Origin: Antennarius striatus
Taxonomy: Eukaryota > Chordata > Actinopteri > Lophiiformes > Antennariidae
Assembly (NCBI RefSeq): GCF_040054535.1
Contig: NC_090784.1
Location: 12,273,001-12,337,000 of the forward strand
Direction of reading: 5' to 3'
DNA: 64,000 nucleotides
Position numbers and translations under genes: made by a program. Below, piece by piece: positions 1 to 64,000 of this stretch. Positions within the stretch are counted from its first letter, which is position 1. Each line of letters starts with the position of its first letter. The notes under the pieces are model-generated. The model was not told where the DNA came from, searched no databases, and was given only the letters and a program-made list of their open reading frames with translations.

Positions 1-3000
1 TTCTCACCGTGGTCTTTCCTATGGACTTCATCCTGGCTGAGCTTCAGATCCAAAGCCTGCTTCACTGAGTCTAAAAGTCCAAACATCTTACACAGGGAAT
101 TAAGTATAACGGCATCTGACAAAACAAACCCAGTGAAAGCTTGTCTACACCAAATCAAACAAAAATCAATGTCAATTAATTTCCTACTCAAACCAGCCAC
201 ATGGTAGCTGATGAACCCATTTGTGAAAATATTAATGCATGACTTTATTTAAAGCATTTCCGTCTGTTCACACCTCACCTGTCTCATGCAGGCTGGAGTT
301 CTCACTGCGAGCCTCCACTCCTTTAAGAGTAGCAAAGAGTTCACTCTGGAGACTGGACAGGACTGCCCCCATAAGACCTGCATCTGTCACGCTCTTCCAC
401 AGCCTCAGTACTCCATCTGGAGGGATTGTCATGGTGGACATCATCATATGCGGCAAACTGTGTACAAACGTGTTTATTCATGTGCCACATGTGCGCACAG
501 AGGATGTAGCCATTCACGTGGGAACCACGGGTTCAGTTCTTGCTTATGGTTAATTGCCCTTTTTGCTCAATGGTAAAACAGCCCCAAAAAGTAGTTTAGT
601 AAAATAGGTCTTAAAGACTTTAAAGAGAAGAGTGGCTGAACAAGTCATTGTTGAGGTGATTTGAATATGTTTGAGAAAGCATGCATTTTTGTAGTTGAAG
701 AGGGAAAGACAGAAGTTATCTAAGTTGTTCCTGACAATTGAAATTCTTTTAAATTGTATGTGAAGAACAGACAAGACAGACAGACAGACAATCCATTCAT
801 ACATCCATCGCCTCACTTGGTTCATGGCAGATGATAATAAAAAATGTGTGTATAGAGGCTAGAAAATGTCTGAAAGTGAGATCTGGAGATCTGGAGAGGC
901 ATAGAACTGAAATCGAGCAATAAACTGTGGAGTGAAACATGGGAAGAAGTGTCAAGGTTGGAGGAACAATGAGAAAAGATATAACTAGATAGGGGAAATG
1001 GAAGAGGTGTGGCACTCAGAACACGTTAAATGGGTCACAGAGTTAAAGTGAGAAAAGAAGGAGAAGACTTTTGGAAAGAGGTATTCTAAGAGGTGAGAAA
1101 GGAGGACAGGACAGATTGGAGTAAGGCTGAAAATTACTTTGGATCTTCACAAAACTGAGCAAACTTTGAGTATAAAATAGTCATGAAATGTCAGGAGGGC
1201 TTGATATCTTATCTTGCAAAAAATCTTCCAGTTTGACATTTCCTTCGGTGTTGATCAGAATAAATCCAATATTTCCAGAGAGAATATAACAAAGCCCACT
1301 TACAGATATATGATGTGAAATCCATCTATCTCTCCATGGTGGGAATACACATTAATATATACAGACCTCTGGAGATAGAGCATAACTAAGGGCTGAGTGC
1401 TTTCATTGAGGGTTGTCAATTTGTTTTAAACCCCATGACAAGCAATAATGCTTGTGCAGTGAGGCACTGAAATTTGCCATTCACACAAAAGATGGCTTGA
1501 GGCTGTGTTACCCACTGTGTTCCAGTTGGAATGGTGTCTCATCAGGTCACCTTTAAAAGCCCTTAAATCAAAGCTCAGGTCCCTGTTAGAAATAGCCACA
1601 GTTAGAAATGTCAAATTCTGTCGATGGTAATATAACGGGACATGATTCTCTGCCTTCCGGTGGTCAGCAACTTTTTAAAGCCATTCTGCAGGAATGGAAG
1701 AATATCCCTTAACTGCAGATTCAGAGGTTCATTCGCTCAATTTATCAGAAGTGTCAAGCAGCAGAGGCTGCAAGAGGTGTGGAACAAACAATTGAGAGGC
1801 CTGTAGGTCAACTGATGATTATATTCACAGTTGACATTTTTTTCTGTTTTTCTTTTTTTCATTTATTATTCATTTAATGATGGTTGAAATTTGATTTCTT
1901 ATCCATCCAGTTAGATAGTATTTCAAATAGATGGCCACATCCTTTAAAAGGACACAACTAATGAAAGTGTGGCCCCCTGAGGATTGAAGGTCAGGACGAT
2001 GAATGTGTGCATCTTCCAGTAATAAAAACATAACTTTCAAATTTTCCTCTAGGCCAAAGACCTTGGTCAGCTTCTGGCTGCCAGAAGTAAACCTTACTTC
2101 TAATGTTTAAACAGGCAAGTTATAACACATAAATATACAGTATATCCTGTTCAGCAGTTTTACGACTGTATCTTCTTTCTTTTGTATACCAGGTGTGTTA
2201 GCCCTCTTTCTCTTTGCAGGACGTCCATTGGCCGACATGGGATTTACAGGCCAGGCTGAAACAGAGGTCCACTCTGATGCTGTGCTGAACTTCTCCCCCA
2301 AAGGCTCCTCTGTGTCTGCTGCATTGTGTACAACCTCTCCTAAAATTACCACAGAGAAGGATGTACTGTGAATGTTGTGAGAGCTGCACTTGCTCGATTA
2401 GAAAGGTGCTGCTTTGTTCGACGTGTGCTTGTTCTTACCCTTAAGATGTCAGGAATTAATAATGATGTTTCACTATCAATGTTTCAGTAAATAACACTAT
2501 TAATAATTAAGTTTTTATCTTCATCACCTTTTGATATACTAAGAAACAGGAAATGAAGCATATGTGGATAGAAAAAGATAAAACAGTAAATGCCATCTGA
2601 ACTCTACCTGTCAGGAGAGACACCTGCCCTCGAGAAGAAGGAAGTGCCAGACAAGACGGGCTTTGCTGCTTCACGTTCACTGGAGGAGCCCGTGTGCTGT
2701 TGATCAGCACATCAAATTTGGTGCTGCGGCAGGTGTTGCTGCACACCGAGTCATGCTGGTAGAAATCGATCTGGCCAGAGTCCATCATTTTCCTGTGTGG
2801 GGAGAAGCAAATTAAAGATCACAATACATGAAATCCAAGAAAATATTATTGTTTCACAGCTGCAGAGAAGTCGGGAAAGTATGGATTGAATCTGTTCAAC
2901 AATTGAATTTTAAATAAGTTTGCTTGACGCTAAGTCCATTGAGCTAACCTCTAGAGGAATGAAGATGTAAAGGGCAGATATTGAGCTGGTATATTGACTC

Positions 3001-6000
3001 GCTGTAACAAAAGAACAAGTGCAAACATGATAAAGGGGTGAGAAACATCACTCAGCAGTTTGCTTGCATGTTATTTGATCTGGCTCTGATAATAATGTGG
3101 CTTACTCATTGAATGCACTGCAAACCCCCGAAACAGACAGACTTGACGCAAGTGAAAATTACACAAGTGAAATATGCTGTTGACTGCAATAAATTGTAGC
3201 CTTAAAGTCTGTCACTTTACCCCCAGGACAGTGGAGTGGATCTCTTCCTTAACAGAGCTGCATTCTTGTGTGTCACAGCAGATATGAGGAAAAGAACAGA
3301 CATCCGATTTTTTTTTTCTTCTTTTTTCATACAATCTACCTGAGCATTACCCCTCCAAGTCTGATGGCCCTTTTCCAATCCTTCAGAGTGGCTTTCCCTG
3401 CCAGATGTACGAACTGCTTTGGACTGATGAGTTGGTCATTAAACTGTAAGGAATGAGAAAAAAAAACATAAGATATGAGACAAGATATGAAGATCATCAT
3501 GTCTACATGAGTGTGTATTGTTAACTAAGTCATTCTGTATTGATGATCAATTAAGAATATATTTACTTTGACACATCTGACGTTGATTCCAGGACACACA
3601 AACTTCTTAAATAGCAGAACTGCTCTGCTGTCTCCACAGGTGATGGGGTAGCCATACTCAATCTCCTCTCCTCCTGCTTTGCTGTCTTATAATGTTGAGA
3701 AACCAAGGTTAGAAGCATTTCCAGCAGTTGTGAAAAGTTTTAGAGTAAACAGAATCATCAAGTCTAATGTGTTGATAAGAATACCTGTCCACCTGCTTGT
3801 GGACATAGAAATCATGTGACAACATAATCAAAAATATCATTGTAAAAAAGGTGTGCAGCCCAGGCAATATTGTGATACTTTCATAAATAATACATGCATA
3901 AATAATACATCCAGTGTTGTAAAGAATTCTATACATTTTAAAACTATTTTATTCAACCCTCATTTTAGTTTAGGTTTATTAACAACATAATCAACTTATA
4001 AATCAATCAATCAAGTTTTCTTTATAAAGCGCTTAATCATGACAACAGACATTTCAAAGGGCTTTAAAAGACAGAAAAACCCAATTGAACCCTCCAGAGC
4101 AAGCATAAGCGACAGCAGCGGGGAAAAACTCCCAATTATTTCAAATAGTCAGATCGAATAAAAAAAGTATAAATGGATAATTACAACAAATATAATAGAT
4201 TACACAAAAAACTATTTTACTGACTGGTTAGGGTCTCAGATTGACTCAACCCCTTAATGATAATATATCTGTAATACTTTGTAGAGACCCTTCAGCTGTT
4301 ACATCATGTCGAAAATATGATGCCTAACCACATTGTGGGTTCTGGTGGTGTTCCTGAGGAAACTTATCCCATTCCTTTCCGGCAGATGCTTCTAGTTCTT
4401 TAATAGTCCTGGTTTATGGACTGCAACCTCCTTCTTCAAATCCCAGAAGAGGTTTTCTATGGTATTCAAGCAATTATGATGGATACTAAAGAATGTTCCA
4501 GAACCTTTTTTAGAGTCTGCTTGGCATGGTTGTCCTTTTGGAATGTCCAGTGATACTTAAGCTTCAGTTTCCCCACAGATGACAAGAAGGATTTCCTGAT
4601 ACTTAATGAAATCTATCATTTTCACTGCATGCTGCAGGTTTCCAGAGCCAACGGAAGCAAAGCAGACTGAGGGAGCTGAGTGAGCCACCACGTACACTAT
4701 ATCTTTTCAACGTACAGTATGCCTCATTTCTTCCTCTGCACATACCGCTGATCCGTGGCCCTGAAAAGTTAGAGCTTTGTTTCATCACTCCTCAGAGCAG
4801 CATCCCAAACTTTAGTTTATCTAGACTTTTCTTGTATGCCTGGCTCAGCAGCATCCAAAGTCTTTCAATTTAAACATAGAGTCTTGTGCAAATTTAACCT
4901 TTAACAGATTTTTAAAAAATTGGACCCCTATTGCTGGAGTAGGTCTTTAAAGGCCAGTACAGTGCTACAACAGCGATGTTTGTGCTCATGCTAGTGACTG
5001 TTTTGTGTCGAATACGGAAAACCACTTTATATCTGTTTTGTATTGAGATATTTGAATGGGCCTTGCGTGAATTAGTTACTGAATAGTATGCTCTTCCATT
5101 AAACCTTGAGCACTGAAATAGTATTTAGTGATTTTGTCCCCAACTGCGTACCTCTGTCTAAATTGTGCAGATTAGAGTGAAGCGTCTCAATGTCACATAC
5201 CGTGATGGGCCTCTATGGCCAGGACTGTGGTGGCAGTGTCAGCAATGTCCCTGCAGGGGGCGACAGATGCTCATATTAACCAAACAATTGCTTAACAAAA
5301 TATTGCATCACTAACCTTTCATGACCTTACGCGTTTTTATTTTTCTTCACATAACGGTCACTTTCATTGACTCAACACTGCTTTATATAGATTATGGACA
5401 GATATTAACATAAAATTATGTCACATGATTTACCTGCTGTGAATAATAAAAGAAAAAAATGTTAAATCATGTTGAAAAAGTAAAAACCAGAGACATGCGG
5501 TCAAGGGAGGCAGGTGAGGCACGGCCTCACCTGCCATGATGAGAGAAAAAAATGAAACATGTAAGAAATAAATTAAATGGTTATATTTATCCAGTGATGA
5601 GTATTATAAAGTTATTTTATATTCAACATCACCAATTTTAGGTTATTTTTACTCAAAATCGCTGAATTTTCACATTTACCGCTGAAATACTGAGAAGAGA
5701 CCTGCGGTGAGGCACCAGCCAGCCGAGCCACACCATGGATTGATCAATGGTTCGACTAGCTGTGCTGGTATGCTATACAATGAGACCATTATGCTATCTC
5801 TCTATATGTTCCTACTAAAATGTTCAAACACGTTTGCTCGATGCAATAAATTTCCATAATGTACAGTGTTCTTTGTCAACAACTGCATGAGTATAACGTC
5901 TTTCTTGAGTTGAGCGGTCCTGAAACCGCTGTGACAAGGCATGACGTGAGGCACGATGATGTCGTGCCTCATTGGTAGGGGGCACTGGTGATCCCAGGGA

Positions 6001-6448
6001 TTCGGCCAAGGGGTCTTCTTCCTCGGCCGTAGAAGAAGTGACAGCAAACTACAGCCATTCATCTGTTTTCCGCTCGCCTTGCCTTACTATATAATTTTTT
6101 TCGCTGCTTTTGTTCAGAAGGAGTGGCGCGTGGACTTCATTTATAAGTAAACGTAACATATAAACAAAAAATGTAGGTAACAACATGTTTGTTGTTACCA
6201 ACAACAGTGCCTCACCAGCCATGAACCTCACCGCACGTCACTGGTATAAACATATGTACATTTTCTTAATTTTGTCACAAAATAAAATATATATCGGCCC
6301 ATAAATAATTTAAGTTACATTACCCATGCAGGATGGGCTGCAGATGCAGGATGACTTGAGTCCTGTGGTCAATGCCACTGGGATCACCTTCCTCTTCTTT
6401 CACTGTCATGAGATCCCTTGAAGATACAATGACCTCAGCACCTGCCAT
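1..6448 (-). CDS. gmeb1: GMEB1-like SAND-domain transcription factor (partial, 3' part lies outside)
   Basis: The GMEB family are nuclear SAND-domain DNA-binding proteins that act on glucocorticoid response. Minus-strand exons, in order: 6448-6324 (start; MAGAEV, then TQVILHLQP, as at the GMEB1 N-terminus), 5250-5201, 3685-3567 (YPITCGD, KKFVCPGIN), 3443-3340 (FVHLAGKATLKDWKRAI, the SAND KDWK motif), 2792-2608 (KMMDSGQIDFYQHD, CSNTCRSTKFD), 2339-2190 (basic RPAKRKR), 457-279 (the helical region with LWKSVTDAGLM) and 115 to the left edge (DAVILNSLCKMFGLLDSVK). SAND residues match GMEB1 better than GMEB2 from memory. All junctions keep frame except that between 2190 and 457, where a small exon is probably missed or a boundary is wrong. 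The gene is divergent to the plus-strand receptor gene. Confidence 0.9.
3985..4145. repeat. Fish interspersed repeat (TTTATAAAGCGC type)
   Basis: Contains the phrases TTTCTTTATAAAGCGC and GGGGAAAAACTCCC with an intervening AGCAAGCATAAGCGACAGC-like piece. I recognise this as a common dispersed repeat of ray-finned fish genomes. It lies inside a gmeb1 intron. Its family is not certain (SINE or LINE tail). Confidence 0.6.
4285..5130 (-). mobile_element. Degenerate Tc1-like DNA transposon relic
   Basis: Stretches such as GTGTTCCTGAGGAAACTTATCCC, the TTGTCCTTTTGGAATGTCCAGTGAT region and CATACCGCTGATCC are typical of the antisense strand of Tc1-like transposases in vertebrates. No long open frame remains and I could not define terminal repeats. 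It sits in the gmeb1 intron between the exons at 3685 and 5201. The boundaries are approximate. Confidence 0.5.
5487..6244. mobile_element. Non-autonomous DNA transposon (MITE) with terminal inverted repeats
   Basis: The left end reads CCAGAGACATGCGGTCAAGG and the right end, reverse-complemented, reads CCAGTGACGTGCGGTGAGG. Both are followed by a GCAGGTGAGGCAC-like or GGCTGGTGAGGCAC segment. The element is about 760 bp, has no transposase frame and lies in a gmeb1 intron. The superfamily is not clear to me. Confidence 0.65.
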
Positions 6449-7379
6449 CACCACTCTGCACAGAGCTGCAAGCACGGCGAGCCAAGAATGCACATTAACA
6501 TCCAGATTACACATGCAGGGATACTATTTAATGCATATGCAAGTCAGTGAAAACCTCCCCCATCTGACTTCTTTCCTGGCATACAACAGTCAAAAACAAG
6601 TCTATGCTGGATTTATTAACATAATCCTCATATAAGCAGAGCTTGTTTCCTACACTGGTGTTCAGAATGCATAGAACTGATTTGACTAAAGATATTAAAT
6701 GGTTGTAAACTAAAAGGTTATAAGAGCTGAATTGTGAAACTGGTGCAATAAGTAGTGTACTGTTATGCAAGCATTACTTTAGGGAACATTTCTATAACTT
6801 GGTTAACATTTCTATAACTTCTTTTCTATAACAAAAAAAAGTCTAACTGTTGATACAAAATCCAATCTTCACAGTTGATATCCCTTTTTACATGAACAGT
6901 TGCAGTCTGGAGACAGTTATATAACCACTAGTCTGTTCTATTCCTGAAAAGATTATAGTTAAACTGCTACAATGAGGTAAATGCATGTCCTTATTGGCAA
7001 TATGGCAAATCGTTTAATGCCCATAAACACATTTTAAAGGGGCCAAAGTGAACTATCATTACGTCTTGTCAGGAATTAGGAGGAAGATAAACAATAAATT
7101 ATCTAGATAATTTGTAGTTGCTGTGATTTTGATCAAAATATTTTTATACCAGCATAGCAGTTGATGCGTTTAAGACTTATTATTATAAAAGTACAGGAAA
7201 AATATTTACAGACAGTGCTATATACTCCATGGTAAAAAAAAAAAAAAGAACAGGCAACGTTTCCATCCGGAGAGCTGCATTCTACAGTAAACTGATCAAC
7301 CTGTTTCTCGCTGATGTCATCTAGCCCTGGATGGATCATTAACACCTATACGGACATTTGCGGGTGTCATTCTTATTTG

Positions 7380-7745
7380 CGTTCACCCTCTCAAACTGAC
7401 GTCAGTCGGTGCGCCTCACGCACACCCTGACCCACAACGCGAGCTCCTGCTCCACAGAGGGGACCAAAAGCCCGCTGGGTCTATTTTCTAACTTAAAAAC
7501 ATAGTGGCTCTTACTTTAAAAAATACAAAGAGTTTTACCTACCGTATTAGAGAGGGAGATTATTCATCCTCAGCTTGTCGGAGTGACACTAGAGCATGCG
7601 CCGTGACGCTGCGCTCCACTTCCTGCAGTGCAGGCGGCGTTCGCCTGAGAAGCATCTGTCCCTCTGTCACGAGAAGCGGTTCGTTCTCACGCGATGCACG
7701 GATCGCTCCAACTGCTCTCATGTGTGAGTGCGCGGCCTAGTTTGA
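7380..7745 (-). promoter_or_regulatory. Probable gmeb1 promoter and 5' noncoding exon
   Basis: This is a CG-richer stretch upstream of the first gmeb1 coding exon. On the minus strand a good donor (GTAGGTAAAAC) ends at 7543, which would let a short noncoding exon at about 7543-7650 splice to the acceptor just before the start codon at 6448 (TGTGCAG, about 6454). The exact start site is not visible. The 6455-7542 stretch between would be intron and holds no other gene. Confidence 0.4.
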
Positions 7746-8232
7746 GCACGTCTGAAGCATTTGGAAGCATGCATTCTATCCCAAATGAGGTCAGAAAATG
7801 TGAATTTAATGAGCTGTTTTCTCTTGGTAGTTTTAGACTAAAACACAATAATGTGTCACTTGGCTCTTTTGTGTGTTGAATTGTTTTGATTCGCTGTTGT
7901 CATGCAATACACTGTTGCCTACTATAGTGGATTTGTTGTCCCTGTGTATCCAGGAGGTGGCAGGATTTGTACATATTTTTAAGGGAAAAAAAGACACATA
8001 TTTCAAAATACAGGGATTAACTGACTTTTGAATATGTTATGTAATATTTTTGGATTTCGGCTTTAAAAAATAGGTTCTATGGAAAGATATAACAATCTGA
8101 TATGTAGTTCTAGCTTTGTCATGTCAGCTAAAGAGCATCAAATTGTTAAAGATGCTGGGGGCGCTTCTCAATTTGAAGAGACGTAAAAATCAGCCCACCC
8201 CTATTTGGTAATGAAAGGCCTGGAATTGTTTG

Positions 8233-8319
8233 ATTGGCACCTCAGATTAGCCAATGAGAGGTTGACCACACCGTTCACGTCCAGCCAATGAGAGGTCGAT
8301 CTCTCGGCTCGGAGCCAAT
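8233..8319 (+). promoter_or_regulatory. CCAAT-box array upstream of the DCBLD-family gene
   Basis: Three forward CCAAT boxes (8251, 8285, 8315) and one inverted (ATTGG, 8233-8237) lie 100-190 bp before the start codon at 8421. The first two share the longer context AGCCAATGAGAGGT. Spacing is about 34 and 30 bp. This looks like an NF-Y-type promoter. The surrounding 7746-8420 stretch holds no gene. Confidence 0.6.
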
Positions 8320-8420
8320 AGTAAATAGTCAGTACTTTGCACTACAACTTTTTAGTTGACCGAGAGCCTGGAAACAACTTCGGAAGGTATTTTTAATTTT
8401 CACGCGGAACCCTGGAAGTC

Positions 8421-21526
<13,106 letters not shown>

Positions 21527-22828
21527 ACAAAGCAGTTTTATTGGGACTCCGTCAATCTATGACTGTCATGAGGTGAAATGTATGCTTGGAGGACTGGATC
21601 TCTTGGGGTGATCTCAAGTGGACACAAAGCTGGACAGTGTTATCCACAGAGTACTGAAGTCCAACGTGTGATGCACGAAGTTGAAAAGCACTTTGGACCA
21701 CAATGCATATACAGTATGAGGCTGCAACACAACAATCTGAGAGCCATACGGATGCAAATATTTCCTTACAGGAAGTATGTACTTGTACAGCAGAAATATC
21801 CTGTGATGTAAATACAGGTTCAGTCGCATCTCAGAGATGCTGTTTTCTGATAAAATGCTGACTTTTACACATACAACAATATATGCTTATTTAATAGTTT
21901 CAAAAAAATATAATGTTATCTGGCAAAGTATTGGATTCACAATACATAATTTCAAAATGTTGAAAAAGTACATTTTTAGATTATAAGCACATAAATGACA
22001 GGCCGTAACGCGTTGGACGCAATGTTGCTGTTTCACCACTAGGTGGTTCTCTTGAACTTTACAGTCTGCTGGTTGTGATCTAAAAGTGATCCATTTTTTA
22101 ACAACATAGCAAAATCACAAATATTAGGTTGTAATATGTTTATATTATAATAGTGTAACCCAGAAAGGCACAATAAGCAAAATGATGTGATTATTACACA
22201 TCACATAACTAAAGAAGTTCAAATAACCAGAAAGGGCATTGCTGCTGTTTATATTGATTATATAGGTAAAATATAAAAGTCGATGTAAATTCAAGATAGA
22301 ATTTTTTCTTCTATAATAAGGGTCGTTTCGTGGTGTTTGTCATCCACTGTTACAAAAACTTTTTGCAAAATGATTATATATTTAACACTATTGTGGTGTC
22401 ACATTTAGCAATAAATTTGCTAACATTGTCCTCTGCTGAAAAAGGCACAATAAAACAACTGAATAATGAAAAAGACTTTGGGTCTGGTGTTTGATTGCAG
22501 CAACAAGTTCTTGAAGTTTAACTTAAATTGTGTTTGAGCACTGCAGCACCAGTGAATCTGTACAAATCGACTCAAATTACCTCATAAATACAAAACTCAA
22601 CCAACGTCTACTTGTACGGAACAAGCTGAGTTTTGGATACGCTTGAGGTAAAAGTCTCACTCGCCTTGTTGAAAATTTGTAATTTAATCACTTATTTTTG
22701 AGCTGTAGGCTCAAAAATCAATCAATTGTTTTTCAAATTCAAGAAACCGTGAGTACTTAAGTTGTCACAAGATAAAACTTTAGCAATTTGCAGATCTTCC
22801 CCTTGTAAGATGTACCATCCACATTAAA
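21527..22828 (+). other. 3' UTR of the receptor gene and convergent intergenic stretch
   Basis: No coding exon is seen. AATAAA signals at 22410 and 22449 on the plus strand could end the receptor transcript about 900 bp after its stop. The zinc-finger gene that starts its stop codon at 22829 runs toward it from the other side, so the two genes are convergent. Confidence 0.6.
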
Positions 22829-24886
22829 TCAGTCTACACTGTTATCACAGACGCTCTCACTTGTGGTTAAGTCTTCCCTCTGACCCTCCTCCTCCTCCTC
22901 CACCACCTCTCTCCCCCCAGAAGAGTAGTGCATTAGAGTCTGATGCCTGTTCCTGGTTGGAGCATTTTTGAAACACAGGCCACAGTCCTCACATGCATAA
23001 GGAAGCACCTCTCTGTTGCTGCCGGGGTTTCCACTGTCTGACTGACATTTATTCTCGTTCCTTCCAGCTAATGCTGGTCCTGGATGACCAGTTGACACTG
23101 GAGATCCTCTGGGATGTAGAGCTGTATGTGAGTCTGGGCTTTTGGAATTATCTAGCCCCACTTTGACTGAGTGAAAACTTCGAGGACGTCCAGGCTGATG
23201 ACTATTCTCTGCTGGTCCTTGAGCTGCACCTCCAGCCCCTTCAACGTGTTCGGGGGCCAATCCGTGGACAGTACGGTAGTGGAAGCGGATTCCGGAGCGA
23301 TTGGAGAAGCCTTTCCCACAGACGCTGCAGATGAAGGGCCTCTCTCCTGTGTGGATGCGGATATGGATCTTAAGAGCTCCTGACTGGGTAAAACATTTCC
23401 CACACTGGATACAGCGGTAGGGCCTCTCCCCTGTGTGTGTCCTCTGATGTGCCCGGACTCCTGCCAGGTGGGGAAATCCCTTTCCACAAAATCCACAGGA
23501 ATATGGTCTTTCACCTGTGTGAATACGTCTGTGGATCTTTAGAGCACCCGACTGACTGAAACTTTTACCACAGTCAGAGCAGGAGTAGGGACGGGCGCCT
23601 GTGTGCACATTGAGGTGGATGCGAAGGTTGCTGTGAGAGTTAAATGTCCTTCCACAGTCTGTGCAGATGAAACCTGCTGGTTTGTGTGCGTGCACAGACT
23701 GCTGGTGCTGCAGCAACTGAGATGGTCTGGAAAAAGTGGCAGGGCAGTGCATACAGTGATGCAATGTGTTCACAGATGCCCTTTCTCTCTGTTCTTGTTG
23801 CTGAGCATTTGTTTGTCTGTACTGGTGGTGGCGCTCCTGAGCACAGGTAGGAAAGGAGTGCTGGCAACACAAGCAGGAAAAAGCACCAGCCAGCTGTGGA
23901 GCATGAGACCGTACGAGTTGAGGACAGGGTATACAAGATGTTAGAGGGCAGTGGTGGTGATGAAAATGATGATGGGCATGGGTGTGGGAAAACGGGGAGA
24001 CTGTGCCTTCCTGGGGATTCAGAATCTGGGCACAGGTTTGTAGGCTGCGATGGCAACACAAACAAGAAATCATGGACAACTGGGACAAGGAGCTTGTGGA
24101 CATCCTGGAATGGCGACTGTTCTGGTCTGGGTTCCGAGCCCGTCTTCCTGTCTCCTCCCGCTGGGGTTGATGGGACATCCTGGCCTCTTGCCCTGATGTG
24201 TTGTTGGTGCTGCTGCTTGGTTCAGCATCTGACGTGAGCTGCCTGTGGTATGGTGAATTGGAGCGGGGCATTGAAGACAAAGGCTGCTGTGGTTTTAAAA
24301 TCTCAAATGTGGATGGAGAAGTGGAGTAAGGGCAGCCAGGGCAGGTACAGGAAAAATGTACATCTGGACATAAAAGAAACACACATTTTTATGAGTTCTT
24401 TTTTTTTTTTTACAAAAATATATTAGAACCTCTTTTTTAAAAAAGTTCTAACCATCTCTCCTGTCTCTGGACTCTGCCTTCCTGTGCGATGTCCCTGGTT
24501 GAATCTCTTGGCTCGCCTCAGGCTTGTCCTGGGTAGATATGGGTTGTTCTAGCAGCTCAAGTGAAGCACCCTTAAACCCCAGAACCTCATTAGCAGCGGC
24601 TACACCCCATGCTGCAGTCAGCATGTCTGGCTGATCCTTCCCAGTGTTTCCAGATGTAATCAAGTCACCGATGAGCTGATGCATCTCCATCCAGGAACAC
24701 TGACTCTGTTTTTAGTTGGAAAAAAAAAATTTCCATAGCATAGTTGGTAAATGCATTTGATGTGCAATTTCAAATGATTAAAAAGGAAAACAGTTTACAA
24801 CTTACTGTAAAAACATCGGTCCTTCTCAGTATCGTCTGATTTAAAGGGTGTTTACTTACATTTTCGCTACTCTTGTCTTTGTCCAT
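22829..24886 (-). CDS. C2H2 zinc-finger protein with five tandem TGERP-linked fingers
   Basis: Three minus-strand exons: 24886-24860 (MDKDKSSEN), 24705-24453 and 24363-22829. They sum to 1815 nt, 604 residues, in frame. The C-terminal exon holds an array of five C2H2 fingers joined by TGARPY, TGERPY and TGERPF linkers (about 23270-23680), one finger before it (HHCMHCPATF) and one separate near the C-terminus (YACEDCGLCF), plus two short CLCC/CQHS-type Cys clusters. The array suggests sequence-specific DNA binding in the nucleus. Fingers two and four of the array carry the same recognition helix (QSGALKI). There is an acidic Glu run before the stop. No KRAB, SCAN or BTB domain is visible. I do not recognise an ortholog. 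Confidence 0.88.
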
Positions 24887-25260
24887 GAAATTAAAGACAC
24901 TGGTGCTTTCGCCAGATGAACGGCTTTAGCGTTGTAGGAAAGATTCAATATGTCAGACTGACACTCAAAACAATGAACGCCACAACATACATGTTATTTA
25001 TTGCATTCTTACGTCTCTCCTTTAGCCAATGACCGGACGGTATTCACGTTGACAGTATCGTTTTCTCAGGATGGCGAAGGTAAGAACTACCTAACTCTGC
25101 CTTTGGTTGGTTTAGCCTGATATTACTTCCCTAATTCTAACCAGTTAACGGTCTTCTTCACTAAACCAAGCGGAAGTAAAACAACGAAAGCAGTGGATAG
25201 TAGCCAATCAGTGTCCGACTAGGGCGGGGCATTCCTCCGCCAGCCCAAGAAAAGAACTTC
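24887..25260 (-). promoter_or_regulatory. Probable promoter of the zinc-finger gene at 22829-24886
   Basis: Contains AGCCAAT at 25024 and 25202, and a GC box GGGCGGGGC at 25222. It lies directly upstream of the short first coding exon. Confidence 0.45.
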
Positions 25261-25269
25261 GTATCCACA

Positions 25270-25545
25270 AGGCGAATCTTCTTCTTTTCCTTTCGGCTTT
25301 TCCCTTCAGGGGTCGCCACAGCGAAACCTCCATGTAGCCCTGTCCTTTGAATCCTCTTCTCTCACACCAACTACCTTCATGTCCTCCCTCATTTCATCCA
25401 TAAACCTCCTCTTTGGTCTTCCTCTAGGCCTCCTGCCTGGCAGTTCAAAACTCAGCATCCTCCTACCAATACATTCTCTATCTCTCCTCTGGACATGTCC
25501 AAACCATCTCAGTCTGGCCTCTGTAATGTTCATCCGGGTACTTTG
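25270..25545 (-). mobile_element. Non-LTR retrotransposon 3' fragment (LINE)
   Basis: The minus-strand frame reads RLRWFGHVQRRD, then LPGRRPRGRPKRRFMDEMRED, the usual C-terminal end of fish LINE reverse transcriptases, and the low-coordinate end has the typical TTCCCTTCAGGGGTCGCCAC tail. It is strongly 5'-truncated, upstream of the zinc-finger gene. Confidence 0.85.
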
Positions 25546-25721
25546 GTGATGTGACAGGACCTTTAATACTAGATGCAAGAATTGAGATGCACAGAATTCC
25601 TACACGACATGACGAACAAAACGCCTTGAAACTTAATATTTTTTATTTTAGCTAGACCGTCATTCTTAGTTATTTGTGATTATTTGCAGTTTTTTCTATT
25701 TTTATAATTATTATTATTATT

Positions 25722-25755
<34 letters not shown>

Positions 25756-26270
25756 TTGCATGTAGTCCTGTATTAAAGTCGATGTGGCGGTTTCAAATTT
25801 TTCACTGGAATTTCATGTAATTAAATGAACCGCTGAAACTCTTGCTGAAAGCAAACATATCAAAACACTAACATAAAAAAAAAACCTGACAGTTCATTTT
25901 TACTTTTGTTTAAATACATTTTAAGCCATAGATGTTTAAGGTTATTAAATATCAATTTCTGTATGAAATCAGACGTTTGATGCATAGAGTGTATGGCAAA
26001 TAAAATTTACAAAGTAAACATATAAGATTTGTGTTTCAATTTCTTTGGGTTATGAGATTTGTGTACAGAATGACAAATTAATTAAAATGTCATGGAAATT
26101 TTTAGTGGACGACGCAAGACATTTTACATGGTTGGCTATTCTGAAAAATTATCATCTAGCTTGACAAAGGGTTCAAAGTCGAGTGAAACTTGAGTTCAGT
26201 GTTTAGTTTTACAATTTAAGCAGAGCATTACCTGAAAAACGCTGTACATTGTAGTTCTTTTCAAATTAAT
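25546..26270. other. AT-rich intergenic stretch with a TTA/TAA microsatellite
   Basis: No gene seen. A run of TTA then TAA units lies at 25701-25756 and forms an imperfect palindrome (ATTATTATT ... AATAATAAT). Confidence 0.7.
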
Positions 26271-27422
26271 TGCCACTACATAGCATCGTCATTTTCCTCA
26301 GAAGGGACCTGTCAACACAGACAAACATCAAGAATAAAAACTTCACTGATCTTACCTCAAAAACAAATCTTTATTTACCTGTGCCAAGCATCAGGAAGAC
26401 TTGCAGACCGAAGATTCAGTAAATATAAAGATGACAAAGTACCATTACTGAGCAGTGTCATTGTTTGCATTCCTTAAATACTAAAACATAGTACAAAAAT
26501 TCATGTCTGTATATTATAGACAAATAACAAAAAAATAGAACAGTTTCCAGGTGAATGCTAGAAAATATTGTTTTATGAACTATTAATTTAAAAATCGTAT
26601 TAAATCCAAAGTCCTCGATCTTGCATAGGCTTTATAACCAAAATCTTAACCGAAAATACAAACAAAACCAATGTCACCAAATATCACAAAAGGAATGCTT
26701 TAAATTCAATAAATAATTAGAACGGCAGTTGCACCACAGCTGACTGATCCTAACCATGCCTGTTGTTTGCCTGGCCTTGACCCCAATCCTCCAATGTTTT
26801 AAGGAAATCAGGTCAGGAGTTTTGCATGACTGAGAGAAAATGTTAACAGAAAGCATTAAATAAGGCAGAGAAACAAATCCTCGATACACATTACCTGCAA
26901 AAAAAAAACCTGTTCTTATCCAGTTCGTCTCCCATTAAGACTTTTGAAAATCTATCATATAGTAAATTTTATGTAAACCTGCTAGCAAACAAAAGTCAAA
27001 TGAAAAACAAACCAACAAATGGACAAAGCTGAACACATTACATCCGTTGTGGAATAATAAAAACAATTGTGATAAACCAAAAAAGACAAAACATGTAATA
27101 TAACCACAAAGGATGTCTTCAAGAGTCATTTCCAGAAAAATACAAAGTAGAACAGTTGCATTGTCATTTAAGTTTATGATGTAGATATGTACAGTTGCCC
27201 TTCTTAGATCTAACATTGAACAGTATACGAGTCTAGCTGTAGAATGACACCATGTCTAGTTTATTAAGTTAAAAGTACACTGAAATGAGGTTTTACAGGA
27301 TGTGAAGACATCCTCAGCAGATGGAATATTCTCTTCTCGTTTACCCTTTGGCCCTCACTGAAAAGGGCCACATCCTTCCTCCATATCAGGATAAGAGTCT
27401 GCAACATATATCTCCATCTCAA
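26271..27422 (-). other. Probable long 3' UTR of the zinc-finger gene at 27423-30778
   Basis: AT-rich sequence after the stop codon at 27423 with no coding potential. The extent is a guess. A minus-strand AATAAA-type signal is not clearly placed. Confidence 0.35.
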
Positions 27423-30400
27423 TCATAAATCAGGACTGCGAGCAGGAGACTTTGGTTCCTCCTTCACATCTATTATCAGAGGAGAGGGCATTGTATTCAC
27501 TTCAGAAAGGTAAAGATCCATGGCATCCATTTCAAACTCTCCTGGATTCGCTTTAAAAATTTTACAGTCATTACTCTTACAATTTTGTGTGACAGCCTCT
27601 TCACAGGATTCAAAATGCCTCGGTTCACTTTTTATATTAATATCATTCCTAGTAGACTTAAACGACTTCTTGGACAAATCCAGAGGTGCTTCACATTCTG
27701 TGTCTTGTTTAATCCCAGGCACAAAATTCAGCGGTACATTTAGTAGTGGCCCTAGAGCAGCACTCGCTCCAAAATGTTGAGGCTCAATCTTTATGGCTGA
27801 ATCTGGCGGTTTTGGAGAGATTATAGATGGGAGGGTCTGGCCATGAGTTGGTGTTGGACAGACGGGAAGGAACAGGAGCAGTTTAGCACCAGGAGGTGGC
27901 TGTTTGTCAAGGGTTAACTTCCATAAACCATCTGATGGAATAGAGCCAGTGGACACACCCTCATTCACAGGGGCAGCAGGCAGGGCAACAGTCTTCTTTG
28001 GATTTGATGAGTCAGGTTTTCTATTGAACTCTTTTGTCTTTGGTGAAGATCTCTTCAAGGCCTGATGCTTTTTGGGGACACTCTTCAATAGAAAGATAAA
28101 AAAACAGACCAATCAATGAATGAATTACAAGGAAATGTGTGTGAATTAAAGGAAATGTGGACATCACATTTTGAGTAGACCACAATACTAATTTTTTCTC
28201 TACAGGGGCCTGGTGACCACATACGAGGACATTATACTGCCAGGTCCAAGGAGGTTAAATCAGGAGGCACTCAATCACAGCTAAACCTCCAAGACCATGA
28301 CAAAGGTGTTTTCAGCCAGAAAGGTTTAAAACCAAATTCCAAAAGGTATCGGGTTCCTCTCTTTGTACATGATCTTAAGGTTTAAAAATATATTTTTATT
28401 TATTTTTTTAATTTTATATACTTGAGTAATCCCCGAAAAGAAATTAGTGGCACACTCTAGTTAGTCCAGATAAAATCACATGAATGTTAGTGTGTACAGG
28501 CCCTGAACACACATACACACAGGGCCTGTACTCATGCAAGGGAGGTGGAGAAGCGGGCAGCTCCTGCTTGGTGCGCCCCAAATGAGCAACTTGTAAGGGG
28601 GATGGCGCCTTGCTCAAGGACGCCTTGGCAGTGCTCCAGAGGCGAGCTGACACCTCCCACTGTCAGCTCACCTCCGGGTGTTTGGGGCTGGAGCGGGAAT
28701 CGAACCGCTGATCTCAGACCATTGGACGACCCGCTCTACCACACGCTCTACCACTGAGCCACTGCCCCATCTTCTGACAATTCTGCCAAATAATACTAAT
28801 TTAACATGTTATAGCATGAAACAGTCAAATGGTGAGTAAACTGTCGGTGTTAAATGTGAAATTTCCCGAATCAAAATGTCCTGCAGGAGAACTCTCAAAT
28901 TCTGAAAGCCCAAGTTTCTAATCCCACTTTCACTTTTTTATGGCACAGGAACATCCATGATGGCTGTAGTCACAATTTTTAAAAAAAAGGCCACTTCTGA
29001 TCACATCCCATCATACCCTTCATGCTGACAGTGATCAGAAGGGAAACCGACTTGAAGTCAGAGGGGGAACTATTGCTTTCCAACCTAGGATTTAGTCGCT
29101 CTTTTAAGAAAAAAGCTATCAGAGTTAAGTAAAAATCATTTCTCCCATTTTCCTTAAAAGTCTGCGGCGCCAGAATGTCCACACTTACCACAGGCTGGGG
29201 CGTCTGTCCACACGTTTTAAGGTGACTGTCATAGTTCTGCTGATGGGGAAAACCCCGTCCACAGCGCTGACAAAGACAGGGTGACTTGCCAGCATGTCCT
29301 CCCATGTGGGACATTAACAGCAAGGCCGACCGGAAACCCTTACCACACTCGGCACACTTCAGCACCCTCTGGTGAGCCCCGGCATGCTTCTTCAGCTCGT
29401 CCGACGTGTCGAATCTCTCCCCGCATTCCAAACACCTGATCTCATCTGTTTTAGGCTCCTGGTTGCCCCAGCAGCCAGTGTCCTTTTTGTGTTGCTGGAA
29501 TTCCTCCTGACTGAGGAACTCTCTCAGACATGCCACACAATGAATGCGTTGTGGTTGGCACTTGTGTTGGCGGTACAGCTTCGCAAGGCGGAAGTGGCAG
29601 CGGCATCGTATACAGGTGTAAGGCAACAAACCGAGATGGGAAAAGCTGTGCTTCAGGAGAGCGTTTTTTTTGGTGAAGGTCTTTGTGCAGTCCGTGCATT
29701 TAAGCACACGATGACACAGCCTCTTCCGGTGACGCGTGAGGGAGTCTGGAGAAGAGAAATGGCGTCCACATATTTCACATTTAATTTTCGTCAGACATTT
29801 GTGTATCTGCACATGATGTTCACACGCTGCCATGGAAGTAAACACATGTTTGCAGAAGTCACACTCGTAAAACTCTTTCTCAAAGTGAGTGCGCGACAAG
29901 TGGTGTTTCAAATCATCCTGCGATGCAAAGCTTATCCGACAAATACGGCACATGAGAGGATTCAGTTTGGTTTGTGCGTGTGTGCGTAGGTGGACTTGGT
30001 AGTTGTAAATCTGGCTGAAGCGCTTTCCACATTCAGCACAGCAATACGGCCGCGCTCCAGTGTGTAGATTCATGTGGTCTTGGAGTTTGAATTGGGAGGG
30101 CAGGTGGAGATCACAGACGCTACAGCAGAAGTCTCCTGAATGACTCGACTCTGTGGGGAAAGAAGAGCATGAAATACAACCATGTCTCAAGTTGTCTATT
30201 GAGCAGGATGAAGAACCTGAAAGAGATTGTGAATATATAAATAATACACCCATTAACATGTCAACTTACAAAGCTTGATTAAAATATATCCTCACCGATT
30301 TTAGAATAAGTTAGATCACACGGTAAAGGATAACAATATGAGGTTAACTTGAACTTCAAACATAATCACACTGCATGATTCAGAAATCACACACTAAAGA

Positions 30401-30778
30401 ATTTTTTTTTTAAATGTTCTAATGTTCTCATGGATTTTGGAAGCATCCCCTCATGTCAACACTGAAAACTGACATTTAACGGGATCTTCCCAGATCTACA
30501 CCCCACCCTCACACCAACACAGGTGAACTCTGTTCAGTACATCTGATAGTGAACAGTGGACACAGGACACGCCTGGCGTGAAGTCAACGCGTCATACCAC
30601 TGTTTGCTTCCTCGTGATCATCTTCCTCATCGATCTCTTCCTCGTCATAAACATCTGAACCGTCGCTGCCGTCCGTGTCGTCCTTCACGTCCCGCTTCAC
30701 TTCTGTCTCCCGGGGGGGCAGGACGTCCGGAAAGCCCATCTCCGTGAGCTGGATGTCGATGGTGTACTCGATAGACAT
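27423..30778 (-). CDS. C2H2 zinc-finger protein with CtBP-binding and SUMO motifs
   Basis: Three minus-strand exons: 30778-30598 (MSIEYTIDIQLTEMGFPD, then a very acidic DEEEIDEEDDHEE run), 30216-29189 and 28082-27423. They sum to 1869 nt, 622 residues, with all junctions in frame. The middle exon encodes 11 C2H2 fingers, mostly without TGEKP linkers (CCSVCDLHL, CCAECGKRF, CRICRISF, CDFCKHVF, CEICGRHF, CTDCTKTF, CIRCRCHF, CVACLREF, CLECGERF, CAECGKGF, CQRCGRGF). The last exon has no finger. It carries APLDLSKK, a match to the PxDLS CtBP-binding motif, and three sumoylation-type sites (IKIEP, IKSEP, VKEEPKSP). It looks like a DNA-binding repressor. I cannot assign an ortholog. Confidence 0.88.
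28430..28772 (-). mobile_element. tRNA-derived SINE
   Basis: On the minus strand it begins ATGGGGCAGTGGCTCAGTGG and has a B-box-like GCGGTTCGATTCCC, the tRNA-like head of fish SINEs, followed by the GAGCAAGGCGCC and TTGCTCATTTGGGGCGC body. It lies in the intron between the finger exon and the last exon of the zinc-finger gene. It is not a functional tRNA. Confidence 0.75.
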
Positions 30779-31590
30779 GGCGACAGGCTGCTGGAACAGA
30801 CGAGCAGCTCGTTAACGACCAGTGTGTGTCTTTTAAACACCGACTGTTAAACCTGTAGTCTTACCTGGGGAGGGACCACATGTGTATCTGCTCCTCGTTC
30901 GGATCTTTTATTTATTATCCAGCCCGGCTGATAGTAACTGTCCTATGAGATGAGTTTCTGACATACCTGAATAACGTTCACCTTGCTCACCTGGCGGGCA
31001 CGACTGATTCTGTGTGAACGGGGTTACCGAACCAGTAAAGAGTTGGTCTAACCGATACGGATCGATTTCAATCGCAAACAAAACAAAAATGTAGCAAGAC
31101 TCGCCAAATAAATGCGAATGTCGATACCAATTAACACTTCAGCCGACGACAGGATCACATCGGCCGACGGTGAGAAGGTAAAGTAGTGAGGAGACACAAA
31201 GACAGGGAACACCTGCGGAGCCTCCAGCACACCTAGAGTCTGGGAGTGGAATTACAACAGGAGGCGGCCCAGACGGGGCAGGTTGAGCCCAGCGTCCGTA
31301 GTTTAGCCCAGTTTGAGAAAGCATTTCCATTATTTTAAAACTAGTTGTACATCTCTAGGTAGGGTAGTTTTGTGACAGCACACATTATTCCTCAATATAA
31401 ATCAGGTCACATTTAACTATTTTATGTGAGTACTTCAGAGTCAGAATATTATTTTTAGTAAAATAAAAAAAGATGCAAATGTTCACTACTTTGGTTTCTA
31501 AGCCACCCCTTAAAAAAGACAGCAAGTCTGAAAATGACAGCAAAGTCATGGTTTGGTATAGGTATACAAGAGATGGCAGCAGAATTATAC
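30779..31590 (-). promoter_or_regulatory. Upstream region of the zinc-finger gene at 27423-30778
   Basis: CG-richer near 30779-31300, consistent with a promoter and 5' UTR on the minus strand. No coding exon or sharp core motif was found. Confidence 0.35.
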
Positions 31591-31660
31591 CAATCCAGCC
31601 ATCTGTGCATCCATCAATCTATCCATCTATTCATTCATCCTTACATCCATCCATTCATGT
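31591..31660. repeat. (ATCC)n-like tetranucleotide repeat
   Basis: Imperfect CATCCATC / CTATCCAT units. Confidence 0.75.
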
Positions 31661-31811
31661 CTGCAGGGGTTCTCTCTGGTTTCTTCCATAATTAAAGTTA
31701 TCAAGTAAAGCAGTACAATCCATTTAAAAACTGCTGTTTTAAATTATTTAAATTGTACTGTATATTGCTCGCTTAATCTATACATATGCACCTATATATT
31801 TACAACACAAT

Positions 31812-31922
31812 ATAACCCTAACCCTACCCAAACCCCTAACCCTCTTCCATAACCACTAACCCTCTTCCATAACCCTAACCCCCTTCCCTAACCCTACCAT
31901 AACCCTAACCCTCTTCCCTAAC
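31812..31922. repeat. Telomere-like (CCCTAA)n interstitial repeat
   Basis: Repeated AACCCTAACCCT units with variants and a recurring longer unit (TAACCCTCTTCCATAACC). About 110 bp of degenerate vertebrate telomere-type sequence inside a gene cluster. The surrounding 31661-32100 stretch has no gene. Confidence 0.8.
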
Positions 31923-32099
31923 ATCTGAATGTATACCAATTACAGTGAAGACCTGATAAAACCTTCCGTTTTGGTCTTGTTACACATAATACAGTGCTTA
32001 CAAATGAAATGGAGCACTAATTTTACTGATATCCAGCATGTGTCTGATTCTGAATCAATTTCATATCACTAAATGTGAGACATTTTGTGCCATTTCAAA

Positions 32100-33003
32100 T
32101 GAGAACAAAGACAAGGCAAGCAACTTCTCCAGCAGCCTCCCTTAGGATACATGTTTTATTACATTTGAGCAGAGTCCAAACACATTGAAGTGGGGAGAGA
32201 AGCAATCTAATTAGTGAATAATACATGATGCAGAGTTTGTTGTGGGGCTCCAAGGCATTGAAGAGCCATGCATTCCATTTAAGAATGTCCAAAAGATAAA
32301 ACATTATTCTAATCAGAGAAAAGATAAAACAGACTTTAAGTGGGTCATTTCCGCTGATATACCAAATACTCTACAATGAATCTGTAGCATTTAGGCTAAA
32401 AATATTTGAGGGAGAACTTAAGGAATTTTTAAAATTCTTCCTCAATGAGACTTAATTTAGAAATGAACATAAAATATTAGGTGTAAAAATTCAAAAATAT
32501 GAATGAAGCTGTACATCACAAGTGTCTTTTGACAAACTGTTTAAACATTCTAATTCTACTGGGCATCTAATATGCCTCAAAATATGTACTTTTCTGAAAA
32601 CAAGAGGAATTTTTTTTTTTAAATGTGAGTTGAAATCAAGACATTTGAGTAATAAATTCACACCACACACATTTGAGACTTTAAAAAAATTCACACAAAT
32701 CATTTAAAAAGGTTAATCAAAACTGCTTGTTTTCACAAATCAACTGTTTTGTGACAACAGGAGTAATTAATGGATTTATCAACATTTCATTAGTCAATTT
32801 ATGAGATGTGTCCAGAATGTACCAGACCATAATCAAAACTCAATTTCCAAAGCTTGCTAAAATGTTGCTTTCAGAACCATTACAAACATGTCTGATACAT
32901 CATCTGGAGCTCAGATCTCCCATAAAAACAGAAAAGGGGGGGTGGGGGATTTCTCACTAAAATCTTCAAAAAACATACTCTCTGCAAAATCCCCGTGTTT
33001 CAA
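32100..33003 (-). other. Probable 3' UTR and intergenic stretch after the AT-hook zinc-finger gene
   Basis: AT-rich, without convincing reading frames. It directly follows the stop codon at 33004 on the minus strand. Confidence 0.4.
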
Positions 33004-36000
33004 TTATCTCTTTGAACTGGGGTTTTCAGGTTTTTCCTCTGGGTGGCTTTTCTCATGAGCTTTCAAGGTGCGTTCACGGCCGAAGCTCTTCCCGCACACT
33101 GCGCATGCAAAGCGCCCCACGGCGTGCGCTCGTGACATGTGGGCCTCCAGCTGTTCTGGACGAGCAAAGCTCTCGTCACACTCTTCACAGGGATGGGCTT
33201 TGCGTGGGGTGTGTTTCTCCTTCTTGTGAGCACGGAGCAGAATCAGGGTCGGAAAAGTGAGGTCACAATCTGGACAGGGTTGCTGACGAGACACAGGGGA
33301 ATCTGCTTTAGGTTTTTTTCCCTTTCCTGGAGTCTGACTATCATCTCCAGAACTCTTATCTTCTACTTCTGATTTTGTTGCTGCTTTAGGAGGACGGCCA
33401 CGCTTTGCTCCACCTGCTTTTCCTTTCTCCTCTGCTGGAGGTACAGCCACTACCTCTGACGTGTCGGTGGTCTTCGCTGCCTCCTCAGGTGCTTCTGCAT
33501 CATCCTTCTTTTTCCGCTTTCCTTTTTTCTCGGCAACTGCTGGATCTTCAGCTTTGGAAGGCCTTCCACGTTTCTTGACAGTCGTTACACTGCCATTGCA
33601 CTGCTGACCTTCAGGGTACTTCTCCTGGTGCGCCAACAGCTCTGACTCTGTTTCAAAGCCCTGACCACATTTCTGACAGCGGTGAGTTTTGGTAGAGTCC
33701 TCCGATAGTTCTGCTGTTTCTACGTCTGGGCGGGGGTGTTGGGTCAGACGATGGGTACGCAGGAGTCCAGCACTCCGGAAGGTTTCATTGCAATCTTTAC
33801 ATACCAACTGCTTCTCTGGACACGACTGTCTTCTATGGGCTGTGAGCTGCCAAGGAGTGGAAAGAAGTGTACAAATGAATTTAATATACCCTATTTTGCA
33901 CACCATAGGACGCGCTTGAAAGCCTTTAATTTTCTCAAAAATCAGCGCTGCCCCTCTTAACACAAAGCGCTTAATGTCTAAACTGAAGTTTGAAAAGCTT
34001 TAAAAATGTTTTTGAGCAATTTTAGTCAGCGCTCCGCCAGATTGGCCATTTTCCACCAACATAGGACGTAATACATCACTACATACGCCAACAGCGATAA
34101 ACCAATTAGAACGTGACGCAAGGCTACCTCCGGCACCCCTCCGGGAGGTACCACATCTGTTTGGCTAAAGACCCCGGACAATGGCATCAGGGAAGAGACA
34201 TGTTTACGAAGCACTATTTAAACTCCAGGCTATCAGTTACACGGTTGTGAACGGTAATACAGTGACCACGAGAGAATTTAAAATTAACAAAGATATGGTT
34301 CAAAAGTGGAGGAAGCAAGAGAATCAACTGCACCAAGTTAAGAAAACCAAACTTAGTTTCCGTGGCAACAAGATGGTCGAGTTGGAAGACGAGCTGGAGC
34401 GATGGATTCTGGACAAAGAACAGCCGGGAGGAGGATCTCTACTGTCATGTGAAGCAACTGAATTCGGAGCTTGCAATCATCCCAGGAGGAAGAACTAAAG
34501 AACTCCAACCGCTGGACATTGGTTTAAACAGCTTAAAGTTAAGCTACGTGCATCGTGGGAGCAATGGATGAGAGACGGTGAACACACGTTTACCAAGACT
34601 GGGAGGCAGTGCCAAGTAAGTTACACCACAATATGTGAGTGGATTGTGGATTCCTGGAGTAACGTATCTGCTTCGACAATCATCCGATCTTTCGCAGAAG
34701 CCGGCATCATTACTGGGCAGCCACCCAGAAACAAGATGGACTCCGACAGCGATACTGAAATTGTGGAGTTGCTCAATTCAGAGACCGAAGATGAGGACTT
34801 CAAAGGATTTACCACGGACTGATCAAAAAATTAAATAATATTTCTAAAAATAACGCTGTTGTATTTTTAAATTTTAAATACGTCGTACAACACAGTTCAA
34901 TCTCAGTCATTGTTTCGCTTCTGTTACCTTGTTCTAGCATGCGCCAAACAATAAAGTGCACCGTATGTATAGTTTAAGTACAGAAACAAACTCCAGAATT
35001 TAGGCTGCGCCTCTTTATACGATATGGTTTGTAAAATACGGTAAACTATTTGACAAAATTTTTACATTCACTTACAATTCATAGTTATTTACAAGCAATT
35101 TTCCCAGAAAAAATGAACTTTAAAATTTCACTCACCTCAGAGAACGTTTTAAAGCTCTCTTTGCAGTGAACGCATTTGAAGGGCTTGTCGTCTTTGCTGT
35201 GTGTTGGCTGGTGCAGAGTCAGTTCCTCAGATGAGGGAAATGTGCGGTCACACACGTAACATGTGAACAATGTGTTTCCCTGGTGAGACAATAAAATTAC
35301 ATTAAAGTTTGATAATGGCAAAAATGGAATTCAATGACAATAAGTACTTGTAAACTATAACTTCTTAAAATGTTGTATCCAAGTTTGTCAGATATGCTTC
35401 AGTCAGATGTTTTGGTTAATTACAAGCAGCACAGCAAAAATAGTGTCCATCTATCTTTAATGCTGTGTAAAACAAGCTCACTGCAGGTCAGTTGCTAACT
35501 TAGACACAAGTTAGGAAAAATGAATGCACTTCAGCTCTCAGTCACCATCACAGTGGTAATTTCAACATATATTCACAAGGCAGAAAAAGGCAACTGTTTG
35601 TAAGACACAAACAGTTGTACATTCAATGTCTGCATGTATGGCTGACTGTAGTTTGTGCTTTAGAAAATCTGATGAACACTGATTACAAATACAGTAAATC
35701 CCTCGCGCATTCGCACTTCAAGATGCCCAGCTTCACCTCATCGAGGATTTTTAGTAGGTCGTCACGTGATACCGTACGCGCATTCTATTGGCTGACAACA
35801 TCAGGAAAGTGCGCTGCGTTCCGAGACTCGCGGAACGCAGCACATGTATTCAAGAAACACTTAAAAGTGCTTTCAACAATCTATAAGCGTGTGGGAAAAG
35901 GTAATACAGATATAAGGTGGTTTAATATCAGTATGGGAAGGGTTCATGAATGTTTAATTCACTGTAAATAATAAAATAGTTTTTCGCAGTATCGCGGAAT

Positions 36001-36456
36001 TTCGATATTTGCGGGTGGTCCTGGAACGCATTAACGAGGGATCACTGTATATTAAAAAGCTTCCTTCACAAAATGTTTCAAGAACCAAAATCACCTGCTG
36101 AAGCTGCTGCTTGTACTCTTCCCGGTGACTTTTCTTCATATGCCTTTCCTTGGCTTTGGCACTGCAGAACGTGATAAAGCACTGGAAACACTGCAGGTTT
36201 TCATGCTGGTCTAAATGGACATAAAGCAATAACAGACATCACAAAATGACAAAGTTGGTTTTTCAGATGTACAAGTAGATTTAGCTCAAATGAATGACTT
36301 GTACAACTTACAGGACTGAACAGGTGGCGCCGGGGGTCCATTAGAAGTAACAGATTTGTAGGGCTCCACGGGCTTTTCAGGTGGAACCTCTGGAGGGGGG
36401 TCTGGCAGTCCCCGTCCCATCACGATGTCCTCTATGTTCAAAATGTCTGAGTCCAT
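33004..36456 (-). CDS. C2H2 zinc-finger protein with AT-hooks
   Basis: Four minus-strand exons: 36456-36312 (MDSDILNIEDIVMGRGLPD, proline-rich), 36210-36095, 35279-35136 and 33846-33004. They sum to 1248 nt, 415 residues, with every junction in frame. C2H2 fingers: LQCFQCFITF, FTCYVCDRTF, FKCVHCKESF (split by an intron inside the finger), LVCKDCNETF, HRCQKCGQGF (degenerate second half), QPCPDCDLTF, HPCEECDESF and FACAVCGKSF. Between the fifth and sixth lie two AT-hook cores (KKRGRPSKA near 33560, AKRGRPPKA near 33400) in a lysine-rich linker, so minor-groove binding is likely. A 5' noncoding exon with donor at 37272 probably precedes it. Its first fingers match those of the neighbouring zinc-finger/PiggyBac gene, so the two are probable tandem duplicates. 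Confidence 0.88.
33887..35043 (+). mobile_element. Pogo/Tigger-type DNA transposon with deleted catalytic core
   Basis: The ends TACCCTATTTTGCACACCATA and, reverse-complemented, TACCGTATTTTACAAACCATA are inverted repeats flanked by TA. Inside, 34181-34430 encodes a pogo-type N-terminal DNA-binding region (SGKRHVYEALFKLQAI, REFKINKDMVQKWRKQE, FRGNK). A later piece (34500-34822) resembles the C-terminal end (LQPLDIGLN, CEWIVDSWSNVSASTIIRSF, EAGI). The middle, which should carry the DDE catalytic triad, is missing. It lies in the last intron of the AT-hook zinc-finger gene. Confidence 0.85.
35690..36049. mobile_element. MITE with TACAGTRATCCCTCG inverted ends
   Basis: The left end TACAGTAAATCCCTCGCG and the right end, reverse-complemented, TACAGTGATCCCTCGTTA form terminal inverted repeats at TA sites, as for mariner/pogo-like short elements. 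It also holds CGCGGAACGCAGC and a TCACGTGA E-box. It lies in an intron of the AT-hook zinc-finger gene. Confidence 0.7.
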
Positions 36457-37830
36457 TCTTGTAAACGACGTCGTATCAACAGGCACCCACAACTTTCCTT
36501 AATAATTTAAAGAACGAAGGGGAAACAAAAACGATGTCAAATCAAAGTACCGATACATATAAAGTTGAAATTGCGGTATGTTATAATCCGGTTGACAATT
36601 GCAGCTTATCATGAATATAAAATATCATATTCCAAAATGTTATTAATTGCATTATGAATCCATTACGTTCAACAGATGAACAATAAAAATGTTTTGCATT
36701 TACACTGGGCAGCAGTAAAAGCTAAGTAAACGTTTTAATATGCATCTTAAAATATACCGTAATTTGTTGTTTAGTGTTACCTAACAGCTAATTCAATTCA
36801 TACAGGAACCAGTCAAGTTTCATCTCGTCAACATTTACGTTCGCTTCTACCCGCAGGGCCGCTAGCTAGGCTAACTAGCTGCATGTCTGCCTACGAGCAT
36901 CCGGTGACCATTTACTTGATTTAAATGCCTTAACGGGTCTAGAATTTAAACTGAGACCATTTGCATGATGGATGAATGCTTCAACTTGATGCCCGTGAAC
37001 GTAACTGTTAGCTAGTGCTAATCCTGAAGGACCAGGATATCGAGCGGGCTACCACAAGCTAACGTTAGCCTGCTAGTAGTTAGCATTAACAACACTGGCT
37101 GCCATTCAAAAAGGGTTGACGACTTTTCGCTCCCATTACCACACTAACTTTTCTCCCGTTTTTCTCCCCTTGCATCCACTTTCTAAATATAAATATGGTG
37201 CACGATAATATGTATACGAATAGTAAATGACTTAAATCACAAATATTAATCTGAAAAGACGTTTACGTTACCTCGAACCGCTCTTGTAGTTTGACTGAGA
37301 GTTGACCATAAAGATGTACAACGGATAGATCGGACACTTACTGGCGGATGGTTGTGACAGACATTGGCACAACCAAAATGGCTGACGAGTCTTCCTATTG
37401 GTAATGTTCATGCAAAACTTTAGAGCATATGGTAAAAATCAAACTATTCCTTCCCTCGCTGATACAAAGCAACACCATGTATCGTAATATGTGAGAGGGA
37501 AATGCAAACAATAAATGGGAATGAATAAAATATTTACATAACATTACTTTGATCAAATATTTTATTTTAAAAATCGTACCACAGCAGATATTCCGTTGTA
37601 TTATAACGCATACGGTCTGAAGAAACACGCAAAAACCCGCTTACACCGTCATGAGCATGGGTTTGAAGCGACCGATCTTTTCTATTTACTCTATATCTAT
37701 GCGTGAAGTCCGTCACGTGACCGAAAACAACGTCGTGAAAAGTGGGTTCGTTATTTAAATTCACTGAGCTGTTAATGGTTTGTTTACTTCCGTCTTCCAT
37801 CCACGTCCGGACAAATTCAGATTAAATCAC
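36457..37830 (-). promoter_or_regulatory. 5' UTR intron and promoter of the AT-hook zinc-finger gene
   Basis: A minus-strand donor (TTCGAG|GTAACG at 37272) and an acceptor just before the start exon define a probable 5' noncoding exon ending near 37345. Just upstream are a YY1-like CCAAAATGGC (near 37374) and ATTGG (CCAAT, near 37397), and at 37712-37721 a perfect E-box GTCACGTGAC. The 36850-37095 stretch is rich in GCTAGC/GTTAGC words. No other gene is visible. Confidence 0.5.
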
Positions 37831-37863
37831 CCATTTATTACATGTTTTAGCCACAGAAAACAC

Positions 37864-37902
37864 CTGCAAATGTGTTGTAATCAATCTTTAACACATTTGC
37901 AG
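37864..37902. repeat. Perfect 13-bp inverted repeat (hairpin)
   Basis: CTGCAAATGTGTT at 37864-37876 and its exact reverse complement at 37890-37902, with a 13-nt loop. Just upstream of the E-box region in minus-strand terms. Function unknown. Confidence 0.85.
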
Positions 37903-38821
37903 CATTCCCTACTTGTTTTGCTCATGTCCCCATATTTTTGTCATATCTTTGTTTACAAGTTAGTGAATGCACTCAGAACTTTTTTTTTTTGTCAAAACCT
38001 TATATTTATTTTATAAATTACAAGGGTCACTAGAGTCAAAATGGTTAAAAAACTAAATCAAAACACTTGTGTGGCTCACCCTTCATCCAGGTTATGGAAA
38101 TCATCCAGTGTTGAATTAGAAGCAACTGGTCATCTATTCATCGGTAAAGGTTAACTTCATTATCGCTGCAGAAACCTGTAGGCAGAGCAAATCTCTGTTT
38201 CAACCTTCAAGAACAAAGTGGGGTTTTTTTTTAAATATGACAATCTATGACACCAACACAGTGGTGCATTTCTAACCTCCTTGTGTATGTATTTCAAAAT
38301 AGTTATTTCAAATGTGAAATATCATCAGTAATAATCAAACACAGAAAAACAACAATGTATCTATTTCATTCATCTGTATTTTATTGTTCGTAATTTTTTT
38401 TTTAATTCAAATAAATAATGTCAAATGTATGAAGCCTAAAACTGGCTCATCAGAGAATATCCCAATGTCATGTGTAATAAATACTGTATTTAAAAAAAAA
38501 AAACATCACAGTAACTGTAATGTCAAAATCACATCTTTTGCAAAATTAGCTGCATAAAATGTATGGCTATGAACATATTAACATTTTGGAAACAAAAATT
38601 CATTTTTACACTGACAATACAGGCTACAACACAATGCATTTTGATATTTTTAAAACTGCACCACAATGATCCAACGAAAGAATGACACTGAAAGGCATCA
38701 TGGATAGGGCTGTGAGGAGATTAGAGCTATGTTTTCATTATCTTGGTTTACATGAACCCAGTTACACTCTCAAGCAGAATGGGAAATGTTTAAAGATACA
38801 GAATGAATTCTGATGTGGTTA

Positions 38822-41800
38822 CTACTGCTTTCCCAAACTCCCTTGACTATGGAAATTCAAAAAGCAGTTGTGGTTGCGTGAAATACAAAGAAAGACACAG
38901 CATTTAAGGCATAGCACTCGAGATGTTCTCCGACAGTCTTTAAAACGACACCGGCCTCCCTCTCCCTCCCCAAGCTGCTCAGGCCAGTGACCTGAACCAT
39001 CAAACCGCGTGGCTGCATCTGGCAAAGGACTTTCTTCCAACAAGCTAGGATTGGGTGTGTCGTTTGCTGTATGAGTTTTCTCTATGGGGGGTTGAGAGGG
39101 AATTGAGTCCCGGCTATCAGCATCAATGGAGAGGATTAATGCCTTGGACACCTGTAATCTAAAGTCCATGAGAGTCAAAGGTGTAGATCCCACCCTGTGG
39201 TCCTGTCTGTAGAGGAGCCAGGAGTTGACCAAAGCCAGATCTGTTAGGTACCAGAGCACAGCTTGAGGCCAGCAGGTTGGGGCGGTGGTGGTGAGAGGGA
39301 TAGAGTAAAGATTTCGTAGATCTCTGCTCATGTGAGCTGACATTTGTGCTTTCTCGAAGTTGTCGATGAGTGACCCCATGTTCCTCTGGCTGTTTCCGGC
39401 AGTAGAAAGTATGAAGCCCCAGTGTGATCTACGCAACATCAGCTTCCCGTCTGAGCTCACAAACTCATCTCCGATCTGTCCACGAGCTCCTCCCACCCTG
39501 CCGGCTCCGTGAACTCCAGCAAGTAGGAGACGCTCCAGCATAGCAGGGGTGGAGTGTTCTTGTTTGCAGAGATACACCATACTGCCTTTTGGGGCAATAT
39601 TTTCTACTGCATCGTCTTTGCTAGACAGACCAACCTTAAGATCCACATTCAAGAGAAAACCACCAAATCCAATCAATGTTGTACAAATGAGAGAAGGAGA
39701 ATTATTGTGAATCTTCCTGGTTAAAGGAAGTGGGTATTGGTCAATGACATAATGATCGTCCCATCTCAGTGACAGACACCCAGCTTTGAAACGATGCAAC
39801 AATGGCCTTGTCTTCCACAGGGGATCAGTTTGACCTGCTGGACTATTCAGGTCATTCTGCTTGTTTCTCTGCTGAAAAAGTTCACTTTGTCTGCTTGGGG
39901 GATTTTTACATTGCTCTGCATTTTGAAATCCACAGTCGTGTCTGCCTTCCTGCATATTACTAATGACTGAATCCTTTGCAGCAAACTTCAAAATGCGAGT
40001 CAACTGGTGAAAACGGGAAAGTGGCATGGCTTCAGCAATCAAGGGCACCTTTGTCAGGTCCTCCCAGTAGAGCTTCAGACTGGGAAACTAAAAAACAACA
40101 AAAAAGAGGAAAAACAATTAGATACGAAATATAGTTTTGCATCAAATTAATAAAGCTAAATAAACATTCAAGACCAAAGGTTTAACGGAGCACAAACCTT
40201 CAAAGTTCCCATTGCGATGTGGATCCCAACAAATTGAGCAACCTCTCTTCCCGTGACAGGGTTTGGCAGTTTAGACAACTCATTTGTGCAGCTGGCAATT
40301 TCTACCCAGGTGTCCCAACCAAAATACTTTGAGAAATATTCAATAGGTTCTCTGGTTTTGTTTCTATCTCCTAGTGTTTCGAGTTGGCTCACTGAATTTG
40401 GAAAACTGTGGGATAAAAAAGAAAAATTATCATGGACACAACACTGAACGCCACATACAAAAACAAACAATTACTTATTTCAAACACATTAATCACTAAA
40501 AGCCTAAGTTTTTCCCCAATTTCTATATTTGTAGAAAATTTAAAGCTACAGAAAACTGTAATGTTTTCAGCACTGAGGGTTTGAGAGAAAAAAAAGATTT
40601 ATTGTACTTCTGTGATATTTCATCTGGCTGTCGTGCGTTGCTTGTTTCGTTCTTGTAGAAGTAGGTCAATATTTCTGCTTCGGTGTCAAGCTGGGGATCA
40701 GCCAATTCAAAACTGTCCGCATCCTCTTCATCTGAGCTCTGAAGGAGGAAGTCTTGGAGGTCTGGTGGACACAGATTAGTATTTTATCAAGCAGTGACTT
40801 TAAAGGTATTAATAACAAGTAATCCTGTTTTTAAAACAGAAAAAAGAACTTGTGTATCTACAATCTAATCATTCATACAAAAATACATATATTATTGTAA
40901 AATAGACTAACCCACCTAGATTATTGTCTGTTTCTTGATGATCTGTCAATATGGCATCAGTAGGTGTTCCTGTGGTTACATTTCCACTGACAGACCGAGC
41001 GGCACCCAGTAGAACCTCCCTGTCCTCCTCCTTCACTGGATAGAAGATACACTGGCTGGTGTTGAAATCAGGGGATTCGTGACACTCCCTTATTGTTTCA
41101 GCACTATTGATGACTGAAAAAGAAAAAAGCCAAAATTTTCCGTTTAAAGTTATTCAAGGTCAACAAACTGCTGTTGCAGTCCACAAAATTGTTTTACCAC
41201 CACTATCTATTAATTCCATTTCCATAATAAAGCAACTATGTGACTATCGCACCTTGCCATAAATATGACGAAGCAGTTCAGAAATTCTCAAAACAACACC
41301 TCCAAAGCTCTGCAAATACTGTTATGTGTAAATTTGTGGTTTCAAAAATAAGTTTCTTGTCTACAAACAGTAGGAATTTGTCCAGTATTTTATTTGCAGT
41401 GTTGTTTTTGTTGGAAACAAACTGACAGTAAGAGTATGGAGGACATTACACTCGACATTAACATTCTTACATGCTTCCTGTGCAGGTTAATCAAACAGTG
41501 TGTAAATTTTATGCTTTATGTGTTTAAGAGTTATCATTTAAATTTGGGACAACAAAAGCTAGGGGTTTTCTTTGCTTTCCTGTCTTGTTCAGACTCTGTG
41601 TTTGTGTGCCCGTAGACTATAGCTGAAGAATAAGCTCAAAGAGGAGTCTACTACATCTTCTCTCTGTATAGGATTACATCTTGTTTGTACATGGTCCAAG
41701 GCAAAGTCAACAGACACAAATAACCGCACAGTCCTCATGCTAACATTATTTTCTCTTTTCCATAAAATCATACACCTTCTATAGAAACGGTTCATGGGAC

Positions 41801-44800
41801 GAAAACAAAAACCAGAAAACAAAACAAAAACAAAAACTTAGTATTTTCTAATGTTCCGGAACAGAATCGGAACAGAAAATAATTGTAATCAGATATTACG
41901 TTTTTGTTTTTTTTAGATATTTTTTAAAAAAAATATCTGACCTCATGTTCCCCTTCCTGTCATTCACTAAATGTGTGATGACAGCAGACAGATGATGAGG
42001 CACATCACCAACAGTCAAGGAAAAGCCGTCTCCCAATCTCGATTATATTCATAACAGGTAAACACTGCAGTCTCCATCCATCCATCTTCCACTGCTTATC
42101 CGTAGTCGGGTCGTGGGGGCAGCAGCTTCAACAGGGAGCCCCAAACTTCCCTTTCCCCGGCCACATCCACCAGCTCTGACTGGGGGATCCCAAGACGTTC
42201 CCAGGCCAGTGTTGAGATATAATCCCTCCACCTGGTCCTGGGTCTGCCCCGAGGTCTCCTCCCAGTTGGACGTGCCAGAAACACCTCGGCGTCCCGGAAT
42301 CATCCGCACCAGATGCCCAAACCACCTCGACTGACTCCTTTCCACGCGAAGGAGCAGCAGCTCTACTCTGAGCCCCTCGCAAATAGCAGTGTTTCTCACC
42401 TCTGAGGGACACACTGCAGTGTCAATCTGAAAAAGTGTTTGATTTAGACATTAACTCTTTGGCTGCCAGTCGTTTTCAGTGCAGTGTGTCCCCGTATGCC
42501 AGCGCTTTGTAGCAATTAATCTCCTTCGGTGGACTTCCTCTGACGCTCCGGACATGTATCGGTGTTTTCTTTCTGTTCTTGATCGATCACAAGATGTTTC
42601 ACTGAGAGCTTCAAGTGTTCTCTCCCCGGTGAGCTCTGACATACACAAACATTGTTGCATCATAAACTGCCGCAACTTCTCTGTCTCCCACTGATTCTCT
42701 ATCGTCTGTTCCATAAGTGGATCAGTGTTGTTGTCCTGTTTACTGTAGGGACAAATCTGCAGTATATAAACTAATTGCTTTAATTGTCAATTTAAAAGTC
42801 CTAAAGCTACCTACCTATTTATGTGTACAAGGAATGTTATTAACCGGTTCAGGAATGTCCTTTCATGGGTGGAACGTAAAATCGGAAACATTATAATGCT
42901 GTTTTTGTTCGGAACGAACCGATTGGTAAAACATTATACTTAAAGCCCTGCATACATTATACACCAACATGTGCATTACATTTTTCTGTTGCATTACCCA
43001 AAATGCTTTAAAGTGCACCTGTAATTACACTTACGTGAACTGGAGGTGTCTTCATTGTTGACTGGATCTGCATTCCATTGGACGTGTCTGCTGCTCTGCA
43101 TGGACTGGACCTCAGTAAACACTTGCGTGCTCTCCTCCTTCACCAAAACAGTCCTTATGTCACGATGATGCTGTGGCTGCACAACTGTATTTTCCCCATT
43201 TTGACAGGGGGTGGCAACTGCTAACGCATCTGGAAGACTCTCTTCAACCTTGATCTCCTGGCTTCTCAGGACCTGAACTTCATTCTCAAGGTTTACCTGT
43301 GCCTGAAATGAAAATAAATGTGAGCATGTGGAATTCATCATTTGGGTTAAATGCATATGATTTATATAATTAGTATCTGACCTGTCCTTCAATGTTTGTC
43401 TCCTGGTCACAAGTCATTCTTTGTCTTGACATGAGGAATTTCTCAAGTATGATTCCAGGAGATTGGTCCCTATCTTGTTTGTCTCCACCTTGCAGACCTC
43501 TTTGATTCATCACCTCTTCAACACTGGTGGTGACTGACTTCAGCTCAAACACGACTTGCTCTTCAGATGATTCCTCTAATATAGATGGTATAGAGGGTAA
43601 AGGTGTGGGAGGATCAGTAGCTTTGTTGGTCTCAAATTCCAAAATGGTGTCTGTCATTGAATTTTTTGGACTAGTCTTACCTTCAAAATTGGCTTCTGTA
43701 TCAGATGTTACAGGATGCATTTCGTAAACTATCCGACATTCCTCCTGTTCCTTGTCTGATTCTGTTTGTTTGTTAGCATGTATAACTGAAACAGTCTTTG
43801 ATATCATGTCCCTTTTAAGACATCCTGTTCTTCTCCAACCCCTTGTAGTATTCCTCACAACAGCGCCACTCTCTTTTTTCTTCTGGACCAAGATTTCCTC
43901 CGCTTCTTCTTTCACATCCATTTGATGAGTAGAGCATGACACAGTCTGTGACGCAAGACTTTTTTCTGTTTCATTACTAACTTGCCCAGTGCTTCGATTA
44001 CTGGGTTCATTTGATTCAATTTGGGGAACATTGACTTCATGGGAAGTTGGCTCATGACTCTCATTTTGCTCCCCAACAGTGACCAAATCTACCTCAAGAA
44101 GTAAATCCTCCTTGATGTCTTCTTCCACAACACCCTGGACTTCAGCTTCTGAGCCGACATTCTTCAGAGTCCCTTCTTCTTGCTTGTCCTCACCTAATGT
44201 CAAAGACTCCCCCTTCTCACAACTCTTTGTATGCGGGGTCTTACTATTTTCTTTTTGATCAGATGGTGGGTGTACTTCTGGAGAGGTAGGTGATTGATCA
44301 AGTGCTTTTGCTTTATTTCCACCCTTATCTCCATAGCCACTCATTTCAACTTCTGTGGGGGGGCCAGGTAAAGAAGGGGATGGAATCAATGCTGGAAAAG
44401 AAACATTTCGCTCTCTGTCTTCTAACGCCATCTCTCCAACCTCTGGCTCAGTATCCCAGTCTGTGGCAGCATTTATCATCCCAACCAAATGATTGTGTTG
44501 TTTTGGAAACCGGTAAAGATCCGATTTTGACACACCTTCAAAGATATTTCCATTGGTGTAAGTGAGACCCGGACTCTCTATAATGTGCACTGTCGCCTTG
44601 TGTTTCTGAAGGGATGAGACTTCACTAAATCTCTCTCCACAGTCCTTACACTCCAAAGCACGCTTAGAATGAGAAGATATCACTCCTTCGATCTCCACTT
44701 TTGAGGAGGCTTTACGTTTCCTGGTGGCCTTTTGCTTAGGAGGCAATGTCTCAGACGACTGACAGGAAACCTGCAGCGAGGACAACAGTGAAAGAGCTTT

Positions 44801-47800
44801 GAGGTTCTTCTTGGGTCTCCCTCCTTTTTTCTTACCTTCTGCTTTGAAATTATTTGTTGAATCACTGACAGGATGTTTGAGTTTGTTGCCTTTACTCTGT
44901 TGAGGCACTGTTGGAGATCGAGGTGAAGTCTCCTTTGTCTGACTTGATGCCTTTGGTGTGTCTAATTTGTAAACTTTCAGTTGTGGCTGCTTATGTCCTT
45001 TCAGGAGAAGAAGAGCATCTTGAGTTTTTTGTGGTCCAGCAATGTCTGGTGAAGCAGTATTAATTTTTTCCTTTTTTTGTCTTTTCTTTCGATTTCCATC
45101 CTTTGCATTCTTGGTCTTGCTTTTTTGCATCTCTTTTGCTTGTTTTGTTTTTTTAAAAATGGGTGATGCTGCAGTTTTGTGCTCACTTACATGTGTAACA
45201 CAACCTGGGGCTACGGCTTTTTGCTTTTTCATTTTATTTTTTCTTGTATCCTCTTTCATTTGTAGGTCCTGGGTCAATGGTGGCGATTTAATTTGAGCTT
45301 GAGATACGGAATGTCCCACATTCTTGTCCTGTTTTTTCTTTCTTCCTTTCTTCTGCAATGGTACTTTAGTTTCAGGGATCTTTTTTGATGTTTTCTTCTC
45401 TTTCATCACATCCCCCTGTGCTTGCTTACGCTGCTGTGATGATTTCTTTGTTTTATTTTTCTCTTTACTTTGTGGACCAAATTTAACTACCAGATGAGAT
45501 TTTTTCGATCTTTGGCGTTTAGCAGGCCGGCTTTGAATTGGAAAGTCATCACTGTACATGGATCCAACCAGTTCTTGCATATATCCTTGAAATATAAATG
45601 CCCTAGCTGGTTTTCTTTTCCGTACTTTCACCAGTTCTTGAGCCGACATTACACTTATGGGTAACTCGGAGATCTGTGGTACTTGTTTTGCCTCCCCTTG
45701 TGAAAGAACCTTGTCTTCAGGGGACGGACCATTTATTTCATTTAGATTTTCCACCAGGTTCTGATTCCTTTTTTTATTTACAGGCGGTTTTTCAGGTGGT
45801 TCTTTATCAACATTTTTTTGTGTTGACTCTTCCTGTGTGTTTTGTGATGTGTCTCCATCCATCACAGAGTGAACATGATCTGGACTTACTGTCTGCATCT
45901 GGAAATCAACATCTTTTTTGGGATTGCTTTCAAATACACTTGGAGTTTGTGTAAGGGTATCTGATGGAACAAATGAGCCAGAGGGAAAGTCCTGTTGTTC
46001 TCTTTGTAAAGGGATCAACTCCAACTCAACCGTATGCAGCATTGGTGGGACTTCTGGGTCCACCTCCGGCTCAGCTATTACAGTCTGATCTGGAGTCTGC
46101 TCAGGAATCTTCTCCATTCCCGTGGTTGGTACCACAGACGAGGATGGGATTTCTTCTTGTGGCACAGTTTGGGATTGTTCCAACTCCACTGTTGGTATCA
46201 AGGCTGGGGTAAGTTCTAATATGACTGTTTCCTCCAGGTTTTGTTTGAGCATATCTACCTCATTCTGGCAAACCATTTGGTCCACAGCACCAGACTGAAT
46301 TGCACTATTGTTAGACTGCTGGAAGATCTGGTGCATTTCTTCTCCCACAAGCCTTCCTGTTTGTTCACTTGGAACAAGTGTTAGTTCTATATTTTCACCT
46401 ACTACTATGTGGGAACTCATTTCAGTGAAAGAGGGGGTTTCCAATTGTCCTTCTGGTGTAATAGGTTCCAATATAATTGTTTGCTCCATTGCCTCACATA
46501 GGACGTTAGACTGAGCCAATCCCACCATGTTAGATTCATTCTGTTTCATTCCCATGAAGTCTACTTGCGGTGGATTGAGATTAAAATTCCCTGACTCCGC
46601 CACTTGTGAAAGTTGCTGCACTGCCAACGGTGGGGCATGAGGCGGCACCTGCCCCAGGATTACAACTTGATTGACTTTCTGCACATTTCCCAAAGACTCA
46701 ATTAGTCTGCGAATCTGCTCTGTGTCAATATTGGCATCAACTTTTTGCAGAGGTCCATTTGGCTCCACCTGTAGAAGTGCTGGTTGGCAAAAAGGTATCG
46801 GAGTAATGATGGGTGTACTTTGCTTCTTTTGCTGCCCAGCTGCAAGGACATTACCAGCTGCAGCAGGCAACATTTTGTGCTTCGTTTTTATGTGATGAAG
46901 CCGTGTCTTGGTACTCTTGAAGGTGGCCTTGCATGCACAACACGGATACTTTGTAGAAGCACCTAAAATAATAAAAAAAGAATTACGATACACTGTAGGA
47001 TATTTCCTGCTACCTAAGGACACATTTTTAAGAAGTTTCAGAATCAACAACAATGCCAATAAAATTATCACAATGTGAAAATGAGCCTAAATCAACAAAA
47101 TTAAAAAAGGACTTGAATTTTTTTGGAATTTAACTATTAACAGGATTTTTCTTTTAGTAAGTGAATCTATAACTTTTGAAGTTAGTTTTGCTATATTTTT
47201 GTCACAAACCAAAATATTGGACACGTTAAAATCTTTATCTACAGTAATGCTGGTGACAAGCTGTTAATCTTAAAATTTCATAGCAATTTGTTCAGAAATT
47301 TAAATTGTAAAATCAACCATGACCTTCACACATGTGTTTCTGAGCTTTATAAATTGTCAAGAGATTACATCCTTAGGATTTAGCCTTTAGGATAAATTAA
47401 TTTAACCTAAAAAAGCAGATGAGAAATTTCAGTCTGGATAAATGTGCAGGCCAGACTGTGGCACCTAGAAAAATTGTAAACTAGGCAAAAATGCTAGTTT
47501 TAATGTTTAAAATAAGTTGACATAGATGGCATTTTTCTTACCATCATCTTTTTTTACTTGTTCTTTAGCTTTGTCTTCTTCTTCAGCTCCCTCTGGAAAG
47601 TGTGATACCATATGTTTCTGAAGAGCTTTGGACATAGTGAATCTCTTTCCACACTCCTTACAAATGTATGGCCTCTCTCCAGTGTGCGTTCGGCGGTGAT
47701 ACTTCAGCAGTGTCATGGTTTTACAAGGTTTGCCGCAGTCGGTGCAGGCATAACCATCCAAACCAAAATGAATTTTCTTATGAAGGGTGAGCTCTGATGA

Positions 47801-50342
47801 CTTCTTGAAAGCCTGGCTACAGATTGGACATTTGAAGGGTTTCTTCTCTACGTGGGCTTTCTGGTGGGCCATGAGCTCTGTGGAGTTTGTGAAGTGGCGG
47901 TCACAAACATAACAAGCGAAAAGGGCATTTCTCAGTATACATTGTTCATATTCTGCAGGGTGACTCAACTTCAGATGACGTACTTTGCTCTTTTGATCAC
48001 TGAAGATTATGTGGCACTCAATGCACTGCAGGGAGAGCTGAGATGCTGGAGAGAAAAAAAACAGAAGGCAATATTATTCACATGTATCATACTGTACTTC
48101 TAAGAACAGAGGTAAACAGAACAGCACAACCATCATCCATCCATTTTTATTTTTTCATTTCCATTTCCCAGCAGCTTCTTCCACTTTGCAGGTCACAGGG
48201 GTTGCTGGAGGCTGTCCCAGCTGACTACGGGTGAGAGGCAGGGTACAATCCGGACCGCCAATGCATCGTGGGGCCACACAGAAGAAAATCAACCACTCAC
48301 GCACACACTCACACCTACAAACAATTCAGAACTGATCAGTTCACCTAACCTGAATAATTTTGGAGGTGGGAGGAAGCCGGATAACGTGGAGAGAATCACG
48401 CAGAAAAAACACACCCATTAGACTTAGAATTACACAACCTTTTATATGTTGCACGTTATTATCTAAAAATTTCCAAAAAGTGTCAACATTTGATCAGAAC
48501 TTTAAATCTGTTTGTTTGAATCTGCATAGATGAATATTTGATCAAGGTAATCCAGGCTCTGGATGCAGCATGTCTTATCACGTAACACAATGACAGGGCC
48601 ACAAGTTCTTAAGAGCATAAAAATGACATGCTGACTGCAGTAATGTCCACCAAAACTGTTGTCCATGAACAGAAGCAGACCGAAACACAAATGTACAAAA
48701 CCCGTGTTATTCAATCAGCATCTTGATAAGTCGTCAGGGAACGGTTTATTCTGATCAAGAAAAATAACCTCACTGATAAAGATCTAAATAATTTGTTGCT
48801 GCAATATTCCTGTGTTTTGATAGGTTGTCGATGCAACATAAAATAATTTAATGTATAGTATACAGGAAATATTTTTGCACAGTTAATTACTACAGAACTT
48901 TGTGATGCCTATTCAACTTAAAACACCTAAAACCTAAAAACACAATCATCACCACACTAATAGAAATGCTTCACTTAATGATCTGTTTATAACATGGTCC
49001 AGAATGCCCACATGCCAATATTGTAAACTGGGAAAGATATGAACCTACTAAAAGGATCATGTGATTTGAAAGTGATATAATTTTATTTTCACAGTGGGGA
49101 GTCATAAACTTGTTCCTGGAGGCATAACAACACATACACAAAGTGAAAACACTCACATGTGAGAGGCACAACCAACGGTTTAGACATGTCCATCTTCAGA
49201 GGGTCGATCATGGCCTTCTTGGAGGGGACATATTTCCTACCGTCACGTACAGCTTTATCAGTCTTTTTTGTCTTTGGTCCCTCACAGCTGGAATTTGCAT
49301 TTTTATCTGGGCTTGGTTGAACGGGAGCACCTTCTTTTGATGAAGAGTCAAACTTCTTCCCTCCAGTGTTCTTTGAGGGACCAGTCAGCTGCTGAGCTGC
49401 AGTCTCTTTCTCCAATGCATGTGTGACAGCCATGCCCGCAGGTGCTTCTACATGTGTCCCATTTTCCTGCGGTGCCATTGTGTCAGTCTCGGTAGAGATG
49501 GCAGATGTCCTCGCCTCCTCTGGTGAATCTGGTTCACCCTGTACTGGCTGAGATCCAGTATCCGCCTTTTGTGGTTTCTCTGTGGTTGGAGTGATGACAA
49601 GTTTTGGTCCAGCGCTTGACTCGGTTAGACTCTGCATGGCTCCAACTTCTTGGTTTCTCAAAGGCTCTGGTTTGTACGTTTCTAGGAGATCAGGCCCTGC
49701 ACAGAACACAGAATATCTGTTAACTGAACAGCTAAACCAACAAAAAAATAAACACGAATTTTAAATACTTTATCAAACGAATAATTTGGAAGGAAAAAAA
49801 AACAGATTTTCTACGAGGCAAACGAGCTGCAGCTGCTTTGTTGTCTACACGGCGACAGCTGGGAAACCAGAGAATGAATGGGTTTAATAGATTTGTATTA
49901 CAAAAGGCGACCGATGAACATGGGGGGAAGGGGGGCGTTGGAGACGCTTGTGTGACCCAGCAAAGAGAATAAAGGAAACCCTACATGAGCTGTTGATAAC
50001 ACAGTGCTGTAAGTTGCTGATTATTTAATCAAACAATCCCTCCACATAAACCAAAGATGCACAGATAGCATTAGCTTAGTTAGCTTAAATTCATAAAATT
50101 CAGTAAAAGAACGGGTTGCAAATGTTTGTATTTGCAGCTTATTATAGCGCCAAATATGCTTCTAAACTCTGTGCCTTCTCTCTCAGAAACTGTTTTAGGT
50201 GAAAGTGTGAAGTAGGATGCAGATTTTGGTTACCTAAGATCGCTCGTACGCCCAGACATCTTCCCGTCTCTTCGCTCCGCACAAAACCAACGAAGATGCC
50301 ACAGACATCGCGAGCTCGTTGGACCAAGCTGCACAGATTCAT
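38822..50342 (-). CDS. C2H2 zinc-finger / PiggyBac-transposase-derived fusion protein
   Basis: Nine minus-strand exons: 50342-50234, 49696-49157, 48045-47542, 46962-43382, 43302-43035, 41113-40916, 40761-40608, 40405-40198 and 40087-38822. They sum to 6828 nt, 2275 residues, and all junctions keep frame. The 48045 exon has five fingers (LQCIECHIIF, FACYVCDRHF, FKCPICSQAF, YACTDCGKPC, YICKECGKRF). The long exon has two more (YPCCACKATF, LECKDCGERF), lysine-rich blocks and an AT-hook-like KGGRPKK. The last three exons encode a PiggyBac DDE-type domain (LPNPVTGREVAQFVGIHI, LPLTR, WPQAVLWYL) with a C-terminal zinc ribbon (CRFKDCRRTSRVLCLKCC). Introns split the transposase part, so it is a host exon set and not a fresh insertion. 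Several sumoylation-type KxE sites lie in the middle. I know of no named ortholog. Confidence 0.78.
41790..42955. mobile_element. Possible old DNA element around a LINE fragment
   Basis: The left part (GTTCCGGAACAGAATCGG) and right part (GTTCGGAACGAACCGATTGG) share a GTTCCG/CGGAAC theme in opposite senses, which suggests a single older element with a LINE fragment (42062-42415) inside it. Clear terminal repeats were not found. It lies in the intron between two exons of the zinc-finger/PiggyBac gene. Confidence 0.35.
42062..42415 (-). mobile_element. LINE 3' fragment (non-LTR retrotransposon)
   Basis: The minus-strand frames read QSRWFGHLVRM, then PTGRRPRGRPRTRWRDYIS and LAWERLGIPQSELVDVAGER, the typical C-terminal end of a fish LINE, different from the family at 25270. 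It is 5'-truncated and lies in an intron of the zinc-finger/PiggyBac gene. Confidence 0.85.
48128..48420. repeat. Teleost CCATCCAT-type interspersed repeat
   Basis: Reads CATCCATCCATTTTTA, GGTCACAGGGGTTGCTGG, GGCTGTCCCAGCTGACTACG, then GGTGGGAGGAAGCCGGATAA, a common dispersed fish repeat. Related to 15842-16030. It lies in the intron before the five-finger exon of the zinc-finger/PiggyBac gene. Confidence 0.7.
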
Positions 50343-51689
50343 GGGAAATGTATTTTTTTTCCACGTCTGTTCCCGAATATGTTCTCATCTCATACCAGGT
50401 TTCCTACGTACGGCAGCAAATTTCAGTCCAAATTTTGTGACTAACTTTAATCAAGTCTATTTTATTACAGTGGGATAAAATACACTTCTTCCTTAGTCAA
50501 GTTTATTGGAAGCTCACATGTAAGATTTAATTTAAAATAATTAGGATAATTAAAATAATAATGAATTTTCTAAACTCCAAAGGACAGAGAAAATATGCAG
50601 AACTAGTTAAATTTCACACTAGAAAAATTTCATTAAATTATAAGACAAAGAAAATACAACCACAAAAAGTGTAACCGAATTGCCTCTACTCTTAAACTTT
50701 ACTTGAAAAAAAGTGATCTGTAACAGTTATTCATAATCATTTGTTTGCTTTCACATAGTCTATGGGTTTGAACATTTGTAAAAGTGCTAAGGGACGCAGC
50801 TGCACATGCAGACTTGGACTCAGTTGAGAAAACAGCTCTGGTAAAAGGTGAATAACCGTATATCTATGTACACTCAAATATAAAAACAGTGTTTCCTTGA
50901 AAATTTGTTCAATTTGTTCAGGTTTTTCGTGTCCTTCGACATGCAAAACTTATTTTTGTAATGTACCAAGTTTTTTATTTATTTATTAAGGAACAAAAAA
51001 CAAAACAAAAACAAGAACAACACAAAAATGCAAGCAGCGGAAGTACGTAGCATTTTTGCAGTACAGCACATTAGTGTGTCTCCACTCCATCAGCAAAGTA
51101 ATCTTCCCGGTGTTGGATTTACATGACCTCTGGATGTCATCCCACTCGTCTGTCTGCTGCTGCTTCCAAGTACATGAAAGATGTTCATATTGTCACATTC
51201 AATCCCAAACTTGTTTTTCACAGGATTTAGTTTTCCCTGCCAAAAGGATGATAGCAGGATGATTGCCCCACTTGTACCATTCTTTCTTCTTCTTTTGGAG
51301 GCTTTGTTCTTCGATCCTCAAATTTTTTTACGAGAGTGAGTTATTTTACCATGCTCGTGGACATTTTGGATTATATGGAATAAGGCGTCATGGATATTCA
51401 TGTAAAAGTTGCATTTTTAGATGATTTATCATAAAAATGCAAATGTGATTAAACCCCAAATGTGAAGAATTACCAGTAACCCCACCCTACATATAGATGC
51501 ACTCAATTTAAAATAGAGAAAGTTTCCTTAAATTCAACCAAAAAGTGGTACCGCATTGACATCCCTTAAATGTGTATACGTACTACATTACTTAGGCTTT
51601 GTTAAAACATGTTCAAACAAGGTCATTGAATTTGCTTTTGTTTTTTTAATGAAAACTCAATCTCAGTATATCTAATCATATCATCTTTT
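50343..51689 (-). other. 5' flank of the zinc-finger/PiggyBac gene and intergenic stretch
   Basis: No gene seen. The first few hundred bases before 50342 would hold the promoter on the minus strand, but no core motif stands out. Confidence 0.4.
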
Positions 51690-52035
51690 AGACCACATGC
51701 GTCAAACCCATCATTTTATGTGGCCCACAACAGCATAAAAGGTCAGTGTCTAGAAATAAACAGGTCAAAAGTGTGCTTTGAATAAAAACTACATTAACCC
51801 ACAATGCAGTAATTAAGCCCATTTTAACATTGACAAAAGGTTTGAACAAAGATAATGTCCAAACTTGTGTTTGATGTTATTTTTCTTTTTTTCACTGGAA
51901 TAGATTGATCTTGAATGATCTTGAATTGTTATTTAACATTAAAGAGTAGTTATGTTTATTTTACATTACAATGATTTACATTTATAACATTTATAAGTTA
52001 CACCTGGTATTTTAGTTTAAGTACTTGGCTATAAT
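51690..52035. mobile_element. hAT-like non-autonomous element, copy 2
   Basis: Shares ACTACATTAACCCACAATGCA, AAGCCCATTTTAACATTGAC and the TTATAAGTTACA end with the copy at 15268-15665. The first part is degraded. It lies between the zinc-finger/PiggyBac gene and the next zinc-finger exon. Confidence 0.6.
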
Positions 52036-52572
52036 GTTGGGAGGGAAAAGCTAGTTAAGAGCAACATGAATTTGGACTAATAACTTAGTACATCACAACT
52101 GGGTGTTAATGCCCTCTATGCAGTTAAGAAAAGAAACAGTTTGGATAATATTTAGCTTTATTCATTTTTAAAGCACAGGCAAAATGTTTTACTCCAGTGT
52201 AGCATTTTCTAGTTTCTAAAAGAAACGTCCGTATCAAATATAAACTCCCAAAACACACTAGTCATAGAATGATTCACAGCATGTATTACTGAGCCTCGCA
52301 CTGTTTTACATACATTCATCAGTCTCCCCAGGAATTGTCCTTGTCCTGGAACAGTAAGCACACACCACCTTCCAACCCATCAACAGCAAGCTTTTTTTCA
52401 TCCCATAAGAAATGCATAAATTTTGAGAAACAGGATCATTAATATAGCACATACCTCTACCATGGCGTAAAAGCTTCTTTTGATTCATATATTCCTCATT
52501 AACACAAGCCTCGTGAATCCTGTACAGTCACGGACATCAAGACACCAACAAACTTATAGTTTGAGCAAGCCC

Positions 52573-53903
52573 TCAGCTGTCAGTGACGTCGTCCTGTATA
52601 ATAGGCAGCTCCCCAGTTGCGTGTTTTATATAATGCAAATGCAGCTTCTCCACCTCATCGAAGCCCATGTCACATTCCCAACACTCCCAATGCCAATACT
52701 TGTGCTCTCTGAGCACACACGCCTCTTGTGACTCACTCTTACCCATCTCCTCTTCTACTTGAGGCTCGACAGTTCCTGATTTCCGGGTAGGTGTATCAGT
52801 TCCAACTAAGCCAAACGATCCAGATGATTTGAACTGATGGGCGGGCTCTCCACAATCTGACTCATCAGAATTTGATTGATCCTTAAACCCAGCAGTCTCA
52901 CATGGCTTTTGAGGATTATTTTTCTCTGGACGTTCTTCCTTTTCTGACAGCCCTTCCAGATTTGTATCCATTTCTGTCTTCTCCTTGAATTTAGAGCAAG
53001 TATCTATTTTCTTTAAAACTTGCTTTGTTGCGATAATTGCATTTTTTATCCCAAGGGGCATTCCACTTGATGCAATGCAACCTCCAATGTGATTTTTCTT
53101 ATGTAAAATCAGATCTTCAGCAAACCGAAAGCTGTTCCCGCATAACGCACACTGGTAAGGATTTAGACCAGTGTGGGTGTTACAGTGATCTGTGAGGTGG
53201 GAGTAAATGGAGAAGCTCTTGTGGCAAATATTGCACTTGTGTATCCTGCTGTCATGTCTCTGCAGGTGTTTATCTAGTTCGCCTTCATTTATAAAGCCTC
53301 GGGCACAACTTAAACACCAAAACGGTCGGTCTTCATGAAGCTGCATATGAGTCATCCATGATCGTAAATTGGCGTAGTCTTTAGCACACGTATCACATCT
53401 GAGAACTGGTTGTGATTCAAATGAAATTTGTGACTGGTGATCTCTCAAGTGAACAAGTAGTTGTATTTGCCTGGTAAATAACAGCCCACACCACGGACAC
53501 TTAAAGTTATGTGAATTATTGTCAGTCTGAGTGTGACTTCTAGATAATTCTTTTTTATGCCATTGTTTGTGTTTTTTGAATGCAGTCATGTATGAATAAA
53601 CTTTCCCGCAGAGCGAGCAACCGTAACCCTGGTTATTTTTCGTATCCATTGAGACATCATCATCCTGTATCAGGGTTTTCATTTGTGAAAAAGTGCTCAT
53701 GACAGACTCATCCGCATCAACACCTGTGTCTACATTGTTTTCTCCGGTGTCTCTTTTCTCAGAGTCCAGATCTGCCGTACTATTACTGCTGTCTCCCATC
53801 TGCTCATCCTCTTCCAGGGCATGCTGGTGCAGGTGAGTACTGAAGACTTCCTGGTCTGTAAACATCATCCCACAATCCTCACATGTAAAGCTGATCCGTT
53901 GTG
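52573..53903 (-). CDS. Second terminal exon with eight C2H2 fingers (possible alternative end of the gene at 55285-61554)
   Basis: A single minus-strand exon with a good acceptor (TTGTAG before 53903), open to a stop at 52573 (443 codons plus two bases). It has no start of its own that I can see. Joined to the first exon at 61554-61437 it keeps frame and gives 482 residues. Fingers: FTCEDCGMMF, YGCSLCGKVY, FKCPWCGLLF, LRCDTCAKDY, FWCLSCARGF, HKCNICHKSF, YQCALCGNSF and WECWECDMGF. The first finger is followed by an EED stretch, as in the exon at 59492, so the two exons may be old duplicates. Otherwise it is a separate gene whose first exon I missed. Confidence 0.6.
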
Positions 53904-55284
53904 CTACAATAGAGGAAAAAATAAATTAAGGTATGTAAAGAAAAAATATTGTTTAATATTTTTAACACAATATTATGAGCACAAAAAGTTATCTCCTTAA
54001 AAAATTTTTTTTAGAAAAAAATTTCAAAGACTAGTAAAAAGTATACAAGAAGCCAGGTTATGTAACATTAGCATTGTTTTATTGTATGAGTATAAACTTA
54101 CAGAGTTGCTGCTTTCTTCATTCACTGATGGGGAGTAATTACAAATACCCATTACCGAACATTTTCAATTTTAAATCAGGTATGAAAGTAATACCCCGCA
54201 CTGCATTGTTTTGGACTCAAGATGGTGTCAAACTTAATTTTTAACAAGAACACTATTACAAACAACGAGCAAGACATAAAATGGATAAATGAACAAATCA
54301 GACTGGAGATGAACTAAACTGAGAAATAAATAAATCACTCAAATCACCTGATAATTCACGCAACGTCAATTTATTTTCAACTTTTGGTGTATTGGTTTTA
54401 GTAACAGCATGTTTAAATCAATTCATTAAAAAAATACTGCTCAAACTACCCATCTCTCATGAATGTAAGGTCTATTTTAGCTTAAGTAATGCATAACCTT
54501 CCCAAAACATAACATCAAAAAGGAAACGACATGGAAGCTTACACACATTAATGCAAAGCATACTGTATCTACAAACAACTACTTTTTGAATCCCTTAAAG
54601 TCAGTTTGACTAATCCATGGAACAGTTTCAGCTTGTTTCCATAAACCATGCACACAATGTAATTTCATATTTCTTCGCTGGAATAGAACCTTGACTAGCA
54701 AACTTAGTGGGCATTTAAAATGACACCAGCAAAATTAATATACATTTGTTGTGTAATGTTTTGCAAGAGGACAAACTTTCACGCACAATTTTTTTTGAAA
54801 TATCTTGGTATGAACTATCATACTATCAGTGATCTCAAAAAGAATAACACATGACTCAATTAACAGCTATATTCGAAAGAAAAAAAAAGACATTGGGTGG
54901 TTCCAAACTATTCATCTGCAACATCTAAAAGAGTAACTTTTTTACATGTTCTAATCCAGTGTCAAGCAAGTTTTAGGATACAGAACAAAAAAACATGAAA
55001 TAACAAAGCAAACACAAGGCTTCTAATTAGCTCATAGAAATGACTAATAATACTTTTGTAGCTGAAAACACTTAGTTTGCCAACCACAAAAAAGAAACAA
55101 AAGAACCCCCAGAAATCCTCAATCTAGTTTCTTTCCCTTTCAATCCTCATCAGCTTGTTATTTCAATGCTATTCACAGACATGTCAAATGTAGCACCGGT
55201 GCACTCAAATGTTTTTTCAACAAAAAACACTTCAAATTCAAGGCACTGCCTCTGGAATCTCTTTTTCTGAAAGCAGCAGAGGTA
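53904..55284 (-). other. 3' UTR / intron between two terminal exons
   Basis: AT-rich with no convincing coding exon on either strand. It follows the stop at 55285 and precedes the acceptor at 53904. Confidence 0.5.
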
Positions 55285-58200
55285 TCACTCTGTATTACTG
55301 AAATTACCACTACATTCCTGGTGATGATCAATGAGCTCCTGTATTTCACTGAAGGTCCGGGGGCAAATAGAGCAATGATAGGAGTCACTGTTGCAGAGCG
55401 GAGTTTTGTTTTTTTGTAACATGGTAGGAGAAAAAAAGGCTTTGCTGTTAGGCTGGCATTCAAGACTTATCTGCGACTGACTATCTGGGTCAAGTATAGT
55501 TTGGTGTAACGTTGAAGTTTGGCTGTCGGCAGACAGGATGTTGGATTTTAGTGTTTTTGAAGTCACTGCAGTGCTGAGTCTGAAGCGGACCTCATTTGGG
55601 AGACGACAGCGGACTTCGTCGTGCCACAGGAGGTGCTGCTGCAGCTGACTCTCAGTCCACAAACCCTGGCAGCACAGCGCACAACAATAAGGCCGGCTTT
55701 TTCCCTTAGTCTTATGGGTTTCTAACTGTTCTTCCGTTTGGAAAGCCTTTCCACATTTAGCACACTTAAAGAAAAATTTTACGGAATGATCCGACAAACG
55801 GTTAAGAGGTGAAGAAAACTCAGCTCTGGTGTCAGGAATGTGAGTTTCCTGATCAGATTGGAAATTTACCTCCTTGAACATGTTCTTACAGTCAAGTAAG
55901 GGACCAGGACTACACTGCACTCCACAATCATGGATTGAGACAGATTTTACAGGTGAGGTACCAGACCCGACAAAGCCATCTTTCACTGTCATTTTAGCAC
56001 TGTTTACAGCTAGTGAATCTTCAGGCTTTTTTGCTTCACTACTTGATACAGTGGGAACTACTTTAGTATGGGAAGAGATATATTTGCCTTTCATCTTCAT
56101 TGGGTGGGCCTGCCATTTGTGGGCACGTAATCCTTCTGCTTTGGCAAAGGTCATCGTGCAGAGAGGACACTGGTGAGGTTTTGTCTTCAGTGTCAGTGAC
56201 ATAAACTCACTGCATTGAACATTGCTGTTAACCTGTTTTGGGACTTGGTCAAACAATACAAATCTGTCTTTTTCATGATCTGTCGATTCCAAGGTGTTAT
56301 GTTGCTCATTTTCAAATTTTGCATCTGGAAGTGAATCTTGCACAAATGTTTTACTAAAAATCAGATCTGAAAACTCTGAATTCTTAGAACCTAGTAAGTT
56401 TCTGGTCTCCACACTTACTTTTGAATCACATTCTGGCTCCATGTTAGTTTGACATTGAAGATTTAACATTTGGTGGCGCTGGAGAACACAGAGATTAAAG
56501 AATTGCTTGCCACAGTTTTGGCAAGGAAAAGGTCCACCCTCTGTCTTTTGGTTAACAGATTTCAAGTCATCTCTTAAAGTTTGGGAAAATTTCTTTTCTT
56601 TGTGCCATCTTTTGTGGGACCCAAGCGCAGAGTTTGACAAGAATCGCCTCCCACATTCTGAACATTGAAATAATCCTTTACTTGGTTCTTCCTGTTTGAG
56701 TTTCTTAAATATTAGAGACATAGATGACTTAGCATTTTCTTCTGCCTTGTAACCTTCATTATGAATTCTTTTATGAAAATTCAATGCTCCAATTACTGCA
56801 AAACTTCTTTCACACTTGTTGCACTTGTATTTAAGATCATTTGTACTTAGATTTTCTAAGTTGGGACCACCCGTTTGAGTACCTACATTAAGTTCCATTG
56901 TGCCAATTTCATTTAATTCCAAATTAACTCCTTTTTCTTTAAGTACTTCCTGTGTGCCAACACTCATATGATCTGCCTCACAATCAAGTACTTGATTGTC
57001 TTTTTTAATGCAAAGTTTTTGATGAGCCTTCAAAGAGGTCTTGCTGTTAAAATGTGCAAGACATGTTGCACATTGTAGTGTGTCCAGTTTGACGGTAGAT
57101 CTTGGCGATGATGGTGAGTACCCGGTTTCATACCCATGACTTTTCATGTGAAACTGAAGTGCTTTGGCTCGTGAAAAAAGCTTCCCACAGTCAGGACAGC
57201 TGTATGTGTTTTTTTTCAATTGCTCAACCTGATGCTGAAAAGACTTAATTGGTGGTGGGAGTAGCTGGTCATTGTGCACAACCTGATGTCTAAGGAGACT
57301 GGAGAAAAGACGGAATGACCTGTCGCAGAGTTCACATTTATGATTTCCATTTTCATGTTTTCTTTTGTGCAATGCCATAATGCCCTTGTGTCTGAACGTT
57401 CTACCACACACTGGACATGCTATCTTGGAGCGCGGGCGTCTGTCAACTGTGCGCAAAGATCCTGTGAGACCTTTTCTTAACCTCAAGTCTGCACATTCAG
57501 TCTGTTTTTGCTTGTGGTGTGAAAAAGCTCCTAAAGACCAAAATCCCTTCCCACAGTGATCACAATGATAATTCTTTGGTCCTAGGAGGGTTTTCTTTGG
57601 ATTGTACTCTTTCTTACTAACTGACATATTCTCATTCTTTTGCACTGAGCAGTTTTTCATATGGTTGAACAAACTAGATGCATGCAAATAAGACGTCATG
57701 CAATCTGGGCATTGGAATTGCTTTTTTTTGGGATGATGCAACTGATGGAAAACTAATGCAGACAATCGAGAGAAGCCTTTACCACACTCATTGCATGCCA
57801 AATCTCTTTCAGATTCTTCTGCTGGGCACAAACCATCATTACTTGTGTTTTCATTTGTGTGTTGTTGGATGTGACTACAGTGTGCTACATAACTACTGGC
57901 TTCATGGGAACATATGTCACATGTGTAAACTGACACTGACTGACCTTGATTCTGACGTCTTCTGTTTTGAATGCCATGCCACACTCTGTGAACACGCAGT
58001 GAAGATGCACTAGAAAACCAACGGTAACACTCTGGACAATCAAATCTCTCTTCGGTTGTATTATTCTCTTCTTCTTTTGCTATTGGTGCAGGCTGCACAT
58101 CAGTTAGGTCATCGTCAATTTGTACAATTTTCAAATCCAGTTCTGATTTCGAAACTGCATTGGTCTCATATTCTCTTACTTCTTGATCCGATTCACACAG

Positions 58201-61200
58201 CAGTTCAAGATCAGGATTCACGTCTCGAACAGACTCGTCCTCAGATTCACTTGCACTGATCACCTGTACATTAAAATCCCCAGGTTCATAACTATCCACA
58301 TCTTCTTCAATGTCATTTGTATGTGAATTTTCTTCAGATATGATAGGAGGCACATTATCCCATTCCAATTGTTTGTTCTCAATCCCTTTAGTTTCAGTTC
58401 CCGAGATCTTCGGTTGAGGTAGCGAAGGAATGTATAACTGGGGATCTTTCTCTGTTTCACTGAACACGTCTGTGTGATGAAGCTGGTGGGAGTGGAGAGC
58501 CGAAGCCCTGGAAAACTTCAGCCCACAATCTTTACATTCAAATGCCTTCTTCTGTAGCTGACACACTTGATGATCAAACGACTTTGCTGGGGTCTCATCA
58601 CTGTGCACTGTGCGCTGGTGCTTGTAGTAGAACGTTGGACTCACAAATACTTTTCCGCACTGCTCACATGGGAACTTTGTTGTTTGATTATCTGAGTGAT
58701 TAGCATGCCATCGCTGATGGTTGTAGAGGGCTATATGTCCAGAAAAAGTTTTTTTACACTCATCACATCGAAACTTGTCGATGGTTTTCTTTGGTTTTTC
58801 TATAATTTCTTCTGGAGGACACTGACTATTGCGGCTAAATCGCTGATGTGTTTTCAGACGCATCAGAGTAATAAAAGCTTTACCACATGAACACTTAAAA
58901 GCCTTTTCAGTGGAATCATTCACCTGGATTTCACTTGGCTTGGCTTCAACTACTGACTCCTCAGTGTGACATACATCCCTTAAACCCTTGTTAGTTGCCT
59001 TTATCAGTTTTTCCTCATGACATCGACGGTGTGCATCAAGAGCTGAGGCACGAGAATAATTTCTACCACATGTTTCACACTGAAATTGCTTCTTTTTCAA
59101 ATCATCAAGGTCATGAAATAATGATTTGGAGGCTAACCTGTGTGAACGCTGATGGTTAAGGAAGTGTCCGATTACCCCATAACATTTTCCACATTCTAGA
59201 CATTCGTAGGTTTTCTGCTTTGTTATCCCAGAATTTGTTTTAATATGGGGCTTGTTTGGGGAGATTTGACTATGGTTCTTCTCCATGTGCAAATGGAAAT
59301 CACTTGCTTCAACAAATGAGACTGAGCATGAAGTACAGAAATTAGCAGTTTTTTTGTCCGTTTCTCCATTATTTAATCGTTCCAACCGGCCTCCTAAATG
59401 CATGTCTTCTTGCAGGTGATGCTGACGATGCTCCAAATAGGCACTCTCCTCCCTGAAGGCCTCTCCACACCGACAGCAGAAAACCCCAACCCCTAAAAAT
59501 AGAAAGGGGAAAATAGGAGGTCAAAGCCATTCCTGTTTCGGGAGAGTGAAAGAGGGAAAAAAACAAGGGGGGGTGGGGGGGTGGCACACAAATGACAAAA
59601 CAGGTGCAAAACGTGTCTTTATTATAGAACTGGATCGAGTTTTACAGCATAATCACAAAAATATAGTTTTGACTAACACAATGCCACCTACAAGAGATGA
59701 CAATTTCATTACATTTCATCTCAGATTTTAAGTATTTTATTATTTGATGCCTGTTGATTTGCACCATAATGTTGTGATGGAGAAAAACTTGTCATTGATG
59801 CTACTCCCACAACTATATGAAACACGACCATTTTCTAACATTATATTGAGTAATTGTTTCCAACAGACTGACTTTTACTCATTTAATCTTAAAAATATCA
59901 AAATCTCTTCTGATAAGCGTTGAACATTGCTTTATGTTTCAAGGCGCTTTTGGATGAGGTTTGTCAATAAAGCTCCTGTCATTGATAGCTGATGGCTTGT
60001 ACGATGAGAAAGAACACTGAAACAATAGTCTTGGCCAATAAAGCTGAGAAATGGAGTCACTAAGTGCAGATACAGTGACACCACAACAAAGTAATACCGT
60101 TTTTTTTATCATCAAACGCACAACTTAAAGGAGTTACTCCAAATCTGACAGGAAAATATATGCTGAAAAATTATTTTTCTCCGAAATAAAAAAAACTCTA
60201 AAAATAGTTGTTTAAGAGTCTGTGAAGAACCTCACCTGCTCTCATCTTGGAAGGTGAGTGAGTCCAACCATGTAGAGCAATTGTCATTACAGTAACCTAG
60301 TTGTAACGGTGTAAGAGTTCACAATGTACCTATCCTCATTAATAGTAGTAGATAATTGATTTTTTTTTGGTTCAAGAAAATAATTTGATTAGGTTCAATT
60401 TTATTGTCATTACACATAGTGCTAAAGCAATGCAGTAACCAGAAGTACAGAAATATCTGTGTAATAATAGTGGTAAAGTAAAATAATTAAACTATTTTTG
60501 AGAGTATGATTACAAAGTAAGTTTGATTACAGAGGCTTTGGTCTAAAATTAAATGAAGTAAATAAATAAAGTATTTAAGTTGTATCTGTGACAGAATAAG
60601 AAGGGGAAAAAGGAAGTGGACTTATGACATATACTTATCTCTGTGAAGACCTATGCATGTACACAATCTACATAACCCATAATTTAGTTTGAGGTGGGGT
60701 TTGTTATACAGTCAATAGTGATGTCTGTGACTTTCTCTGTACCACTGATTTTTTAAAGTTTTTTAGTCCCTCTATGTAAAGTACTATTTGTTAAATATGT
60801 TTGTTGTTTTTTTTAAAACAAAACAGCAGAATTGGACACGTACCTGAGCTACATATCATGTTCATGAAGAAGTGCATGCATCAGTGGCTCCTGATGTATT
60901 GTCTGAAAGCCAATTGTGGCATAGCCATCATCAAGTGTTCATGGTATGATTACCATCCAAATTGTTCCTAATGTGTACTGAAATACAGCCGTCGGTTTAA
61001 CAGGCTGGACATCCCTTCATTTGAGTGCAGGACACATTTTCCTGCATGCTGGCAATAGAATGTGACCATAGGCATCATCAACCATCTCTGCAGAGTTGTG
61101 AGTCCAATGGGATCTGAATGCCTCAATGCATTTTGACGTTTAGAAGTTTATGAAACATGCATCAATCAGTCAGCTTTTAATTTCTATGTTTCAATTCTAC

Positions 61201-61554
61201 CAATAAATATAGATATTAATTTGAACATGCACCGTACAAAAGACCGGACCTGTACACAGAACTAACATGCTAATTGTTAACATGATGCGTTTGTCGCTAA
61301 ATTGGCGCTATCTCGCCACAATCATTTCATGCCGGTATATTCAAGTTTATAACTTTGAAAGTCATTATTAGTTCCCCGAACACATTGATGTTGTAAGGAT
61401 CGTTTACACTCAGCTAAATGATAATTGGTTACTGACCATGAGGGTTGCGTCCAGCTTTCGAAACGACGTTGTTTTCCCACGTTTCGTCTTCGTTATTGGG
61501 CTTCATATCAGCTCCATCCTCTTTAATCGCCGCAGCAGCAGCAGCTTCGTCCAT
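55285..61554 (-). CDS. Large C2H2 zinc-finger protein with about 24 fingers
   Basis: Two minus-strand exons: 61554-61437 (MDEAAAAAAIKEDGADMK, then acidic) and 59492-55285. They sum to 4326 nt, 1441 residues, in frame. The second exon is a single 4.2-kb open frame with about 24 C2H2-type fingers in loose clusters, divided by acidic or Ser/Thr-rich spacers and without TGEKP linkers. Several end in Cys in place of the last His (for example FQCPDCMTSY, LQCATCLAHF). Fingers with SRASAL helices recur (FQCETCGRNY, FECKDCGLKF), a sign of internal duplication. The protein is probably a nuclear nucleic-acid binder. I do not recognise the ortholog. Confidence 0.85.
59600..61436 (-). other. Intron 1 of the large zinc-finger gene, with a repeat relic
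   Basis: AT-rich intron. A short piece TTTTATTGTCATTACACATA (60400-60419) resembles a common fish repeat tail. Nothing else is seen. Confidence 0.5.
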
Positions 61555-61860
61555 CTTGGCGAAGCTCTGTTTTGCTAATGCTAGCGTACAGTAGCTAGTG
61601 CTCGTTCGACCTGTTCTTTTATTTTAAAACTTTTTCTCATCCGGAGTCACTCACCACAGGGCCAAAATAAAAATAACAGAAAATTAATCTAATACGTTAC
61701 GACATAATGAGATGATATTTTGTTTCAAGCAAAACAAAACACGATATTTCAGCAGCCGTGTAACACGACAATGGTGTGCGCCGCGGTGGGGAAGGGCCTG
61801 ATCACTGCGGCTGCGGAGCGTTTCTGTGACGACACGACAGGAAAGCAGCTCATTGGTTTA
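61555..61860 (-). promoter_or_regulatory. Probable promoter of the large zinc-finger gene
   Basis: GCCAAGATGG (YY1-like) overlaps the start codon at 61554. GCTAGC, AGCTAG and similar words lie at 61577-61602, an inverted CCAAT (ATTGG) near 61853, and the stretch 61775-61830 is CG-rich. Confidence 0.4.
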
Positions 61861-64000
61861 CACAGAACAGGAACGCCCATACACTGATGACCACAAATCA
61901 AAAATCAAATCAAATCCACTTTTATTCGTCCACACAATGGGGAAATTATGTTTTCCACTCCACTCCGTCCTTTTTATAGTAGGGGTATGTTGTCCTTTTG
62001 TTATTTATTTTAATTGACCATACGTTTAACCATTTAATTGTAAATGGGAATTACCTGTAGTTTAAATTTGAATTTGAATTCTATCGGAGATTTTAATCTC
62101 GTTTTATCAGCCAGAACATTTTTAATGGAACATTAATGTAATTCTCATATATGTTTACCATCTAGACCAGTGATTACTATATACATCAAATGTGCAATGA
62201 GGTAATGAAAACAGTCCCATTAGTTGTTGCTGATAGCTTTCCAGCATTACCAGCAGAGTGACAATATTGATGATTAAAAAAAAGTTTTAACTAGAACCAA
62301 GGCAGTCACAGGCTGCAACATCCCACGACACCCCTGAATTCAAAATTTTACCCAGACCTACTTGCGTAGGTCAGAGATCAAAGCTAGTGCTCTAACCTGT
62401 CACAGATCAAAGCACTAGTTTTGATCTATGGTCTTACCCACACTGGCTTTCTCCCTCGAATTTCGATCTTATCCGCTTTCTGAGTGTGCAAAAGTTGAAA
62501 TTTGACCATGACCTAGTTTTCTCAAGGTCAAGGTCATCATTTCATTTTCATCCCCTTTGCTGACCAAGTAATGTGCTTTTTGTTTCATCTTGCTATCTGC
62601 AACGGTTGCGAAGATATTTGGTGGACTAAATAATAGACAGACGAACATACAAACACTGACAATTATAATACATCATCTCTTTGAAGCGGGATGTGAGAAG
62701 CCAAAAAAATTAAATGACAATTTAATTTACTGTGTTGAAAATACATTGACGGAATTTATAGATAGCAGAAATCCACTGATGAGCAGAAAATTGTCATATA
62801 GCATACAAGCTTTTTTTTTAGCTTTAATCAAAAAAATAACAAATCAGAATTAGGTTTATCTAATGAGTACACGGAATACATGATAATCAAAGGCAAGTTT
62901 AATTATATCCAATATGTAGAAATCCTGGGAAATTAGTCTTTCCACGCTAAAACAATGGATAGAGGTAGAAGGGCAAATGTTTTTGAATGTCAAGAAGCTG
63001 AAATGTTAAGGTGCACAGGGACGTATTGTGACAAACGGAAAGTATTTATTACACAGCAGTAATGAAGATTTCCAGTCATTTATATGTTGTGGGCAATGAA
63101 AGTCACCTTATATAAGAGAAGAGATAGAATTTTGGTATTTAACCATTTTTATGGTTATGAAATTAAATCATTCAGTTTTCACAACTCAACACACTGAATT
63201 GTAGTCAAAAATGACGCGATTTTAAAAATAAGGGAACATTCCAATTTGAAATAGTCCTTCTGTCATGGGATACACATAAGTTTACAGTAGGTACTAAGTG
63301 CTGCCTTTCAAAATCAGCTTAATACGTCATTATAAAACATGTTAAGACACTGCTGAAACATGTACTTGCTGGACTGACGAGAACAAAACAACCATTGGGT
63401 CTAAACAGTTTCAAATCTGTGTTACTATTGCAAAAACTATTAATAAAACATCACAAAAATGGAAGAGTCAGTTATTATGAAGTTTGAAAACAGTGTTATG
63501 AATAATTGATATTAATTGATGTATCTGTTCCAATCACAGTTAAATTTAAACACAACTTACTGTGAAAATGCTTTAACATGTAATGGTCACATTGAGTTAA
63601 TAACTTTGTTTTGATAAATTCTCATGATGTGGTCTTTTGAGATATTTGGGCACAGACAATATGTCTGTAGATATTAACACTTTTAACAGGACCATACTAT
63701 ATGGAGTCAATCTTTCTTTGTATGACACATGTAATATGGGAGCACGATACCCATCCCACCTCTCCAATACAAACCTTGCATTAAACGGTATCTTAGAAAG
63801 TTGCTCTTTGCTTTGGGAGTGAGGTCACATTGTTGAATCTACCTTAAGCACAAACTAGGCCTAGAATACCAAGACAGCAGACATGCAGACTGTACTCATA
63901 AAAGGCACACAGTATACTGTACATGAACAGACACAGTTCAATGGTTCAAGACATAAGAGCTGGACTATAAAAGGTCTAATTTTCTAAATCTAAAGATCAA
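61861..64000. other. AT-rich intergenic region without visible gene
   Basis: Only short weak frames on both strands. A piece near 61910-61955 (CCACTTTTATTCGTCC, ACAATGGGGAAATTATG) resembles a fish repeat tail. 62470-62650 includes TGACCATGACC, TCAAGGTCAAGGTCATC and AACGGTTGCGAAGATATTTGGTGG, probably another dispersed repeat. Confidence 0.5.

Follow-up and report, generated by a model that had tools for sequence, protein, structure and literature searches.

Fusions between host proteins and transposases are a recognised route to new regulators. As far as the accessible parts of the literature go, the known PiggyBac fusions are with SCAN/KRAB or with CSB, and zinc-finger fusions are known for hAT transposases (mentioned in a review). 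PGBD1 carries both SCAN and KRAB. The transposases of PGBD1, PGBD2 and PGBD3 each occupy one uninterrupted terminal exon, and PGBD5 is the intron-bearing vertebrate case. In CSB-PGBD3, PiggyBac serves as an alternative 3' terminal exon, with an acceptor 7 nt before the first methionine of PGBD3 (PMC2268245); MER85 elements are targets of the fusion protein, which is also enriched at AP-1 motifs. PGBD5 is said to lack three of its four catalytic aspartates; it is reported to induce transposition (PMC4625184). A Pgm-type arrangement of the C-terminal cysteine-rich domain has been described, and for the zinc domains of the Paramecium PgmL proteins signals of an interaction with the histone H3 tail were obtained. 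Proteins termed 'domesticated PGBD' are on record from fish (Oreochromis, Pundamilia and Takifugu). In the open-licence literature, within the portions available, we saw no C2H2-PiggyBac fusion with introns in the transposase domain.

We analysed a window of 64,000 nucleotides from Antennarius striatus (NC_090784.1, positions 12,273,001 to 12,337,000). Nine exons on its minus strand (50342-38822) join in one frame to give 2275 residues without an internal stop, and all eight introns are GT-AG (Table 1). This join had been proposed in a preliminary description of the DNA, and the sequence bears it out; the exons make a well-formed gene model. The 3.6-kb exon is indeed open to a GT donor just before a stop, reading ...EGQ up to the donor and VRY-stop past it. 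Judged from the sequence, this is very likely one gene, encoding a C2H2 protein fused to an old PiggyBac derivative. We put at about 0.7 the probability that a host C2H2 zinc-finger gene long ago captured a PiggyBac transposon 3' of it. The predicted gene model is weakest at the exon 7 donor, and a start inside exon 5 or shortly ahead of it is possible.

Table 1. Exons, catalytic and zinc-domain positions, and intron 5 repeats of the predicted fusion gene (positions in the window).
Feature	Positions	Strand	Details
Exon 1	50234..50342	-	ATG at 50342; coding score 0.020; CpG o/e 0.83 at 50001-50500
Exon 2	49157..49696	-	Met57 at 49637; coding score 0.305 (exon in training set)
Exon 3	47542..48045	-	five C2H2 fingers
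Exon 4	43382..46962	-	length 3.6 kb; fingers 6 and 7, both weak in Pfam; long low-complexity middle
Exon 5	43035..43302	-	acidic linker; IKVE and VKEE SUMO-type motifs
Exon 6	40916..41113	-	acidic linker with VKEE
Exon 7	40608..40761	-	acidic stretch; weak donor
Exon 8	40198..40405	-	PiggyBac homology begins
Exon 9	38822..40087	-	remaining PiggyBac-derived domain and stop codon
Asp1964	39758..39760	-	aligned with catalytic Asp 1; kept
Lys2029	39563..39565	-	aligned with catalytic Asp 2; lost
His2106	39332..39334	-	aligned with catalytic Asp 3; lost
Cysteine-rich domain	38849..38989	-	residues 2221-2267; ligand order H-C-C-C-C-C-C-H; pI 8.9
Interspersed repeats in intron 5	41784..42957	-	75-94% identity to matches elsewhere in the genome

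Splice sites were scored with a splice-site consensus and ranked against 882 AGs and 689 GTs. Among the acceptors, those of exons 2-6, 8 and 9 rank within the top 0.1-3.2% of AGs; among the donors, those of exons 2-6 rank within the top 1.0-2.3% of GTs. They are followed by the donors of exon 1 (top 5.5%) and exon 8 (top 7.3%), the acceptor of exon 7 (top 8.7%) and the weak exon 7 donor at 40608 (only top 39%). The latter is the better of the two frame-keeping GTs listed for exon 7, and a frame-keeping GC at 40629 scores slightly above it (-2.5 vs -3.6).

The training set for the codon log-odds combined exons 2-4 of the fusion gene with five other C2H2 exons in the window; thus, scores are independent only for exons 1 and 5-9. 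The in-frame scores of exons 5, 6 and 7 (0.202, 0.198 and 0.237) exceed the 99% points of intron windows (0.154 for 268 nt, 0.175 for 200 nt and 0.183 for 154 nt). Other scores speak against the reading: exon 5 scores higher in another frame (0.268), exon 8 scores 0.053 in its own frame vs 0.101 in another, and exon 9 scores 0.113 in frame and 0.111 in an antisense frame; the predicted coding status of both rests on homology. Because exon 1 has no coding score to speak of, residues 1-56 are doubtful. Exon 1 is probably mostly 5' leader, and Met57 in exon 2 is the likely translation start.

Seven C2H2 motifs were identified by pattern (residues 224, 261, 289, 317, 345, 392 and 1156). Five are clustered and two are further fingers, as had been described; the five fall in exon 3 and the two in exon 4. 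Pfam places C2H2 families above the cut-off in the N-terminal 439 residues; when exon 4 was scanned by itself, the finger at 1156 did not reach the cut-off and that at 392 was not listed. Exon 3 with the start of exon 4 gave nothing beyond ordinary C2H2 similarity among the matches listed (at least 230; best 35-50% identity). The host gene may belong with mammalian ZNF576; a search for literature on znf576.1 and znf576.2 found none. Exon 4 also encodes a basic, lysine-rich stretch with GRPKK, and a VKEE SUMO-type motif like those of exons 5 and 6. Neither SCAN nor KRAB appeared in Pfam scans of residues 1-439, 1582-1785 and 1667-2275 and of exon 4.

Other zinc-finger frames surround the gene. 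Downstream, the minus-strand frame 35957-36238 matches finger 1 (40% over 48) and the frame 35088-35330 matches the finger-2 stretch (53% over 49); these look like exons of a neighbouring gene with the same finger type. The minus-strand frame 33004-33999 carries more fingers and a weak AT-hook match, with no PiggyBac part, and the minus-strand interval 33004-36498 is a possible unfused tandem relative of the fusion gene. Upstream on the same strand, an open frame of 1411 residues at 55285-59520 has many C2H2 fingers dispersed along it. In the plus-strand interval 34169-34822, a DNA-binding domain of Brinker type (PF09607, 1.3e-6) precedes a weak match to DDE_1 (0.001, under the cut-off, covering only the end of the profile), which together we take to be a pogo/Tigger-like transposon remnant. 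Elsewhere in the window, a long CA/GT dinucleotide array at approximately 11064-11440 is open in several frames.

Past the low-complexity middle, the preliminary description had placed a PiggyBac-type domain with a C-terminal zinc ribbon; the domain is found by Pfam, and a zinc-binding end by alignment within the same genome. A Pfam scan of the C-terminal piece matched DDE_Tnp_1_7 (PF13843) above the cut-off (E=5.4e-19; 69.1 bits vs 22.4). The match spans the exon 8/9 junction and covers only positions 2-120 of the 349 in the profile; PiggyBac copies in the same genome match the remainder of the domain, which Pfam does not. A sequence search of the PDB returned piggyBat only (E=0.34). AlphaFold gave no usable model for exon 9 alone (mean pLDDT 33). 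With an alignment of PiggyBac rows, the model (mean pLDDT 58), examined for an RNase H-like PiggyBac fold, had two piggyBat chains as its only significant Foldseek matches, an outcome on which the PiggyBac make-up of the input alignment itself bears. Scans of viral and prokaryote contigs found no relative.

Catalytic and zinc positions were read from a MAFFT alignment with 23 PiggyBac rows of the same genome. In this alignment the catalytic triad is not intact, with lysine in place of Asp 2 and histidine in place of Asp 3. Similarity is lowest in the D1-D2 core (at most 25%), and the core lacks some of its parts. All eight zinc ligands are kept, with spacing H-12-C-4-C-7-C-2-C-4-C-6-C-4-H (counted by eye), which fits the Pgm type (a histidine, then seven Cys/His). 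This end is unnamed by Pfam (only Tc5_C, at E=0.2) and aligns with the PiggyBac C-termini of the same genome; residues 371-410 of the exon 9 model form a block with pLDDT 91-94. The loss of two catalytic residues together with retention of the zinc-binding end suggests reuse as a chromatin-binding part. We infer that the product would be a sequence-specific DNA binder carrying a transposase tail devoid of catalytic activity.

The genome searched comprises 548 Mb in 42 contigs. The DNA of the PiggyBac part has one match in it, itself, and its protein relatives there are 28-41% identical; on both counts the PiggyBac part looks old. It has the second longest end branch of a 13-row tree (2.14 changes per column). 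By the pattern of the cysteine-rich domain its nearest relatives are PiggyBac copies of the type of locus L013, and in the tree it groups with L013 at 93/94, under the tool's mark of 95/80. Between 37900 and 41500 we identified 14 inverted pairs, all of them short, imperfect or poly(A/T)-rich, and none convincing as transposon ends. Two other origins were considered and rejected: a recent PiggyBac insertion in view of the single DNA match, and an orthologue of PGBD5 in view of the C-terminal zinc domain present here. Judged from this one genome, the PiggyBac end was likely domesticated independently.

The genome holds other PiggyBac loci of interest. Locus L043 (C9:24330300-24333300, 875-2623) has an open frame of 583 residues with alanine at the second catalytic Asp and groups with L042, which has Asp at that position; L043 is possibly another domesticated PiggyBac gene. 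Loci L001-L008 and others, on several chromosomes, contain many intact 547-residue PiggyBac frames, which point to recent activity of a lineage unlike that of the fusion gene.

There is no in-frame methionine over residues 1647-1849, PiggyBac homology starting near 1803, and none where exons 6 to 9 are extended upstream in frame. Met 1646 lies in exon 5, and further methionines occur in the extension of exon 5 into intron 4, which is 79 nt long. For a separate PiggyBac product, translation would need to begin in exon 5, in this extension, or in an unseen exon. Intron 5 (43034-41114) consists of repeats for about 1.2 of its 1.9 kb, leaving about 750 bases without them; a younger repeat at about 42073-42414 has many copies at 91-94% identity. 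CpG o/e is 0.29-0.48 over 41001-42000 and 0.76 at 42501-43000, the latter mostly inside repeats. Exon 5 matches only itself in the genome. PiggyBac transposases have a disordered N-terminus, which exon 7 resembles in composition only, and a search for the acidic start of PiggyBac copies upstream of four relatives, made to anchor this exon, gave no clear homology. The fusion is supported by the methionine gap before the PiggyBac homology, by exons 5-7 scoring above the intron null, and by repeats filling most of the joining intron. The preliminary description's claim of a C2H2 protein joined to a PiggyBac-derived end, distinct from PGBD1, is supported by the frame, the splice sites, the missing methionine, single-copy status and the loss of two catalytic residues.

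One alternative overlaps with the one-gene explanation. The locus could yield two products, a finger-only protein ending just past 43382 and an alternatively spliced fusion, in the manner of CSB and CSB-PGBD3. The stop three codons beyond the exon 4 donor would serve such a form, and poly(A)-type signals in intron 5 (AATAAA at 41394, ATTAAA at 42784) make it possible. There is also the precedent of PiggyBac as an alternative 3' terminal exon (PMC2268245), although here the PiggyBac part is multi-exon and has no methionine right after its acceptors, unlike PGBD3 as described there. We consider this arrangement possible but doubtful as a full account; a finger-only isoform may nevertheless exist beside the fusion. 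A clean division into two transcription units is less probable again; here a zinc-finger gene would end near 43370, and a PiggyBac-derived gene would have its start within exon 5, shortly ahead of it, or in an unseen exon upstream of 41113. Frame continuity alone is weak evidence against it (one in three by chance per join), and the poor codon score of exon 8 and the methionines in and before exon 5 fit it, the latter making it slightly more likely. However, exons 6, 7 and early 8 and their upstream extensions offer no in-frame methionine, no CpG rise is seen around 41113 once repeats are set aside, intron 4 has a length of just 79 nt, and the VKEE-type motifs of exons 5-6 recur in exon 4.

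Two further alternatives concern the PiggyBac end itself. It could be a decaying copy downstream of a zinc-finger gene, joined to it only on paper, as the absence of two of the three catalytic aspartates and the poor similarity of the D1-D2 core might suggest. Yet about 490 codons run without stop or frameshift despite the long end branch, every zinc ligand is intact, and within the coding region lies an intron that has a good acceptor; we regard decay as improbable. That the end still acts as a finger-guided nuclease appears more improbable still: Asp 1 is kept, and PGBD5, said to lack three of four catalytic aspartates, is reported to induce transposition (PMC4625184), but in the alignment lysine stands opposite Asp 2 and histidine opposite Asp 3, and some of the core is absent. 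A nuclease role is unlikely.

For the one-gene reading, a putative sequence-guided chromatin protein is a reasonable inference. The finger array would choose genomic sites, and the linker, which holds VKEE and IKVE motifs, may carry SUMO and attract repressors. A second contact could come from the PiggyBac end, whose basic zinc domain would bind DNA, or histone H3 tails as in the ciliate relatives; this end might also dimerise. The original role of the fusion may have been to regulate PiggyBac-like elements, of which this genome has many. Tentatively, and at less than even odds, we suggest that an intron-bearing PiggyBac with a dead catalytic core and an intact zinc domain was domesticated long ago, probably within the fish lineage, by fusion to a C2H2 array. 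The protein would then read DNA at one end and chromatin or PiggyBac-like termini at the other, possibly controlling the many PiggyBac elements of the same genome. If true, the gene would show in a natural setting which features outlast the conversion of a transposase into a component of chromatin: the zinc-binding end does, and the catalytic core is left without two of its three key residues.

The comparisons that follow draw on the accessible portions of the published descriptions. Mammalian PGBD1 had been named as joining SCAN to PiggyBac, in agreement with the literature, where KRAB is found in addition. It resembles the present gene in combining a PiggyBac-derived C-terminus with host domains tied to zinc-finger transcription factors. 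Those domains are SCAN and KRAB, whereas here the C2H2 fingers themselves are present; its transposase is one uninterrupted exon, whereas that of the fusion gene is broken by introns; and it has no recognisable C-terminal zinc domain. The primate CSB-PGBD3 likewise splices a host N-terminus in frame to a PiggyBac transposase, and PGBD3 shares the Pgm-like C-terminal zinc domain, but PGBD3 is a single exon with its own methionine and a single Asp-to-Asn change, compared with several exons, no such methionine and two lost aspartates here. PGBD5 of chordates is alike in being single-copy, in having introns within the transposase domain and in having lost most catalytic aspartates, and differs in lacking a recognisable C-terminal zinc domain. 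To our knowledge, it also has no C2H2 array. Locus L013 of the same genome is one uninterrupted open frame of 462 residues with catalytic Asp present, unlike the intron-broken fusion gene. The Paramecium PgmL proteins, too, have no intact catalytic site and keep the C-terminal zinc ligands, but they are partners in ciliate DNA elimination, and no C2H2 array is named for them.
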